In this document: one piece after another, positions 1-64,000 of the stretch
Numbering within the stretch: position 1 is the first letter of the stretch
Layout of the letters: each line of letters starts with the position of its first letter
From: Saliphagus infecundisoli
GTDB taxonomy: Archaea > Halobacteriota > Halobacteria > Halobacteriales > Natrialbaceae
Length of the DNA: 64,000 bases
Direction of reading: 5' to 3'
Assembly: GCF_020177375.1 (NCBI RefSeq)
Contig: NZ_JAIWHV010000009.1
Span: 1-64,000 of the forward strand
Program-made: the position numbers and the translations under genes
The notes under the pieces: model-generated
Database searches by the model: none
Told to the model about the DNA's origin: nothing
What the model saw: the letters and a program-made list of their open reading frames with translations, nothing else

Positions 1-503
1 TGTTGCTGATCTTGATCGTATCGGATAAAATTGAACGTCACGGATGAATCCTTACGCTATACAGGAGTTTCTGCTAGATAAGGTCTACGTCATGTGAGTT
101 CTCTGTCGATGTTTCTTGGACAGGCTCTATAGCGTTGTACAATCTCTGGGTGTTGACGAATCTGCTTGTGACTCCACATTAGGCGTTCGGGACGGATCCA
201 GTCGTCCCGACCGCCCTGTTTCGGGCGTTTCTCGGTCAAATACCGTATGGATAGCGGCAGTCTCGACGACTGACTCGGGTTGGTCAGCCCGAGTCAGTAC
301 GTCTCCTCGGTACTGGCGAGACTGACAGAACAGCGGCTGAAGAGGCGTTTCTGCAGCTTTAGCACTCACTCTCCAGTACTGATTGCGTCTTCACGAAGTC
401 AGAATCGGCACGACCTTCCAGTCTTCGCGGTCTTCCTGATCAAATCAGCAACTACTGTTCAGTCGTGGGTCCAAGCGATAGGCCCGGATCAACGGTCCAT
501 GGA
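1..503. other. left-edge stretch without a supportable gene
   Basis: No reading frame here has convincing haloarchaeal coding character. The open frames on both strands are short, have no recognisable motif and contradict each other. Base composition is lower in GC than downstream, and the stretch leads directly into the transposon-related genes. It is probably decayed mobile-element or intergenic DNA. Confidence 0.4.
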
Positions 504-641
504 CTACTGCCCGTCCGGGGTCTCCAAGTCGTCAGCAGCGTGGATAACCATCCCACGCCACGTCAGCCCGTGTTCGTTTTTCACACGGGAAAGGCGTTCA
601 TACTGTTCGTCCGGCACTTCGATGTGGATGTTCGTCACCAT
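504..641 (-). CDS. small ribbon-helix-helix-like protein divergent from tnpB
   Basis: Encodes 45 residues starting MVTNIHIEVPDEQYERL and ending DDLETPDGQ. A short beta strand (NIHIEVP) followed by two helices (DEQYERLSRVKNEHG and WRGMVIHAAD) fits the ribbon-helix-helix fold of small DNA-binding proteins. I chose the internal ATG at 641 because translation from the upstream start gives a compositionally different leader. It is transcribed away from tnpB across a gap of about 50 bases, so both probably share one promoter region. From memory, similar small proteins accompany IS1341-type elements in haloarchaea, but the role is unknown: it could be a local regulator or half of a toxin-antitoxin pair whose partner I do not see. 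Confidence 0.6.
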   Translation of the reverse strand: MVTNIHIEVPDEQYERLSRVKNEHGLTWRGMVIHAADDLETPDGQ

Positions 642-691
642 GCTACCAAAGAGAAACCATAGACTAATGTTTGTTCCGGCCGTCCCAGGAG

Positions 692-1978
692 ATGGCGATG
701 AAGCGCGCCAACACGTTCGACGTAGCGCCCCGTTCGCCACAGGACGAGGAGCTTCTGTCTCGCGTGTTGGACGCTTCGGCCTGTCTGTGGAACGAACTCA
801 CGTACGAACGCCGTCAGCGACTTTTCGGCGAACTCGATGGAAGCGTCTGGGACGCACCCCGCGTCCACGACCGGTACAAAGGCGTTCTCGGATCGGCCGC
901 CGCGAAGGAGATGAAGCGCAAAAACGACGAAGCGTGGCGGTCGTTCTTCGCGGCCAAAGAAGCGGGCGAACCCGCCGGGCCGCCGGGCTACTGGGGCAAC
1001 GAGGAAGACGGACGTGACCTTCGCTGGTACGGTCGGTGCGACCAGTACACGCTGGAACTCGGCGACCGCTCCCGTCTCGAAATCCCGGTCGGGAAGGAAC
1101 TCAAGGACGAGTTCGGACTCGACCACACCGAACGGCTGCGCCTCGAAGTGCGCGGCCGTCCCAAATGGGGCGGCAAGCCCGGCCGGCTGGAACTGTACTA
1201 CGACGAGTTGGACGACCGATTCAGAGCCATTCAGCCTGTCACGGTAGACAGTTCTCGACAGGATTCACCACTGGCGGACGAAACCGCCGCTCTGGATATT
1301 GGTGCAAACAACATCGTCGCCTGTACGACTACGACCGGTCAGCAGTACCTGTACGAAGGGCGCGACCTCTTCGAGCGGTTCCGCGAGACAACTCGAACGA
1401 TTGCGGAACACCAATCGACGGTGAAGCGAGAAGAGGGGCGGTACACGTCAAAGCGGATTCGACGCCTGTACCGCCGACGGACGCGGCGGCGCGACCACGC
1501 GATGGACGCGCTGGCCCGCGACCTGTTCGAGCGACTGTACGAGGAGGGCGTTTCGATGGTGTACGTCGGCGACCTCACAGACGTACTGGAAACGCACTGG
1601 TCGGTACGGGCGAACCAGAAAACGCACAACTTCTGGGCGTTCCGCGCGTTCATCGACCGGCTGGCGTGCACCGCCGAGGAGTTCGGCATCACCGTCGAAG
1701 TTCGCCCCGAAGCGTGGACTTCCCAAGAGTGCCCGAACTGCGGTTCGACCGACCGGACGACGCGGCACCAGGACACGCTCACGTGCCCGTGCGGCTTCGA
1801 GGGTCACGCGGACTTAACGGCGAGTGAAACGTTCCTCCGACGCCACGAAGCAGACGTACCACGGCCGATGGCACGGCCCGTATGCCTCAAGTGGGACGAC
1901 CACCGATGGTCGGCGTCACCACGCGCTCACCGTCCCAACGAGGAGCATACAGACCAGAGTATCCTCCGGTCGGCGTAG
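692..1978 (+). CDS. tnpB: TnpB family RNA-guided nuclease-like protein
   Basis: 428 residues. TnpB proteins use an RNA from the element's right end to guide cleavage of the donor site. Visible in order: N-terminal wedge and REC-like region; Ruv[12 protein letters not shown] with its aspartate (about residue 200); basic bridge-like helix [13 protein letters not shown]; RuvC-II region [14 protein letters not shown]; zinc ribbon CPNCGS...CPCGFEGH; Ruv[12 protein letters not shown]. The RuvC-II position that is normally Glu (IxxEDL in well-studied TnpBs) is Gly, so nuclease activity is doubtful. The start at 692 (ATGGCGATGAAGCG, after CCAGGAG) is preferred to the TTG at 671. The length is normal, so this is not a fragment. 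Confidence 0.85.
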
Positions 1979-2030
1979 GAGAACGTTGCCTCCGTGGGGG
2001 CTGGTGCTGCTGCCAGACCCCAACGCGAGG

Positions 2031-2064
2031 AATCCCACGACTTCAGTCGTGTGGGGGATGTCAA
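2031..2064 (+). ncRNA. right-end hairpin, likely 3' part of the tnpB guide RNA
   Basis: AATCCCACGACTTCAGTCGT followed by GTGGGGGATGTCAA forms an imperfect stem-loop just after the tnpB stop. In IS200/IS605 elements the omega (right-end) RNA runs through this hairpin and continues into flanking DNA as the guide. Here the first flanking bases are GGGGTTTTTATTCGGG, which is the polB promoter. That an RNA is made is inferred from the family; only the hairpin is seen. Confidence 0.5.
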
Positions 2065-2068
2065 GGGG

Positions 2069-2076
2069 TTTTTATT
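2069..2076 (+). promoter_or_regulatory. TATA-like box of polB
   Basis: TTTTTATT lies about 25-30 bases before the polB ATG at 2099, the normal distance for a leaderless archaeal promoter. It sits 5 bases beyond the end of the tnpB element, so the insertion adjoins or has replaced the upstream control region. Confidence 0.5.
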
Positions 2077-2098
2077 CGGGCCCCGCCAACCCGGGGCC

Positions 2099-5000
2099 AT
2101 GAGCGAGGAGGCACAGACCGGGCTCGGCGACTACGCCGGCGAGGTGGACGACGGGTCCGGGGACGAGGGCGGAGAGGTGACCGGCTCGGGCGACCGGCTC
2201 GTCGAGGAGGCGATCGCGGTCGCCGGAAACGGTGGCTCCTCCCGGGCGGAGGTCGTCGACGTGGTCGCCGAGGCGCTCCCCGAGCCCCAGGGGGCCCTCG
2301 AGCTGGCGGTGATGCAGGTCGACTACACCATCGCCGGCCGGGGCGACGACGAGCGGCCGGTGATGCACGTCTTCGGCCGGACGAGGGACGGCGAGATCGA
2401 ACACGTCCGCGTCGTCGGCTTCCGCCCCTATTTCTACGCGCCGACCGCGAGCCTCGAGGGGCCGCCCGAGGAGCGCTACGACCGGCTCACGGGCAGCGAA
2501 ACCGAAGACGCCGAGGGCGAGCCCTACGAGAGCATCCGGGGGGAGCGCCTGACGAAGATCTTCGGCCAGACCCCGCGAGACGTCGGCCAGGTCAGAGACG
2601 AGTTCGACCACTACGAGGCTGACATCCTCTTTCCCAACCGGTTTCTGATCGACAAGGACGTCCGCAGCGGGATCCGCGTCCCGGAGCGACGCGCCGACGA
2701 CGACTCGCTCGTGGTTCCCCACGACGAGGTCGAGGCCTGCGAGGTCGAGGCCGCCCCGCGGGTCTGTACGTTCGACATCGAGGTGGACGACCGCTCTGGC
2801 TTTCCCGAGGACGGCGAGGAGCCGATCGTCTGTCTGACGAGTCACGACTCAGGTCGCGACGAGTACGTGATGTGGCTTTACGAGGCCCCCATCGGGGAGG
2901 GGCCGATCCCCGACGAAATCACGGCGTACGAGCCGATCGAGGGCAGGATCGACCACGAGATCCGTACATTCGCCGAGGAAGAGGCGATGCTCGAGGCCTT
3001 TATTGACTACGTGAGTGAGGATACCGATCCCGACGTCATCACTGGTTGGAACTGTCTTCCGGCGGATATCGACGTGCTCATGGCTGACGGAACCGAGAAA
3101 GAGATACGAAACGTCGAGATAGGTGACAACGTAGTCGGCTCCGACTCACAGCGGACGACCGTCACGGAAGTGACGAACAAGTGGCAGAGTGAGAAGTCGA
3201 TCCGCGAACTCTCATTGGCGGACGGAACCTCCCTTCGATCATCCGACGATCACCGGATCATGGTGGGTGACGACGACAGCGTCGGTTGGAAAGCGGGAAG
3301 CGAAATCGAGTCCGGTGACTACGTCCTCAAACCACGACGACTCCCCCTCGAAGAGACGTACGTGCCGACGCTTGCGGACCTCGTCCCGAGAGAGCGCCAG
3401 CGATACGCCGAGAAACAAACGATCTCCGAATTCAAGGAGGAGCTCCCATACGGTGCCGTAAGCGAGTTGGCCGATGCCTTCGACGCCTCCGTGGAAACGT
3501 TGTACCACCCACATACGACCGTCTGGACGCCGAGTCGCTGTCGGAAGGCGGCTGACCAGTACGAGATTCCCGTTCCGGACGGTGGGGTCGAATATCATGG
3601 TACGGGTGTTGATCTTGACCGAGAACTCACGCCCGAAGAGCTCTATTATGCCGGACTGATCCTGACGGACGGGTCCATCTCTCCGGAAGACGGAATCCGG
3701 TTCTACAACACGAAAAAAGAGCTCCATTACCGGTTCCCCGGCGAGAACCATCTCGAACCCGACGGAACGGGATGCTACAAGCAGAACGTGTTAGACTACG
3801 CGACGATGTATGCGTTCAACGGTCTCGGCATCCCGTTCGGGGACAAAAACGACGACGACGTCGATCTCTCGACGGTTTACGAACTTCCGACGGAATACAT
3901 CGGTCGCTTCCTCGCCGGGGCTCTCGACGGCGACGGTAGTGTTGCCCGAAGTGGAATCACGATCGCTGCCGAAAACCGATCGATCGGCGAGTGGTACGTG
4001 AAACTGTTCAAACGGCTCGGAATCTACGCCCAACAACGGGAGAACGTAGTCAGGGTTCCCGACGCCAAACGCGACGTCGATCGGCTGACGGATCACGTTC
4101 TCCCTCATATGGGACATCGCGAAAAGAAAGCAGCTCTCGAAGCATTCGAGGGCGGCAAAAGCGGACAGACGGAGAACATTCCGTACGCCTTGTTCGAAGC
4201 TGACGTCGGGACCGACGCCAAACAGATCGGAAACGACAAACATCGTCGAGGAATCAATCTCAAACGACATGAAACGAGTTTGGACGCGTGGGAGGAGTAC
4301 GTGTTCGTTGAGGTCACTAACATTTCGGTAACTGGTACCGAGACGACCTACGATATCGAAACGACGACGCATAATTTCGTCGCGGAAGGATGTCTCGTCC
4401 ACAATTGCGATGACTTTGACGCGCCGTACCTCCTCGACCGGCTAGAACGCCTCCAGGGTCCCCACCACGACTATGATCTCGACATCGATCGCCTCTCGCG
4501 GGTCGACGAAGTCTGGCGGAGCAACTGGGGCGGTCCCGACATCAAGGGCCGGGTCGTCTTCGACCTGCTCTATGGCTACCAGCGAATGGTTATCTCCGAA
4601 CTCGACTCTTACCGCCTGGATGCGGTCGGCGAGGCGGAGCTGGGCGTCGGGAAAGAACGCTATGCGGGGGATATCGGCGACCTCTGGGAGGACGACCCGA
4701 CCCAGCTCCTCGAATACAACCTCCGGGACGTCGAACTCTGCGTCGAACTCGACCGCCAACAGAATATCGTCCCGTTCTGGGACGAAGTGCGCGCGTTCGT
4801 CGGCTGCAAGTTAGAGGATGCCCCCACCCCCGGAGATGCGGTGGACATGTACGTTCTCCACGAGGCCTACGGCCGCTTCGCGTTGCCCTCGAAGGGCCAA
4901 CAGGACGCCGGCGAGGAGTACGAAGGCGGGGCGGTATTCGACCCGATCACGGGCGTCAAGGAGAACGTCACCGTCCTCGACCTGAAATCGCTGTACCCGA

Positions 5001-6226
5001 TGTGTATGGTGACCGTCAACGCCTCCCCGGAGACGCGGGTCGATCCCGAGAGCTACGACGGCGCGACCCACACCGCTCCCACCACACCCGAGCCCACCCA
5101 CTTCCGGCAGGAACCCGACGGGATCATCCGGGAGATGGTCAACGAACTACTCGCCGAGCGCGAGGAAAAAAAGGAACTGCGAAACGCCCACAACCCGGGC
5201 TCTCCGAAGTTCGAGCAGTACGACCGCCAGCAAGGAGCTGTCAAGGTTATTATGAATTCGCTCTATGGCGTGTCGGGGTGGGAACAGTTCCGGTTATATG
5301 ACAAGGACGCAGCATCCGCTATCACGGCCACTGGGCGCGAGGTAATCGAATTTACGGAAGAAGCCGCGAACGAACTTAATTATCAGGTGTCGTATGGTGA
5401 CACGGATTCAGTCATGCTCGAACTCGGTCCCGAAGTCACGAAGGAGGAAGCCATCGAGCAGTCGTTCGACATTGAGGAACACATCAACGAGCGCTACGAC
5501 CACTTCGCCCGGGACGTTCTCAATGCCGAGGACCACCGCTTCCAGATCGAGTTCGAGAAGCTCTACCGGCGCTTCTTCCAGGCGGGAAAGAAGAAACGCT
5601 ACGCAGGTCACATTACCTGGAAGGAGGGAAAGGACGTCGATACGATCGACATCGTCGGTTTCGAGTACCAGCGCTCGGACATCGCCCCGATTACCAAGGA
5701 GGTCCAGCATCGCGTCATCGAGATGATCGTCAAGGAGGGCGACGTCGAGGGGGCAAAGGAGTACCTCCACGGCGTCATCGAGGAGGTTCGGACCGGCGAG
5801 ATCTCCGTCGAGGAGATCGGCATCCCGGGCGGGATCGGGAAGCGACTCGACGACTACGACACGGACACCGCCCAGGTCCGCGGCGCAAAGTACGCGAACC
5901 GCCTGTTGGGAACCAACTTCCAGCGGGGAAGCAAGCCCAAACGGCTCTATCTGAAGCGGGTCGATCCCGCGTTCTTCCGACGGGTCGAGGACGAACGGGA
6001 GCTCGATGCCCGGACGGACCCGCTGTATCGAGCGTTCAAGCGCGATCCGGACGTCATCTGTTTCGAGTACGCAGACCAGCTCCCCGAGGAGTTCGAGGTC
6101 GACGACGACAAGATGTTGGAGAAGACCCTGAAGGGGCCGATTGCGCGCATTCTCGAGGCCCTGGGAATCTCCTGGGAGGAGGTCAAGTCGGGCCAGGAAC
6201 AGACCGGGCTGGACAGTTTCGTCTGA
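2099..6226 (+). CDS. polB: family B replicative DNA polymerase with intein
   Basis: 1375 residues as translated, of which 451 form an intein; the spliced extein would be about 924. Motifs in order: Exo I FDIEVDD (D226, E228), Exo II TGWN/CDDFD (split by the intein), Exo III YNLRDVEL, motif A DLKSLYP (D961), motif B KVIMNSLYG (K1049), motif C YGDTDS (D1101, D1103). Both proofreading and polymerase residues are present, so the enzyme should be active after splicing. The ATG at 2099 is chosen over the upstream frame start because the extra residues would come from the tnpB right end. The N-terminus has an acidic Glu/Asp/Gly-rich stretch of about 60 residues. Codon use is abnormal between motifs B and C (see separate entry). 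Confidence 0.95.
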   Translation: MSEEAQTGLGDYAGEVDDGSGDEGGEVTGSGDRLVEEAIAVAGNGGSSRAEVVDVVAEALPEPQGALELAVMQVDYTIAGRGDDERPVMHVFGRTRDGEIEHVRVVGFRPYFYAPTASLEGPPEERYDRLTGSETEDAEGEPYESIRGERLTKIFGQTPRDVGQVRDEFDHYEADILFPNRFLIDKDVRSGIRVPERRADDDSLVVPHDEVEACEVEAAPRVCTFDIEVDDRSGFPEDGEEPIVCLTSHDSGRDEYVMWLYEAPIGEGPIPDEITAYEPIEGRIDHEIRTFAEEEAMLEAFIDYVSEDTDPDVITGWNCLPADIDVLMADGTEKEIRNVEIGDNVVGSDSQRTTVTEVTNKWQSEKSIRELSLADGTSLRSSDDHRIMVGDDDSVGWKAGSEIESGDYVLKPRRLPLEETYVPTLADLVPRERQRYAEKQTISEFKEELPYGAVSELADAFDASVETLYHPHTTVWTPSRCRKAADQYEIPVPDGGVEYHGTGVDLDRELTPEELYYAGLILTDGSISPEDGIRFYNTKKELHYRFPGENHLEPDGTGCYKQNVLDYATMYAFNGLGIPFGDKNDDDVDLSTVYELPTEYIGRFLAGALDGDGSVARSGITIAAENRSIGEWYVKLFKRLGIYAQQRENVVRVPDAKRDVDRLTDHVLPHMGHREKKAALEAFEGGKSGQTENIPYALFEADVGTDAKQIGNDKHRRGINLKRHETSLDAWEEYVFVEVTNISVTGTETTYDIETTTHNFVAEGCLVHNCDDFDAPYLLDRLERLQGPHHDYDLDIDRLSRVDEVWRSNWGGPDIKGRVVFDLLYGYQRMVISELDSYRLDAVGEAELGVGKERYAGDIGDLWEDDPTQLLEYNLRDVELCVELDRQQNIVPFWDEVRAFVGCKLEDAPTPGDAVDMYVLHEAYGRFALPSKGQQDAGEEYEGGAVFDPITGVKENVTVLDLKSLYPMCMVTVNASPETRVDPESYDGATHTAPTTPEPTHFRQEPDGIIREMVNELLAEREEKKELRNAHNPGSPKFEQYDRQQGAVKVIMNSLYGVSGWEQFRLYDKDAASAITATGREVIEFTEEAANELNYQVSYGDTDSVMLELGPEVTKEEAIEQSFDIEEHINERYDHFARDVLNAEDHRFQIEFEKLYRRFFQAGKKKRYAGHITWKEGKDVDTIDIVGFEYQRSDIAPITKEVQHRVIEMIVKEGDVEGAKEYLHGVIEEVRTGEISVEEIGIPGGIGKRLDDYDTDTAQVRGAKYANRLLGTNFQRGSKPKRLYLKRVDPAFFRRVEDERELDARTDPLYRAFKRDPDVICFEYADQLPEEFEVDDDKMLEKTLKGPIARILEALGISWEEVKSGQEQTGLDSFV
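3053..4405 (+). other. intein in PolB Exo II site, with LAGLIDADG endonuclease
   Basis: 451 residues, from Cys1 of CLPADIDVLMADG to the terminal HN, followed by extein Cys+1 (CDDFDAPY). Removing it joins TGWN to CDDFD and restores Exo II. Splicing blocks: N-terminal block A at CLPADIDV, a block B-like SSDDHRIM, C-terminal TYDIETTTHNF and EGCLVHN/C. Two LAGLIDADG-type motifs are present, YAGLILTDGSI (about 3646-3678) and FLAGALDGDGSV (about 3907-3942), so a homing endonuclease domain is retained. Third positions are less GC-rich than in the exteins, as expected for a mobile insert. The site differs from the three classical PolB intein sites at motifs A, B and C. Confidence 0.93.
5246..5410 (+). 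other. AT-rich codon tract between PolB motifs B and C
   Basis: These 55 codons begin right after the Lys of motif B and end at the Ser of motif C. By hand count about 31 of 55 third positions are G or C, against about 40 of 51 just upstream and 50 of 58 just downstream. Codons such as TTA, GTA, ATT, AAT, TAT and TCA cluster here. The protein sequence is normal. The two ends coincide with the classical PolB intein insertion sites. Confidence 0.75.
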
Positions 6227-6367
6227 ATCCCGTCGGCCCCTGCCCGAAAGCCCGGCCCTGTTTCCGATACGAAAACTTTTCTTCTCGTTTCGACACTCTA
6301 TCCGCCCGCATACGAAACCGTTATGGGGATGACGCCCCACCGTTCGAACGACCGAGGTAACCGTATT

Positions 6368-7276
6368 ATGGCACGCTTAGAGCTCAACAACTTACACGCG
6401 AGAGTCGCCGAGGAGGGCGGAGAACGGATTCTCCAGGGGGTCGACCTCGAGGTCGAGTCCGGCGAGATCCACGCGCTGATGGGACCCAACGGTAGCGGGA
6501 AGTCCACGACCGCGAAGGTCATCGCCGGCCACCCCGCCTACGAGGTGACCGACGGCGAGGTCCTCCTCCATCTGGAAGAAGACGAGTTCGACGGGATCGA
6601 CATCCCCGAGGACAAACGGACCTGGAACGTCCTCGACCTGGAGCCAAACGAGCGCGCGGCGCTCGGCATCTTCCTCGCCTTCCAGTACCCCGCCGAGATC
6701 GACGGCGTCACGATGACCAACTTCCTCCGAACGGCGCTGAACGCCAAGATCGACGAGCGTGAGGAGCTGTTCGAAGAGGAGGAGGCCGACGACGAGGACG
6801 ACGAGGACGCGGGATTCGAGACCTCGCCGATGGAGGGCCCCGCCGACGACGGCGACGTCGGCGTCGCCGAGTTCCAGGAGATCCTCTCGGAGAAGATGGA
6901 CCAACTCGACATGGACGCGAAGTTCGCCCAGCGCTACCTCAACGCGGGCTTCTCGGGCGGCGAGAAGAAACAGAACGAGGTACTCCAGGCGGCGATTCTG
7001 GAACCGTCGATCGCGGTGCTCGACGAGATCGACTCGGGACTCGACATCGACCGGCTCCAGGACGTCTCGAACGGGATCAACGCCCTGCGGGACATCCAGG
7101 GGACGGGCGTCCTCCAGATCACCCACTACCAGCGCATCCTCGACTACGTCGAGCCCGACCGCGTTCACATCATGCTCGACGGGGAGATCGCCATGAGCGG
7201 CGACGCAGAGCTCGCCGAGAAGCTAGAGGACGAGGGCTACGACTGGGTTCGCGAGGAAGTGTACGAGGCCGCCTGA
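6368..7276 (+). CDS. sufC: Fe-S cluster assembly ATPase SufC
   Basis: 302 residues. SufC is the ABC-type ATPase of the cytoplasmic SufBCD scaffold that builds iron-sulfur clusters. Seen: Walker A GPNGSGKST (about residue 40), signature FSGGEKKQNE, Walker B and switch AVLDEIDSGLD. It is longer than bacterial SufC (about 250) because of a very acidic insert before the signature (EEEEADDEDDEDAG), a halophile-style loop. ATG at 6368 is chosen because upstream in-frame residues look non-coding. First gene of a sufC-sufB-sufD run, with 61 bases to sufB. Confidence 0.95.
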   Translation: MARLELNNLHARVAEEGGERILQGVDLEVESGEIHALMGPNGSGKSTTAKVIAGHPAYEVTDGEVLLHLEEDEFDGIDIPEDKRTWNVLDLEPNERAALGIFLAFQYPAEIDGVTMTNFLRTALNAKIDEREELFEEEEADDEDDEDAGFETSPMEGPADDGDVGVAEFQEILSEKMDQLDMDAKFAQRYLNAGFSGGEKKQNEVLQAAILEPSIAVLDEIDSGLDIDRLQDVSNGINALRDIQGTGVLQITHYQRILDYVEPDRVHIMLDGEIAMSGDAELAEKLEDEGYDWVREEVYEAA

Positions 7277-7337
7277 TCGTGACCACCCACGCAAACCCTC
7301 AAGGCGCTACAGCCGCTACCCACGGACACGACCAATC

Positions 7338-8768
7338 ATGAGTTCCGACCAAGAAAACCTACAAGAGACCGACACCGAGGCGCGCTTCGAGTTCCACAAG
7401 GAGGAGCGATCGGCCGTCAGATCCGAGAAGGGGCTGACCGAGGAGGTCGTCCGGCTCATCTCCGAGGACAAAGACGAGCCCGACTGGATGCGCGAGCGTC
7501 GCCTCCGCGCGTTCAAGCAGTACGAGGCGATGCCGATGCCGACCGACTGGCCGGGCCAGCCCGACCTCTCCGAACTCGACATCGAGGAGATCGTTCCCTA
7601 CATCCGCCCCGACGTGGACAAGCGCGAGGGCGTCGACGACTGGGACGAACTCCCCGAGGAGATCCAGGACACCTTCGAGCAACTGGGCATTCCCGAGGCC
7701 GAGCGAAAGGCCCTGTCGGGGGTCGGCGCCCAGTACGAAAGCGAGGTCGTCTACCAGAACATGCAGGAGCGCTGGGAGGAGAAGGGCGTCGTCTTCATGA
7801 ACATGGACGAGGCCGTCAAGGAACACCCCGAGATCGTCAAGGAGTACTTCATGACGACGTGTGTTCCGCCCAGCGACAACAAGTTCGCCGCGCTCCACGG
7901 CGCGGTCTGGTCGGGCGGCAGTTTCGTCTACATCCCTGAGGACGTCACCGTCGAGATGCCCGTCCAGGCGTACTTCCGGATGAACTCGGAGGGGATGGGC
8001 CAGTTCGAGCACACCCTGATCGTCGCCGAAGCGGGTTCGGAAGTCCACTACATCGAGGGCTGTTCGGCCCCCAAATACGGCAGCCACAACCTCCACAGCG
8101 GCTGTGTCGAGGTCTTCGTCAAGGAGGACGCCCACGTCCAGTACTCCACAGTACAAAACTGGTCGAAGAACACGTTCAACCTGAACACGAAGCGAGCGAT
8201 CGTCGAGGACGACGGGAAGATGGAGTGGGTCTCGGGCTCGATGGGCTCGAAGGCCACGATGCTCTACCCGTGTACGATCCTGAAGGGCCGCGGCGCGACC
8301 GACACCCACATCACGATCGCGTTCGCCGGCGAGGGCCAGGACATCGACACCGGCGCGAAGGTCTACCACAACGCCCCCGACACGAGTTCGACGATCGAGT
8401 CGAAGTCGATCAGCAAGGACGGCGGGCGGACCAACTACAGGGGACTGGTCCACATCGCCGACGGTGCCGAGGACTCCTCGACCGCAGTGGAGTGTGACGC
8501 CCTGATGTTCGACAACGAGTCGACCTCCGATACGATGCCGTACATGGAGATCGAGGAGTCGAAAGTCGACGTCGCCCACGAGGCGACAGTGGGGAAGATC
8601 GGGGACGAGGACGTCTTCTACCTCCAGAGCCGCGGACTGGACGACGACGACGCAAAGAAGATGATCGTCGCCGGCTTCATCGAGCCGATCACCGAAGAAC
8701 TACCGATCGAGTACGCGGTCGAACTCAACCGACTGATCGAACTCGAGATGGAGGGGAGCCTCGGATAA
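7338..8768 (+). CDS. sufB: Fe-S cluster assembly scaffold SufB
   Basis: 476 residues, the usual SufB length. SufB forms the scaffold with SufD and receives sulfur. The C-terminal beta-helix core is recognisable in HTLIVAEAGSEVHYIEGCSAP and in the region with NLHSGCVEVFV and GRGATDTHITIAFAGEGQ. The end (ESRGLD-type ...YLQSRGLDDDDAKKMIVAGFIEPI) is the family hallmark shared with SufD. It is followed by sufD after 3 bases, which indicates one transcript. No sufS or sufE is in the window. Confidence 0.95.
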   Translation: MSSDQENLQETDTEARFEFHKEERSAVRSEKGLTEEVVRLISEDKDEPDWMRERRLRAFKQYEAMPMPTDWPGQPDLSELDIEEIVPYIRPDVDKREGVDDWDELPEEIQDTFEQLGIPEAERKALSGVGAQYESEVVYQNMQERWEEKGVVFMNMDEAVKEHPEIVKEYFMTTCVPPSDNKFAALHGAVWSGGSFVYIPEDVTVEMPVQAYFRMNSEGMGQFEHTLIVAEAGSEVHYIEGCSAPKYGSHNLHSGCVEVFVKEDAHVQYSTVQNWSKNTFNLNTKRAIVEDDGKMEWVSGSMGSKATMLYPCTILKGRGATDTHITIAFAGEGQDIDTGAKVYHNAPDTSSTIESKSISKDGGRTNYRGLVHIADGAEDSSTAVECDALMFDNESTSDTMPYMEIEESKVDVAHEATVGKIGDEDVFYLQSRGLDDDDAKKMIVAGFIEPITEELPIEYAVELNRLIELEMEGSLG

Positions 8769-8771
8769 GAC

Positions 8772-10001
8772 ATGAGCGCAGGAACGGAACTACACGCGAA
8801 TCTGACCGACGCACAGGTCCGGGAGATCAGCGACGACTTGGGCGAGCCCGAGTGGCTCCTCGAGACGCGTCTGGAGGCCTTGGAGGCGCTCGAAGAACTC
8901 GAGATGCCCGACGTTATCCGGACGCCGGGGCGAGACTGGACGAACCTCCACGATCTGGACTTCGAGACGCTCGTCGATCCGCTGAACTGGGCGGAGAACA
9001 AGGATCAGGAGGGTCCCGACGACGTCGAGGTCCTTTCGTGGGCCGAGGCCGTCGACGAACGCGAGGCGCTCCTGAAGGAGGAATTCGGCTCGATCGTCGA
9101 TCCCCAGGAGAACTACCTGACTGCGCTCTCGACGGCGCTCTTCTCGACCGGGACAGTGATCTACGTTCCCGAGGGCGTCGACGCCGAGGACGTGACGATC
9201 CGGACCGAGATGAACTCCCGGTCGCTCTTTAACTACACGCTCGTCGTCGCCGAGGAGTCGAGTTCGGTGACGATCCTCGAGCGCCAGTCGACCGGCACCG
9301 AGGGTCCGGCCCGCGGCGACGAGGACCGCTACTACAGCGGGATCGTCGAGGTCGACGCCGGCGAGAACAGCTCGGTCCAGTACGGCAGCCTCCAGAACCT
9401 CTCTGCGGACACCTACAACTTCACGACCAAACGCGGCCGAACCGACACCTACGCCTCGATCGACTGGATCGAGGGCAACCTGGGTTCGAAGCTCACGAAG
9501 ACCGGAACGTCGACGATCCTTGAGGGCGATGGTTCGGAAACGAAGATCGTCGGCGCCTTCTTCGGCCACGACGACCAGCACTTCGATCTCGACGTGAAGG
9601 TCTGGCACCGGGCCGAGCACACGACCGCCGACCTCGTCACCCGCGGGGTCACGGACGACGTCGCCCGCTCGGTGTACGAGGGAGTCCAGGACGTCGGCAG
9701 CGACGCCTGGGACACGAGCTCCTACCAGCGGGAGAACACGCTCATGTTGAGCGACGAGAGCGAGGCCGACGCCTCGCCGAAGCTCATCATCAACAACCAC
9801 GACACCGAGGCCAGCCACTCGGCGACCGTCGGCCAGATCGACGAGGAGGACCTGCTCTACATGACCTCCCGGGGGATCTCGCCGCGTGCTGCCCGAAACA
9901 TGCTCGTCGAGGGCTTTTTCGTTCCCGTTCTCGAGGAGATCGCCGTCGAGGAGTTCCGCGAGGACGTCGAGGAACTCGTCGCGGCCCGCCTTCGCGAGTA
10001 G
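8772..10001 (+). CDS. sufD: Fe-S cluster assembly protein SufD
   Basis: 409 residues. Paralogue of SufB that completes the SufBC2D scaffold. Evidence: the beta-helix section with GSLQNLSADTYNFTTKRGRT and the C-terminal signature YMTSRGISPRAARNMLVEGFF, which aligns with the end of SufB. It starts 3 bases after sufB stops, so the two are translationally close. A T-rich stretch (GGTTTTTCG) directly after the stop may terminate the operon. Confidence 0.93.
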   Translation: MSAGTELHANLTDAQVREISDDLGEPEWLLETRLEALEALEELEMPDVIRTPGRDWTNLHDLDFETLVDPLNWAENKDQEGPDDVEVLSWAEAVDEREALLKEEFGSIVDPQENYLTALSTALFSTGTVIYVPEGVDAEDVTIRTEMNSRSLFNYTLVVAEESSSVTILERQSTGTEGPARGDEDRYYSGIVEVDAGENSSVQYGSLQNLSADTYNFTTKRGRTDTYASIDWIEGNLGSKLTKTGTSTILEGDGSETKIVGAFFGHDDQHFDLDVKVWHRAEHTTADLVTRGVTDDVARSVYEGVQDVGSDAWDTSSYQRENTLMLSDESEADASPKLIINNHDTEASHSATVGQIDEEDLLYMTSRGISPRAARNMLVEGFFVPVLEEIAVEEFREDVEELVAARLRE

Positions 10002-10445
10002 TCGGTTTTTCGTCGGTTCCGTTTTCGTCATCGCTCGTCGATACGGCCTGTGGCGTGTCGGCCGACGGCTACCGATCGGAGTAGGGAGCGTTAAGTGTCG
10101 CCGACCCGGAACTCAGAACGAACCGGTCACTCGGGACGGCGGGCGTTCGTCCGGAACGATACCACGGAGCGCGGGTGGGACGTTTCGGGCCACCCGGCGT
10201 CCTCGATGCCCCTCGAATCAGCGCATGGTATTCCATCGTCCGGCTCCGGTCGAACGCCGTCCCGCCCACGCCGACGCTCCGCTCGGCCGTAGAGCGGACG
10301 ATCCGACGGGTCGGTTGCAGTCGGACGCCGGCGTGAGGACGTTCCGGAATCGCCCCTACTGTCTACGGCACCGTTCGCGTCACGTTATCGATCAGGAACG
10401 TCGTCCCACAGCCGCACGACTCGAGCCGGCGGCTCCGGTGGTCGC
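10002..10445. other. intergenic region with orphan promoter-like motif
   Basis: No convincing gene. A T-run after sufD may be a terminator. At 10080-10102 the sequence AGTAGGGAGCGTTAAGT plus GTCGCC matches, with one difference over 23 bases, the promoter region of the ferritin-like gene at 48719. No start codon with a credible frame follows it here within 60 bases, so it may drive a small RNA or be a relic. Confidence 0.4.
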
Positions 10446-13229
10446 ATGAACCGGTCGCTTCTCAGCGGCGTCTTCTCGGTCCTCAGTAGCAAGGTCGTCA
10501 TCATGGTCATCGGGCTGGTGACGACGCCGGTTCTCTACCGGCTCCTCGAGCCCTCGGGCTTTGGCGACTACGCGTCTCTGCAGTCCGTGTTCGCCATCTT
10601 CATGATCTTCGTCAGCTCGGGGATCACCGACGGCGTCCGGAAGTTCGTCGCCGAGGAGCGGGATCTGCCCGACTGGGAGGCCCACGTCGTGGGCTACTAC
10701 TTTCGGCTCGCGGTCGTGTTCGCGGTCGTCGGCGCCGTCGCGCTCTTTATCGCCGCCCGCGAGGGGCTGGTCGCGGCCATCTGGGGGACGGAGTTCACGC
10801 CGTACTTCTACGTCCTCGCGGGCCTCGTCGTCACCGCCCAGTTCCGGGCCTACGCCCGAAAAACGCTCATGGGATTCGGCCTCGAACGCTACTCCGAACC
10901 CCTGAACGCCCTCGACACCGCCGCGTTCGCGGCCTTCGCGATCCCGCTGGTCTACCTCGGATATGGCGTTCTCGGCGCGCTCGTCGGGCTGATGCTCGCG
11001 AGCTTTCTCGTGGCCATCATCGGGTTCTTCCTGGTCCAGAGACAGGTCCCGCTGTCGTATCTGGTCCGACGGCCGCCCGCTCACTTTCCCCGTCGGACGA
11101 TGTTCACGTTCAACTCGCTGAGCATCGTCCTCGTCCTGTTTCTGTCCTCGCTGTACCACATCGACGTCGTCATGCTCCAGACGTTCCGCGAGAGCTCCGA
11201 GGTCGGCAACTACAAGGCGGCGCTGACGCTCGCGGAGTTCCTCTGGTTCGTTCCCCTCGCGCTCCAGACGGTCTACGTCCACTCGATGTCGGAGCTGTGG
11301 TCCCAGGACAGGATCGATCGGATCACGACCATCGCCTCGCAGACCACCCGATACACCTTCCTGCTCACTGCCGTGATGGCGGTCGGGCTCGCTGCCCTCG
11401 CGGACGCCGTCGTTCCGCTCTACTTCGGCCCCGAAGCGACACCCGCGGTCGAACCGCTACTGCTCTTGTTGCCGGGCGCGCTGGGCTTTGCGCTCGCGCG
11501 GCCGATCCTCGCGATCTCCCAGGGGAAAGGCAAGCTCCGGTACCCGATCGTCGCGACGGGCACTGCCGCCTGCATCAACCTCGTCCTGAACTTGCTTCTG
11601 ATCCCCCGCTACGGGATGGCCGGCGCGGCGATCGCGACCTCCACCGGCTACGGCTCGATGTTCCTCTTTCACTGCCTGAGCGCGCGCCAGGTCGGCTTCT
11701 ACCCGCTCTCGGACGCCAGGATCGGTCGAGTCGCGCTGACGACGGTCCTCGCGGCCGTTCCGATCTTCCTCCTGGCCGACGCGCTCTCGATAACGATCCC
11801 GATCCCCGTCCTCGGAGCGGCTCCCGTCTCGCTGTTCGTCGTCCCCCCCGTCGGCTTCCTGATCTTCGCCGGCTTCACCCTCCTGACGGGGGCGATAGGG
11901 GTCGACGAGACCGCCTCGCTGTTCGCGGAGTTCCCCGATCCGATCGGTTCGACGGCGACGACGGCGATCGATCGTCTTCAGTCGTTCGATCTCCGGGAGC
12001 TATCGGGGAACTCCCTCCAGCTCCTGTTGATCGGCGGCGGGATACTGTTGCTCGTCGTCGGCCTCGCGTTCGCCCTGGTCGGTCCCGGAGTGGGGGACTC
12101 GCCGACGGCCGGTTCCGGCGACGACCCCGGGCCGGAAACGGATGCCCCGGTCGACACGACAGGAGAGAACTCGACGGGATCGACCGGGAGTACGGACGGA
12201 AACGGGACGACGTCCGAGTCGGCGTCGCCCGAGGACGGAACCGACACGGCGTCGACGGGGGAGACGCCGCCCGACTCTCCGAACACGACCGATGACGGGG
12301 AGATCCTTCCGGGGGAGGCGGATCAGGAGGAGGTTCCCCTCGAGTCGGAGTCCGAGGCCACGGACGCCGGCGACCCCGAATCTGAATCCGAGACCGAGAC
12401 GTCGGGCGACATCGGTGGAGAGGAGTCGACCGACAGCCCGACCGAGACGGAGACCGACACGCCGGCCGAAACGTCGGCGACCGATACTCCGACCGAAACC
12501 GAGACGCCGACCGCGACGGAAACCGAGACCGAGGAGCCCACGGAATCGGAATCATCGACGCCGACCGAGACTGAAACCGACATCGACACCGACACGGCAA
12601 CGGAAACGGAGACCGAGACGGAGACGGAAACCGAGACCGACACCGAGACGCCGACGGCGACGGAGACGCCAAACGAGACTGAGTCTCCGACCGAGGCGAC
12701 GGAGACCGAGCCACCGACGGAGACGGAAACAGCGACGGAGACGGAAACCGAGTCACAGACGGAGACGGAAACCGAGACCGAAACGGCAACCGACACTCCG
12801 ACGCCCAACGGGACAGACACGGGGACCGACTCTCCGACCGACACCGAGACGGCGACGGCAACGGAGATGCCGACGGCGACGGAGACGCCGAACGAGACCG
12901 AGTCTCCGACCGAGACGACGGAGACGGAAACCGGCACCGACACCGAGACGGCGACCGACGGCGAGACCGCAACCGACACCGAGGCAGAGACCCCGAACGG
13001 GACCGAAACCCAATCGCCGACGGAGACCGGGACGTCCTCGGCGACCGATACGTCGACCGACAACGGGACGGCGACCTCGTCCGACACCGGGACACAAAGC
13101 GCGGAGCCGACCGACACCGAGACGACGGAAACCGACGAACCGATGACGACGGCGTCGACGGAGACCGACCGTCCGGTGGGCAACGAGACAACGACCGAGA
13201 ACGGAACCGAACCGGCCGACGGAAACTGA
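10446..13229 (+). CDS. polysaccharide flippase (Wzx/RfbX type) with long Thr/Glu-rich tail
   Basis: 927 residues. The first about 500 residues are a multi-spanning membrane domain beginning LLSGVFSVLSSKVVIMVIGLVTTP, typical of oligosaccharide flippases that turn lipid-linked glycans to the outer face. A further membrane helix (LLLIGGGILLLVVGLAFALVG, about residues 523-545) precedes a tail of about 380 residues made almost only of Thr, Glu, Ser, Pro, Asp and Gly. The family is usually about 450-520 residues, so the tail is an extra. It has N-x-T/S sequons (NETES, NGT) and would fit a heavily glycosylated, wall-spanning stalk, but its side of the membrane is inferred. First gene of the surface-glycan region. 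Confidence 0.85.
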   Translation: MNRSLLSGVFSVLSSKVVIMVIGLVTTPVLYRLLEPSGFGDYASLQSVFAIFMIFVSSGITDGVRKFVAEERDLPDWEAHVVGYYFRLAVVFAVVGAVALFIAAREGLVAAIWGTEFTPYFYVLAGLVVTAQFRAYARKTLMGFGLERYSEPLNALDTAAFAAFAIPLVYLGYGVLGALVGLMLASFLVAIIGFFLVQRQVPLSYLVRRPPAHFPRRTMFTFNSLSIVLVLFLSSLYHIDVVMLQTFRESSEVGNYKAALTLAEFLWFVPLALQTVYVHSMSELWSQDRIDRITTIASQTTRYTFLLTAVMAVGLAALADAVVPLYFGPEATPAVEPLLLLLPGALGFALARPILAISQGKGKLRYPIVATGTAACINLVLNLLLIPRYGMAGAAIATSTGYGSMFLFHCLSARQVGFYPLSDARIGRVALTTVLAAVPIFLLADALSITIPIPVLGAAPVSLFVVPPVGFLIFAGFTLLTGAIGVDETASLFAEFPDPIGSTATTAIDRLQSFDLRELSGNSLQLLLIGGGILLLVVGLAFALVGPGVGDSPTAGSGDDPGPETDAPVDTTGENSTGSTGSTDGNGTTSESASPEDGTDTASTGETPPDSPNTTDDGEILPGEADQEEVPLESESEATDAGDPESESETETSGDIGGEESTDSPTETETDTPAETSATDTPTETETPTATETETEEPTESESSTPTETETDIDTDTATETETETETETETDTETPTATETPNETESPTEATETEPPTETETATETETESQTETETETETATDTPTPNGTDTGTDSPTDTETATATEMPTATETPNETESPTETTETETGTDTETATDGETATDTEAETPNGTETQSPTETGTSSATDTSTDNGTATSSDTGTQSAEPTDTETTETDEPMTTASTETDRPVGNETTTENGTEPADGN
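12440..13190 (+). repeat. low-complexity Thr/Glu codon repeats in flippase tail
   Basis: Runs of GAGACGGAAACC-like hexamers encode (TE)n. A longer direct repeat encoding TATETPNETESPTE occurs at about 12651-12710 and again at 12870-12930. The units vary in third positions, so the repeat is not a recent perfect expansion. Long open frames on the opposite strand here are artefacts of the repeat. Confidence 0.8.
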
Positions 13230-13266
13230 GGGATCGGACGTCGACTTCACCCGCCGACTGGGAACG

Positions 13267-14820
13267 CTAGGATTCGTTGCCGCCGGTTTCGTTGTCGCTT
13301 TCGTTGGTCCCGTCTCCGGTTTCGTTCGTGCTTTCATTGCCGCCGTTTCCGCTTCCACCGGTGAGTTGGCCCTGGCCCGAATCGAGGAGATCCGACGCAG
13401 TGACGACCTGGAGGTCCTGGTCGTCGATGTACTCGAGGACGTCCTCTATGTACCCCCTGTCGACTCCCTCGTCCGCGTCGTCGACGTAGACGAAATGAAG
13501 GATCGCGAGCTGGTTGTACGCCGCGGCCTGATCAAGGTTGGTCGCTGCCGCGTTCTCCTCGTCGCCCGAGAGGAATCCGAGGTTGTGGTGGTCAGTTATC
13601 GGCAGGCTGTTGGGCTCGCCGCCGAACCGAAACGCCTGCTCGTGGTACTCCCGGATCAGGTCGTGGGATTCGGGGCTCAGAAGGTTCCGGGGGGTCAGGA
13701 AGTGTCTGGCACCGTCCTCGAATCCGCGGTTCTCGAGGAACCCCTTGGACCGTCGGATCAACCCCTCCTGTTGTTCGGGGGTGTACTCCCCGAGGAACTG
13801 GGAGCCGGTTCGGGGCCGGGAGATCACGTCCCAGCCCGCCTCCGACATCTCCTCTAGATTCTCGATCGTGAGCCGGCCCTCGTTCCCGAGTGCCTCGGGC
13901 GTGACTGCCTCGACGCCCTGGACGTCGAACTCCTCGAGAACCTCGAAGGCGGTGGTGAAGTGCGACTCGAGCCCGCCGTCGAAGAGCAACATGACCGCCC
14001 CTTGGTCGGGCGAGTCCGCGCGACGGAGGTCGTCGACTGCGAACTCGATCTCTCCGCCCTCGTCGCCGCGGCGGCGGCCGACGATGCGGATCTCCCTGAC
14101 GTCTGCGAGATCGGGGTCGCCCTCTATCACGTCGACGCCGAGGTCGACCCGCTGCCAGCGATCGGCGGCCCCGGTCAGCACCCGCCGGAGGTCGATCCGG
14201 TTTCGCGTGTCCGACGCCAGCAACTGGACGGTGAGGTCGAACTGCTCGCGACCGGTGTACCTGATCGCCAGCGAGAGACCCTGTCCGCTCAGATCGAGCC
14301 CGTCGGTGAACGTCCGAAAGACGGTCGCCTCCTCCTCGCTTTCGGGTGCCGTGATCCGGGCGGAGCTCGAGCCGGCGTACACCTCTTCGGTCTCCGCTTC
14401 GATCGCGTCATCACCCACTATCGGGCTCCAGGCGTCCACGTCCTCGAAGTCGTCGACGCTTTCCCCGGGGAGGTCGGCGAGCTCGTCGTCCGCTCCACCC
14501 TCGCCCTCGTCTTCATCGTTCCCCGTCTGGTTGCTTTCGTTTCCTTCGTCGTCGCTTGTCTGATCGTCGTCTCCGCTTTGGTTGTTCTCCCCTCGCTCGT
14601 CGTCTCCGGCCTCATTCTCCTCGGTCTCGGTTCCTTCTTGGTCCCCAGTCCCGCTCGTCTCGTTTCGTTGGTCTTCGTCGGTTCCGTTTTCGGTAGCCTC
14701 CTCGCCTTCGTCCTCGGTGTCGTTGCCGTTTCCGCCTAAAATGTCATCCGAGAGACAGCCGGCAAGCGACAGCGCCCCAGTGGTGCCGGCTGCGGCCAGG
14801 AACGATCGTCGGTCTGTCAT
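13267..14820 (-). CDS. Tat lipoprotein with degenerate NodB-like domain
   Basis: 517 residues from the ATG at 14820. N-terminus MTDRRSFLAAAGTTGALSLAGC gives a twin-arginine-like signal and lipobox (LAGC), so the protein should be lipid-anchored outside. Then an acidic Asn/Gly/Glu/Asp linker of about 100 residues with N-x-S/T sequons, a beta-sandwich-like region (VDDFEDVDAW...), and a NodB/polysaccharide-deacetylase-like domain beginning GAVMLLFDGG. Compared with its relative at 18196-20079, WDDG is replaced by FDGG and HGTH by RPRTG, so catalysis is unlikely. It ends in a sequon-rich tail. It converges on the flippase gene. Function is unknown; perhaps glycan binding. Confidence 0.75.
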   Translation of the reverse strand: MTDRRSFLAAAGTTGALSLAGCLSDDILGGNGNDTEDEGEEATENGTDEDQRNETSGTGDQEGTETEENEAGDDERGENNQSGDDDQTSDDEGNESNQTGNDEDEGEGGADDELADLPGESVDDFEDVDAWSPIVGDDAIEAETEEVYAGSSSARITAPESEEEATVFRTFTDGLDLSGQGLSLAIRYTGREQFDLTVQLLASDTRNRIDLRRVLTGAADRWQRVDLGVDVIEGDPDLADVREIRIVGRRRGDEGGEIEFAVDDLRRADSPDQGAVMLLFDGGLESHFTTAFEVLEEFDVQGVEAVTPEALGNEGRLTIENLEEMSEAGWDVISRPRTGSQFLGEYTPEQQEGLIRRSKGFLENRGFEDGARHFLTPRNLLSPESHDLIREYHEQAFRFGGEPNSLPITDHHNLGFLSGDEENAAATNLDQAAAYNQLAILHFVYVDDADEGVDRGYIEDVLEYIDDQDLQVVTASDLLDSGQGQLTGGSGNGGNESTNETGDGTNESDNETGGNES

Positions 14821-15130
14821 CGTATCAACCGTTCTTGCAGGCACAACCCCTTTCTTATGGTCCCGTTAGATACGGGATATCGAAGCTACGACCAATGTCG
14901 ATAACCCCTCGGACCTCCGGCTATTCCCGGAATCATGGACGATTGATTAATAACACCTGTAGAGAAGAATTAAATGGTGGGTGGTCGCGCGGGTCTGCAA
15001 AACAGTTCACGAACGTTGTTCGGACAGTAAGCCCCAGTTCGCGCAAGTACATTCAAGTTTGAACGACTATCATCGACTTCGTGTAATTAGTTTCCGTGTA
15101 CTATAGGGGCCTGCTTCCGGAGGGGAATGC
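14821..15130. other. intergenic promoter region between divergent genes
   Basis: About 310 AT-richer bases between the degenerate NodB-like lipoprotein and the beta-helix gene. GTGTAATTAGTTTCCGTG (about 15080-15097) is a likely TATA region for the beta-helix gene. ACCATAAGAAAGG, read on the minus strand near 14855, is a weaker candidate for the lipoprotein. No coding sequence seen. Confidence 0.4.
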
Positions 15131-16603
15131 GTGACGCGAGAGAGCGATACGCGGTCGACGGAGGGACGGAGAGGACTCTTGAACAATGCGGCGGCGACGA
15201 TCTCGCCGTCCGAGATTCCGGGTTCGCCGGCGACGTCCGTGCTCGAGGACCGGTACGGGACGGTCATCGACGTCGCGGACGCCGGGGCGGACACGAGCGG
15301 GAACGCGTCGATTACGCCGGTGTTGAGCCAGCATGCCGGGGACGATACGCTCCTCCGGTTCCCGGAGGGCCGGTACTACATGGACAGCCAGCTTCGGCTG
15401 ACGAACTTCCAAAACTTCGGGCTCGTCGGGGACGGCGACGCGACGCTCGTCCCGGCGAATTACGGCGACTTCTCGGGTCCTCAATACCGGCTCTTCCGGC
15501 TGGGAACGCCGTGGGATCCGGGCCGTGACCTCCGTGTCGAGGGATTCCACGTTGATCAGACCGAATCCGACACCGGAATCCGAGTCCTCGACGTGGGCGT
15601 TTCGACCGGGCTGACCGTTCGCGACGTCATCGTCGAAGGCCTCCACGACAGCGGGACGTGGGGTCCTGGCCTGTTCAACATCACCGATCCGGACGGCGTT
15701 GGCGTCGTTCGACGGTTCCAGGCTCCGGATGGCGGTATCCACGCCAACCAGACCCCCCACGCGGGTCAGGTAAGCCGCGGGCCGACGGGAATCCACACGA
15801 ACGGATACCACGAGGGCGCGCTCAGGCTCGAGAACTGTGTGCTCGGCAGCTATCCCGGAAACGGACTGTACGTCAACTGCCCCGGGGACGTGTTCGTCGA
15901 GGACGGAGAGTACGCCAACAGCGCCGGGACGACGGTCCGTATGGGCGTCGGCGAGGGTCGCGTACGGAATGCGGACATAGAGGTCACCGGCACGGCCAGC
16001 TACGAGCGCCGGCAGATCCCCCTCAGGCTCGACTACGGGAGCCTCACCGTGGAGAACGTGGACGTTCGGATGACCCGGGCGAACGGGAACGGAATCCGGG
16101 TTATGGGCGAGGTCGACGAGGCGACGTTCCGAAACGTCACGGTCTCGAACGACGGCCCCAACCCCAACACCGCGATCCGGGTCAACTCGGGTGCGGGAAG
16201 TACGTCGTTCTATGGCGTCAGCGTCGATATGGGAGTAAACGGGAACGCACTCAAGATCCCACAGGGAGGTGCTCCGGTCGACGTCGATGGCTTCGCCGTC
16301 ACTGGCGACGTGGCCGGTTCCCCGATCCAGGAGACGATACTCTGCCAACGCGACGGTTGTCGGTTCGCAAACCTCGATATCGACCAGCCCGGCAGCGGCC
16401 GGCGCGGACTCCTGCTCACCGGCGACGACATCGTCGTCACCGACAGCGAGATCGAAACCGACTACGACGCGATCTCGACTGAAGGAAACGGGATCGAGAT
16501 CCGGAACACGTACGCGAGCGCCACCAGTGGTTCCTCGATCCAGGTCCGAAGCGGCAGCGTCGACCTCTCCGGGAACACCACGCCGAGCGGTATCGACCGA
16601 TAG
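15131..16603 (+). CDS. right-handed parallel beta-helix protein
   Basis: 490 residues starting at GTG 15131, preceded by GGAGGGG at about 15118-15124, one of few good ribosome-binding sites in the window. After about 60 residues the sequence settles into repeated short strands with Asn/Gly turns (VRDVIVEGLHDSG, LRLENCVLGSYPGNG, VENVDVRMTRANGNG, FRNVTVSNDGP), the pattern of pectate-lyase-like right-handed beta-helices. No signal peptide or lipobox is visible, which is odd for a fold usually acting on extracellular polysaccharide. No catalytic set can be assigned. Neighbouring glycan genes suggest carbohydrate binding or processing. Confidence 0.75.
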   Translation: MTRESDTRSTEGRRGLLNNAAATISPSEIPGSPATSVLEDRYGTVIDVADAGADTSGNASITPVLSQHAGDDTLLRFPEGRYYMDSQLRLTNFQNFGLVGDGDATLVPANYGDFSGPQYRLFRLGTPWDPGRDLRVEGFHVDQTESDTGIRVLDVGVSTGLTVRDVIVEGLHDSGTWGPGLFNITDPDGVGVVRRFQAPDGGIHANQTPHAGQVSRGPTGIHTNGYHEGALRLENCVLGSYPGNGLYVNCPGDVFVEDGEYANSAGTTVRMGVGEGRVRNADIEVTGTASYERRQIPLRLDYGSLTVENVDVRMTRANGNGIRVMGEVDEATFRNVTVSNDGPNPNTAIRVNSGAGSTSFYGVSVDMGVNGNALKIPQGGAPVDVDGFAVTGDVAGSPIQETILCQRDGCRFANLDIDQPGSGRRGLLLTGDDIVVTDSEIETDYDAISTEGNGIEIRNTYASATSGSSIQVRSGSVDLSGNTTPSGIDR

Positions 16604-16666
16604 CGCACTCGGCCTCGGAGCCGAACTCGTAGACGGGTACCACGACGGCGCTCGGCTTAGCCGAGC

Positions 16667-16682
16667 CATAATAATGCGCCCG
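16667..16682 (+). promoter_or_regulatory. promoter element shared with the 29445 glycan operon
   Basis: CATAATAATGCGCCCG lies about 20-35 bases before the ATG of the GT2 gene at 16702. The 15 bases ATAATAATGCGCCCG occur again, on the minus strand, at 29664-29679 upstream of the glycosyltransferase run starting at 29445. The AT part is at TATA-box distance. Confidence 0.5.
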
Positions 16683-16701
16683 ACGCAACAAGCACCTTCG
16701 G

Positions 16702-17676
16702 ATGCCACTCGTTAGCGTCGTCGTTCCGACGTACAACAGGGCCGAAACGCTGCCACGCGCCATCGACAGCGCGCTCGCCCAGACCGTAGACGACCTCGAG
16801 GTCGTCGTCGTCGACGACGGCTCGACCGACGGGACCGGCGAGGTCCTCGAGGGGTACGGAACGGACCGGGTTCGGACGATCTCCCACGAGACGAACCACG
16901 GGGCGAACGTCGCCCGGAACACGGGGATCGAGCACGCGGAGGGCGAGTACGTCGCCTTTCTGGACTCGGACGACGAGTGGCGGCCGACGAAGCTCAAGCG
17001 CCAACTGGAGCTCGTCGAGGGCCGTTCGGAGGAGTGGGTCGCCGCCTACTGTGATTTCACCGTCGAGACGCCGGGCTCGACCGGACCGTTGCTTTCGCTG
17101 GCCGCAACCCTCCTCGCGGTCGCGGACGACGACCGCCGGATGGAGGGCGGCGAGGAGCTGCTCGGGGACATCTTGGCGGACAACGTCCACCCTGGGGCGG
17201 GGTCGACGCTGCTCGTCCGGACCGACGTGGTCCGCGAGATCGGCGGCTTCGACGAGGAGTTAGAGCGGTTCCAGGACCCCGAGATCGTCGTCCGGATCCT
17301 CGGCGAGGGAAAGATCGCGTACGTCGACGAACCTCTCGTCGTCCGTTACGACACGGGCAACCCCTCGGCCGAACTCGTCGAGCGGGCGAGCCGCCAGTAC
17401 CTCGCGGCCTACGAGGAGGACGTCGATCGTCTCGAGGCGGAGGGCTACGAGATCCGCGGGAGCCACGAGCTCGTGATCGCCAAACACTACTTCGCGGACG
17501 GCAAGCCCCTCCGCGGGCTCGCCCACCTCCGGGCGGCGTCGGTGTCGCCCCGCCACTACCCCGGCGTCGCCTGGACCGCCGGCACCGGGCTTCGCCGGCG
17601 CCCGCTCGCTCTGGTCGCGGTCGTGCTGTCGGTCGTCGCGATCGCCGCTCTCGGACGGTCGATCCGGCTGTCCTGA
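16702..17676 (+). CDS. family 2 glycosyltransferase with C-terminal membrane anchor
   Basis: 324 residues. The GT-A Rossmann-like start MPLVSVVVPTYNRAETLPRAI, the VVVVDDGSTDGT motif and the metal-binding FLDSDDEW (DxD type) are clear, as is a C-terminal acceptor region containing ELERFQDPEIVVRIL. A hydrophobic segment at the end (LALVAVVLSVVAIAALG) probably fixes it to the inner face of the membrane. It should transfer a sugar from a nucleotide donor to a lipid-linked or protein glycan; the sugar is unknown. Monocistronic, with its own promoter element and element A directly behind it. Confidence 0.9.
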   Translation: MPLVSVVVPTYNRAETLPRAIDSALAQTVDDLEVVVVDDGSTDGTGEVLEGYGTDRVRTISHETNHGANVARNTGIEHAEGEYVAFLDSDDEWRPTKLKRQLELVEGRSEEWVAAYCDFTVETPGSTGPLLSLAATLLAVADDDRRMEGGEELLGDILADNVHPGAGSTLLVRTDVVREIGGFDEELERFQDPEIVVRILGEGKIAYVDEPLVVRYDTGNPSAELVERASRQYLAAYEEDVDRLEAEGYEIRGSHELVIAKHYFADGKPLRGLAHLRAASVSPRHYPGVAWTAGTGLRRRPLALVAVVLSVVAIAALGRSIRLS

Positions 17677-17709
17677 CTGGCGGAGAGAAGGAAAGTCGGG
17701 TTACGAGCC

Positions 17710-18192
17710 GTTCAGCTTTGGCGGATAGCGCGGAGCGCCCTTCCTCACCGAGCGGCGAAGCCGCGAGTAGGGAGGGGAGGAGTGCGTTGGGAAGTTGGGC
17801 GAAACCGCAAGGGTTAGGCACTCTCCGCCCCATATATCGGGTACTGCTCTCTCGGCACAAGTCCGGGTGGGTAGGAGCCACCAGTAAACTGGCTCCCGTG
17901 GTTCGAGGACGGCGTTCTCGCACCCTATACTCGGGACCGACGACCGCGAGCGGGTTCGACTCCCGCCCCTCCGTTGAGGGGAGAGCGTGAGAACACCGGG
18001 AATTGAATCGGCAGGACAATCCACGCGGACGGTCGAAGGTGGGCCTGAAAGCCCCCGCTCGAAGCGTGGACGGGAAGAGGAAGCCGGGCCGCGTCCATGC
18101 ATGGGATCGCGGGGCACACTGTCGTTTCGGTAACGCCCCGCCCTCAAGGAGTGACCGACCGCCGCAAGGCGGGAGAGCGAGTAGGGCGGGGT
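17710..18192 (+). ncRNA. structured non-coding element A (two-hairpin, about 485 bp)
   Basis: Left hairpin at 17738-17776: stem CCCTTCCT/AGGGAGGG enclosing GCGGC-GAA-GCCGC. Right hairpin at 18136-18191: stem CCCCGCCCT/AGGGCGGGG enclosing CCGCC-GCAA-GGCGG. In between are further perfect stems: GGAGCCA/TGGCTCC (near 17850), GCGGG-TTCGACT-CCCGC (a T-arm look-alike near 17955) and CCCCTC-CGTT-GAGGGG (near 17970). Motifs shared with element B in the same order: GATAGCGCGGAG, GAGTAGGG, GGAGGAGYGCGTT, CGCAAG..TTAGGC, GACCGACGAC, CGTCC..CATGCA, GCGAGTAGG. No coding frame. The right end abuts the stop codon of the lipoprotein gene at 18196. Could be a tnpB-less IS200/IS605 derivative or a structured RNA gene. 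Confidence 0.6.
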
Positions 18193-18195
18193 AGT

Positions 18196-20079
18196 CTACT
18201 GGTTCTCGGTCCGCATCTCCCAGAGTTCGTCGAGAGTGATTACTTCGACGTTGTCGGTGCCGTCGATGTATTCGAGGAGCTGGTCGTACTCGTCGCGGTC
18301 GATGGTGTTGTCGAGCTCGAAGTCGTGGAAGTTGAGGACCGTACACTGGTTGTACTGGGCGGCAGTGTCGACACAGTCCTGGCAGAGTTCGAGGTCGTGG
18401 CCGATCGTCCGGGGGAGGACGAGGGGGTCGAAGCCGTAGACGGCGGTGAGGTTGACGTTCCCGGCCTGGTTGTAGCCGCCCGCATAGTAGTAGTCCGAGA
18501 CGATGTCGAGGACCGTACTGTTGAAGCTGTTGTGGGGGAAGGTGAGGAAGTTCGCGCCCTCGAAGCCGCTGTTGACCTTGAACTGCTTGTCGGTCTCGAC
18601 GGAGTCTCTGAGTTGGTCGGGCTCCATCTCGGCGAAGCGGGCGTGGGTGCCGTGGCCGACGATCTGGTCGCCCGCCTCCTGGCGCTCTAAGAGCTCCCCG
18701 CGGGTCATCACGTCCTCGCGGCCGCCGATGATCCACTGGCGGACGACCGACTGGACGGCGTTGACGCCGTACTCGTCGTGTAGCGGCGAAGCCTCCTCGT
18801 AGAAGGTCCGCAGGCCGTCGTCCCAGCCGAGGACGACGTATCCCGAGTCGGGTTTCTGGTGGGTCCGGATGTCGTCGACCCAGACCTCGGCGCCCTCGCC
18901 CGTGTGGTGAACCCGCACCTCGAGGCGGTCGAGGAAGTCCATCTCCGGGGGATACTCGTCCTCCTCGAAGACGCCCGGGGCCGTCCGGAACCAGCCGGCG
19001 TCCCCGCCGCGGTAGGCGATCGAGGGAAGCTGGTAGATCCGGCTGCTGCCGTAGACGTCGACGAATCGGAGCTCGACGGCGATGTTTTCGGGCGTCGGCG
19101 TCCGGACGGCCATCGAGAAGTCGAGGTCGGTCAGGTCGGGGTTGTCGCTTTCGAGGTCGCGCTCGATGACCATGTTCGCGCCCTCCTCTTCCGTGTACAG
19201 CCGGACGCTCTGGGAGCCGGTAAAGGAGACGTCGGTGTCCTCCTCGGCGTTGCCCTCCGTGATCGACCACGAAGAGAGGTCTTCGAAGTCGTCGAAGGAG
19301 TCGCCGGGCTGGGCGTACTCCTCGCGGCTGTTGTACTCGGTCTCGACGGCGAGGTCGCTCCCGCCCTCTTCGAGGGTAATCGTGGTCTCGGCGTTGCCGC
19401 CGTCGATCTCGACGGTCTCCTCGCTCTCGGCGTAGCCCTCGGCGCTGGCGAGGACGGTGTACTCGCCGTCGGCCAGTCCGGTGAACTCGACCGTACCGTT
19501 GCCGCCGGTTTCGTTTTCGTACTCGCTGGAAGTGTCCGTTCCGTTCCCGGTCTCGTTGGCGTTCGTCTCGTTGCCCGAACTCGTTTCGTTGCTTGCGTTC
19601 GTCTCGTTGGCGCCCGTTTCGTTTCCGGTCTCGTTGGCGCCCGTTTCATTTCCGGTCTCGTTGGCACTCGTCTCGTTTCCGGCGTCGCCCGCCTCCTCGG
19701 GAGCGTCTCCGGTCGCGAGCTGGTCGCCCTCGAGCCAGACCGTCGCTCCCTCGATCGGATCGCCGTCACCGGTCTCGACGGTCACGGAAAGCGAGTAGCC
19801 GTCCTCGGCGTCGGATTCGTTGCCTTCGCCGGCGTCGGACTCGTTGTCCTCGTCCGTGGCGTTGTCTCCGTCCGTGACGTTGCCTTCGTCGGTTTCGTTT
19901 CCGGCGTCGGTCTCGTCGGTTTCGTCGTTGGTCTCGTTCGTGTCGTTGCCTTCGTCGTCGGTCTCGTTGCTGCCGTCGCCGTCGTCGCCGCCAAAGGCGG
20001 CACAGCCGGCGAGTCCGGAGACGGCTGCGACCCCGGAGAGCGCGAGCATTCGACGTCGTGTCGTCGGTTCGGGAACCAT
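18196..20079 (-). CDS. Tat lipoprotein with NodB-like deacetylase domain
   Basis: 627 residues. TTRRRMLALSGVAAVSGLAGC gives a twin-arginine signal with lipobox. Next come an acidic Asn/Glu/Asp linker (to about 93), a carboxypeptidase-regulatory-like beta domain (about 95-235) interrupted by a sequon-dense insert at about 134-196, a beta-sandwich region (about 260-405), and a NodB-like domain from about 413 with WDDG (D420, D421) and HGTH (H476, H479). These fit the metal and catalytic residues of carbohydrate esterase family 4, although the His spacing is one shorter than the classical HxxxH. Probably removes acetyl groups from a surface glycan. A TATA-like CTATAATAAAG lies upstream on the minus strand. 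Confidence 0.8.
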   Translation of the reverse strand: MVPEPTTRRRMLALSGVAAVSGLAGCAAFGGDDGDGSNETDDEGNDTNETNDETDETDAGNETDEGNVTDGDNATDEDNESDAGEGNESDAEDGYSLSVTVETGDGDPIEGATVWLEGDQLATGDAPEEAGDAGNETSANETGNETGANETGNETGANETNASNETSSGNETNANETGNGTDTSSEYENETGGNGTVEFTGLADGEYTVLASAEGYAESEETVEIDGGNAETTITLEEGGSDLAVETEYNSREEYAQPGDSFDDFEDLSSWSITEGNAEEDTDVSFTGSQSVRLYTEEEGANMVIERDLESDNPDLTDLDFSMAVRTPTPENIAVELRFVDVYGSSRIYQLPSIAYRGGDAGWFRTAPGVFEEDEYPPEMDFLDRLEVRVHHTGEGAEVWVDDIRTHQKPDSGYVVLGWDDGLRTFYEEASPLHDEYGVNAVQSVVRQWIIGGREDVMTRGELLERQEAGDQIVGHGTHARFAEMEPDQLRDSVETDKQFKVNSGFEGANFLTFPHNSFNSTVLDIVSDYYYAGGYNQAGNVNLTAVYGFDPLVLPRTIGHDLELCQDCVDTAAQYNQCTVLNFHDFELDNTIDRDEYDQLLEYIDGTDNVEVITLDELWEMRTENQ

Positions 20080-20379
20080 TTCGGTCTGAGGATTTGGGTC
20101 TCAGCTCTTTATTATAGTTACGGTAGCCGTTGCTCCCGTGGTTGCTTATAACGGGCCTAAAACGGCTCGTGGCGGGCGCCGGTAACGACACCCGCTCGTG
20201 GCCGTCGACTCTCCCTCCGCCACATCGGGGGGTCGACTCGAGGGGGTCACCCCTCGCCGTCGCCGATTATTGACCCGATAGTAATGGGTCGTCCGACCGA
20301 CCGGTCGGCCGATGGAGGAGACGGTTCTCGACGCTTTCGGCCGGCTCGGCGCTCTCGCGACCGACGGGGAAGCGATAGC

Positions 20380-22098
20380 ATGAACAGGGAGCTGTTCGGT
20401 GTGTTCGACGACGAGGAGGCGTTTACCGACCACCGTTGCCCCTCGGAGTTCGACGAGGTCGTCCGCGGGAAGGTCGCAACCGTCGGCATCCGCGACCCGG
20501 GCCTGGGAACGTTCGGCTGGAGCGCGAGCCACGAGGACGAGGACGGCAGCTGTCTGATCTGGGGCGAGAACTACCCCGAGGAGGGCGAAAACGGCGCCCG
20601 GTGGTTCCTCGAGCAGTACGCGGCCGAGGGCCGGGCGGCGTTCGACGCGCTCAACGGCTCCTATCTCGTCTTCGTCGAGCACGACGGCGAGGCGCTGGTC
20701 GCGACCGACCCGGTCCGCTCGTGTGAATGTTTCTATACCGACAACGGCGACGTCCGGCTGTTCGGCACCGACGCGGCGACCGTCGCCCGGACGATCGACG
20801 ACCCCACGCTCCGGCTTCCCGCGGTTCTGGAGTATCTCCACGCGGGGGTAACTCTCGGGGAGAAGACGAGCATCGAACAGCTCCGACGGGTTCGCGCCGA
20901 CACCGTCCTCCGGCCGGACGGGCTCGACCCCCTCGAGCGGTTCGTCTACGAGCCCCGGGAGTTCGACTACGTCGCCGAACTCGCCGACCGCCTCGAGCGG
21001 GCGATCCGGCGGCGGGCACAGCTACCGGGACGGAAGGGACTGTTGCTCTCGGCGGGGTACGACTCGCGGACGCTGCTCTCGGGGGTCCCGGGGATCGAAC
21101 ACTGTTACACCGTCGGCGATCCGGCCTCCCAGGAGGTCCGCGGTGCCAAGCGTCTCGCCCACCAGTACGGCGCCCGGCATACGGCGTTCCCGCCGGACCA
21201 CCGGTACCTGCTCGCCGATGACCGGAAGGTGCGCTACTCCCAGGGGATAAAGGAGTCATTGCACATCCACCACGCGGGGTACACCGACGAGATCAACGTC
21301 GACACGATCTACCACGGGTTGCTCTCCGATACCTTCTTCCGTGGGCACTTCACCGGCGAGGACGAGCTCGAGATGTTCGGAAAACGGATCCCCCTTTACC
21401 GGACGGACCCGGATCCAAAGCCGGTCGCAGTCCTCCTCTCGAAGTTCGGCTACGACCGCGAGGCGAGCCGACAGCTCTCGGCACACGTCGACTGTGGGGT
21501 CGACGACCCCGACGAGTTCGTCCGGGACGCCGTCAGAACCGAACTCGAGGCGTCGGCCTCCCGGGTCGACTCCCCGCAGAACCAGCTCAACTGCTGTGGC
21601 ATCTTGAACCAGCCCTCGTTACCCTTTCACGTCCAGCTCGCCGACAACTACTTCTCGTCGTTTCTGGCCGTCGACAGAGAACTGCTCGACTGGCATCTCT
21701 CGACGCCGCCCGAGTACCGGACGACCGAGACGTTCCTGGCGGCCTGCGAGCGGATCGACCCGGGGATGTTGCGCCACGAGCCTCCCGACCGCCCGCGCTC
21801 TCATCGCGCGCTCAACGATATCGAAGGCTTTCTCCGCCGGAAGACGCCCTTCCTCCGGTCGTTCGAGCCCCCCTGGCCCGACCGGGAGACGCTGTTCGAG
21901 GTCTACAATCTCGACCGACGGCTCCTCCCCGACCACGAGCACCTCTACGACCTGCCCGGGAGACACAAGCTCCGGATCCACGACGTCCTCGGCTGGCTCG
22001 GTCAGAGTTCGGAGCCGACCGAGCGGGCCCTGGAGGGGCTGCTCGAGCCCGGCGCCGGTGGCGTCCGCCGACCGTCGGACGATCGATCCGCGATTTAG
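20380..22098 (+). CDS. asparagine-synthase-like protein without glutaminase cysteine
   Basis: 572 residues from ATG 20380. The C-terminal half has the ATP-pyrophosphatase loop LLLSAGYDSRTLL (SGGxDS variant) typical of AsnB-type enzymes, which adenylate a carboxylate and then add an amine. The N-terminal half resembles the Ntn glutaminase fold (GVFDDEEAF...GSYLVFVEHDGEALVATDPV), but there is no Cys after the start Met, so glutamine cannot be the nitrogen source by the usual route. AsnB-like genes inside glycan clusters often amidate or modify uronic acids; that is inference from context. The longer frame back to 20284 looks non-coding. Confidence 0.75.
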   Translation: MNRELFGVFDDEEAFTDHRCPSEFDEVVRGKVATVGIRDPGLGTFGWSASHEDEDGSCLIWGENYPEEGENGARWFLEQYAAEGRAAFDALNGSYLVFVEHDGEALVATDPVRSCECFYTDNGDVRLFGTDAATVARTIDDPTLRLPAVLEYLHAGVTLGEKTSIEQLRRVRADTVLRPDGLDPLERFVYEPREFDYVAELADRLERAIRRRAQLPGRKGLLLSAGYDSRTLLSGVPGIEHCYTVGDPASQEVRGAKRLAHQYGARHTAFPPDHRYLLADDRKVRYSQGIKESLHIHHAGYTDEINVDTIYHGLLSDTFFRGHFTGEDELEMFGKRIPLYRTDPDPKPVAVLLSKFGYDREASRQLSAHVDCGVDDPDEFVRDAVRTELEASASRVDSPQNQLNCCGILNQPSLPFHVQLADNYFSSFLAVDRELLDWHLSTPPEYRTTETFLAACERIDPGMLRHEPPDRPRSHRALNDIEGFLRRKTPFLRSFEPPWPDRETLFEVYNLDRRLLPDHEHLYDLPGRHKLRIHDVLGWLGQSSEPTERALEGLLEPGAGGVRRPSDDRSAI

Positions 22099-22128
22099 TC
22101 GGCCGATAACTACGGTACGGACGTCGTA

Positions 22129-22148
22129 GGTTCCCCTGATGGGGAACC
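22129..22148. promoter_or_regulatory. perfect palindrome over the start codon of an HTH gene
   Basis: GGTTCCCCTGATGGGGAACC is an 8+8 inverted repeat with a TGAT spacer, and the ATG of the next gene (22139) lies inside it. With a TATA-like GATAACTACGG about 28 bases upstream, this is where a leaderless transcript would begin, so a bound dimer would block initiation. Confidence 0.5.
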
Positions 22149-22507
22149 CGGTATCGAACCGACTTCGGGGAGCGATGCAGGCCGTTACCGACGGAACCGA
22201 GGGCAGACGGCGGGGCGACGGGGCCGCTAGCTCCGCGAGCACGGGCGTCGCCTTCGAGTCGGCGGCCTCCAGAAACAGGATCGGGGCCGACGGCTACGAT
22301 GCGGTCCTGGCCGTCGGGGACGAGGGAAGCGCACCGGTGACGATCGACGAGGTCGTCGACCGCGTCGTCGAAGCAGAGGCGGACCTGGCCGGCTGGAGTG
22401 CGGTCCACGAGCGACTCTACTTCGTCGATCTGCCGGCGTTGGACGCCGAGGGGGCCATCGAGTTCGATTCCGACTCAGGGCTCGTCGAGCTTCCCAAGGA
22501 GGCTTAG
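22139..22507 (+). CDS. small DUF7344-like winged-helix protein, N-terminus reduced
   Basis: 122 residues. The second half (TIDEVVDRVVEAEADLAG and ERLYFVDLPALDAEGAIEFDSDSGLVEL) matches the recognition helix and wing pattern of haloarchaeal DUF7344 regulators, where the consensus is a ...LYxxHLPKLxxxGxxxY stretch; compare IPLYQSHLPKLDTEGIIDY in the convergent gene at 22504. The first half is Gly/Ala/Arg-rich and has no clear first helix. Probably a DNA-binding regulator, perhaps of itself through the palindrome at its start. It overlaps the convergent gene by 4 bases. Confidence 0.6.
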   Translation: MGNPVSNRLRGAMQAVTDGTEGRRRGDGAASSASTGVAFESAASRNRIGADGYDAVLAVGDEGSAPVTIDEVVDRVVEAEADLAGWSAVHERLYFVDLPALDAEGAIEFDSDSGLVELPKEA

Positions 22508-23067
22508 GCGGCGCGACCCTCGGCGAATCTGCCGATCGTCAGCGACGTATAGAGGAGTACAACGAGCCCGGCGATCACGGTCCCGGAGATCGCGGAGACG
22601 ACTGGAAGCTCGAGGACGGCGCCGAACAACAGGAGTCCGGCAAGGGCGGTTGCGCCGATGTAGTAGTCGTCCCACCGATCGTCGCCTTCGTCGTCACCGA
22701 CGTCGAGGTAGGGCTCGAGCTGGGCGGCCGAGGACCGGCGCTCGACGATCCCGCGGCTCTGCTGGTAGTCGATGATTCCTTCGGTGTCGAGTTTCGGGAG
22801 ATGAGACTGGTAGAGGGGGATGTAGACGCGCTGGCGCTGGTCGGAGGTGAGCGCCTCGACGGTCGTGTCGTGTTCCCAGGCAGCGACCTGTTCGGCGACG
22901 TCGCGCATCCGGACGGGTTCGTCGGTGTCCTGGAGGTATCGGAGGACGTTCCGTCGGCGCTCGTTCTGGAGGACGTGGAATATCTGGTCCTCGGTCAGCT
23001 CCGTCGACGCCGCGTCGGCCTCGTCGTCGCCGTCGGTCGCCTTCGTCTTCTGGGCCTGGACACTCAT
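22504..23067 (-). CDS. DUF7344-type winged-helix protein with two membrane helices
   Basis: 187 residues from ATG 23067. Winged-helix domain at about 25-115 (ELTEDQIFHVLQNERRRNVLRYL; IPLYQSHLPKLDTEGIIDYQQ), then an acidic hinge and two hydrophobic segments (IGATALAGLLLFGAVLELPV, ISGTVIAGLVVLLYTSL). A membrane-tethered transcription regulator is the likely role; such genes commonly border surface-glycan and archaellum loci in haloarchaea. Tail-to-tail with the smaller relative at 22139-22507. Confidence 0.75.
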   Translation of the reverse strand: MSVQAQKTKATDGDDEADAASTELTEDQIFHVLQNERRRNVLRYLQDTDEPVRMRDVAEQVAAWEHDTTVEALTSDQRQRVYIPLYQSHLPKLDTEGIIDYQQSRGIVERRSSAAQLEPYLDVGDDEGDDRWDDYYIGATALAGLLLFGAVLELPVVSAISGTVIAGLVVLLYTSLTIGRFAEGRAA

Positions 23068-23254
23068 TGTTACCCCCACTCTGTTGCTCGACCCAGTAAT
23101 AAATTCCTAATTCGCCACACCCTGACCGATTACCGGTTCACGCCCCTAAACCGGCCATCGGGCGCTGTATCGCCCGTTCTGTAGGTCGGGCCCGGTTTCG
23201 GACCGATCGTTCAGACGGTTCAAACAGTTTTTCAGGGGTGACTGTCGGTGCTGT

Positions 23255-24238
23255 CTACTCGACGACGATCGGGAGGCGGATCGCGTACTCGGTCTCCTCG
23301 GCCGAGGGGTCCTGGGGAACCTCGCCCTCGAACAGCAGGACGACCAGCCGGAGGTCGTCGCCCGCCAGCGTCGGCGTGAACTCGATCGTCCGGGGGGCGA
23401 CGACGCCGTCCTCGATCGTGGTCTCCCCGCGGGCGAGTTCCTCTTCCTCTACGACCTCGACGGTCGTGTCGTTGACGTACTCGACGCGCTGGAGGAGCGT
23501 GAGGACCGTGTACGTCGTCTCCTGGCCCTCGTGGTTGGTGATCTCGACCGTGAGCTCCTGGGGCTCGCCCTGAGTGTAGGTGTCCTGGTACATCGTCTCC
23601 GTCTCGCCGGTCACGTTCTCGGTCTCGGCAGAGAACTCGGTGAACCCCTCGCCGGTGGGCGGGGACGCGAGCGCGTAGCCGCCGGCGGCGAGCAAGAAGA
23701 GGAGGCTACAGACGATCGCGACGTTGAAAACGGTCACGTCGGGGTCGTAGGCGCTCCGGCCGTCGCCCGAAAAGAGGATGCCGGCAGGGACCGACGGGAC
23801 GAACCGTTCGTTCGCGGGACAGTAAAACCGGGCGACGATCCCGAGGACTGCGAGGCCGATGGTCGCAAGGCCGAGGCCGACGATGACCGGCCGGGCCGTG
23901 ATCCCCCACGGCGTCGCGGTCGCCGCCAGCGCGACCGAGGGGACGACGATGACGCTTCCGACGAGCGAGAGCCCGATCCGTTCGGTGGCGTCGATCCCGC
24001 CGCCGCCCGACAGCGGGTTCCGCAGGCCGCCCCCCAGATCGTCGGCTGCCCGGTCCTTGGGCGCGGCGTCCGGAAAGAAAATCGAGACGAGCGCGTAACC
24101 GGGCAGGAAGAGTACCAGGGGCGCCCCGAGGGCGATCCGGAGGGCGCCTGGGGCTCCGGCGAGCAACCCGAAGGTCGCCACGCCGGCGACACAGATCACG
24201 AGCGCGAGATCGATGTACCACCAGTCGCCGTCGCTCAT
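23255..24238 (-). CDS. DUF1616 family membrane protein
   Basis: 327 residues. Four or five membrane segments in the N-terminal two thirds (IDLALVICVAGVATFGLLAG; LRIALGAPLVLFLPGYALV; LSLVGSVIVVPSVALAAT; IVCSLLFLLAAGGYALA), then an outer beta domain with N-x-T sequons (NVTGETE, NDTTVE) and a C-terminal LPIVVE. The FLPGYALV motif and topology are those of DUF1616, found in archaeal surface-glycosylation and S-layer loci; no reaction is established. It lies 82 bases downstream of the GT-C-like gene in the same direction, probably the last gene of that run. Confidence 0.8.
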   Translation of the reverse strand: MSDGDWWYIDLALVICVAGVATFGLLAGAPGALRIALGAPLVLFLPGYALVSIFFPDAAPKDRAADDLGGGLRNPLSGGGGIDATERIGLSLVGSVIVVPSVALAATATPWGITARPVIVGLGLATIGLAVLGIVARFYCPANERFVPSVPAGILFSGDGRSAYDPDVTVFNVAIVCSLLFLLAAGGYALASPPTGEGFTEFSAETENVTGETETMYQDTYTQGEPQELTVEITNHEGQETTYTVLTLLQRVEYVNDTTVEVVEEEELARGETTIEDGVVAPRTIEFTPTLAGDDLRLVVLLFEGEVPQDPSAEETEYAIRLPIVVE

Positions 24239-24320
24239 TCGAACGGCCCTCCGGCGGCGACGGTATTAGTCCCGGCGGTATCCGGCCCGAGAGTTCGCTT
24301 CCGCCCCGACGACCGTCCCC

Positions 24321-26369
24321 TCACGGACCGCCGCCTCCGGTCCCGCCGTCGTCGCCGCCGGGTTCGGGCTGGTCGTCGGGGATCTCCGTCACCGGCGAGG
24401 CGACGCACATCGAGACGTCGCCGTTGGTGTAGACGACCGCCTGGGTTGGTCGACAGAGCCGGTCGTGTTCGACGTCGCGAGGTTCGCCCCGTCCGTCCTC
24501 GTTGCGGTAGAAGGTCGCACCCTCGTCGGTCGATCGGTGGACGGTGACCGGGTGTTCGGCGGCGCCATCGTAGGGAACGACTGCCGTATCGGAGTGGTAG
24601 GCCCCGGTCCTGTAGAAGACTGTCTGGTAGGGGTGGTCGGTGTAGAGTATCTGATCAGGCCGGATCCCGTCGGCCTCGGGATGGCCAGAGAGTTCGCCGA
24701 TCGACGAGACCGCCGCGAGTTCGTCCTGCTCGTAGGCGAGGCGTTCGTTCTGGCTGGGAAAGACCGGGTTGTCGGCGCTGCTCTGGGGGGCAAAGAGCAT
24801 CGCTCCCGGGTACAACAGGACGACACAGAGTAAGCAAGCGACGACGACGTTCGCGCCGAGGCGTCCGGCGAGGTATCGGAGGCCGACGACGCCGAGGAGG
24901 GCCATCGGGACGTAGAGGAAGGCGAACCATCGGGTCGGAATGAAGTTATCGATGCCGAACATCGGCAACCCGAGGATGAAGACGAGCATGATCGCGGTGG
25001 CAAACAGCAGACTCAATACCGACTGCTCGGCTCGCGATCTGTCGACGACGTACAGACAGCCCACGAACGTGATTCCGAGCAGGATCAGGAACCCGAACAC
25101 TTCGACATAGGGCAGGAGTTCCTCGAGGAACGTCGTTCCGGCCTCGGCGGCCGCGGCCGCGTCGTCGCCGGTCGAACTGGCGATGTTCAGAAAGCCCGCG
25201 CTCTGTGCGATCGTCTCCTGAAACCAGGTCAGTACCGTTGCCAGGAAGGATCCCTCCCGGAAGGGAGTCAGCGACCACATGAAGATCGTCAGCCCGGCGT
25301 CGAAGACGACGAGACCGACGAGGTTGACCGGCTTTTGGCTCTGGAAGGCCCGCGATCCCGCTTCGGGGGTCAACGGCCCGACCGTAAAGACGAGCTGGGC
25401 GAGAAACGCCGAGCCGAGCATGACGAGCATGATGAACGTCGAGACCTGGTGAGTGAGGATGACGGCGATGGTGAGCAAGACCAGGAAGCCGAAGTCCCGC
25501 AGCGAGTAGTCGGTTCTCATCACGCGGACGAGCGCGTAGACCACTCCGAGAAAGAAGACCAGGCCCAGGCTCGTCGGGATGACGTGCATCGACCAGTGGA
25601 GCGTGTAGGTGCCACACGCGTACAGTGCGGCCGCGAGTATCGCCCACCGTTCGGGGACGAAAAACGCCGCCGTCGCGTAGACGAGCAGGGCCGACAGCGG
25701 GATGACGAGTCCGATCGAGAGGTACAGCGCGTAGACGAGCGAGACGTCGTAGACGAGCGCCGAGGCGACGACGGTCAGATGATAGAACGGGGAGGTGTAG
25801 TGTTTGTTCCCCGAGATAGCGCCGAGTTCGCCCGCCTCGTGGATCGTCTCGGAGAGCATCGGGACGTGAGTCCAGGCGTCGATCCCGATCAGTCCCGGCG
25901 TCACGTAGAACGCGGTCGCCGAGAAGACCGTCGCGAAGGCGATGATCTGGGACAGGAGCAGCCGGCGATTGAAGTCCCGCTCGCTCGCGAACGCGATCTG
26001 GGCGAAGATCGTCGAGGCGACGGCGCTCGCCATGGCGAAAAAGAGGACCGATCGGGTGTCCTGGATCGCGACGATGAGGACCAGCAGCCCCATGCCGACG
26101 ATCGCCACGCTCGGGAGCGCAAGCGCGACCGGCGAGGGAAGCGTCGGAAACGCCGTCTCCTGGTCAGTTGCCGTCTGCTCGCCGGCCCGGATCGCGAGCA
26201 AGTAGAGCCCGCAGGCGAGCCCGAGAACGATCGGGACGGTCTGGATGTACACCTGTGAGGCGAAAAAGCGCAGCGGGAACAAGAGCAGCGCGACGGCGAG
26301 CCCGCCGACGGCCGCGACCACGTCGAGGCGCGTGTACCACGCCCGGTTGCTCGGTGAGTTGTATGCCAT
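24321..26369 (-). CDS. large GT-C-like multi-spanning membrane protein
   Basis: 682 residues with about 14-15 hydrophobic segments and a hydrophilic outer C-terminal domain of about 150 residues. An early outer loop contains PGLIGIDAWTHVPMLSETIHEAG, an acidic loop motif like the DE/DD of GT-C glycosyltransferases that use polyprenyl-phosphate sugars, followed by KHYTSPFYHL. It is unlike AglB: I see no WWDYG motif. Likely a lipid-linked sugar transferase or glycan polymerase; the substrate is unknown. It lies downstream of the GT4, DUF354 and GT2 genes, all in one direction with short gaps. Confidence 0.7.
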   Translation of the reverse strand: MAYNSPSNRAWYTRLDVVAAVGGLAVALLLFPLRFFASQVYIQTVPIVLGLACGLYLLAIRAGEQTATDQETAFPTLPSPVALALPSVAIVGMGLLVLIVAIQDTRSVLFFAMASAVASTIFAQIAFASERDFNRRLLLSQIIAFATVFSATAFYVTPGLIGIDAWTHVPMLSETIHEAGELGAISGNKHYTSPFYHLTVVASALVYDVSLVYALYLSIGLVIPLSALLVYATAAFFVPERWAILAAALYACGTYTLHWSMHVIPTSLGLVFFLGVVYALVRVMRTDYSLRDFGFLVLLTIAVILTHQVSTFIMLVMLGSAFLAQLVFTVGPLTPEAGSRAFQSQKPVNLVGLVVFDAGLTIFMWSLTPFREGSFLATVLTWFQETIAQSAGFLNIASSTGDDAAAAAEAGTTFLEELLPYVEVFGFLILLGITFVGCLYVVDRSRAEQSVLSLLFATAIMLVFILGLPMFGIDNFIPTRWFAFLYVPMALLGVVGLRYLAGRLGANVVVACLLCVVLLYPGAMLFAPQSSADNPVFPSQNERLAYEQDELAAVSSIGELSGHPEADGIRPDQILYTDHPYQTVFYRTGAYHSDTAVVPYDGAAEHPVTVHRSTDEGATFYRNEDGRGEPRDVEHDRLCRPTQAVVYTNGDVSMCVASPVTEIPDDQPEPGGDDGGTGGGGP

Positions 26370-26378
26370 GATCGTGTC

Positions 26379-27329
26379 TCAGCCCGCACGTCGGTCGGCT
26401 CGAGGCTCCGGCTCGTCGCAGAGCCGTTCGTAGAGCTCGAGCAGCTTCTCGCCCATCGCGTCGGTGCTCAGCCCGTCGATACCCGCCCGGCCGTCCGGGC
26501 GGGCGTCGCTTTCGACGGCGGCTTCGAGCCCGGCGACTAAACCGCTGTCGGATCGGGCGACGGTGCAGGTATCGAGCCCACCGACGGTCTCCCGGACGAA
26601 GCCGACGTCCGTCGAGACGATCGGGAGGCCACACGCGGCGGCCTCCTTGACGACCATCGGCCCGGCTTCCCGGACCGAGGTCACGAGCAGGACGTCGCTC
26701 GCGTTCATGTAGTCGGGCATCTCCTCGTGGGGGACGCCGGTGACCTCCCGGAGTTCCACGTCGACTCCGGCCCGCCGGACGATCCGTTCGGCCCGCGTGT
26801 AGTCCTTCTCGGGTCGCGCGGAGTCGTAGGGAAAGAGTGCGACCGCCCCTTCCGGATCCCAGCCGATCCGCTCGCGGGCCTCTGCTCGCGGAATCTGCCT
26901 GAAGAGGTCGGTGTCGATCCCGAACGGGATCTCGACGTGGTCGACGTCGAGCGCCCGGGACATCGCCGGGCTCGGGACGACGACCGCGTCCGCAAGGCGG
27001 GCGCTCCACTCGCTTGTCGCCCGCAGCCAGGCCATTTCGCTCATCAGGTCGGTCCCCCACAGCGTGAGCACGACCGGCCGGACCGGCTGGGCGAGCGCGA
27101 ACGGCCCGACCAGCCCGTAGTTGGCGTGGACGAGGTCGTACTCCTCCCGTCGGAGCTCCCGGAGCACCTTGGGCTGGTACTTGAGGTAGTCGGTGACCGT
27201 CCGCGGCGAGTCCGCGCTGTAGGCCCCCGGCGCGTCGACGACGGTACACTCGACGCCCCGCTCTTCGAGGGCCTCGACCTGTCCCTCGAAGAACGACCGG
27301 GTCGAGGTGATGAGCTGGAGGACCTTCAT
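26379..27329 (-). CDS. family 4 (GT-B) glycosyltransferase
   Basis: 316 residues from ATG 27329. MKVLQLITSTRSFFEGQVEAL is the N-terminal Rossmann start; the C-terminal donor site has VLLVTSVREAGPMVVKEAAACGLPIVSTDVG, the E-x7-E pattern of GT4 enzymes. It overlaps the DUF354 gene by 4 bases and ends 10 bases before the GT-C-like gene, so these are surely co-transcribed. It would add a sugar to a lipid-linked intermediate in the cytoplasm. Confidence 0.88.
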   Translation of the reverse strand: MKVLQLITSTRSFFEGQVEALEERGVECTVVDAPGAYSADSPRTVTDYLKYQPKVLRELRREEYDLVHANYGLVGPFALAQPVRPVVLTLWGTDLMSEMAWLRATSEWSARLADAVVVPSPAMSRALDVDHVEIPFGIDTDLFRQIPRAEARERIGWDPEGAVALFPYDSARPEKDYTRAERIVRRAGVDVELREVTGVPHEEMPDYMNASDVLLVTSVREAGPMVVKEAAACGLPIVSTDVGFVRETVGGLDTCTVARSDSGLVAGLEAAVESDARPDGRAGIDGLSTDAMGEKLLELYERLCDEPEPRADRRAG

Positions 27330-28399
27330 GTCCGTGCGTCGACCGCGTCGGCGGGTTCGGCCCGCCGACCCCGCTCCATCCCGGCGCCCTCGAGTGCCGC
27401 CACGATCACGTCGGTGACGTCGATCATCCCCTCGATGGCCCGGTCGCGGCTCCGGGACCACCGTTCGGGGTCGTCGTCCTCTACGATCTCGATCGCGCGT
27501 TTCAGGCCCTGCTCGTGGCGGTCGGGGCCGTCGTAGCCAAAGAGCAAACCGCGCTCCTCGATGTCGTCGATGTAGCCCATCGTGAGCGTGTTGACGTAGA
27601 CCGCGGGCGTCCCCAGGAGGGCGGCCTCGGCCGCGGTCGTCGCGCCCTCGCCGACGAAGACGTCAGCGTAGTAGAGCAGGTCGTGCATCCCGGCGGGATC
27701 GGTCGTCAGCCGGTAGGGTTCGAGGTCGGGCGGCAGGTCGACCTCGCTCGTGATGAGCACGCGCGCGCCGGCGTCCTCGAGCCGGGAGACGACCTCGCTG
27801 GGGTCGTCGAAGCCGCCCTGGCCCATGTCGTGCGAGGAGTCCCAGCCGCTGAAGCGAACGATCGCGAGCTTCCGGTCGGGGTCGATCCCGTTTTCTGCGA
27901 GCACGCCGGGATCGGGCTCGAAACGGTCGGGGTGGAGGTAGGCGAGTTCGTGGTAGCCGGGGTAGCGGACCTGTTTCGGGCCGATCTCGTCGCGGTAGCA
28001 CTCCGGGGTGTAGATCGCGTCGGCAAAGGGGTAGGCCAGCTTCTTGATGATCGTTGCGTGTTCGGTGTCGTAGAAGACGACGCTTCTGGCGCCGACGACC
28101 TTCGCGGCGTGGGTCGCCGCGGGACCGCCGATCGCCGTGATCACGTCCGGTCTGATCCGGAGGACGCGCGCGAGCAGGCGGGCCTCGTAGGTCGCCTGGA
28201 CGGCGACGAGGGTGGGCAGGGAGTCGTACGTGCCCGCGAGCATCTCGTAGTCGATGTCGTAGCGCTCGAGGAGGTCGGCGGTGACCTCGTTTTCCCGTGC
28301 GAAGACGAACACCTCGTGGCCCCGACCCTCGAGTTCTGCGATCGCGTGTTTGAAGAAGTGGACGTGGCCCGGATGCTGGATCGTCACGACCACCTTCAC
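27326..28399 (-). CDS. DUF354 family glycosyltransferase-like protein
   Basis: 357 residues from GTG 28399 (MKVVVTIQHPGHVHFFKHAI). GT-B-like architecture: His-rich first loop (QHPGHVHFFKH), middle IGGPAATHAAKVVGARSVVFYD, and C-terminal DVFVGEGATTAAEAALLGTPAVYV, which resembles the donor site of MurG and UDP-GlcNAc epimerase-like enzymes. DUF354 proteins are archaeal and sit in glycan loci; the exact reaction is not established. Four-base overlaps on both sides show translational coupling with the GT2 gene before it and the GT4 gene after it. Confidence 0.82.
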   Translation of the reverse strand: MKVVVTIQHPGHVHFFKHAIAELEGRGHEVFVFARENEVTADLLERYDIDYEMLAGTYDSLPTLVAVQATYEARLLARVLRIRPDVITAIGGPAATHAAKVVGARSVVFYDTEHATIIKKLAYPFADAIYTPECYRDEIGPKQVRYPGYHELAYLHPDRFEPDPGVLAENGIDPDRKLAIVRFSGWDSSHDMGQGGFDDPSEVVSRLEDAGARVLITSEVDLPPDLEPYRLTTDPAGMHDLLYYADVFVGEGATTAAEAALLGTPAVYVNTLTMGYIDDIEERGLLFGYDGPDRHEQGLKRAIEIVEDDDPERWSRSRDRAIEGMIDVTDVIVAALEGAGMERGRRAEPADAVDART

Positions 28400-29445
28400 G
28401 TGCGGGTCACCCCGAGCGGGCGGTTGTGGGCTGCGTCGATCATTGTCCCCCCCACGAACGCGAGCACCGTCAGTACCACGGTTGCAACCGGAACGAGGAG
28501 TGCGGGCCAGATCGTGACGGAGCCGCCGATCGCGGCCCCGAGAACCCCGATTGCTGCGAGCGCCGATCCGGCGGCGCCGGCGGTCGCCGCGGCGTACAAC
28601 GCGGGGACCGTGTAGCGGCCGTTCTCGAGGTAGGTCCGGGCCATTCGGTGGATGAAGCCGTAGGCGAGAGTTCCGAGGGTCGCCGGGACGAACGTTCGGT
28701 AGTCGATCGTGCTCTCCTCGTCGCCGTACTTCGCCGGCATCGCGACGTCGGCGACGCACATGCCCGCGACGTTGAGTTGGGCCAGCAGGTCGTTCGTGTA
28801 GTCGTGGTCGTCGGGGATCCGATCCAGGTCGATCGCCGCGAGCGCGCGGTGTGAGATCGCGGTGTAGCCGTTCTGTGGGTCCTGGAGGTGCCAGTAGCCC
28901 GCCGAGAGCTTCGTCAGCGCCGTCAGCAGTCGGTTGCCCAGCAGCCGGAAGGGGGGCATCTCCCGGCTGTCTTCTCCCGTTCCGAGCCGGTTTCCCTTCG
29001 TGTAGTCGGCGACGCCGCCGACGATCGGGTCCAGAAGGGCCCGCATCCGGTCGGGGTCCATCTGGCCGTCGGCGTCCATCGCGACGGTGACGTCGACCCC
29101 GTCGGCGTGGGCGTGGCGGTAGCCCGTCCGGAGGGCGCCGCCCGCCCCCTGGTTTTCGGCGTGGCGGATCGGGACGAACCGCGACCAGGCCGCCCGGCCG
29201 CCGTCGGGAACCGCGGGCGGGTCCTCTGAGACGGGGTCCTCGTCGAGTCCGTCGCGGTCGGTGACCTCCTGCCGGTCCCGGGACTCGACGAACGACGTGA
29301 TCGCGTCCCAGGTGTCGTCGGTCGAGCGGTCGTCGACGACGTAGACCCGGTCGACGAATCCCGGAAGCGTCGCGAGCACGCCCTCGACGTGATCGGCCTC
29401 GTTGTACGCCGGAACGACGACGCCGATCGTGTGGCCCCGATACAT
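28396..29445 (-). CDS. GT2 polyprenyl-phosphate sugar synthase-like membrane protein
   Basis: 349 residues. GT-A domain MYRGHTIGVVVPAYNEADHVEGVL, VYVVDDRSTDDTW, VAMDADGQMDPD (DxD) and NPQNGYTAISHRALAAI-like acceptor loop (LQDPQNGYTAISH), then two C-terminal membrane helices (VPALYAAATAGAAGSALAAIGV; VTIWPALLVPVATVVLTVLAFV). This is the layout of dolichyl-phosphate mannose/glucose synthase relatives, which load a sugar from a nucleotide onto dolichyl phosphate as donor for later steps such as the GT-C enzyme two genes on. First gene of a four- or five-gene run. Confidence 0.88.
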   Translation of the reverse strand: MYRGHTIGVVVPAYNEADHVEGVLATLPGFVDRVYVVDDRSTDDTWDAITSFVESRDRQEVTDRDGLDEDPVSEDPPAVPDGGRAAWSRFVPIRHAENQGAGGALRTGYRHAHADGVDVTVAMDADGQMDPDRMRALLDPIVGGVADYTKGNRLGTGEDSREMPPFRLLGNRLLTALTKLSAGYWHLQDPQNGYTAISHRALAAIDLDRIPDDHDYTNDLLAQLNVAGMCVADVAMPAKYGDEESTIDYRTFVPATLGTLAYGFIHRMARTYLENGRYTVPALYAAATAGAAGSALAAIGVLGAAIGGSVTIWPALLVPVATVVLTVLAFVGGTMIDAAHNRPLGVTRT

Positions 29446-29799
29446 CGAGCTATCGTCCCCCTCCGGTCGTCCGGCTGGCGGTCGGTTCCGTTCCTCGTTT
29501 CGAAACCGCCCGTTCCCCGTGGTCGGGGCGTTCCCCGCTCGCGTCCGGTCGGCTCTCGCTGGTCGTCGAAATCATGCGTGTGGTCCCCGGTGCCGCCCTC
29601 GCGGGGTCTTCATCCGTCGTCCCCGCGGGGTCGGCCGTAGTCGTTCTCCTCTCTTACCCCCGGGCGCATTATTATAAGTCGGGTAAATCGTTTCGGGCCC
29701 CGATCGCGTCCGGACGGAGCCTGCCGGGGCCGGTCGGCCGCCTCGGCCCGTCGCCGGATCGCTTAGCAAGCCGATAAGCTCGCGGTTTATCGGTGTATA
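29446..29799. other. intergenic region between divergent genes with long leader
   Basis: About 350 bases. The minus-strand promoter element (29664-29683) lies about 220 bases before the GT2 start at 29445, an unusually long leader for a haloarchaeon. Short frames in that leader have no supporting feature. On the plus strand GGTTTATCGGTGTATAATG runs directly into the start of the gene at 29800. Confidence 0.4.
29664..29683 (-). promoter_or_regulatory. promoter element shared with the GT2 gene at 16702
   Basis: On the minus strand the sequence is CTTATAATAATGCGCCCG; its last 15 bases are identical to those before the GT2 gene at 16702. The AT-rich half is a good TATA box. Identity extends through the non-TATA half GCGCCCG, which points to a shared regulator or recent common origin rather than to the TATA box alone. 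Confidence 0.5.
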
Positions 29800-30351
29800 A
29801 TGAAGGCGGCTCCCCGTCGATCCGACACCGATCGTGGTGACAGGAGACACCGGCGGCCGAACGACAGTCGGGTCGAGCGTCGCGTGGGGGGAGTCTCCCA
29901 GCTCCGTCCCTCCCGGGAGATCCATCGAGAGGAGGTCGGGACGGCCGTGACCGCCTGGGAGATCGCCCTCGCGGGGGTTTCGTTCGCACTGATCGGTGCG
30001 TTGCTCGCGCTCCGGATCGTGGAGGCGTTCTCCGGGGACGAGCGGACGGGAGAGCCCGCCGGCGACGAGTTCGCAGGGCCGACGCCCTCTGCTCGCCCCG
30101 AGGACCCAGCGGACGCACCCGAACCGATCCCCGACGAGGACCGCGTCGTCGAACTGCTCTCCGCCCAGGGCGGCAGCCTCCGACAGCAGGCGGTCGTCGA
30201 CCGCACCGACTGGTCGAAGTCGAAGGTGAGCCGACTGCTCTCGCGGATGGAAGAGCGGGGCACGATCAGGAAGGTGCCGGTCGGCCGGGAGAACGCGATC
30301 GAACTCGCGGGGGAGGAGTCGACCGGAGAATCCGAGGGAGACGACGGCTGA
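29800..30351 (+). CDS. membrane-anchored winged-helix regulator
   Basis: 183 residues. One membrane helix (AWEIALAGVSFALIGALLALRIV, about 53-75), an acidic linker, then a MarR-like winged helix: VVELLSAQGGSLRQQAVVDRT, WSKSKVSRLLSRMEERGTI and RKVPVGRENAIELA as the wing. This helix-turn-helix behind a single membrane helix is common in haloarchaea, and target genes are unknown. The first about 50 residues are Arg-rich and may not be translated; a later start at GTG 29947 (VTAWEIAL) is equally possible. Confidence 0.7.
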   Translation: MKAAPRRSDTDRGDRRHRRPNDSRVERRVGGVSQLRPSREIHREEVGTAVTAWEIALAGVSFALIGALLALRIVEAFSGDERTGEPAGDEFAGPTPSARPEDPADAPEPIPDEDRVVELLSAQGGSLRQQAVVDRTDWSKSKVSRLLSRMEERGTIRKVPVGRENAIELAGEESTGESEGDDG

Positions 30352-30357
30352 AGCCGC

Positions 30358-30741
30358 TCAGAAATCCGTGTCGTCGTCGTCCTCGACGGTCCGCTTCATC
30401 GAGTCCCGCCGGGACTTCGCGTCCCGTCCCGTCGCCTCGAGCAGGAAGTCGTTTTTCGCGTCGACGGCGTCGCCGGCGGCCTCGAGCTCGTCGGGGCCGA
30501 GTTCGGTCGGGTCGCGTTCGTGGAACTCGACGCCGAGTTTGTCCTTCTTGCCGGAGTATTCGACGGCACCGACGACGATCCGCTCGAAAACGGGGTTCTC
30601 GGGCGATTCGACCACGTGGAGGTCGCTTCCCTTGTACTCCTGGGTCGCCGAGATCGTCCCGAAGTACTCCTCGACGGTCGCCTCCATGTCGGGGATCCGC
30701 TCTTCTAGGTGTTCGCCGCGGCGCATCTTGTACTCCTTCAT
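30358..30741 (-). CDS. DUF5611 family protein
   Basis: 127 residues from ATG 30741 (MKEYKMRRGEHLEERIPDMEA). I prefer this start to 30780 because the extra MKKRKRTPVNARS looks non-coding. Small acidic soluble protein, conserved among haloarchaea as far as I recall, with alternating strands (FERIVVGAVEYSGKKDKLGVEFHE) and a helical end. No catalytic motif seen; function unknown. It converges on the regulator gene at 29800. Confidence 0.7.
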   Translation of the reverse strand: MKEYKMRRGEHLEERIPDMEATVEEYFGTISATQEYKGSDLHVVESPENPVFERIVVGAVEYSGKKDKLGVEFHERDPTELGPDELEAAGDAVDAKNDFLLEATGRDAKSRRDSMKRTVEDDDDTDF

Positions 30742-30826
30742 GGAACGAGCATTGACGGGGGTGCGTTTACGTTTTTTCATAGGGAGCGGACCCGCCGCCG
30801 GCCGGTTCGCCGACGGTTCGCTCGCC

Positions 30827-31816
30827 TTACTCCCGGTTGCGCTCGCCGATGTAGCCCCGCCCGCAGTCGGGACAGATGTCCCCCGGCCGGAGCGAGCCGT
30901 GGTCGCCGGGCGCGACGAACGCGCAGGTCGGACAGTAGAACTCGGTGTCAGCGGGCTCGACGGTCGGGTTCTCGCCGGGCGCGGGCGCCGACGTTGCGCT
31001 CGCGATCCCGGTCCCGGGATCGGTGACCGCCGACCCGGATCCCGCGTCCTCGGTGGGTTCGTTCGACGTCTCCTCGACTCTCTCGGGCTCCTCGTAGGTG
31101 AGTTCCTCGCCGCCGACGCGGTCGATATCGAGGTCGGCCCAGCGTTCGCGACCGTCCTCGTCGGCGGGCGGGCCGACGTCGTCGGGGTCGGGCCACTCGC
31201 CGGGCTTTCGGCCGTCGTCCTCTAGGAGCTCGCCGTCCTCGATCGGCTCGCCGGCCTCGTCGGTGGGGACGTTCCGGCCGGTGGTGGTCTCTGCCGGCTC
31301 GCTCCCGCCGGGGGTGGGCTCGGGCGCGTCCCCCGGGCCGTCCGATCGCGTGCCGCCGTCGGTGTCCGCGCCGGCGGCGTCGTCTCGCGTCCGGGAGGCC
31401 GACGCTCGGTCGGGTCCGGTCGCGTCGTCGCCACCGGGCCCTCGGACCGGATCGTCGGTCCGGCTTCCGGCGGCCCTCCCTCCCGTTCGGGGCCAGTCGC
31501 CGTCGTCCTCCTGGGGGTCGGCCCCGTTCGCGCCCGCCGAAGCGGGGTCGGGGCCTCGTCGGGCCTCTGACTCGTCCCCGTCGGGATCCTCGGATCGGGT
31601 GGTCGTCTCGCCGACCCGATCGACGTCTCTCCTGCGCTCGTCGGGCGTCAGGCTCGTGATCTCCGTGTTCTCGCTGATGATGTGTCGGTCGCCACAGCGC
31701 GCGCACTCCTCGTACGTCTGTACGGTGAGAACGACTTCGCTGCCCCGTTCCTCTCGCTCACGATCGACTTCGGGTTCCCCGTAGTCGTGTCCGAGCAGCG
31801 AACATCGCAGGACCAT
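30827..31816 (-). CDS. DUF7093-like zinc-ribbon protein with long disordered centre
   Basis: 329 residues from ATG 31816 (MVLRCSLLGHDYGEPEVDR). An N-terminal zinc-binding part (C5...YEECARCGDRH) and a C-terminal CPTCAF...CPDCGRGYIGE ribbon are joined by about 200 residues of Gly/Asp/Pro/Arg-rich low-complexity sequence. Terminal zinc modules with a disordered link suggest protein or nucleic-acid binding. Function unknown. Confidence 0.7.
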   Translation of the reverse strand: MVLRCSLLGHDYGEPEVDREREERGSEVVLTVQTYEECARCGDRHIISENTEITSLTPDERRRDVDRVGETTTRSEDPDGDESEARRGPDPASAGANGADPQEDDGDWPRTGGRAAGSRTDDPVRGPGGDDATGPDRASASRTRDDAAGADTDGGTRSDGPGDAPEPTPGGSEPAETTTGRNVPTDEAGEPIEDGELLEDDGRKPGEWPDPDDVGPPADEDGRERWADLDIDRVGGEELTYEEPERVEETSNEPTEDAGSGSAVTDPGTGIASATSAPAPGENPTVEPADTEFYCPTCAFVAPGDHGSLRPGDICPDCGRGYIGERNRE

Positions 31817-31986
31817 TGCTACACCGTAGCCGTTCACAGCGTAAAAAACGTACCGTCCCGTCTCGATACGTGCTCTCGCGCGGAGACGGCCTCACCCGAG
31901 CCCATTGCCGCCGATCCGAACGACGAGGGGGCGCCGCGATCCACAGCCGACAGTATAAAACCCCGGGCCGGCGAACACGCCGGTAG

Positions 31987-32280
31987 ATGAGAGCGAAGCG
32001 GGAGTACCGGGACAGACCCGAGACCCAGGTCGACGCCCTCGACGCCCTGGTCGATCGCTCCGAGAACGGGATGTCGGTGTTCGAACTCCGGGCCGCCGTC
32101 CCCGCGGAGATCGACGCCCTCGAGGCGGCGCTGTCGGCGCTGAAGGAGGACGACCTCATCACGGTCGAGCAAACGGAGGGCCGGACGGTCATCAAGCCCG
32201 CCGACCGGGTGATTCCCGAGGCGCCCGGAGACGACGAGGAGTCGGTCGGAGACTGGCTCCGTCGGCGGCTTCCCTTCTGA
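31987..32280 (+). CDS. DUF6432-like small winged-helix protein
   Basis: 97 residues: MRAKREYRDRPETQVDALDALVDRSENGMSVFELRAAV with ALEAALSALKEDDLITVEQTEGRTVIKP, a compact winged helix where DDLITVEQTEGRTVI is the wing. A TATA box GTATAAAACC lies about 35 bases before the start. Likely a small DNA-binding regulator; the target is unknown. Confidence 0.75.
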   Translation: MRAKREYRDRPETQVDALDALVDRSENGMSVFELRAAVPAEIDALEAALSALKEDDLITVEQTEGRTVIKPADRVIPEAPGDDEESVGDWLRRRLPF

Positions 32281-32344
32281 TCCCGACCGTGGGTCTCCAG
32301 CAGGATCGGAAACCCTGATACGGCCCCGCCCGCTCCGTAGGGCC

Positions 32345-33433
32345 ATGAGCGTCATCGAATCCGTCCACGCCGATCGCGGGGCGACGTTCGGCGAGCGTGC
32401 CGGCCGGCGGGTCGTCGAACACTACGGCCGGCCCGAGCGCGCCCACCGCGCGGTCCGCAACGCGGTCGGGATCTGGGAGCCGGCCTACGGCGTCGTCGTC
32501 GTGGAGGGCGACGACCGCGTCGAGTACGTCGACAACGTCGTCACCAACCGCGTGCCGGGAGAGGACGGCGAGGGCTGTTACGCGCTCGTGCTCGACCCCC
32601 AGGGCGGAATCGAGGAGGAACTCTACGTCTACAACGCGGGCGAGCGCCTCCTGCTGTTTACGGCGCCCGACCGGGCCGAACCGTTGGCCGAGGAGTGGTC
32701 GGAGAAGGTGTTCATCCAGGATGTCGAGATCCGCGTCGCGACAGAGGAGTTCGCCGTCTTCGGGATTCACGGGCCACAGGCCACCGAGAAGATCGCGAGC
32801 GTGCTCAACGGCGCGGCCTCGCCCGACAGGCGCCTCTCGTTCGTCCGCGGGCGGATGGACGACCGCGGCGTGAGCGTCGTCCGGACCGACGCGCTCGCGG
32901 GCGAGGAGAGCTACGACGTCGTCTGCGACGCGAGCGAGGCCGAGTCGGTCTACGACACGCTCGCCAACATCGGGTTGAACGCCGCACCGTTCGGCTACCG
33001 GAGCTGGGATACGCTCACGCTGGAGGCCGGCACGCCCCTGTTCGAGAACGAACTCGCCGGGCGGATCCCGAACGTGCTCGGCCTGCGCTCGGCGCTGGAC
33101 TTCGAGAAGGGCTGTTACGTCGGCCAGGAGGTCGTCTCCCGCGTCGAGAACCGGGGCCAGCCCTCGCGGCGGCTCATCGGCCTCGCCGTCTCCGGCGAGG
33201 CGGTTCCCGAGTCGGGCGCCGCGGTGTTCGCCGGCGACGCCTCCGTCGGCGAGGTCACCCGCGCCGAACGGAGCCCGCTTCTGGAGACTCCGATCGCGCT
33301 CGCGGTCGTCGAGTTCGGACTGGATGACATGGCGCTCACGGTCCGGGTCGGCGGCGAGGACGTCGGCGCCGAGGTCCGGGACCTGCCGTTCGTCGAGGGC
33401 TCGGATCGATCGGGACGGCTCCCCAGCTACTAA
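32345..33433 (+). CDS. YgfZ/GcvT-like folate-binding protein
   Basis: 362 residues. Has the aminomethyltransferase fold start (IWEPAYGVVVVEGDDRVEYVDNV) and the YgfZ signature GCYVGQEVVSR in DFEKGCYVGQEVVSRVENRG, plus FGIHGPQA. YgfZ/CAF17 proteins bind tetrahydrofolate and help deliver or repair Fe-S clusters; GcvT itself lacks the K-G-C-Y-x-G-Q motif. Glycine cleavage partners are absent nearby, which supports the Fe-S role. Confidence 0.85.
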   Translation: MSVIESVHADRGATFGERAGRRVVEHYGRPERAHRAVRNAVGIWEPAYGVVVVEGDDRVEYVDNVVTNRVPGEDGEGCYALVLDPQGGIEEELYVYNAGERLLLFTAPDRAEPLAEEWSEKVFIQDVEIRVATEEFAVFGIHGPQATEKIASVLNGAASPDRRLSFVRGRMDDRGVSVVRTDALAGEESYDVVCDASEAESVYDTLANIGLNAAPFGYRSWDTLTLEAGTPLFENELAGRIPNVLGLRSALDFEKGCYVGQEVVSRVENRGQPSRRLIGLAVSGEAVPESGAAVFAGDASVGEVTRAERSPLLETPIALAVVEFGLDDMALTVRVGGEDVGAEVRDLPFVEGSDRSGRLPSY

Positions 33434-33534
33434 CGGGGCGGTGGTTCGCTGCCGGGAGCCGGCGCCGATAGGTCGCGGCTCGTGACGGTTCGGTTTCCTC
33501 GAGTAGGGACTTATCTCGACGGACGGCGGTATCT

Positions 33535-34974
33535 ATGTGTATGGGTACCACGGATCGGTCACTGGGCGAGGAATCGTTCGCGTCGCTTTCCGGTCCCGCG
33601 CTCCGGTCGTTCGAGGAGGCGTTCGCCGGGAGCGTGATCGCTCCCTCCGACTCCGACTACGACGAGGCCCGGGGCGTCTGGAACGGCTCGATCGACCGTT
33701 ACCCGGCGCTGATCGCCCGGTGTACCGGCACGAGCGACGTCGTCGAGGCGGTCGCGTTCGCGCGCGAGCAGGGACTGCCGGTCTCCGTCCGGGGCGGCGG
33801 CCACAACGTCGCGGGCACCGCGATGGGGGACGCGAGCGTCGTCGTCGACCTCTCGGAAATGACCGGCGTGCGTGTCGATAGCGAGGCACGGACCGTCCGC
33901 GCGGCGGGCGGCGCGACGCTGGGCGACGTCGACCGCGAGACCCAGATCTTCGGGCTCGCGGCACCGCTGGGGGCGGTCTCACAGACCGGGATCGCCGGGC
34001 TGACGCTGGGCGGCGGCTACGGCCACCTCAGCCGCCAGTACGGACTCGCGCTCGACGCCCTCCGGAGCGTCGACGTCGTGACCGCCGACGGCGAGGTCCG
34101 GACGGCGAGCGACGACCGGAACCCGGACCTCTTCTGGGGACTCCGCGGGGGCGGCGGAAGTCTCGGTGTCGTCACCTCCTTCGAGTACGACCTCCACCCC
34201 GTCGGCCCCGAGGTCTACGCCTTCTTCCCGTGGTTCCGTGTCGAGGACGCCGACGCGGTGATGGCCCGCTACCGCGAGTGGATCGCCGACCCGCCCCGCG
34301 AGGCGGGCGTCCTCGCGTTCGCCGCCCACGTCCCCGACGTTGAGGAGTTTCCCGAAGACCGGTGGGGAGAGCCCGCGTTCGCGATGCTTGGCTCCTATCG
34401 GGGTGACCCCGGGGACGGCCCCGAGGTGTTTGCCCCGTTGCTCGAGGCCGCACCTCCGATCGCCGATCTCAGTGGGCCGACGACGTATCTCGACCTGCAG
34501 TCGATGTTGGACGAGGACTACCCCGACGGCCGGCGCTACTACTGGTCGTCGATCTACCTCGCGGAGCTTCCCGATGGACTCCTCGAACGGATGCTCGCGG
34601 CCAACGACGCCGCTCCGTCGGCGCTCTCGACGGTCGACCTCTGGCATCTCGGCGGCGCGGTCGCGGACGTTCCCCGCGAGGCGACCGCGTTCTGGCACCG
34701 CAAGGAGCCCCACCTGCTCGCCGTCGAGGCAAACTGGGACGACCCCGCCGACGACGACGAAAACCGCCGCTGGGCCCGCGAGCTGATCGCCGACGTTCGG
34801 GACCTCCCGGCGGCGTCGGGCCGGTACGGGAACTTCCCCGGAACGAACGAGGCGCCCGCTCGGGCCGTCTACGGCGACAACTATGAGCGCCTGGTTGAGG
34901 TGAAGACGCGCTACGACCCGGAGAACCTGTTCCCGGGCAACGGGTTCATCGAGCCCCAGCCGGTAAGCGGCTGA
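33535..34974 (+). CDS. FAD-linked oxidase of the berberine-bridge type
   Basis: 479 residues. PCMH FAD-binding domain with PVSVRGGGHNVAGTAMGDASVVVDLSEM, where the His of GGGHN is the likely 8-alpha FAD attachment point, and GLTLGGGYGHLSRQYGLALD, where the second covalent Cys of bicovalent members is Ser. C-terminal BBE segment YGDNYERLVEVKTRYDPENLFPGNGFI. Such enzymes oxidise alcohols, sugars or other small molecules with oxygen; the substrate cannot be read. A second ATG lies two codons in (33541). Confidence 0.88.
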   Translation: MCMGTTDRSLGEESFASLSGPALRSFEEAFAGSVIAPSDSDYDEARGVWNGSIDRYPALIARCTGTSDVVEAVAFAREQGLPVSVRGGGHNVAGTAMGDASVVVDLSEMTGVRVDSEARTVRAAGGATLGDVDRETQIFGLAAPLGAVSQTGIAGLTLGGGYGHLSRQYGLALDALRSVDVVTADGEVRTASDDRNPDLFWGLRGGGGSLGVVTSFEYDLHPVGPEVYAFFPWFRVEDADAVMARYREWIADPPREAGVLAFAAHVPDVEEFPEDRWGEPAFAMLGSYRGDPGDGPEVFAPLLEAAPPIADLSGPTTYLDLQSMLDEDYPDGRRYYWSSIYLAELPDGLLERMLAANDAAPSALSTVDLWHLGGAVADVPREATAFWHRKEPHLLAVEANWDDPADDDENRRWARELIADVRDLPAASGRYGNFPGTNEAPARAVYGDNYERLVEVKTRYDPENLFPGNGFIEPQPVSG

Positions 34975-34994
34975 TCGGGCGCCAACCCTCCCGG

Positions 34995-36095
34995 TCAGCG
35001 ACGTCCTGAAAGCATCGCCTTCAGGTGGTCGGTCGAGAGCAGGGAGGTTGGCCGATCCATGTGGACACCGATCTCGCCGGCAGCGGCCGCGAGCCCGGCG
35101 TGTTGGATCGGTTCGGGAAGCGAGTACGCCCGGCGCAGCCAGTGGCCGAGTTCGATCTCTCGCTCTAAATCCTCGCGCCAGGCGTGTTCGTACGCCGCGA
35201 GCGTCGTCGGCCGGTCGGGGTCGATCTCGCGGGCCGCGTGGTCGGCGCTGGTCATGCCATACAGGATTCCGCCGCCGGTGAACGGCTTGGTCTGGGAAGC
35301 GGCGTCGCCGATCAGGAACCCGCGGCGGCCGGTGACTCGATCCGGAGGGCCGATCGGGATCGCACCCGAGCAGCGGTGGGAGACCGAGACGTCGTAGCCG
35401 TCGATCAGTTCCTCGAACTGCTTTCCGACGTGCACCCCTGGAGGTGCCGCGAGGCCGTACTCGACGCCCGCCTCCCCCCTGGGGATGCGCCACGCGAAGA
35501 AACGGGGCGCGGTGAGGTGGACGTCCACGAAGTCGCCGGGGTCGTCCTCCTCGGAGAAGGCGAGCACGCCGTGGAGGAGTTCGCCCGGTTCCGGCAGCGA
35601 GAGGGCGTCACGGACCCGCGAGCGGGGGCCGTCACAGCCCGCGACCATCTTCGCCTCGAACTCGTGGATCTCCCCCCCGCTCTTGGCGACGACCTCGACG
35701 CGGTCGTGGTGTTCGTAGAGCTCGGTGACGGTGTGGCCCTCCCGGACGTCCGCACCGGCCTCGCGGGCGAGCTCTGCGAGGTGGCGGTCCAGTCCCACCC
35801 GGTCGATGACGTTCGAGACGACCTCGTCCTTGTAGAACGGATACGAATCGCGGCCGCTCCCGTCGTGGGGGCCGCCGACGTGAAAGCGTGCGCCCCGGAC
35901 CTGGTTCTGGAGGAGGTCCTCGCGTGCGCCCTCGCCCGTATAGTTCCAGACGTCGGAGCTGACGTGGCCCGAACACGCCAGGGGCTCGCCGATCTCTCCC
36001 TGTTCCAGCGCGAGGACGTCGTGGCCCGCCTCGGCGGCCCGACGCGAAAAACGCGCCCCGGCGGGGCCGACGCCGACGACGACGAAGTCGTACAT
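34995..36095 (-). CDS. geranylgeranyl reductase family flavoprotein
   Basis: 366 residues. N-terminal FAD dinucleotide fold MYDFVVVGVGPAGARFSRRAA with ALEQGEIGEPLACSGHV (the GGR-type CSGxV motif), a central GCDGPRSRVRDAL and GFLIGDAASQTKPFTGGGILYG, the second FAD motif. This family saturates isoprenoid chains of archaeal lipids or quinones. The window gives no partner gene, so the membrane-lipid or menaquinone target is open. It faces away from the iron importer genes on the same strand, 47 bases past the SBP stop. Confidence 0.88.
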   Translation of the reverse strand: MYDFVVVGVGPAGARFSRRAAEAGHDVLALEQGEIGEPLACSGHVSSDVWNYTGEGAREDLLQNQVRGARFHVGGPHDGSGRDSYPFYKDEVVSNVIDRVGLDRHLAELAREAGADVREGHTVTELYEHHDRVEVVAKSGGEIHEFEAKMVAGCDGPRSRVRDALSLPEPGELLHGVLAFSEEDDPGDFVDVHLTAPRFFAWRIPRGEAGVEYGLAAPPGVHVGKQFEELIDGYDVSVSHRCSGAIPIGPPDRVTGRRGFLIGDAASQTKPFTGGGILYGMTSADHAAREIDPDRPTTLAAYEHAWREDLEREIELGHWLRRAYSLPEPIQHAGLAAAAGEIGVHMDRPTSLLSTDHLKAMLSGRR

Positions 36096-36141
36096 ATCCC
36101 TCCCGTCGAACGCGGGCGGTAAAGAACTTCTCCGTTCGCGC

Positions 36142-37488
36142 TCAGAGGTCGCCGTTGACGATATCGGCGACCCGCCCGCGGTCGAACAGCTCCCCGTCGA
36201 CGCCGTAGACCTGGCTCGCGGCCCGCTCGGTGAGCACGAGGTTCGTGATCGGGCCCTGGTAGAGCGGCCCGCCGCGGTAGACGTCGCCGTTCTCGACGGC
36301 TGTGAGATCGCTCGCGACGTTGTGGCCCTCCATGTAGGCGAGGACGGTCTCCTCGAACTCCTCGGCCGTTTTGGCCTCGTTGCCCCGGATCAGGAGGACG
36401 TCGGGATCGATCTCGAGCAGGAGTTCGTAGTCGATCGCCGACCGACCGGCGTGGAAGTCCTCGACGTCGGTCGTCGCGAAGGCGTCCTCGACGCCCAGGT
36501 CGCGCCACTGCTTGAAGCTCGTCCCCTCGTCGATGAGGTACGGCGAGAACTCCTCGGGCGCCTCCGCGGGCTGGGGCCACATGATCGCGACCGACGGGCG
36601 CTCCTCCTCTCCGGGGACGACGTCCTCCAGGTTCGTCTGGAACTCCTCGTGAAGTTCCACGAACGCCTCGTAGCGTTCTTCCTCCTGAAACAGCTCGGCG
36701 AGCTTTCCGAACGCCTCGTACAGCGTGAGGTACTCGTAGTCGTGCCACTCGTAGCCCCGCGAGAAGATGCTGTTGCCGAAGAAGGGCGTCCCCGCGGACT
36801 CGATCTGCTCGATGTCGCCGTCCTCCCAGTTGTCGCTTCGCCCGACGGGGAAGTTCGGGTCCATCACGAAGACGTCGACGTCCTCGCCCAGCGCCAGGAA
36901 CTCCTCGGGATCGAGTTCGCCCTCCCACAGCGAGGTCATCCCGCTCTTGTCGACCTCCACGCCGGGGATCTCGTCGTAGAGCTGGGTGTGATACCGGTTG
37001 GCGAGATAGACCGCTTCGGGGGGCTCCTGTCCCAGCGCGATCCCCATGTCGGCCCAGCTCCCGTTGTTGGCCGCCCACGTTTCGGGCACGGCGTCGAACT
37101 CGACGGTGCCGACGGGCTCCATCGTCACCGAGTAGCTCCCGCCGTCGGCGTCGTCGCTCTCGTTGCCGTCGGTCTCGTTGTCCCCCTCGCTCTCGTTTCC
37201 GTCGCCGCCGGTTTCGTTCCCGCCGCTTTCGTTTCCGTCGTCGGTCCCGTTCTCCCCGTCGGCGCCTCCACTCTCGTTGGCCTCGGATTCGACCTCGGTT
37301 TCCGTTCCGGTCTCGTCGTCTCCGTCCCCGGATTCAGTGTCGTTCTCCTCAGCTCCGCCGTCTCCGTTCCCATTTCCGTTGCCGTTGCCGTTCCCGCCGT
37401 CGTCGCCCAGACAGCCGGCGATCGTTCCGATCCCGGCGGCCGCGACGCCGGTTCTCAACAGGTCTCGTCGGCTCGGTTCGCGTCCCAT
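36142..37488 (-). CDS. iron/cobalamin-type ABC substrate-binding lipoprotein
   Basis: 448 residues. MGREPSRRDLLRTGVAAAGIGTIAGC is a Tat signal with lipobox. An Asp/Gly/Asn/Glu linker with N-x-S/T sequons runs to about 115, then comes a BtuF/FhuD-type domain (VGTVEFDAVPETWAANNG; VDVFVMDPNFPVGRSD; EIDPDVLLIRGNEAKTAEEF). It binds a siderophore-like or corrinoid ligand outside the cell and hands it to the FecCD permease. It has its own promoter with an inverted repeat 2 bases before the start (37491-37509), so it can be expressed more strongly than the transport genes upstream. Confidence 0.9.
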   Translation of the reverse strand: MGREPSRRDLLRTGVAAAGIGTIAGCLGDDGGNGNGNGNGNGDGGAEENDTESGDGDDETGTETEVESEANESGGADGENGTDDGNESGGNETGGDGNESEGDNETDGNESDDADGGSYSVTMEPVGTVEFDAVPETWAANNGSWADMGIALGQEPPEAVYLANRYHTQLYDEIPGVEVDKSGMTSLWEGELDPEEFLALGEDVDVFVMDPNFPVGRSDNWEDGDIEQIESAGTPFFGNSIFSRGYEWHDYEYLTLYEAFGKLAELFQEEERYEAFVELHEEFQTNLEDVVPGEEERPSVAIMWPQPAEAPEEFSPYLIDEGTSFKQWRDLGVEDAFATTDVEDFHAGRSAIDYELLLEIDPDVLLIRGNEAKTAEEFEETVLAYMEGHNVASDLTAVENGDVYRGGPLYQGPITNLVLTERAASQVYGVDGELFDRGRVADIVNGDL

Positions 37489-37490
37489 GC

Positions 37491-37509
37491 TTTTAGGCCA
37501 ACCTAAAAT
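37491..37509. promoter_or_regulatory. iron-box-like inverted repeat before the SBP gene
   Basis: TTTTAGGCCAACCTAAAAT: TTTTAGG and CCTAAAA are exact inverted repeats separated by CCAA. It covers the expected start of a leaderless transcript, next to a TATA-like TTTATTATTTTA on the minus strand. The TTAGG-n4-CCTAA pattern fits DtxR/IdeR-type metal regulators. The same arrangement is found before the permease. Confidence 0.7.
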
Positions 37510-37548
37510 AATAAAAGCGTTCCGAAAGTCCGCCCGCTCGCCGAGCGA

Positions 37549-38466
37549 TCACCGGGTGCGGTTTCCGAGCGCGCGCTTGGGGTTGATCTGGAGTTCGGGC
37601 TCGTACTGGACCGTGGCCTCGACGCCGAAGACATCCGCAAGCAACTGCTCGGTGACGATCTCCTCGGGGGGCCCCCAGTCGTACGGTTCGCCCTCGTAGA
37701 GGGCGATGAGGTTATCCGCGAACCGCGCGGCCTGGGAGACGTCGTGGAGAACGATCGCGACCGTCACGTCCCGGCGCTCGTTGAGTTCGCGGATCGTCTC
37801 GAGGACTCGGAACTGGTGGTGGAGGTCGAGAAACGTGGTGGGTTCGTCGAGCAGGAGGATGTCGGTGTCCTGGGCCAACACCATCGCGATCCAGGCGAGC
37901 TGTTTCTGGCCGCCAGAGAGCTGTCCCAGCTCTGTGGTCCGGAGGTCGTCGATCCCCGCGAGCTCGATCGCCCGGTCGATGGCCTCGCGATCCGTCTCGG
38001 TGAGCCCGTCGAAGAACCCCCGGTGGGGATAACGGCCGTGGGCGACGAGGTCCTCGACGGTCACGTCCCCCACCGACTCGTTTTCCTGCGAGAGCAGTCC
38101 GAGCTCGCGGGCGATCTCCTTGGGTCCGAACGACCGCAGATCCTCGCCCCGAAGGCGGACGACCCCCGCCGCGGGCTCCAGGTGGCTCGCTAAGGCCTTC
38201 AGGAGCGTGCTCTTCCCGCTGCCGTTGGGCCCGACGAGGGCGGTGATCTCGCCCTCGGGGACGTCTACCCGGCCACACTCGACGACCGTCCCGTCGGCGG
38301 TCGGGTAGGTCAACTCGAGGGTGTCGCCCGCGAGGGCGCTCGCGGCGTCCTCCGCGGCGTCGGGCGTCTGCCCCTCGTCGGGAATCGAGCCCTCGGTCGG
38401 CTCCGAGTCGTCCGATCGGTTCGTGTCGGTCGATCGTGGTGGTGTCACGCGTTCGTTCCCGGCCAT
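37549..38466 (-). CDS. ABC transporter ATPase, FecE/BtuD type
   Basis: 305 residues. Walker A GPNGSGKSTLLK, Q-loop LGLLSQE, signature LSGGQKQLAWIAM, Walker B DILLLDEPTTFLD, H-switch VLHDV. An N-terminal acidic extension of about 45 residues is extra to the family (usual length about 255). Powers import with the FecCD permease, whose stop codon overlaps this start by one base. Confidence 0.93.
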   Translation of the reverse strand: MAGNERVTPPRSTDTNRSDDSEPTEGSIPDEGQTPDAAEDAASALAGDTLELTYPTADGTVVECGRVDVPEGEITALVGPNGSGKSTLLKALASHLEPAAGVVRLRGEDLRSFGPKEIARELGLLSQENESVGDVTVEDLVAHGRYPHRGFFDGLTETDREAIDRAIELAGIDDLRTTELGQLSGGQKQLAWIAMVLAQDTDILLLDEPTTFLDLHHQFRVLETIRELNERRDVTVAIVLHDVSQAARFADNLIALYEGEPYDWGPPEEIVTEQLLADVFGVEATVQYEPELQINPKRALGNRTR

Positions 38467-39572
38467 CAGAGCTCACCCATCGAGCGCTGTCTGCGCATCA
38501 GATAGAGGAAGTAGGGGCCGCCGACGAGCCCGGTGACGACGCCGACGGGGAGCTGGGTGCCCCCGAGCGCGAGCCGGGCGCCGACGTCGGCGACGACCAT
38601 CAGTGCCGGCCCCGCGAACAGACAGCCGATCATCAGCGGCCGGTAGTCGCTGCCGACGACGTTGCGGACGATGTGGGGGACGACGAGCCCGAAAAAGCTG
38701 ACGACGCCCGCGACCGAAATCGCGACGCTGGCCGCGAGGATGGCGACTGCCGAGAGGCCAAAGCGGATGGTCTCGACGCGCATACCCAGCGACCGGGCGG
38801 TCCGCTCGCCCAGCAGGAGGACGTTGAGTTGGCGCGCGCCCGCGAGCGCGGCGACGATCGCCACGACCGCCGGGATCGCGGCCATCCGGACCTCGCTCCA
38901 GCCAGTGCCGGTCAGCGATCCAGTGAGCCACGAGATCGCCGTCTGGACGACGCCCAGATCGTCGGCGAAGAAGAACAGCCCCTGCTGGAGCGACTGGAAC
39001 ACCATGTTGACGATGACGCCCGCGAGGACGAGCCGGACGGGGCTGGTCCCTCCCTTCCAGGCGATGACGTAGACGATCAGGAAGGCGACGGTTCCGCCGG
39101 CGGTGGCAATAAAGGGGAGGAAGGTCGTGAGCCCGCTGAAGACCACCAGCGTCGCGAGCACGGCGAAGCCGGCTCCGGAACTCACGCCGAGGACGAACGG
39201 GCTCGCGAGCTCGTTTCTCGTGACGCCCTGGAAGATCGCCCCCGAGATCGCGAGCGTCGCACCGGTGATGATCGCGACGAACACGCGCGGGAGCCGGATC
39301 TCCCAGACGACCAGGCTGTTCGAGCCCATCTCGGGGAGCTCCTCGCCCAGGAGGAACGCCCGCCAGGCGTCGCCGTCGAAGAGGACTGCCGGATCGACCA
39401 CTGCCTCCCAGGCCTCGAGGAGCGTCATCGAGTACGACCCGAAGCTCACCTGGACGAGCCCGGCGACGACGGTGATCGCCGCGCTGGCCGCACAGAACGC
39501 CACGAGCGTCGGCGTCACCCACCCATCGCGCTGGCGGGTGGGATGGCCGCCGGCCGTCTGCGATTCCGCCAT
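38466..39572 (-). CDS. FecCD/BtuC-type ABC permease
   Basis: 368 residues, about ten membrane helices. PRVFVAIITGATLAISGAIFQGVTRNELASPFVLGVSSGAGF is the family's diagnostic RxPR...G..Q...NPLA/P.LG..SGA segment. Forms the channel of an iron-siderophore or cobalamin importer with the ATPase next to it. First gene of the operon on the minus strand, with an iron-box-like repeat just upstream of its start. Confidence 0.93.
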   Translation of the reverse strand: MAESQTAGGHPTRQRDGWVTPTLVAFCAASAAITVVAGLVQVSFGSYSMTLLEAWEAVVDPAVLFDGDAWRAFLLGEELPEMGSNSLVVWEIRLPRVFVAIITGATLAISGAIFQGVTRNELASPFVLGVSSGAGFAVLATLVVFSGLTTFLPFIATAGGTVAFLIVYVIAWKGGTSPVRLVLAGVIVNMVFQSLQQGLFFFADDLGVVQTAISWLTGSLTGTGWSEVRMAAIPAVVAIVAALAGARQLNVLLLGERTARSLGMRVETIRFGLSAVAILAASVAISVAGVVSFFGLVVPHIVRNVVGSDYRPLMIGCLFAGPALMVVADVGARLALGGTQLPVGVVTGLVGGPYFLYLMRRQRSMGEL

Positions 39573-39577
39573 TCGCG

Positions 39578-39593
39578 TTTAGGAACGCCTAAA
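39578..39593. promoter_or_regulatory. iron-box-like inverted repeat before the permease gene
   Basis: TTTAGGAACGCCTAAA: TTTAGG and CCTAAA are inverted repeats around AACG, 5 bases before the permease start. Same half-sites, spacing of four and position as the box at 37491-37509. A TATA-like TATACGTTTTTT follows upstream on the minus strand. Confidence 0.7.
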
Positions 39594-39720
39594 AAACGTA
39601 TAGGCGTTACGGTCTCTTCTCGGCCCGCCCGGACGATCGTTTCCGTTCGCCCGCCATCCGGTCACCGGTGGCGCGAACGGAGGCCGTGGCTCCCCCGTAG
39701 GGGGACCGTTCCGGGCGGCC

Positions 39721-40083
39721 TCACTGAGCGCCGACGTCGAGATCCGCGGCCGCGGCGCTCGAAGCGACGAGGAAGCCGACGACGCCGACGTAGACGACGA
39801 CGAACTCGAGGGTGGCGTCGCCCGCGGCGTACCGGCGTTCGATCGCGGCGGACGCGATGCAGGCCCCGAACAGCCCGATCGCGTAGCCGCGTCGGTCCGA
39901 ACGCCGATCGAACGCGGGGAACTCGCGCGCGAGCAGTCGCTGGTACCGGATGGCGAAGTAGCCCAAGCCGGCGTAGAGCGCGGTCGCGGCGGCGACTAGG
40001 TGCCAGCTCGACCCGAACGCGAGATACAGCACCCCGCCGACGACCGCCCCGATGGCGAGTCCGGCGATGACGGCTTTCTCCAT
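39721..40083 (-). CDS. small membrane protein, four helices
   Basis: 120 residues with four hydrophobic stretches (VIAGLAIGAVVGGVLYLAF; WHLVAAATALYAGLGYFAI; YAIGLFGACIASAA; FVVVYVGVVGFLVASSAAAA). No family recognised. The position between the iron importer and the dephospho-CoA kinase gene gives no clue. Confidence 0.65.
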   Translation of the reverse strand: MEKAVIAGLAIGAVVGGVLYLAFGSSWHLVAAATALYAGLGYFAIRYQRLLAREFPAFDRRSDRRGYAIGLFGACIASAAIERRYAAGDATLEFVVVYVGVVGFLVASSAAAADLDVGAQ

Positions 40084-40176
40084 ACCCAGACCTACAGAAC
40101 GAGTGACAATAGCCTTGTGAAACCTGCACGAACCGTCCGACCGTCGTTCCCCGGTCGAACGCCACCCTCGAGGCCG

Positions 40177-40770
40177 CTACTCGTCGTCCGACGCCCTTTC
40201 CTCGAGGAGGCTCCAGAGCCGATCGACGTCGCCCTCGAACCGATCGAGCAGGGCGCGGACGTCCCGGCGGTTGCCGTCGGTAACCTTCACGTGGACCATT
40301 CCCTCGCCGGGCTGGCCATAGACGACGCTTCCACCCTCCGGGGTGGCGACGATCGCCGGCAGCGCCGCAAGGTCCTCCTCGCCCTCGACGCGGATGGTGG
40401 TCGGCTCGTCCTCGGCGAGTCCCTCCAGGAGCGCCTCGACGACGGCCCGCGAGATCGTCGCGGGCGGGTTGACGACCTCGACGGTCGTCGCCTCGGTGAC
40501 GGTCTCGCGGACCTCCTCGTCGACCGCCGACCGCTCGGTCCGCTCGTCGACGAGGGAGACGTCCGGCGGACGGCCGGCCCGCAGGAAGTGGTAGGTGACG
40601 ACGTCGCCGACGGCGACGAGAGGGCCGTCGACGTCCGCGAGGAGCCGGGCGGCGTCGGTCTCGATCGGCCCCATCGGCTCCTTAAGTTCGCGGCGGAGCT
40701 CGTCCGGCAGAACCAGTAACTGGTCGGCGTCAGTCGGCTCCGCGGTCGGCTCCGGATCGTCGCGACTCAC
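40177..40770 (-). CDS. GTP-dependent dephospho-CoA kinase (DUF359)
   Basis: 197 residues from GTG 40770. Contains ADVDGPLVAVGDVVTYHFL, GEEDLAALPAIVATPEGGSVVYGQPGEGMVHVKV, the conserved blocks of the archaeal DUF359 family shown to phosphorylate dephospho-CoA with GTP, the last step of CoA synthesis in Archaea. The typical length is about 180. Last gene of the Spt4/Rpo7 cluster, 12 bases after Spt4. Confidence 0.85.
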   Translation of the reverse strand: MSRDDPEPTAEPTDADQLLVLPDELRRELKEPMGPIETDAARLLADVDGPLVAVGDVVTYHFLRAGRPPDVSLVDERTERSAVDEEVRETVTEATTVEVVNPPATISRAVVEALLEGLAEDEPTTIRVEGEEDLAALPAIVATPEGGSVVYGQPGEGMVHVKVTDGNRRDVRALLDRFEGDVDRLWSLLEERASDDE

Positions 40771-40782
40771 GGCTCGGCCCCG

Positions 40783-40980
40783 TCAGCGGACCTTGAGCGC
40801 GTAGGCGCCCGGCTCGTCGACCTGCATCTCGCGGGCGATCTCGCTCGATTCTGGGTGGGCGATCACGACGTAGCCCGCCCAGTCTTCGGTCAGCGACGAG
40901 GAGCCACAGGACGTACAGGTCGCGACGTCGGCGTCGTTCACCCGGTGGCACTCCCGGCAGACGAGGCGATCGGATGCCAC
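40783..40980 (-). CDS. spt4: transcription elongation factor Spt4 (RpoE'')
   Basis: 65 residues from GTG 40980. Four-Cys zinc ribbon CRECHRVNDADVATCTSC and the end DWAGYVVIAHPESSEIAREM match archaeal Spt4, which binds Spt5 and RNA polymerase to aid elongation. It follows rpo7 by 2 bases, the conserved archaeal order. Confidence 0.93.
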   Translation of the reverse strand: MASDRLVCRECHRVNDADVATCTSCGSSSLTEDWAGYVVIAHPESSEIAREMQVDEPGAYALKVR

Positions 40981-40982
40981 GA

Positions 40983-41552
40983 CTACTCACCCGCCGTGGC
41001 TTCGCGCTTCTCTCTGTCCTCCTCGAGCCAGCCGTGTTTCCCGAGGCCGGGCTGTTTGGCGGTGAGGCCGATCTTCGAGTCCCGGGGGTTGCGCTCGTCG
41101 ATCGACTTGGTGACGATCCGGGTGCGGACGGCGTCGTCCACGCCCAACGTCCGGTTGGACTCGTTGGAGGCCAGTTGCTGGTTCTCCCGGTCGTAGGCGA
41201 GGTACTCGTCGGAGATCTGTGAGACGTGGAGCAGGCCGTCGACGGGGCCGATCCCGACGAAGGCACCGAACTCGACGACCTCGACGACGGTGCCGTCGAC
41301 GACCTCCTGCATCTGGGGGTCGAAGGTGACCGCGTCGAACTCCGCCTCGTAGTAGACGCCCGGACGGTTCGGCAGGACCGTCCCCTCACCGATGTCGTGG
41401 ACCTCGGTGACGGAGACGACGCTTCCCACCTCCTCGTCCATCCGCCCTTCGAGTTTCTCCTGGAGCAGTCGCTTCACGAGCATCGGCGAGACGTCGCCGA
41501 GCGCCCGGGGGGGCACTTCTATCGTATCAGTCAATCTAACCCGTTTGTACAT
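40983..41552 (-). CDS. rpo7: RNA polymerase subunit Rpo7 (RpoE')
   Basis: 189 residues. N-terminal RNP-like tip domain (MYKRVRLTDTIEVPPRALG) and C-terminal S1 domain (DGTVVEVVEFGAFVGIGPVDGLLHVSQIS) are the Rpo7/Rpb7 layout; with Rpo4 it forms the stalk that binds nascent RNA. It follows the PIN gene with no gap and belongs to the aIF2-gamma transcription unit. Confidence 0.94.
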   Translation of the reverse strand: MYKRVRLTDTIEVPPRALGDVSPMLVKRLLQEKLEGRMDEEVGSVVSVTEVHDIGEGTVLPNRPGVYYEAEFDAVTFDPQMQEVVDGTVVEVVEFGAFVGIGPVDGLLHVSQISDEYLAYDRENQQLASNESNRTLGVDDAVRTRIVTKSIDERNPRDSKIGLTAKQPGLGKHGWLEEDREKREATAGE

Positions 41553-41936
41553 CTATGGTCGAGTGATCGCTAACTTGTTTCTCCCGCGTAATGCAAGTAC
41601 CGGTACGTTCTCGTCGAGCACGCGATCGCGAAGCGCCCGGTCGGCCGTCGCCACGTACTCCACGTCACCCTCGCGGGCGAGTTCGACCAGGGCGTCGTCG
41701 GCGTACTCGGCGTCGGTTTCGACGGGCCGACACCGCTCTTCCGCCAGCGTCCGGCCGACCGAGGCCGCCCTCCCCTCGGTACCCCTGCCCGCCGAGAGCT
41801 CCTCGAGTTCCGCGAGCACGGACCGGGGAACGACGGGCTCGACGGCGTCGAGCAGCCGCTCTACCTCCTCGAAGACCCGCACGTCGGCTTCGACCGGTAA
41901 CATGAGTGCGCTCGTGTCCATCGCGATACGTGCCAC
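41553..41936 (-). CDS. PIN domain protein of the aIF2-gamma cluster
   Basis: 127 residues from GTG 41936. PIN acidic residues are visible: MDTSALM (D), LAELEEL (E), DDALVELA and YVATADRALRDRV (D). No antitoxin precedes it, and the setting between aIF2-gamma and rpo7 is conserved in Archaea, so an RNA-processing role like the Fcf1/Nob1 relatives is more likely than a VapC toxin. Confidence 0.82.
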   Translation of the reverse strand: MARIAMDTSALMLPVEADVRVFEEVERLLDAVEPVVPRSVLAELEELSAGRGTEGRAASVGRTLAEERCRPVETDAEYADDALVELAREGDVEYVATADRALRDRVLDENVPVLALRGRNKLAITRP

Positions 41937-41940
41937 GGGG

Positions 41941-43176
41941 TCAGTCGGTGAGCGTGCCGACGCCGATCAGCCGCCAGCGCGCGCCGATCCGGCGGTTGAT
42001 CGCGATCTTCGCGCCGGGTTCGGCACAGACGGGACGTTTGAGCCGCACCTCACACTCGTCGTCGCGGGCGCTCGAGACGGCGCCGACGGTCGTCGCCGTC
42101 CCGACGGTCATCATCAGGGGCTCGCCCGTCGAGATCTCCTCGACGTCGGTCTCGCCCTCGACGTTGCCCACGATCCGCTCTAAGAGATCGACCTCCATCG
42201 TGAACGACTCCCAGGTCGGCGGCAACGAACCAGGCGGGCCCGCGAGCCGACCCGCGAGGGCGTCGCCCTTGGTGAGCGCGGGGTCGAGCCCGGTGCCGAC
42301 CCCCAACAACCCGCCGGGGGTCGCGACGTCGACTCCCTCCCCGCCGGCCTGTAGCGACCGAACCGTCGTCTCGATCGGGACGTACTCTGACTGGCCGCCC
42401 TCCTCGACCTCCCGGCCGGGGCGAACCTCGAGTTCGTCGTCGACCTCGAGTTGGCCCTCGACGAGGCTGCCGCCGAGGACCCCCCCTGCGAGGTCCTCCC
42501 AGGCCGTCCCGGGTTTGTTGATGTCGAAGCTGCGGGCGACGTGGAGCCGGGGGTCGGCGTCGGGGTCCCGGTCGGGCGTCGGGATCTCCGCTTCGATCGC
42601 GCCGATCAGGAGGTCGATGTTGACCTCCTGGCCGGCCGAGATCGGAACCACTGGAGCGTCCTCGGCGACGGTGCCCGCGACGAACTCCTGGATCTCCTCG
42701 AAGTTCCGGCGTGCGGTGTCGCCATCGACCAGGTCGACTTTGTTCTGGGCGATGACGATGTTATCGATCCCGATGATGTCCAGGGCCATCAGGTGTTCTT
42801 CGGTCTGGGGCTGGGGAACGGGCTCATTGGCCGAGACGACGAGGACGGCACCGTCCATCAGCGCCGCACCAGACAGCATCGTCGCCATCAGGGTCTCGTG
42901 ACCCGGGGCGTCGACGAACGACACGGTCCGGACGGGCTCGCTTGCCGAGCCGTCCGGACACTCCTCCTCGACGGTGAAACACTCGGGTTCGTCGACCCCG
43001 GGACAGCGACGGAACGTCGCGTCCGCGTAGCCGAGCCGGATGGAGATGCCGCGTTTCATCTCCTCGGAGTGCTGGTCGGTCCACGAGCCGGACAACGCCT
43101 GTACCAGCGTCGTCTTGCCGTGGTCTACGTGGCCGACGAGCCCGATGTTCACCTCCGGTTGTCGATTTCCTTCCAT
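41941..43176 (-). CDS. translation initiation factor 2 subunit gamma
   Basis: 411 residues. G1 [12 protein letters not shown]3 DAPGHE, G4 NKVDL, followed by beta-barrel domains II and III. Zinc-knuckle Cys residues are present ([22 protein letters not shown]). GTP-binding core of aIF2, which brings initiator tRNA-Met to the ribosome. First gene of the minus-strand run aIF2-gamma, PIN, rpo7, spt4, DUF359. Confidence 0.96.
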
Positions 43177-43408
43177 GAGACGGGAATAATCGTAGCTACA
43201 GCTTCCGCGCTGCGATTGATAAACCTACTGTTCCGGGGGCGCAGGGACGATACCCGTTCACTCGCCGACGACGGCGCCGGCCGTGGTATCTCCGGCGTTC
43301 TCGTTCGGGTAGAGTTCGACCCCGCCTCCACGCTCGTGTACCGATCGGAATTCTTACACAAACCTGCTTCAGGGAACCTTTTAGGATACTGCCGTCGATC
43401 GATCGCGT

Positions 43409-44323
43409 ATGAGCGGATCGGACGCCTCGACCCCGGACGGCCGCGAGGAGAGGTCCCTCCTCGAGTGTACCGACTGTCTGGCGCCCGCCGACGCCTTCGC
43501 CCTGATTGGCGACGATACCCGGCTGGCGATTCTGGAGGCGCTGTGGCTCGCCGACGAACGCCCGGTTCCCTTCTCGGAGCTCCGCCGGGTCGTCGGGACC
43601 GAGGACTCGGCGCAGTTCAACTACCACCTCCAGCGGCTGGTCGGCCACTTCGTCCGCAAGACGGAGGAGGGGTACGCGTTCAAACACGCCGGCGAGAAGG
43701 TCGTCCGGTCGGTGATCGCGGGCTCGTTCAACGAACATCCCACGGTCGAGCCCTTCGGCGTCGAGGGAACCTGCTTCGCCTGCGAGGGCGCCCTCGAGGC
43801 GCGCTACGAGGACGAACGGCTCGCGATCGTCTGCCGGGCCTGCGGAGAGGGCCACGGCGAGTACTCGTTCCCGCCGGGCGGGCTCACCGACCGGACGCCC
43901 GCCGAGGTCGCGGCGGCCTTCGACCAGCGGGTGCGCCACCTCCACTGTCTGGCCGCCGACGGCGTCTGCCCGGAGTGTGCCGGCAGGATGCATACCAGTC
44001 TGGTCGAGGACGGGGAGTGCTGTCTCGGTGTTTCGGTCCGGGTCGACCACGAGTGTCGACAGTGTGGCCACAGCCTCTGTTCGGCCGCGGGTCTGCGCCT
44101 GCTCGACCATCCCGAGGTCGTCGGCTTCCACCGCGACCGGGGCGTCTCCGTTGCCGACCGGTCCTACTGGACGCTCCCGTGGTGTGTCTCGGACGAATAC
44201 ACGCGGGTCCGGGCGGAAGACCCCGTCCGGCTCGAGCTCTCGATCCCCCTCGCGGGCGACGAACTGCGGGCGACTCTCGACGACGAGCTCGCGGTCGTCG
44301 GAACCGAGATCGAAACCGGATAA
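43409..44323 (+). CDS. ArsR-like winged-helix protein with zinc-binding C-terminus
   Basis: 304 residues. Winged helix at about 27-100 (FALIGDDTRLAILEALW; FNYHLQRLVGHFVRKTEEGYAFKHAGEKVVR), then two Cys4-type modules (CFACEG...CRACGEG and CPECAG...CRQCG). A one-domain HTH plus zinc fingers is a known haloarchaeal regulator layout (DUF7351-like). Targets are unknown. Divergent from aIF2-gamma, with TATA-like CCTTTTAGGA upstream. Confidence 0.75.
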   Translation: MSGSDASTPDGREERSLLECTDCLAPADAFALIGDDTRLAILEALWLADERPVPFSELRRVVGTEDSAQFNYHLQRLVGHFVRKTEEGYAFKHAGEKVVRSVIAGSFNEHPTVEPFGVEGTCFACEGALEARYEDERLAIVCRACGEGHGEYSFPPGGLTDRTPAEVAAAFDQRVRHLHCLAADGVCPECAGRMHTSLVEDGECCLGVSVRVDHECRQCGHSLCSAAGLRLLDHPEVVGFHRDRGVSVADRSYWTLPWCVSDEYTRVRAEDPVRLELSIPLAGDELRATLDDELAVVGTEIETG

Positions 44324-44382
44324 TCCGATCCACGTAATCGCCGAACCCGCGGGCTTTTCTCGCCCGGTCACCTCTCTCCCCC

Positions 44383-45351
44383 GTGCGCGAGTTCGACTTC
44401 GAACTGCGCCTCTGTGCCCACCTTGAGGGCGAGACCGACGGGATCGTCGCCCGTCAGCTCGGGGGCAGCGTCGCCGACCCCGGCGGCCGGGTCGTCGACT
44501 GTGTCGTCGTCTCCCCCGGCGCAGAGTTCGCGGAGCGCGTCGCGATCACCGGGGAGGCGATTCCCGACGCCGCCATCGACTCCGATGTCGGAACGGGTCG
44601 GGCGCGCTACTGGAAGGACGCGTTCGACTGTCATCCCGAGCGGGCCCGCCGGGCGACCGAGCGGGCCTGCGAGGTCGGGTTCTTCGAACGCGAGCGCCGC
44701 GGCGGCCGGGACTACGTCCGCCGGACCGCCCGCTACCCCGACTGGTACGGCGAGCTCGTCGGAATCGAGAACAAACCCGATCTGGACCGGCCGGGCGACC
44801 TCGAGGGCCAACTGCGGACCGACGTCGCCCTCGGTCTCTTCGACCGGGTGATCCTCGCCACGGAGAGCTACGTCACGCGCGCACACTTGAACCGACTGCC
44901 CGATCAGGTCGGCGTCTGGCGCTTCTCGGAAAATACCTTGGAGGTCGTCCGCGAGCCGACCGCCCTCGAGCCGGGCGAGCCGGGGGTCGAACCGCTCGCG
45001 GAGCGTCCCGGCCGGACCGACGTCGCCGTCGTTTCCCCGGAGCGGAAGGCCCGGAAGCGGAGACGGATCGCCGAGCGCGCCTACGGGAAGGGGTGGCGGA
45101 CGTACGACCTCCCGGCGTGTGACGCCTGCGATCCCGACGGCGCCGACGCGGCGGCGACGGTGCCCTACTGCCGCTGGAAGGGACGGATCGTCGAGCCCGC
45201 AAGCGAGTGCGGTTCGGAGTGTCCGGGTTACGAGCCGGTCGCGGCCGAGGCGGGTCCCGAAGCGGACCTCGAGGCCGAACGCGAGCGACGAACCCCGTGG
45301 GTCGCCGATCCCGCGGGGCCGCGCCGGCAGTCGGGGCTCGATCGGTGGTAG
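44383..45351 (+). CDS. DUF5787 family protein
   Basis: 322 residues from GTG 44383. REFDFELRLCAHLEG..., YPDWYGELVGIENKPDL.RPGDLEGQLRTDVALGLFDRVILATESY looks like a PD-(D/E)xK nuclease-like core (E-x-K in GIENKPDL). The C-terminus holds Cys residues (LPACDACDPDG; CGSECPGYEP) that may bind a metal or Fe-S cluster. The nuclease idea is inference from the E-x-K pattern only. Confidence 0.7.
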   Translation: MREFDFELRLCAHLEGETDGIVARQLGGSVADPGGRVVDCVVVSPGAEFAERVAITGEAIPDAAIDSDVGTGRARYWKDAFDCHPERARRATERACEVGFFERERRGGRDYVRRTARYPDWYGELVGIENKPDLDRPGDLEGQLRTDVALGLFDRVILATESYVTRAHLNRLPDQVGVWRFSENTLEVVREPTALEPGEPGVEPLAERPGRTDVAVVSPERKARKRRRIAERAYGKGWRTYDLPACDACDPDGADAAATVPYCRWKGRIVEPASECGSECPGYEPVAAEAGPEADLEAERERRTPWVADPAGPRRQSGLDRW

Positions 45352-45947
45352 CTAGTGGGCGGATGTAGGGGGTACAGCGAGGGTGTCACACTACGGTTTT
45401 CATATCGGCGTTCGCCCCTTCCTCGATCTGCTCACTGCAGACGCAAATCTATCGATTGAGTTATCCTACCACCCAAATCAGAAGTAGAAGGGGGGATCAG
45501 GATTGTATCTATGACAATGCTCGCAAATTCGGGTTTGAAAGAGGGAGATCGTGGAGAAATGCTGTTATCCCGCTGGCCCCCAATAGATCACGACAAACGT
45601 ACAACGAGTTCTACGAGTATTGACTCATAGTCAAACCACGTTTTCAACCCCTCTAACGAGAGGATAGCTGATATATTCTAGCCAAATGCCATACTCCTTT
45701 TGGGCGCTCTACTCTCCATATACAGAATTAGGCGATCTCTAGATGAGATAAGGGAAGTATAGCCAGTCTATGTATCTGTAATACTAATACACTCAGTTCT
45801 GGTCATCTATGCGACGGGAGTTACTAATCCACCTTGTGGTCCGAATCACACCTTAGCATGTAATTGTAGGATAGTCACAAAAATAAGCGGGAAAATAAAA
45901 CCTATCAGAAACGGGGCGAATCTAAGGCCTAAAGAGTAAAATATCAC
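45352..45947. other. AT-rich intergenic part of an island
   Basis: The base composition drops sharply after 45360. No complete gene. One frame at 45495-45623 reads as coherent protein (DNARKFGFERGRSWRNAV and VIPLAPNRSRQTYNEFYEY before TGA) but has no start and no upstream continuation, so it may be the 3' remnant of a lost gene. Confidence 0.4.
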
Positions 45948-46280
45948 TCAATAGAAACTACCGAAGAAAAATATATAAAATATCAAGGATATTGTTGCGA
46001 CAATTGGAAATCCGTTTCTATAGAATAGTACTGTGAATCCAGAAATTCCGATCGCGATTAATAACGTTGCTCCCATCTCGATACCAATCACTAGTGATTC
46101 GATAACATCGAACGGGGGTGTATAGTCTGCCAAATAAAATGCAAACAGAGCCATTGAAGCTGTAATCACAGTCGAAAATAGGATAATAAATCCTAATTTG
46201 AGGACTTTCTTATGGTGATTTGGAAGTTCCTGCCACCCTTTAGTGAATTGAATAGGGGCTAGCGTACGTATAGATTCCAT
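45948..46280 (-). CDS. small membrane protein of the AT-rich island
   Basis: 110 residues with three hydrophobic segments (LGFIILFSTVITASMALFAFY; IESLVIGIEMGATLLIAIGI; FPIVATISLIFYIFFFGSFY). Codons are AT-rich and lysine is relatively common, unlike the flanking genes, which suggests foreign origin. No family recognised. Confidence 0.55.
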   Translation of the reverse strand: MESIRTLAPIQFTKGWQELPNHHKKVLKLGFIILFSTVITASMALFAFYLADYTPPFDVIESLVIGIEMGATLLIAIGISGFTVLFYRNGFPIVATISLIFYIFFFGSFY

Positions 46281-46355
46281 ATATGATTAGATTCTTCACA
46301 GCACACAAAAGTTTCATCCTCCCTCTCGATCGGACCCGTATCGACACGATTTTTG

Positions 46356-46748
46356 ATGGTGTCATCGTTCCTGTTATTTGTCTTTCTCATTAGTCCCGAT
46401 TTCGAAAATCCATACGATCTCTTTGGGATTGCCACAGTGGTCTTTGCAATCCTTTCCTCAGTAGCCGCCTTAATTATTGAACGCAGGACGTTGTTGTTAG
46501 ACCTACCCCCTGTACCGAGCATGAGATTCAGTCAGGAATCGGCTGCATCGAAGAGCAAGAGTTGCTCACTGAAGGTACAAATAGTTCACCGTCCAAACAC
46601 TTATGCTCTTGTTGCCCGATACTTCGTGTATGGATACCAAACGACTCGGTGCGATATCAGGGCTTTTCGGGATTCTCGTCTGGATTGTTCAACTGGGGCG
46701 ATAGCGCGGAGTCCCCGTCCTCAAGGAGCGACCGAAGGGAGCGAGTAG
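46356..46748 (+). CDS. possible membrane protein, C-terminus overwritten by element B
   Basis: Frame begins ATG 46356 (VSSFLLFVFLISPDFENPYDLFGIATVVFAIL) with two hydrophobic stretches and then loses coding character. Its last about 20 codons lie inside the left hairpin of element B, and it overlaps the 5' part of the broken gene at 46630. Weak call. Confidence 0.25.
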   Translation: MVSSFLLFVFLISPDFENPYDLFGIATVVFAILSSVAALIIERRTLLLDLPPVPSMRFSQESAASKSKSCSLKVQIVHRPNTYALVARYFVYGYQTTRCDIRAFRDSRLDCSTGAIARSPRPQGATEGSE

Positions 46749-47691
46749 GGCGGGGAGGAGCGCGTTCGTATAGCTGGGCACATACACCGAAAACGCAAGA
46801 CTTAGGCCGCCATAACCCGTGTTATCACATAGCCACCGACGGGCTACAGACAGCCCCGCAAGGGGTGCCCGGCCACGTTTCGGTGCGGCCAAGGACGGGT
46901 TATCTCGGCGGTGGCGGGCACCGGTCACCGTGCCCAGCGGACCGGACTCGTCCGGTCCGTGAAGGATGGACCGACGACGGTGAACGTGATGCCACGAGCC
47001 TCTCCGTTCCCCGCTTTGGGGATAGAACCCGAGGTCACGTCCAATTACATTGCCGCTGCCGGCCGACCGCACCGGCACACAAGGGCGAAGGACGCCACAA
47101 AGCCTCCAACGTCCGCCATGCAAGCCCCACCCTCAGCGAGCGTCCGAAGGACGCGAGTAGGGAGGGGTTGGTGACTTCATCCCGGAAGCGATCTTTAATC
47201 ATTGGACTGGTTCCTCCGGCATCCCGGAAGGGCTACCGGTGATTGGATCAGCAGGTGCGTCGGCAACTGTGTATACTCAAGTTTCAGAAGCGCTCGGACC
47301 ACTTGGGACACTACTCATTGCAATCGGATTTGGGTATTATATCGGACGCCGAATCGTCGTCGCTCGTGAATATCATCGGTTTCTTGTCACTATCGCGATC
47401 GGCAGCTCTCTGGGCATCGGCCTCGTACTCGGAGGAGCCTTCATTCTCCCCAATCCAACGACTGTAACTTTTGTCGTGGCGTCAGCTCTGTTTTTCGACG
47501 CGGTGGTTAACGTTGTTCTTGTCCTTACGGTTGGAGCGTTCGCGGGCGCAATGATTGTCCATTTGCAGGCCTTTGATCCGGGTTCCCTTGGCTCGACAAA
47601 AACTGATACACCCTCTCCACCACCTGCGGAAGATGAGTCCTCTACTGATCAGTCGGATATCCGATCCCAACGTACACACTACATCGAATAA
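46630..47691 (+). pseudogene. membrane-protein gene split by element B
   Basis: The 5' part 46630-46704 encodes MDTKRLGAISGLFGILVWIV..., a membrane-helix start that hits TAG just inside element B. On the far side an open frame enters the coding sequence at about 47168 (VGDFIPEAIFNHWTGSSG...) and runs to 47691 with two or three more helices (LLIAIGFGYYIGRR; FLVTIAIGSSLGIGLVLGGAFIL; VVNVVLVLTVGAFAGAMIV) and a polar tail. Joining GTT at 46686 to GTT at 47167 would give ...LVWIVGDFIPEAI... in frame. The 3' part could alternatively be a gene of its own starting at GTG 47239. Confidence 0.5.
46686..47172 (+). ncRNA. structured non-coding element B (two-hairpin, about 485 bp)
   Basis: Left hairpin 46713-46755 (CCCCGTCCT/AGGGCGGGG). 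Right hairpin 47126-47167 (CCCCACCCT with imperfect AGGAGGGG, enclosing GCGTCC-GAA-GGACGC). Internal stems include CCCC-GCAA-GGGG, CGGACCGGA-CTCG-TCCGGTCCG, GGGCAC/GTGCCC, TCCCC-GCTT-TGGGGA and TGCCGG/CCGGCA. Shared motifs with element A are listed there. Overall sequence identity with A is low outside the motifs, yet hairpins are kept with other bases. No coding frame. It sits in the AT-rich island, although it is itself GC-rich. Confidence 0.6.
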
Positions 47692-47787
47692 CCCTCTTCG
47701 AGCTATCGCTACTCTCTACTGAGAACGAGATTCACTTGTAGTGGAAGTAAATCAAGTTACTTGTGAACTCTTCTATGATTCCCTATG

Positions 47788-48612
47788 CTACAGCTCGTAG
47801 ACCTCGCCGTCGACCGCCAGGGGCTCCTCGAAGGCGTCCTCGGCGGGGTAGTAGTGGGCGAGGTGGACCAGCCGCGTCCTCGTGGCTCCGAGCTCGTCGG
47901 CGAGCTCGAGGGCGCCCTCCCGGGTCATGTGTTTCGTCCCGAAGGTTCGAGGGGTCCCTGCAGAGTTCTCGTGGCGCCCGCCCGCGGGGTGACCGGCACA
48001 GACGCTCGCGGGGACGATGGCGTCGGCCAGCAGGAGGTCGGCGCCGGCGAGGGCCTCGCGCGAGGGCTCGGGGATCGCGTAGCTCGTATCGCCCGTGAGC
48101 GAGAGCTTGGACCCGGTCTCGGGGTCGGAGACGACCAGTCCATAACAGACCATCGGCGGGTGATCGACCGGGAGGAGCGTCACGTCGAACCCACAGATCC
48201 GGACCGACTCGAGAGGTGTGACGGGGTGGACTGTAATCTGATCGAGGTAGTGGTAGTCGCTCGCGACGGTTTCGGCGACGCTCTCGCCGGTCGCGGGATC
48301 GGTTTCGTTCGCGGCGTAGACGTCCAAGGAGTCGAGCACCCGGAAGACGTTGCCCAACCCGTCGAGGTGGTCGAAGTGGACGTGGGTGATGACGGCGGCG
48401 TCGGGAAGGGAGGCCTCTTCCCGGAGGAACTGCTGGCGGAAGTCGGGGCTCGCGTCGATCAACAGCGTCTCGCCGGTTCGCTCGTTCTCGACGTGGACGG
48501 AAAATCGGGTGCGTTCGACGCCCCGACGGCGGGCCTCGCGGCAGGTCCCACAGTCACAGCCGACCGTCGGCGTTCCCGTCGTGTCGCCGGTGCCAAGCAG
48601 CGTGACCCGCAT
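47788..48612 (-). CDS. PhnP-like metallo-beta-lactamase-fold hydrolase
   Basis: 274 residues. N-terminal CDCGTCREARRRG zinc site and THVHFDHLDGLG metal motif, then LTGDTSY (D) and LAHYYPA-type His. This is the layout of PhnP/TRZ-like phosphodiesterases, which open cyclic phosphates. No phosphonate genes are nearby, so the true substrate is open. Normal GC and codon use; it marks the right edge of the AT-rich island. Confidence 0.85.
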   Translation of the reverse strand: MRVTLLGTGDTTGTPTVGCDCGTCREARRRGVERTRFSVHVENERTGETLLIDASPDFRQQFLREEASLPDAAVITHVHFDHLDGLGNVFRVLDSLDVYAANETDPATGESVAETVASDYHYLDQITVHPVTPLESVRICGFDVTLLPVDHPPMVCYGLVVSDPETGSKLSLTGDTSYAIPEPSREALAGADLLLADAIVPASVCAGHPAGGRHENSAGTPRTFGTKHMTREGALELADELGATRTRLVHLAHYYPAEDAFEEPLAVDGEVYEL

Positions 48613-48679
48613 TCACTCGAACGTCGTCGGTCGGCACAATAGGTGCTCCGTTCGCGATCGACGGCCGGGGCCGCCGTCA

Positions 48680-48702
48680 GTAGGGAGCGTTAAGTATCGC
48701 CA
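48680..48702 (+). promoter_or_regulatory. promoter region of ferritin-like gene, repeated at 10080
   Basis: AGTAGGGAGCGTTAAGT plus ATCGCC; CGTTAAGT lies about 26 bases before the ATG at 48719 and probably is the TATA region. The match with 10080-10102 covers 22 of 23 bases. Confidence 0.5.
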
Positions 48703-48718
48703 CCCCGCACGTGGTCGT

Positions 48719-49213
48719 ATGAGCCTGGGACAGCGCGTCTCGAGCGACCACCAGCTCGCGCGGCTCCTCCAGATCGGGGTCGTGCTAGAGGAGGTCGTCG
48801 AGTCGCGTGCCGCCCACCACATCGACTCCCTTCCCCCGGAGGACCGCGACGCGGTCGACCGGGACGTCCGGGAGCTGCTCGCCGACGCCACCGAGGAGTC
48901 CGCCGACCATCGGGACCGCCTCGAGGCGCTGATCGCGGATCTGGAGGCCGACACCGTCGCCTACGAGGAGATCAACGCCCTGGTGGATGCCCGTTACGGC
49001 CCGCCGGAAGACACCGACGGCGTCCTCTACGACCAGCTCTGTAACGAGGAGACCGCCTACAAGTTCTACGACGACCTGATCGAGGCGGTCGAGGCCTCTG
49101 AGGCGACGTTCGCCGTCGATCGTGCCCGCCTCCTCGGGACCCTCCGGGAGATCCGCGAGGAGGAACGCGAGGGCGTCGAGGAGGTCACCGAAGTTATGGA
49201 GCGCAGAGCATGA
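48719..49213 (+). CDS. ferritin-like/rubrerythrin-type four-helix protein
   Basis: 164 residues from ATG 48719. Helical, with Glu/His pairs typical of di-iron four-helix proteins (LLQIGVVLEEVVESRAAHH; DHRDRLEALI; LCNEETAYKFYDDLIEAVEAS; RARLLGTLREIREEEREGVEEV). Probably handles iron or peroxide. It is followed after 76 bases by a DtxR-family regulator in the same direction, which supports an iron role. Upstream residues of the longer frame are non-coding. Confidence 0.75.
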   Translation: MSLGQRVSSDHQLARLLQIGVVLEEVVESRAAHHIDSLPPEDRDAVDRDVRELLADATEESADHRDRLEALIADLEADTVAYEEINALVDARYGPPEDTDGVLYDQLCNEETAYKFYDDLIEAVEASEATFAVDRARLLGTLREIREEEREGVEEVTEVMERRA

Positions 49214-49289
49214 TTGGGGTCGGGGCGAACGGGGCCAGCGACCGAGGGGACCGGATCTCCGATCGACCGCGGACGAGCGAGGGCCAGAC

Positions 49290-49724
49290 ATGAACACGGC
49301 AGACCAGTACCTGAAGGCGGTCTATCTCGCACAGCGACTCGAGGACGGGCCGGCCTCGACGGGCACCTTAGCGGAGATGCTTGAGGTCAGCCCCGCGAGC
49401 GTCAACGAGATGGTCGGCAAGCTTGAACAACGAGAGCTCGTCGAACACGAGAAGTACAAGGGAACACAGCTCACCGACGAGGGGCTCGACCGCGCCCACC
49501 ATGCCCTCCAGACTTACTGCATCATCGAGCGCTTCCTCTCGAACGTCCTTGAGGTCGAGGCGTTCCGGGAGGAAGCCCGCGCCTTAGAGAGTGTGATCGA
49601 CGACACGGTCGCAGAGCGCCTCGATACGATTATCGACCGCCGCGAGGAGTGTCCAGACTGCTTCGACGCCGACATGGACTGCTGTGAGTTTCTTGAGCCC
49701 GAAGCGAGCGGGAACGCAGATTAA
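49290..49724 (+). CDS. DtxR/SirR-family metal-dependent repressor
   Basis: 144 residues from ATG 49290. N-terminal winged helix NTADQYLKAVYLAQRLEDGPASTGTLAEMLEVSPASVNEMVGKLEQRELVEHEKYKGTQLTDEG is the DtxR/SirR DNA-binding domain, followed by the metal-binding dimerisation region (CIIERFLSNVLE; ESVIDDTVAERL) and a Cys-rich end ECPDCFDADMDCC. No SH3-like third domain. A good candidate to bind the two inverted repeats of the importer at 37491 and 39578. Confidence 0.9.
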   Translation: MNTADQYLKAVYLAQRLEDGPASTGTLAEMLEVSPASVNEMVGKLEQRELVEHEKYKGTQLTDEGLDRAHHALQTYCIIERFLSNVLEVEAFREEARALESVIDDTVAERLDTIIDRREECPDCFDADMDCCEFLEPEASGNAD

Positions 49725-49820
49725 CCTGCTACGGTATAGGTCGGCGTCTGAGGGAAAGAGCAACACTATTGTGCGCCGATCGGCTATCACGCGATAGCCC
49801 GGGCCGATCCGCCCGGTCGC

Positions 49821-49922
49821 AGTCCCGTGGTGTAGCGGCCAATCATAACGGCCTTTGGACGCGTTCGGCTCGTCCGGCGCGGGAGACAGCCGTTGACGGC
49901 GGTTCGAATCCGCCCGGGACTA
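49821..49922 (+). tRNA. tRNA-Gln (TTG) with 29-base intron
   Basis: Acceptor stem AGTCCCG (49821-49827) pairs CGGGACT (49915-49921), discriminator A 49922. T-arm GGCGGTTCGAATCCGCC. Anticodon TTG at 49855-49857 in loop CTTTGGA. An intron of 29 bases interrupts the loop one base past the anticodon (49859-49887, junction shiftable by one base); removing it restores anticodon stem ACGGC/GCCGT. Intron-containing tRNA-Gln(UUG) is known from haloarchaea. Confidence 0.95.
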
Positions 49923-50013
49923 TACTAAAGATCGACATAATCCTCAGTCCATTAGCAGTCGTGACGGGGAATAAGAATCTATTGGTATACGGTTCATATT
50001 GCGGTTTTGCAGG

Positions 50014-50867
50014 GTGTTCGGCGTAAACTCCACGCCACCGGCCTACGAGCCCGATTGCCCAGAGTGCGGGGAGATCCTTCTTGAATACTGACGCCTCGAT
50101 TACAACCGGAGTCGCTGGGAGTGTCGGTACTGTCGGCGGATCTTCGCCGTTCACGAGGTGCTTCGCGCAAGCGCCGAGACACTCCGAGAAGCCACTGACG
50201 AGCAGTGGGCCGACGCGATTGAGGACTCACGATTCATCCTCGGCGACAGTCTCGATCCAGCTGATGTCGCTGCGGAGTTCGACGATGTCCCATGTGAGAC
50301 GATGGCCAATCTCTGTCGAGAAGCCGTTCTGCAAGTCAAACGGGATCGGCCCGGACCGATCTTCCAAGACTTCCGTGCGGCCCTGGACGCACTCGACGCT
50401 GACGACGAAGACAACGAGGAATATGCACTGTCGGCCGGGGATTTCCTCGAGACAATGCTAGACGATGTGGATGGGGTGAACGGCAATACTGATTCTCACC
50501 GTGACGAGCGTGATGGGAAGACGGCTGCGTCCCCGTCGACGAACAGCCAGTCTTCGCTATCGAGTGCCGATACGGATTTTCTAGTCGAGCCGGCCCCACT
50601 TGCGATGGATCGCGACGCGCTCGAGGATGAAGTGCCAACCGTGAACGAATCGCGGCCCTCGAAGCGTATGTCGAGCTGCTTCAGGAAGTTGCAAACCGCT
50701 ACGTCGCGATTTTGTGCGGTGCACTTCGGGAACTCCTCGGTGGCGACGTCGTCGATGACGTGCCCGATCTTCCTGAAGCCGCTCAACAGTTTCGAGCTGA
50801 CCACGAACGCGCAGATCGTGCCGTGCGCGAAGGAGCCGTTTCGGACGGCGAGGAAGAGGTCACGTGA
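50014..50867 (+). pseudogene. broken zinc-ribbon/coiled-coil protein gene
   Basis: GTG 50014 starts FGVNSTPPAYEPDCPECGEILLEY, then an in-frame TGA (50089-50091), after which the frame continues RLDYNRSRWECRYCRRIFAVHEVL (second half of a zinc ribbon) to about 50630. There the sense moves to another frame: NRERIAALEAYVELLQEVANRYVAILCGALRELLG and on to TGA 50865. Stop plus frameshift make this a pseudogene, unless the TGA or the shift is a sequencing error. It lies 91 bases behind the tRNA. Confidence 0.6.
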
Positions 50868-50938
50868 AGTCATCTCACTTGATGAAGAGAGAGGGTGCGA
50901 GAAAGTCTGGTCCTGCACCTACAGGGCGATCACGAAAA

Positions 50939-51514
50939 TCAATCGTTAGAATCGTCCCAGAAGCCGCCCAGGCCGACCTCTTCGCGGGTCTCCTCGAGAA
51001 ACTCCGCCACCTTACGCAGGTCATCCACCAGGAGATCCTGCTTCTCTTCGATCGTGTCGACGCGCTCCTCGAGCTCCACTACCTGGGCCTCTAGATCACC
51101 GTCGACATCGCCGCTCCCGGACTGCCCTTTGACCTGCTGTTCGAGCGAGCCGATCCGACCCTCGAGACGGTCGAAGCGCTTGCGGACTGTGCGCTCTTCT
51201 GGGAGCGACATTCCGTAGTCCTCTTGGGCCGCGGTGAGGACGTCACGACCTCTATCAGTAATCCGATACTTGAATCCATCCCGTGGGAGTGGGTGGCTAC
51301 CGTCTCCCCGTCCCTCGTCGACCTTCTCGACGAGGCTGGCGCCGATCATCTTCTGGTAGTGCTGGTTCACAATCTGAGCGTACAATCCTTCGACCGCGCC
51401 AGTCACCTTAGGAGTCCGCGCCTCACCGCCCAGGTTCCGAAGCGCCGCCAGAGATTTGTATTGCTTTTGTGTTAGGTCGCGGGCAATCTCCCACGGCTCA
51501 TCGGTCTCGTCCAT
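50939..51514 (-). CDS. winged-helix protein with C-terminal coiled coil
   Basis: 191 residues. Winged helix to about 105 (LTQKQYKSLAALRNLGGEARTPKVT; MIGASLVEKVDEG; GFKYRITDRGRDVL), then a heptad-patterned coiled coil (RFDRLEGRIGSLEQQV; LEAQVVELEERVDTIEEKQDLLVDDLRKV). A dimeric DNA-binding regulator; targets unknown. TATA-like AAAGATTTTTG upstream. Part of the accessory stretch behind tRNA-Gln. Confidence 0.75.
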   Translation of the reverse strand: MDETDEPWEIARDLTQKQYKSLAALRNLGGEARTPKVTGAVEGLYAQIVNQHYQKMIGASLVEKVDEGRGDGSHPLPRDGFKYRITDRGRDVLTAAQEDYGMSLPEERTVRKRFDRLEGRIGSLEQQVKGQSGSGDVDGDLEAQVVELEERVDTIEEKQDLLVDDLRKVAEFLEETREEVGLGGFWDDSND

Positions 51515-52263
51515 GCATCCTATCCCACCCGTTGAATCAAAAATCTTTACTGGAATTTTACTTCCAAATCGAGTTACCGACAGTATCTAGCCCGGTAAAC
51601 CCCCCACGTCGGGAACTGCGTGGATGAGTCCAGGAGCACCAGCCAGAACGCCTATCAGATCAGAGAGAAGAAGAGGGGAATCCCACCGAACTATGAGAGA
51701 GAAATCATGAGCACTGCGGCGCGAAGCCACCACCAACGAAGTGGCCAGCAGCGACACTGAGTGAGAGTAACCTGAGTTTCTCGCGGAAGGAGAACTGAAC
51801 GTACTAGAGCAGCGTGAGATAGGGTCCGAGAACAGCGGAAACAGTGGTGTGTGCACCAGCCCGATCTGACTATCAATTCCCCGAGAGAAGTGGACTATCA
51901 GGCCACGCTGAGAACAGCGATACTTACCTCTCAAACCGAGTGCTGAACACCGGATTTCAGATGATCTGGAGCAGTCCAGGGCGACCTCCCAGAGCGCCCA
52001 ACCAGGGGTTGGCCCTGACTACAGCAGGGTTGACTATCCACTGAGCGAGCGTGGAGCGAAGCGAAGCGCGAGCGTCAGTCGGGAGCCATAGAGGGTCGGA
52101 GTCAGCGGGGGGCCGGTCGGTAGGGAGAGCGGTCGGTCGGCAGGTGCTGCGGTCGACTACAAGGCCTCGTGTGGGCCGACACACCGTTCCGATGATTTGT
52201 GCATTGAACTGATCAGTAGCCTACGAGTAACGCCCACAAAGCCGGGCGATGGAGGGAATAGAT
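51515..52263. other. long non-coding stretch with GACTATC motifs
   Basis: About 750 bases with no credible gene. From about 51590 to 52190 the sequence has no codon periodicity, but carries three GACTATC copies (about 51868, 51892 and 52030), two short GAGAACAGC copies (51829 and 51911), and stems such as CCAACC/GGGTTGG (near 52000) and a GAGCGAAGCGAAGCG run (52055-52070). Origin unknown; not related by sight to elements A and B. Confidence 0.4.
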
Positions 52264-52410
52264 ATGACGAGTTACAGATTCCGAGTGTGGGTAATTCCGA
52301 ACCTGCCGGTAGAGCTCGAGCCAGAAACCGATGTCTGGAGAGATATCGAAGTCGATGGCTCGCATACCTTAGCGGACTTCCACGACGGTATCTTTGGGGG
52401 GCTCTGTTGA
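52264..52410 (+). pseudogene. N-terminal fragment of a pRiA4b ORF-3-like protein
   Basis: 48 codons, MTSYRFRVWVIPNLPVELE to TLADFHDGIFGGLC then TGA. The Y-x-F-R-V start and WRDIEVDGSHTLADFHDGIF match the N-terminus of the pRiA4b ORF-3/IS1096 TnpR-like family, which is normally about 180 residues. The rest is missing, so this is a truncated gene just before the xylanase. Confidence 0.6.
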
Positions 52411-52469
52411 ATCACCACCCGTTTCCGGTATCCATACGACTTTCTCGCCTCAGGCTTCCGTATTTGCGG

Positions 52470-53459
52470 ATGTCCAGCGAAAAGACACTCCGCGAACTGG
52501 CCGACGAAAATGGCGTGACGATCGGGGCAGGCATTCCCGCTCGGTCGTTCAGACAGTATCCCGACGATCCGACGCTCGCACAGACGCTCAAGCGGGAGTT
52601 CAACGCGGTTACGACAGCGAACGCGCTGAAGATGGGGCCGTTGCGCCCCGCACGCAAGGTCTACGATTTCGATGATGCCGACGCGATCGTGAACTTCGGT
52701 GTCACAAACGACATGACCGTCCGGGGACACACGTTGCTCTGGCACAAGCAGACTCCGGAGTGGTTTCTCGCTTGGGACTACACCGACGACCAGTTAGAAG
52801 CGTTTGTCCGGGATCATATCCACACGGTGGCCGGCCGCTATCACGATAAGGTGGACGTCTGGGACGTGGTGAACGAAGCGGTGGCCGACGACGGATCGAT
52901 GCGCGAGACGATGTGGTACGAGGCGATGGGCGAAGCGTATCTCGACAAGGCCTTCGAGTGGGCAAACGACGTCGCGCCGAACGCCGCTCTCTATTACAAC
53001 GATTACGAGATCGCCTCGGACAACGACAAAGCCGACGCTGTATACGACCTCCTGGAACGCCTGCTCGACCGTGGCGTACCGATCGACGGCGTCGGGATCC
53101 AGATGCACTCCCTTCCGTCGTATCAGCACAGCCGAGAGGATCCCGAAGCGGTCGGGGCGAACATCCGTCGCTTCAAAGACCTCGGCTTGGACGTCCAGGT
53201 CACCGAGATGGACGTTGCGTACGGCCCCGACGAGGAGTTCGACGACCGCCTCGAACACCAAGCGCAGTACTATCGAGACGTCCTCGAGGCGTGTCTCGAC
53301 AACGGCTGTAACACGCTCATCACGTGGGGCGTCCACGACGCGGGATCCTGGCTCCAGAATCGCTACGAGGTGACGGCCGATCCCCTGCTCTTCGACGAGA
53401 ACTTCGATCCCAAACCCGCGTATTACGCGATCCGAGATCTCTTAGAGAGCCGGAGTTGA
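52470..53459 (+). CDS. GH10 endo-beta-1,4-xylanase-like enzyme
   Basis: 329 residues from ATG 52470. GH10 TIM barrel: VRGHTLLWHKQTPEWF, acid/base glutamate in VWDVVNEAV (E136), YNDYEI, nucleophile glutamate in VTEMDVAYG (E246), and ITWGVHDAGSW near the end. Both catalytic residues and the substrate-binding WH, N and W are present, so it should hydrolyse xylan-like chains. No signal peptide or carbohydrate-binding module is visible, suggesting action on imported oligosaccharides or an unrecognised export route. The long upstream frame is non-coding and holds the gene fragment at 52264. Confidence 0.88.
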   Translation: MSSEKTLRELADENGVTIGAGIPARSFRQYPDDPTLAQTLKREFNAVTTANALKMGPLRPARKVYDFDDADAIVNFGVTNDMTVRGHTLLWHKQTPEWFLAWDYTDDQLEAFVRDHIHTVAGRYHDKVDVWDVVNEAVADDGSMRETMWYEAMGEAYLDKAFEWANDVAPNAALYYNDYEIASDNDKADAVYDLLERLLDRGVPIDGVGIQMHSLPSYQHSREDPEAVGANIRRFKDLGLDVQVTEMDVAYGPDEEFDDRLEHQAQYYRDVLEACLDNGCNTLITWGVHDAGSWLQNRYEVTADPLLFDENFDPKPAYYAIRDLLESRS

Positions 53460-53510
53460 CGCGTACGAACTCCAAGGGTGTCGTGTGCCGGGATTCGGGG
53501 CTCGGAGAGT

Positions 53511-54086
53511 TCACTCGCGATAATCGAACTGAAGGACGCTATCGGGAGCGGGCGATTCGGGGAAGGACCGCCCGTATACTGACGCGACGATCTCCCGAAT
53601 CTCCCGGAGTTGATCCGCATTGTCTTCGGTACAGTTCGTCGCACAGAGCGCGTATACGTCGCCGTTGTCGTGGAATCCGTATTTGAGCGGGCTGTGGCAG
53701 TGCGGACAGCGAAGGTCGGCGTGGGCGTGCATCCATTCGACGTCGAACCCGGTCTCACGAAGGCGTCTGTAGAGGGCATACCAGACGTGAACGTCCCAGT
53801 TCGCGCGTCCCTCCGCGGCGCGTTTGAGCCGGCGAAGCGCAAGAGCCGTCTTCCGGTACAGGCCGTCGTTCGGGGCGGCGTGGCGCTGGTGGTTGCGACG
53901 GAACTGATTGAAGAGGGCTGCCTTGGAGGACGTCACCGACCCGTTCGTGAGCTCACCCCCGAGAACCGAGTCAGCGGTGAACTCGTCGGGGGCCGTCGCC
54001 CGTTCGGGTCGGCCCTGCCCGTCGTACTCGGTTTCGTTCGAAAGCGGTGCGCCCGTCCGTGGACAAAACGAATCTTTCCCAATCAT
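53511..54086 (-). CDS. haloarchaeal zinc protein, paralogue of 59277-59819
   Basis: 191 residues: MIGKDSFCPRTGAPLS, then a helical centre (FNQFRRNHQRHAAPNDGLYRKTALALRRLKRAAEGR) and WMHAHADLRCPHCHSPLKYG...CATNC, a Cys4-type zinc site. The partner at 59277 has the same order, FCPTSGASLS, YFRRCHRRHADPDGKLYGRASLALARLKR, WMHAHAEPRCPDCGGRL. No known domain recognised. Two copies about 5.7 kb apart on the same strand suggest an old duplication or a shared role. Confidence 0.7.
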   Translation of the reverse strand: MIGKDSFCPRTGAPLSNETEYDGQGRPERATAPDEFTADSVLGGELTNGSVTSSKAALFNQFRRNHQRHAAPNDGLYRKTALALRRLKRAAEGRANWDVHVWYALYRRLRETGFDVEWMHAHADLRCPHCHSPLKYGFHDNGDVYALCATNCTEDNADQLREIREIVASVYGRSFPESPAPDSVLQFDYRE

Positions 54087-54562
54087 TGGCCTGTCTCGTG
54101 AGGATCGTTCCGGCTCGAGGTCGTGGGTTGAGCCGTACCCGGTGCTCGGCTGGGATCAAGACGGTTCATCGACCGGTGCGTTCGAACGGCGTCGGCGAAG
54201 GCGGCGTAGCCTGGCTGGCTCGTAGGCGATCCGTTCTCGAATCGTTCCGTATCCGGGATTGTTCGACCAGGATCATCCGCACTGTGGCGCGTCACCCGGC
54301 CGGAACCGTTTGCGCTCCCGCATCACTACCGGAGAGAGTTAAGCATTTCCAATGGAAATCCAACCAATGCGGAGCGTCATGTCGTCTACAATCGGCGTGT
54401 CGTCGTTCGTCTAGGCTCCGTGAAACAGCTCGAGATCGGCCGCAAACGCGCTTTCGCCGAGTGAAACGGGTGCCCAACGGCGCCACGAGGAGCCGGGAAC
54501 CGGTTTTCGTGTATAACCGAAGGGAACATTATAAAGTGGCGTCCCCGTACAGCCCCCGAGGA
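54087..54562. other. intergenic region with short palindrome and TATA box
   Basis: No supportable gene in about 476 bases. ATTTCCAATGGAAAT at 54345-54359 is a 6+6 inverted repeat next to GAGAGTTAAGC, possibly an operator. A good TATA box, ATTATAAAG (54528-54536), precedes the next gene by about 28 bases. Confidence 0.4.
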
Positions 54563-54832
54563 ATGGACTCGACCGACACACCTCCCGAGGAGCTTTCGGA
54601 AGGCGAGTTGTTTACCGAATACGTCGAACTCCTCGAACGGAACGCACCGACCGACGGATACACCAAGACGAAACTCAAACGGAGGCGTATCTCCCTGCTC
54701 TCGGAGATCGGGGACCGCCTCGAGGAACTCGAGGCGGTGAAGGCTCTCCTCTGTGACGCCAGTATCGACCGAGCCGGCGAGGCTGCCGGACGGGCGGACT
54801 CCTCGACCGAGATCGGGATCGACGGGGAGTAA
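54563..54832 (+). CDS. small acidic helical protein
   Basis: 89 residues from ATG 54563 (MDSTDTPPEELSEGELFTEYVELLERN). Mostly helical: LFTEYVELLERNAPTDGYTKTKLKRRRISLLSEIGDRLEELEAVKALL. Good TATA box upstream and halophile codon use support expression. No family recognised. Confidence 0.6.
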   Translation: MDSTDTPPEELSEGELFTEYVELLERNAPTDGYTKTKLKRRRISLLSEIGDRLEELEAVKALLCDASIDRAGEAAGRADSSTEIGIDGE

Positions 54833-54958
54833 GACGGCGGTTCTCCGTGGCTTCGACCGTTCGATGTCGTCGGCCGTGACTCCGTTCTCTGTATCCCATT
54901 CGTTCTCTGTGCCGTCCGCTCGAGCAGCGCGACCGACCACGGTCGGTCGAGTAGCGGA

Positions 54959-55159
54959 TCACGTCGACGGGTCGTACCCGGCGTCGACGATCGTTTCGCG
55001 GATCCGGTCGCGGGTCGGATCGCCGTAGACGCGCACCTCGCCGGTGTCGGCGTCGGGGACGACGTCCGTGACGCCCGGGAGATCGGTGAGCCGACTGCGG
55101 ATAACGCGTTCGCATCCCTGACACTCCATCCCGTCTACGCGAACCGTGTACTCGTTCAT
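54959..55159 (-). CDS. heavy-metal-associated (CopZ/HMA) protein
   Basis: 66 residues. MNEYTVRVDGMECQGCERVIRSRL with the GMxCxxC copper-binding loop, and the ferredoxin-like beta-alpha-beta pattern to the end (VRVYGDPTRDRIRETIVDAGYDP). A cytoplasmic copper chaperone; the neighbouring subunit II gene needs a CuA centre, which fits copper delivery or buffering. An AT-rich promoter lies directly upstream. Confidence 0.9.
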   Translation of the reverse strand: MNEYTVRVDGMECQGCERVIRSRLTDLPGVTDVVPDADTGEVRVYGDPTRDRIRETIVDAGYDPST

Positions 55160-55244
55160 GCGCGGTCGGTACTCGGAACGGCGAACATTTAAATCATAAC
55201 TAATACATAGATATATGAGTACTCTGCTGTATTTCGCGGTCCAC

Positions 55245-55919
55245 TCACTCGGAGAGCCACGCCTCGAACGTTTCGTCGTCGACGATCCGGACGCGAAATT
55301 CCATCCTCGCGTGGCCGGACCCGCAGTAGGACCCACAGTAGCCCCGGTACTCCCCTTCCCGGATCGTCGTCGTTCGGATCGCGTGTTCCTCGCCCGGAAC
55401 CGCCATCTGTTTGAGTCCGAGCTCCGGAACATGAAGCGAGTGAATAACGTCCATAGAATTGATCGTTAGATGAATAGATCGGTCGACAGGAACGACGAGC
55501 TCGTCGGCCGTCCGTCCGTTCTGGCCCGGATACTCGAACCGGAACTCGAACCGTTCGGCCCTTACGGCTACCTCCAGGTCCACCCCACCGTCGGCGCTCG
55601 AAAACGGCCGAGTCCCCAGCGCCTCGGCTGCGGCGACCCCGACGCCCCCGAGGGTGACCGCGGAGCCGGCGATCCAGGCGAGCTCGTACCGCCGGACGGG
55701 GTCGACGCCGTCGCGTCCGTCGGTGCGGACGGCGTGATAGAGGGCGAGACCGACGAGGAGCGCGATCACGACCCCGGCACCCATGACGCGCCGATGGAGC
55801 CTCCCGATCACCTCGGCAGTCGAGGTCGACGCCGGGACCGAGCCTACGGTGGTCGGGACGCCCGGGTCGAGGACGGGACCGAACGCGACGAGCGAATCGA
55901 TGGCGAGCACCATCGTCAT
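55245..55919 (-). CDS. heme-copper oxidase subunit II with CuA site
   Basis: 224 residues from ATG 55919 (55913 is also possible). Two N-terminal membrane helices (VMGAGVVIALLVGLALYHAV; YELAWIAGSAVTLGGVGVAAAEAL), then the cupredoxin domain. CuA ligands: His in NSMDVIHSLHVPELGLKQMAVPG and the cluster YCGSYCGSGHARM (CxxxCxxxHxxM). The usual Glu between the two Cys is Ser-Tyr here. Accepts electrons on the outer face for subunit I, whose gene starts at 63405 on the other strand. Confidence 0.88.
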   Translation of the reverse strand: MTMVLAIDSLVAFGPVLDPGVPTTVGSVPASTSTAEVIGRLHRRVMGAGVVIALLVGLALYHAVRTDGRDGVDPVRRYELAWIAGSAVTLGGVGVAAAEALGTRPFSSADGGVDLEVAVRAERFEFRFEYPGQNGRTADELVVPVDRSIHLTINSMDVIHSLHVPELGLKQMAVPGEEHAIRTTTIREGEYRGYCGSYCGSGHARMEFRVRIVDDETFEAWLSE

Positions 55920-55981
55920 CGTACGACGACGTTCGGGGTCGACAGGGAAGTACCGTGGCGATCCATTCGAAACCCGTACCG

Positions 55982-56944
55982 TCAGAACCGCCGCTCGAGG
56001 ACCGTGCCCGACTCGCCGACGATGATCCGGGGCGTTCGCGACGTGCCCAGGGTGACGGCCCGGAGGTCGTTGCCGGCGTCGATCGCCTCGAGTTCCTCCC
56101 AGCCGTCGAACGAGCGTTCGTAGACGCCGCCCGCGGCGCTGACCGCGAGCCCGTCGTAGCGGTCGCGGACGATCGACGTCAGCGGTTGCTGGCCGACGAC
56201 GGTCCTCGACCACGCGCCGCCGTCGTATCGGTAGATAACGCCGTTGCCGCCGACGACCGAGACGTGGCCCGGATCGACGGCGGCGGCGTCGTGGAAGGTG
56301 ACGCTCGCCCCCTCGACACCGAGCCGTCGCCAGGTCTCGCCGCCGTCGCCCGACTCGTAGACGCCGCCGTCGGTATCACAGAGGTAGGCGTACTCGAGGG
56401 GAGTCACGTCGAGGGCGGCGACGCTCGAACCGGTCGTCGGCTCGGTCGCCCCGGCCCACTCGAGGGCGGTGCCGTCGCGCCGGCCCCGGAGGACGAATCC
56501 GGAGCTGTTGACGAGAAAGAGCCGCTCGCTCCCGGAGAGCCCGCCGACGGCGATCGCCTCCCAGGAGCTCGTCAGACCGTTCGGCGCGGTGAAGTCGACG
56601 GCGCGGTCGGCGACGACGTCGTAGGCGCCGAGGGCCCCGCTGTCCCCGGCGAACCAGACGGTCCGGCCGTTGTCGGTCACGTCGACCGACCGCAGCTCGT
56701 TTCGGGCGCCGGCGGGACCGGACGGGAGGCGGACCGACCAGCCGCCGTCGGCGCGGGCGAGGACGATGCCGTCCTCGCCGACCGCGTACGCCCCTTCCCG
56801 GGTCGCGACGACGCCGTGGAGGGTCGCGTCGGTCGGCACGTCGGCGCGAACCCACCTGCCGTCGGGATCGCTCAGACAGCCGGCAACGCCGAGGGAAGCC
56901 AGGGCCCCCGCGAGAACCCGCCTGCGAGAGGGGCGGTCGCTCAT
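55982..56944 (-). CDS. Tat lipoprotein with beta-propeller (BNR/Ycf48-like)
   Basis: 320 residues. SDRPSRRRVLAGALASLGVAGC is a twin-arginine signal with lipobox. The rest is repeated blades, among them GGVYESGDGGETWRRLG (a sialidase/BNR-type Asp box SxDGGxTW) and repeated AVGEDGIV, AGDSGALG, VGGNGVIY, VGESGTVL ends. Ycf48-like propellers help assemble membrane complexes; a role near the oxidase genes is possible but only inferred. Confidence 0.78.
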   Translation of the reverse strand: MSDRPSRRRVLAGALASLGVAGCLSDPDGRWVRADVPTDATLHGVVATREGAYAVGEDGIVLARADGGWSVRLPSGPAGARNELRSVDVTDNGRTVWFAGDSGALGAYDVVADRAVDFTAPNGLTSSWEAIAVGGLSGSERLFLVNSSGFVLRGRRDGTALEWAGATEPTTGSSVAALDVTPLEYAYLCDTDGGVYESGDGGETWRRLGVEGASVTFHDAAAVDPGHVSVVGGNGVIYRYDGGAWSRTVVGQQPLTSIVRDRYDGLAVSAAGGVYERSFDGWEELEAIDAGNDLRAVTLGTSRTPRIIVGESGTVLERRF

Positions 56945-58239
56945 CGGCGCGACTCACCCGGCGGCGTGAACGCGCCGGGCGCGGAGGTGCGTTTGAGGAC
57001 GGTGGCGATCCGGATCACGTACGCAAAGAGGATCGCGAGCGGACTGAACGCCATCGCGAGCGCCAGACTCACGAGGACGAGCAACGGCCCCTCGTGGGCG
57101 ACCGGCGGGTAGCCGCTCGCGTAGATCATGATCACGAGCGTCGAGGTCAGCAAGGCGGCGGTGCCGCTGTAGGTGATCCGCCTCGAGAGCCGCGCGAGTT
57201 CCTGCTGGAGGTAGATCGCCATGAAGTACTGGCGGGTCGCGTCGACGACGACGTTGAGCTCTCCAAGCTCCGAGAGCAGGGTCCGGGTGCGAGTCGAGAG
57301 CTCCTCGTCGAAGCGCCGTGCCAGCCGCCGGGCTTCGTTCGCGTCGCTGGCGTAGTCCCGATCCAGCGCCGGGAGCACGACGTCGAACACCGACTCGGGG
57401 CCCTCGTTGAGACGGTCACAGAGCAGTTCGGCGTGATCGCCGGTCCGGACGGCGTACGCACTGACCGCCTCGAGGGCGGGCGAGCGGTCGTCGTCGTCGG
57501 TTCGGTCACAGCGGGCGGCGAGCGTGTCGGCCCGGTTGCCGAGCGTGCCGGCAAGGCGGGCGAAGAAGGGGCCGGGTTCCGTCGGGCTGACGCCGCTGCC
57601 GGGCGTTCTGGACTCGACGCGCCTGCGGAACTCCCGGACGTCGTCGATGCGCTCGCTGAGCCGGTCGGGCGTCCCGAACAGCCGGGAGACGATGAGTTGG
57701 TTGACCGAGACGACGATCGGGATGAACGAGAAGAGGCCGGCGATCATCGTCGAGAACATCGTCGTGACGAACCGGCTCTCGCGGACGCCGATGACGTCGC
57801 TCACTCCGAGGAGGATCGCGACGGCGAAGACGCCGCCGACGAACCCGGCGACGATCACGCCGCGGTCGCCCTCCAGAAAGAGCCATCGCCGGCTGCGGCC
57901 CCGTCGGTCGGCGTCTCCCAGATGGTGGAACGCGATCCGGGCGCCCGCGGCGAGGACGCCGGCACCGATCACGAGGAAGGCGTACGTCAGGCGGAGGACG
58001 TAGATTACGAACGAGAGGCCGAGCGAGGAATCCGTGGCGGTGGAATCGGTGGACGTGGAGTCGGTGGGGTCATCCGCGTCGTCGTCCGCCCCGCCGGCTT
58101 CCTCGCCGGGATCACCCGACTCCGTTCGCTCCGGCGGCGGACCCGCCGCGGGAAGCGCCGTTTCGGAGGGGCTGTCGGTCGGTTCGTCGCCGTCGCCGGT
58201 GTCGTCGAGGTCGTCAGTGTCGTCGGAGCTGTCCGTCAT
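56941..58239 (-). CDS. membrane protein with four helices and acidic N-terminus
   Basis: 432 residues from ATG 58239. An acidic Asp/Glu/Ser/Thr N-terminus (about 70 residues) is followed by two helix pairs: FVIYVLRLTYAFLVIGAGVLAAG and GVIVAGFVGGVFAVAILLGV; MFSTMIAGLFSFIPIVVSVNQL; and at the end YSGTAALLTSTLVIMIYASG and PLLVLVSLALAMAFSPLAILFAYV. A soluble helical region lies between. No family recognised with confidence. It overlaps the lipoprotein gene downstream and the DUF389 gene upstream by 4 bases each, so the three are one unit. Confidence 0.7.
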   Translation of the reverse strand: MTDSSDDTDDLDDTGDGDEPTDSPSETALPAAGPPPERTESGDPGEEAGGADDDADDPTDSTSTDSTATDSSLGLSFVIYVLRLTYAFLVIGAGVLAAGARIAFHHLGDADRRGRSRRWLFLEGDRGVIVAGFVGGVFAVAILLGVSDVIGVRESRFVTTMFSTMIAGLFSFIPIVVSVNQLIVSRLFGTPDRLSERIDDVREFRRRVESRTPGSGVSPTEPGPFFARLAGTLGNRADTLAARCDRTDDDDRSPALEAVSAYAVRTGDHAELLCDRLNEGPESVFDVVLPALDRDYASDANEARRLARRFDEELSTRTRTLLSELGELNVVVDATRQYFMAIYLQQELARLSRRITYSGTAALLTSTLVIMIYASGYPPVAHEGPLLVLVSLALAMAFSPLAILFAYVIRIATVLKRTSAPGAFTPPGESRR

Positions 58240-59270
58240 GGGTGGAGGGTTCCGGAGGCGTACTCGAGTAGTCGGATCGCGAGGACGAGCGCGAGCGTGA
58301 TGAGGACGACCCGCCGGAGGATCGTCGACCGAGCGGTGACGATCCGTGCCCGGTCGTGGGGGTGATAGCCGAGCGCCCACAGCGTCCCGAGCGCGCCCAG
58401 GTTGATCGCCAAGATGTTGAGCACGACGACGACGAGCGAGCCGGTCACGACCGGTGGAACGTACCACGCGAGCCCGACGCCGGCGACGCCGATCGGGGGC
58501 ATGATCGCCGCCGCGATCATCACGCCGATGAGGTCGGTCATCCCGCTGGTCGCCATCGCGAGTCCGCCGGCGACGCCGCCACAGACGGCGACGGTCACCA
58601 GCAACGACGGCGGGAGCGTGTGGCTCCCGAGCCGGAGGCTGGCCTCCAGGCTGACCGCGCTCGAGACGACCGTCGAGGTCCGGGCGAGGCCGGCGAACGC
58701 GAGCGCGCTCGCGAAGCCGACGGTGAGCCCGATCAGTTGGAGGCGAACGCCGCGGGCGAAGAGGCTCCGGTCGTCGAGCACCGTCGCGACGCTGACTCCC
58801 ATCGCGGGACCCAACAGCGGCGCGATCACCATTGCACCGACGAGGACGGCGAGCGAGTCGAGCAGGACGCCGGCGGTCGCGACGACGGCGCTGATCGCGC
58901 TCATCGCCCCGAAGATGGGCACGGGTGGGAGCTGTGATTCGGCCTTCGATCTGAGTTCGCTCCGGGAGATGCGCTCGAAGCCGAGGCGCTCGACGTCGTC
59001 GGTGGCGGGAAGCGAGGCGTCGTCGGCCGGGTGGACGGCCATCGATTCGGAGACGACGACGGTGACGTTCCCGGGGGCCGTGGCGAGTTCCTCCTCGATC
59101 CGCTCGACGATCCGGGTCGGCACCGGGACGATCACGGTTCGGGAGCTCCCGTCGTCGCGATCGGTGACGCTGTAGTCGAGGTCGTACCGATTCAGGACCT
59201 CGACGACCGCCTCGACGTTTCGGCTCGATTCCGCAAGCACCGTGATCAGTCGCGTATCCGAGCGGCTCAC
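58236..59270 (-). CDS. DUF389/TIGR00341 family membrane protein
   Basis: 344 residues from GTG 59270. A cytoplasmic N-terminal domain (LITVLAESSRNVEAVVEVLNRYDLDYSVTDR; VIVPVPTRIVERI) precedes about eight membrane helices with LLDSLAVLVGAMVIAPLLGPAMG, the DUF389 signature, and LIGVMIAAAIMPPIGVAGVGLAW. A transporter-like family of unknown substrate. First gene of the three-gene unit, read after the zinc-protein gene at 59277. Confidence 0.88.
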   Translation of the reverse strand: MSRSDTRLITVLAESSRNVEAVVEVLNRYDLDYSVTDRDDGSSRTVIVPVPTRIVERIEEELATAPGNVTVVVSESMAVHPADDASLPATDDVERLGFERISRSELRSKAESQLPPVPIFGAMSAISAVVATAGVLLDSLAVLVGAMVIAPLLGPAMGVSVATVLDDRSLFARGVRLQLIGLTVGFASALAFAGLARTSTVVSSAVSLEASLRLGSHTLPPSLLVTVAVCGGVAGGLAMATSGMTDLIGVMIAAAIMPPIGVAGVGLAWYVPPVVTGSLVVVVLNILAINLGALGTLWALGYHPHDRARIVTARSTILRRVVLITLALVLAIRLLEYASGTLHP

Positions 59271-59276
59271 GGTGAG

Positions 59277-59819
59277 TTACAGCACGTGGAGGTCGTCGGT
59301 CGGAGGGGTCGGTTCGTCGGGGAACGCACGCTCGTGGAGCGAGGCGACGAGTCCGCGGATCTCGTCCAGACGGTCGCCTCCGTGGGCACACGAGAGCCCA
59401 CACCGTGCGACGAGCCCGCTCGGACCGCGCTCGAACGCGAGGCGGCCGCCGCAGTCGGGACAGCGGGGTTCGGCGTGGGCGTGCATCCACGCGACCTCGA
59501 ACCCGTGTCGGGCGAGACGTTCGCCGAGGGCGTACCAGACGATCTCGTCGCGGCCCTCCCGAGCGTTCGCGGTTCGTTTGAGCCGCGCGAGCGCGAGCGA
59601 CGCGCGCCCGTACAGCTTCCCGTCGGGGTCGGCGTGGCGCCGGTGGCACCGACGGAAGTACCGGAGCAACGCACGCCGCGAGGACCGGGTTCCCCCCGTC
59701 GTGAGCGGGACGGGGTCGTCGGTCGCGGGCGCCCGCTGGGGCACTCCCCGTTCGTCGTAGTGGCTCTCTTCGGAGAGAGACGCACCGCTGGTCGGACAGA
59801 ACGCGTGGTCTCCGATCAT
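59277..59819 (-). CDS. haloarchaeal zinc protein, paralogue of 53511-54086
   Basis: 180 residues: MIGDHAFCPTSGASLSEESHYDERG, helical centre YFRRCHRRHADPDGKLYGRASLALARLKR, WMHAHAEPRCPDCGGRLAF and CGLSCAHGG as zinc ligands. The order of blocks is the same as in the partner gene; by eye roughly 40-45% identity. Stops 6 bases before the DUF389 start, so it may be the first gene of that transcript. Function unknown. Confidence 0.7.
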   Translation of the reverse strand: MIGDHAFCPTSGASLSEESHYDERGVPQRAPATDDPVPLTTGGTRSSRRALLRYFRRCHRRHADPDGKLYGRASLALARLKRTANAREGRDEIVWYALGERLARHGFEVAWMHAHAEPRCPDCGGRLAFERGPSGLVARCGLSCAHGGDRLDEIRGLVASLHERAFPDEPTPPTDDLHVL

Positions 59820-60009
59820 GATGGGTGCCGATCGGGTTCCGTCGATCGGCTACCTCCGCCTACCGGACGATGGCCCATAAGGTACCGAGATAGTGAGGAG
59901 ATCTAAGGGATCGTAGCTCGGCATCCGAACCTCATCTCGAGGGTTTTGTATAGATATGATACCATTCTCGACATCTTATGGGCGGGGCCCACCAAGCCGA
60001 GCGTGTCGC

Positions 60010-60453
60010 ATGAGTCCCAACGACTACGTCGACTTCGACTCGCGGGAGTGGGAGTCCTGGCACTGGTACGTCCTGACCGGCTACCCCGTCGCGAGTCTCC
60101 TGGGCATCCTCCTGATCGGGCGGCTCAACGACGGCGGCTCCATGTTGGCCTCGAGCCTCGGCAGCGTCGCCCTGGTGATCGTTCTGACGGCGTTCGGAAT
60201 CGTCTCGCTGCCCGCGATCCTCAGGGACGCCGAGTTCGTCCATGCGGCGTGTGAACGCTGGAACCCCGACCCCCGGACCTACGTCGGTGCGGCCGTCGCG
60301 ACGCCCCTGTTTCTGGGTGTGTTCGGCGCGCTCGTCGCCGGCGTCGCGCTCGGGCTCGCGCTGGCGATCCTCGCCTTTCTCGTCTCGACGATCGCCGTCT
60401 GCGTGGTGTACCTCTTCAACCGCCACGAGGCGATCGGGCTCTTCGCCCGCTGA
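60010..60453 (+). CDS. small membrane protein, four helices
   Basis: 147 residues from ATG 60010. Acidic-aromatic start SPNDYVDFDSREWESWHWYVLTGYP, then helices YPVASLLGILLIGRL, LASSLGSVALVIVLTAFGIVSL and VATPLFLGVFGALVAGVALGLALAILAFLVSTIAVCVVYLF. Leaderless start with TATA-like TCTTATGGGC upstream. No family recognised; it resembles small membrane proteins found near oxidase genes, which is not evidence of function. Confidence 0.65.
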   Translation: MSPNDYVDFDSREWESWHWYVLTGYPVASLLGILLIGRLNDGGSMLASSLGSVALVIVLTAFGIVSLPAILRDAEFVHAACERWNPDPRTYVGAAVATPLFLGVFGALVAGVALGLALAILAFLVSTIAVCVVYLFNRHEAIGLFAR

Positions 60454-60629
60454 CGCGATCGGCCCGGTCGGCGACTCATTCGAATTGCTAGGATTCAGGA
60501 CGGTTTATACTCCTGGAACCATTGGTCATTACTGCTGGAAGGTCGGACGACACGCTCCCGCGTGGATGACGTCCGACCCGATAGCGACGCTACAGTCCTC
60601 CAACCGACTTCCCTCCGCCCGCTACAGCC

Positions 60630-62072
60630 ATGATCGAACCCATCCCCGTACTCGTCTCTCCGCCCGCAACGGCGGGCGGCGGAGCGATCGACCCCGTCCT
60701 CGCGGTCGGCCGGGCGTTCGCGCCCGGCTCGAGCGGCGGGTTCGAACTCGCCGTCCGGCTCGTCGGCCTCCTGGGCGCGGTGCTCGCGGACGTCGCCTAC
60801 GGCGTCCGGATCGCCGTCGGGATGGCCTGGGACAGCTGGTGGGCGCTGGTGTTCGGCTTCACCGTCACGGGTGCGATCCGCGAGTTCGTCCCGGAGGACG
60901 TCCTCGTGGACTACCTCGGCGACGACGGCTGGCGCGAGATCGGCTACGGAACGCTCTTTGGTGCCTCCTCCTCGAGCTGTTCGTTCTCGGCGGTGGCGAC
61001 GACCCGGTCGCTGTTCGCGAAGGGCGGGTCGGCGGCCGCGACGCTGGGCGTCTTCCAGTTCGCGGCGACCGATCTGGTCGTCGAGCTCGGACTCGTCCTG
61101 GTGATCCTGTTGGGCTGGCAGTTCCTCGCCGCCGAGGTCGTCGGCGGGCTCGTCGCAGTGGTGGCCGTCGGGGTTTTCTACCGCCGGTACGTCCCCGCGG
61201 AGTGGGTCGCGGTCGCGCGTCGCCACGCCCGCTCGTTCGACGACCCGACGTGTGCGACCTGCGGGATGGAGGTGGACCTCCGCGAGGAGGACTCCGAGAG
61301 CCGCGAGTTCGACGGCGAGCGTCGCTATTTCTGTTGTGGGGGCTGTCTCGGCGCCTACGACCCGCCGACGGAGGCGGTGACCGCCGGTCCCGAACTCCTC
61401 TCGCCCGGCCGCTGGCGGGCGGCGACCGCGAACACGATCGCCGAGTGGGAGATGCTCCGGCGGGACATCGCCCTCGGATTCCTGATCGCGGGGCTCCTCG
61501 CGGCGGTCGTCCCGGACCCGTGGTGGGCGACGGCCTTCGGCGTCGGAGCCGACGGGAGCGCGACGCGCGTGTTCGTCCACGTCCTCATGGGAACCGTCAT
61601 CGGCTCGCTGACCTTCCTCTGTTCGGTCGGCAACGTCCCGTTCGCAGTCGTCCTCTGGACCAACGGCGTCTCCTTCGGCGCCGTCCTCGCGTTCGTCTTC
61701 GCGGACTTGCTGATCCCGCCGCTGGTCCGGACCTACCGCCGGTACTACGGCTCGCGGATGGCTGCCGTCGTCACCGCCGCGTTCTTCCTCGCGGCCGTCG
61801 TCGGCGGGCTCGCCGCCCACGCCGTCTTCGGCCTCCTCGGGCTGATCCCGTCGCCCGACGCCGCGGGCGGCTCGGTCCCCGGGACGTACACGGCCCTCCT
61901 CAACGTCGTCGCCACACCCCTGCTGGCGGTGCAGATCGTCCTCACGATGGACGCCCAACGGCGCCGACGGCTCGCCGACCGCCTCGCGCCCCACGTCGCG
62001 GGCGTCCTCTACAGAACGCACGCCGTCCTCGAGCGCGTTGCCTACGCCCTCGAGAACCGCGGGCTGCGCTGA
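60630..62072 (+). CDS. SO_0444/ArsP-like permease with TRASH (YHS-like) metal domain
   Basis: 480 residues. Two four-helix permease halves (LVFGFTVTGAIREFVPEDVL...GASSSSCSFSAVATTRSLF, and VFVHVLMGTVIGSLTFLCSVGNVPFAVVLW) with the C-S and C-S-V-G-N motifs of DUF318/ArsP-type permeases flank a cytoplasmic zinc-ribbon-like TRASH domain CATCGMEV...RYFCCGGCLGAY. TRASH/YHS domains bind heavy metals such as copper. A metal exporter or importer whose metal domain meets the heme-copper oxidase genes is the natural reading; direction and ion are inferred. Confidence 0.82.
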   Translation: MIEPIPVLVSPPATAGGGAIDPVLAVGRAFAPGSSGGFELAVRLVGLLGAVLADVAYGVRIAVGMAWDSWWALVFGFTVTGAIREFVPEDVLVDYLGDDGWREIGYGTLFGASSSSCSFSAVATTRSLFAKGGSAAATLGVFQFAATDLVVELGLVLVILLGWQFLAAEVVGGLVAVVAVGVFYRRYVPAEWVAVARRHARSFDDPTCATCGMEVDLREEDSESREFDGERRYFCCGGCLGAYDPPTEAVTAGPELLSPGRWRAATANTIAEWEMLRRDIALGFLIAGLLAAVVPDPWWATAFGVGADGSATRVFVHVLMGTVIGSLTFLCSVGNVPFAVVLWTNGVSFGAVLAFVFADLLIPPLVRTYRRYYGSRMAAVVTAAFFLAAVVGGLAAHAVFGLLGLIPSPDAAGGSVPGTYTALLNVVATPLLAVQIVLTMDAQRRRRLADRLAPHVAGVLYRTHAVLERVAYALENRGLR

Positions 62073-62088
62073 CCGACACCTCCCGACC

Positions 62089-63408
62089 ATGGATACCGCC
62101 ACTCATCCCTCTCCGAGCGATGCCGGGCTCGGCCCCACGACGCTCGTCTTCGCGGTCGCGAGCGTTGCCTGTCACGGCCTGGTTCGTCTCGCCGAGCGGA
62201 CGCTCCCCGCGTTCCTCGCCGCCCTCGGATGGGGACCGATCGCCGCCGGCGTCGTGGCGACCGTCGGCCTGGCCGTCGCCGTCGGAATCGGCGGCCTCGG
62301 CCCGGGCGACTCCCTCCCGAGGGCCGCCGTCGCGGCGCTCGCGGCCCTCGGCCTCGTGGTGTGGGCCGGCGCGCCCGCCATCGACGGGCTCCTCGGCACG
62401 CCGCTGTCGGCGCTCGGGTGGCTCCTCGTCGGGGCCACGCTCCTCGCTGCCTGGAACGCCGACGGCGTGGTCGGCCCGGACGGCTCGGGGTTCGCGGCGA
62501 CCGGACCCCTCGCCGACACGGACGGCTCGAGGGGAGCCGGCGACGCCGGCCTGCTTCGCGACCCGCGGACCCGTCACCTCGCCGGCGCGGTCGGCACGGC
62601 CGGCGCGGCGGGCCTCGCGGCCGCGACCTTCGCGGGTACCGGCGCCGACGCCGGCTTCCCGGTCCTGGCCGTCACCGGCGCGGTCTGTGGCCTGACGGCG
62701 GCGGCCGGCGGCGCCGACCGCCGTCGGCCGGACGACCCCGACCGCGGGGACTCTCCCTCGCGAGCGGATCCCACGCCCGTGACGGGAGTTTCGGACGTAG
62801 CGGAGCTACGCCGCGAGTGGGAGTCGCTGCCCGCCGGCGTCCGCACGGCAGCGGTCGGCGACGGGTTGGTCAGGGCAGCGACCTCGCTGGTGGCGCTCTC
62901 GCTTGTCCTTGTGGTCGATGCGGGCGTCTCGATCGCCCCCGGGCGCTCCCTCCCGCCGCTTTCGGCCTTCGCTCTGCTCGTCGGGGTCGAGTCCCTCGGC
63001 GCCCTCGCTGGCGTGGCCGCCACGCCCGCCATCGTCGAGCGGGCCGACCCCCGACGGATGCTTACCGGCGGCCTGGCCGTCCTCGCCGTGGTGCCGCTCT
63101 CCGTCGTCGCCGCCGGCCCGGACGTCGCCGTCCTCGGAGTCCTCTTCGCGCTGTTCGGCGCCCGAACGGCCCTCCGGCCGTTCCGGCCGACCCTCGGCGG
63201 GCGAGCGACGGCTCCCCCCGGGGCCGACGACGATCGCCGGACCGTCCCCCGAACGCCGCCGACGGTGCGCGGGGCGATCCGGGCGGCGCTGGTCCTCGCA
63301 CCTCTGGCCGGCGGCGCCCTCTACGCTCTCAGCCCGGTCGTCGCGTTCGGCCTGGCGACGTCGCTCGGATTGCTCGGCGTCAGGGAACTCTCGAGGTCGG
63401 TCGGATGA
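62089..63408 (+). CDS. MFS-like membrane protein, many short helices
   Basis: 439 residues from ATG 62089. About twelve hydrophobic segments, very rich in Ala, Gly and Leu (TLVFAVASVACHGLVRLAERT; AFLAALGWGPIAAGVVATVGLAVAVGIGGL; LVGVESLGALAGVAATPAIV; AVLGVLFALFGARTALRPFRP). Weak MFS-type pattern; no substrate motif recognised. Its TGA overlaps the ATG of the oxidase subunit I gene, so the two are translationally coupled, and the permease upstream ends 17 bases before it. Confidence 0.65.
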   Translation: MDTATHPSPSDAGLGPTTLVFAVASVACHGLVRLAERTLPAFLAALGWGPIAAGVVATVGLAVAVGIGGLGPGDSLPRAAVAALAALGLVVWAGAPAIDGLLGTPLSALGWLLVGATLLAAWNADGVVGPDGSGFAATGPLADTDGSRGAGDAGLLRDPRTRHLAGAVGTAGAAGLAAATFAGTGADAGFPVLAVTGAVCGLTAAAGGADRRRPDDPDRGDSPSRADPTPVTGVSDVAELRREWESLPAGVRTAAVGDGLVRAATSLVALSLVLVVDAGVSIAPGRSLPPLSAFALLVGVESLGALAGVAATPAIVERADPRRMLTGGLAVLAVVPLSVVAAGPDVAVLGVLFALFGARTALRPFRPTLGGRATAPPGADDDRRTVPRTPPTVRGAIRAALVLAPLAGGALYALSPVVAFGLATSLGLLGVRELSRSVG

Positions 63409-64000
63409 TCGAGATGGAGGGGACCGATCCGGTGGGGACGATCGCCCGCCGCGAGGGGGGCACGGAGCCCGACTACCGCCGGATCGGCCGGCGGCACCTC
63501 CAGTTCGCGCTCGCGATGGGCGCGTGGGGCGGGCTCGACGCCCTCCTCTTGCGGACGGCGCTGATCGCGCCGGAACTCCTCCCGGCCCGGACCTACGACG
63601 CCCTCTTTACGACCCACGGGGTGACGATGCTGTTCCTGTTCGCGCTGCCGGCGATCTGGGGCTTCGCCTACGCGGTCGTGCCGGCAGCGGTCGGCGCCGA
63701 CCGGCTCGCTTTCGCCCGCGCCGGCCGACTCGCCCTCCGGCTCCTTCCGGCGGCGGCCCTCGGGATCCGCGCCGGCGCGATCGGGCGCCTCCTCGGGCTC
63801 GAGGTCGCGCCCGTGGCGACCGGCTGGACGTTCTACCCGCCGCTCTCGACGCGGATGTCGAACCCGGCGGTCGATCTCGCCCTCGTCGGCCTCCTCGCAG
63901 TCGTCGCGAGCACCGTCCTCACCGCCGGCTGTCTCCTCGCGACCGTCCGACGCCGGCGCACGGTCCGGTGGCTCGATCTCGATCTCTTTACCTGGTCGGT
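63405..64000 (+). CDS. heme-copper oxidase subunit I, 5' part
   Basis: Partial, cut by the window end (198 codons seen). MIEMEGTDPVGTIARREGG, then HLQFALAMGAWGGLDALLLRT, TTHGVTMLFLFALPAIWGFAYAVVPAAVGAD, where HGVTM carries the low-spin heme ligand His, and NPAVDLALVGLLAVVASTVLTAGCLL. The spacing and the absence of an N-terminal D-channel motif in the visible part resemble the shorter ba3/B-type oxidases, but type cannot be set from this piece. The partner subunit II gene lies at 55245 on the opposite strand. Confidence 0.85.
   Translation, partial: MIEMEGTDPVGTIARREGGTEPDYRRIGRRHLQFALAMGAWGGLDALLLRTALIAPELLPARTYDALFTTHGVTMLFLFALPAIWGFAYAVVPAAVGADRLAFARAGRLALRLLPAAALGIRAGAIGRLLGLEVAPVATGWTFYPPLSTRMSNPAVDLALVGLLAVVASTVLTAGCLLATVRRRRTVRWLDLDLFTWS

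Follow-up and report, generated by a model that had tools for sequence, protein, structure and literature searches.

Why does a short stretch of the GC3-rich polB gene of Saliphagus infecundisoli use AT-rich codons between two vacant intein sites? The patch (5246-5410, + strand) lies in frame within the polB ORF and encodes VIMNSLYG...YGDTDSV. The window is the whole stretch of DNA analysed, 64,000 nucleotides of contig NZ_JAIWHV010000009.1. The patch is probably a homing-site halo, a part of polB flanking sites b and c that was replaced as a block when inteins were gained or lost. Such replacement would explain why its history and codon usage differ from those of the rest of polB.

The polB gene, its patch, and its resident intein

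The features of the gene are listed below.

1994..6226, + strand: polB ORF, haloarchaeal family B DNA polymerase with one intein (Pfam DNA_pol_B, E=3.7e-49, and DNA_pol_B_exo1; the extein aligns with 121 Natrialbaceae polB genes); the ATG at 2099 is a possible true start
3017..3052, + strand: 5' flank of the d intein, GC3 lowered (d ±12 codons 0.74 vs 0.85 further out)
3053..4405, + strand: polB-d-type intein of 451 aa with C...HN|C and a LAGLIDADG homing endonuclease domain, at TGWN|CDDFD in the Exo II region (Pfam Intein_splicing, LAGLIDADG_3)
4406..4441, + strand: 3' flank of the d intein, GC3 lowered (same comparison, 0.74 vs 0.85)
4987..4988, + strand: empty intein site a (motif A, K|S), an internal control whose flanks are not AT-rich (a ±12 codons GC3 0.91)
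5246..5410, + strand: AT-rich patch, minimum-GC3 55-codon window of the extein (0.55)
5257..5258, + strand: empty intein site b (motif B, N|S), VKVIMN|SLYG (31 of 121 relatives have a b intein of 411-416 aa here)
5258..5401, + strand: b-c tract of 48 codons, AT-rich allele of class R, a separately exchanged cassette (based on profiles of GC3 and divergence, the linkage map of the classes, and tests on sister pairs)
5401..5402, + strand: empty intein site c (motif C, D|T), YGD|TDS (c inteins of about 439 aa occur here in 4 of 121 Natrialbaceae genes and in 7 of 40 from Halorubrum)
5402..5567, + strand: zone 3' of c, codon indices 585-641, reached by replacement tracts in some sister pairs (judged from where the divergent segments of close pairs end on the right); little affected in Saliphagus polB itself

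Two other ORFs of the window were also noted. Positions 671-1978, just upstream of polB, encode a TnpB-type RNA-guided endonuclease (NCBIfam guided_TnpB), and 10446-13229 is the ORF of a flippase-like membrane protein with a long repetitive Thr/Glu/Ser-rich C-terminal tail.

The sequence-only reading described an AT-rich codon tract in a GC3-rich polB, ending at the classical motif B and motif C intein sites. Both points are borne out. The GC3 of the patch (Met/Trp excluded) is 0.55, compared with 0.84 in the 100 codons upstream, 0.82 in the 100 codons downstream, and 0.84 in the remaining extein. Sliding-window GC3, a check proposed in that reading, placed the lowest 55-codon window of the extein at the patch. 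None of 2000 shuffles, in which codons were permuted within amino acids, was as low (p about 0.0005 scan-wide; fixed-position and scanning versions were both used). The edges match the b (5257/5258) and c (5401/5402) insertion points, which were located empirically from the junctions of intein-bearing relatives. GC3 drops of comparable size were also found in a few others of the 35 putative genes of the window. The depth of the patch alone is not unique; the notable part is its position.

Saliphagus polB combines an AT-rich R allele at b-c, without an intein there, with a true intein at site d, which the sequence-only reading did not mention. The d intein contains a splicing domain, a homing endonuclease (HEN) domain, and C...HN|C junctions (Pfam, NCBIfam, and junction alignment), as expected of a LAGLIDADG intein. 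Inteins of equal length were found at the identical insertion point in five other Natrialbaceae polB genes. Its position and rarity suggest that it corresponds to the allele called polB-d in PMC4071816. The GC3 of the d intein is 0.67, and that of the flanking codons is lowered too. Among the Natrialbaceae, the GC3 shift of the d flanks was -0.27 in occupied alleles and -0.02 in empty ones (p=1e-4). The occupied flanks (0.57) match the composition of the intein itself (0.58), and the empty alleles stand at 0.84. At d and a, which are seldom used in this family, the GC3 dip was seen in occupied alleles only. The lowered-GC3 flanks at 3017..3052 and 4406..4441 were likely co-converted with the d intein.

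Block replacement between sites b and c

The Natrialbaceae polB genes were picked by organism names, their inteins were removed, and the exteins were codon-aligned (n=121, including the Saliphagus gene). Inteins were found at b in 31 genes, at d in 6, and at a and c in 4 each. The dip is family-wide and confined to b-c, where the 11-codon GC3 means fall from about 0.86 to about 0.70; there is none at site a. Saliphagus ranks 23rd of the 121 genes in dip depth. The tract also has the highest synonymous divergence in polB, with third-position differences in 53% of comparisons vs 34% elsewhere. Its distances follow those of the rest of the gene less well than most other windows do. A tree of the tract itself gained 750 lnL over the rest-of-gene tree, compared with 210-540 for other 48-codon windows; the test favours the own-segment tree in every window, so only the relative size of the gain counts. 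The segment phylogeny proposed by the sequence-only reading thus shows a history that differs from that of the rest of polB.

That reading also held that the same low GC3 in close relatives that never carried inteins would speak against it. The objection stands in form, as the dip extends over the family and includes empty alleles, but these lineages exchange and lose inteins, so that "never carried" cannot be established. The polB genes of six lineages without an intein in the sampled gene (L480, L487, and L491-L494) have no b-c dip.

The b-c tracts form two classes: the AT-rich class R (40 genomes over many genera, including Saliphagus) and the GC-rich class N (81 genomes). Their codon differences are strong over codons 536-584 and near baseline beyond; the classes were defined on the tract itself, and the evidential part is only the sharp drop outside these codons. 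Sister species can belong to opposite classes. Genomes L199 and L186 have near-equal proteins and differ at 6% of third positions overall, but at 67% in the tract. The b intein is carried by 7 of 40 R and 24 of 81 N genomes (p=0.19, 121 Natrialbaceae), and this non-significant association does not allow R to be read simply as the intein-free class. One genome (L165) of an otherwise mostly GC-rich-tract genus without b/c inteins has an R tract, showing that the tract can move without any intein seen. The R tract nearest to that of Saliphagus among relatives from other genera (L215) is likewise empty at b and c.

Close pairs indicate how the tract is exchanged. Among their strongest anomalous segments, 38 of 43 cover the b-c tract, with left edges clustered near b and right edges at c or 15-55 codons beyond. 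Motifs B and C are not the most conserved DNA stretches of polB, and homology anchors at these motifs were rejected as the cause of the edges. The sister-pair test included 48 independent Natrialbaceae pairs, of which 17 were discordant and 31 concordant for the b intein. In the discordant pairs the third-position divergence was 0.49 in the tract, 0.17 in the background, and 0.17 upstream of b; in the concordant pairs the tract value was 0.26. The two groups differ in the tract (MWU, p=1.6e-5) and not upstream of b (p=0.42). The flank is thus replaced where the b intein has been gained or lost, as is characteristic of a co-conversion tract. Pairs alike in class and b state diverge at background rate (tract 0.122, rest 0.116), so the tract is exchanged as a block and local hypermutation was rejected. 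Taken together, the excess in discordant pairs, the lack of an upstream excess, and the background rate within a class point to block replacement 3' of b that accompanies the gain or loss of inteins.

Within one genus, the flank can be seen to travel with the intein. In Natrinema, the b+ genomes carry near-identical inteins and differ by 0.04-0.10 in the tract and 0.02-0.07 in the downstream flank, compared with 0.21-0.25 in the remaining gene. The compositions at d and a point the same way; family-wide, the partial Mantel value for the b tract is weak (0.16, p=0.10). The sister-pair test in Haloarcula (5 v 5) was non-significant for the tract and significant for the upstream flank (p=0.008). 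In Halorubrum it was non-significant, the tract being divergent in concordant pairs as well. Genus-level intein occupancy did not correlate with the dip (rho -0.07).

Intein sites in other genera and replication genes

Low GC3 recurs at intein sites of two further replication genes, MCM and DP2, in the Natrialbaceae and in Halorubrum. In Halorubrum MCM, it was found only at codons 328-376 and about 400, which are the places of intein insertion. Halorubrum DP2 is mostly at 0.85-1.0, except for codons 640-700 around RRN|CDGDED, and 15 intein-free alleles share this exception. In Halorubrum polB (n=40), the dips are centred on b and on c, recover in between, and fade with distance from the insertion points. 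Over MCM, DP2, and polB of this genus, 45 of 46 low-GC3 windows adjoin an intein site. DP2 of Saliphagus (L422), which is intein-free, has only a weak form (0.80 vs 0.89). The MCM gene of Saliphagus (L473) is a 2341-aa open frame, a length that implies several inteins. As controls, a DP2 N-terminal search missed the intein site and serves as a noisy control only, and a RadA P-loop search returned no loci at the cut-off used.

The group means of site GC3 are about 0.55-0.78, a narrow spread across hosts at 0.78 to 0.96. In low-GC3 hosts, the site GC3 is slightly above that of the host in most cases, with 6 of 7 values shifted upward. The narrow spread and the upward shift are better accounted for by a mobile unit with a compositional history of its own, or by escape regardless of direction, than by mutation biased towards AT.

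At site c of Halorubrum, the empty alleles have a GC3 of 0.47, the occupied flanks 0.75, and the c inteins 0.76. The alleles also differ in amino acids on both sides of c (L289-L328, extein codons about 574-598). The occupied ones are mostly GHDVAYGD|TDSVMLSLGQEVD, and the empty ones are mostly NYQV.YGD or DRKVTYGD|...LSL-.D.S. These differences are likely due to co-conversion at the protein level.

Origin of the halos and relation to known systems

Homing with co-conversion is the probable mechanism. The HEN of a b or c intein would cut an empty polB, and repair would copy the intein together with adjoining extein DNA from the donor. Copying may run mostly 3' from b, through c, and to both sides at d, so that the mobile unit would consist of an intein together with between tens of bp and about 300 bp of flank. 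Where sites are seldom used (a, d), such flanks are seen in occupied alleles alone. At heavily used sites (polB-b, polB-c, MCM, and DP2), most lineages of intein-rich groups have them, including those now empty. The HEN as trigger, the direction of the events, and the descent of empty R alleles from formerly occupied or co-converted ones are suggested by these patterns. It is possible that the Saliphagus lineage carried and then lost a b or c intein. Several observations speak against the halo reading: intein presence does not predict class family-wide, genus occupancy does not predict the dip, the tract of L165 switched without an intein being seen, and the sampled relatives, viruses, and plasmids contain no low-GC donor. 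Simple scars also do not predict that Halorubrum c-empty alleles lie below the occupied flanks.

The scar model leaves this last point unexplained, and it is mainly for this reason that recoded homing-resistant alleles are retained as an alternative, although a rather unlikely one. Recurrent HEN attack would select synonymous changes that break recognition or flank homology, and the Saliphagus R allele would be a resistance allele. Such recoding would look AT-rich because the hosts are GC3-rich. In a broader and equally doubtful form, haloarchaeal replication genes would carry resistant alleles, silently recoded over about 50-150 bp to either side of the cut, which would block invasion by taking away recognition and the homology needed for repair. 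These alleles would persist in several genera as balanced polymorphisms while host and intein compete in an arms race, and Saliphagus would hold a resistant polB-b/c allele. Empty alleles are indeed equal to or below occupied ones at the MCM and DP2 sites, and the effect is striking at Halorubrum polB-c, but at d and a the recoded alleles are the occupied ones. Several sister contrasts pair an empty R genome with a b+ N genome; b inteins, however, are not significantly depleted in R. The sites of low-GC3 hosts shift upward rather than downward, and synonymous diversity is elevated at intein sites, whereas the tract evolves at background rate within a class. The halo spans ±24 codons, up to 60, which exceeds a recognition site of 14-40 bp. 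According to PMC3024317, less flank homology reduces homing efficiency from 90% to 20%, but HENs tolerate single synonymous changes.

It is unlikely that the tract was imported from one particular donor of low GC, such as a Haloquadratum-like archaeon, a nanohaloarchaeon, or a virus. The codons are AT-rich, the GC3 of the inteins is below that of the host, and a Haloquadratum polB with three inteins has been reported (PMC10643990). However, the R codons match those of the sampled low-GC3 haloarchaeal relatives, in which Haloquadratum was not knowingly included, no better than codons shuffled within amino acids. Viral PolBs are 36-41% identical, and the best plasmid copy is 68% identical. No codon sharing or close polB copy was found in these relatives, haloviruses, or plasmids. 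The sequence-only reading had proposed homing followed by intein loss, or co-conversion of flanks from an intein-bearing donor of lower GC. Its link to intein sites is supported by the edges at b and c, the replacement that tracks the b intein, the recurrence in MCM and DP2, and the dip at d and a only if occupied; the donor did not turn up among the genomes sampled.

Break-induced mutagenesis, in which single strands exposed by repeated cutting undergo error-prone or deamination-prone repair that lifts the synonymous rate and lowers GC, is very improbable. It would account for Halorubrum dips that are centred on the insertion points and decay with distance. It does not fit the lack of excess rate in close pairs of the same class and b state, change that arrives in jumps, an N-to-R spectrum rich in C>G and C>A, or low-GC3 hosts that are not further lowered. 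An influence of conserved active-site motifs on codon choice (through translation pausing or folding), independent of inteins, is likewise very improbable: intein sites sit in catalytic motifs and the two are confounded, but polB motif A and the Exo motifs have no dip in empty alleles, lineages without an intein in the sampled gene have no b-c dip, tract replacement follows b presence, and divergence is elevated rather than constrained.

The homing-site halo thus bears on how inteins are studied. Intein histories are usually inferred from which genes have the element and which lack it. A halo that persists in the host gene and can be measured would record homing traffic even in genes that no longer hold an intein, and invasion and loss might then be counted. 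In haloarchaeal polB, mcm, and DP2, silent-site trees and tests of codon usage are also locally distorted by halos. The choice between scars and resistance alleles as the nature of empty halos is a testable question on how genomes live with homing elements.

Co-conversion beside homing sites (cox1, mcm-d) and homing of a polB intein by gene conversion are already known; no prior account of codon halos beside the intein sites of several replication genes was found in the open-access literature. The available parts of PMC3024317 and PMC4071816 concern the same gene, sites, and element type, with homology-dependent recombinational homing. According to the former, the Haloferax polB intein homes in vivo by gene conversion that depends on flank homology. 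Codon-usage halos and replacement of the b-c block are not reported in those parts. In the plant mitochondrial cox1 group I intron (PMC3192709), the co-conversion tract resembles the halo in that donor DNA replaces the flank of the homing site, mainly downstream, and that the tract is extendable and can outlast the element. The present halo differs in that it concerns archaeal replication-gene inteins, with altered codon usage in many lineages, two neighbouring sites, and two long-lived allele classes. In mcm-d (PMC10643990), a flanking Pro was changed to Ser by co-conversion during haloarchaeal intein invasion. That change involves one residue, which is needed for splicing, whereas the halo described here involves tens of silent codons.
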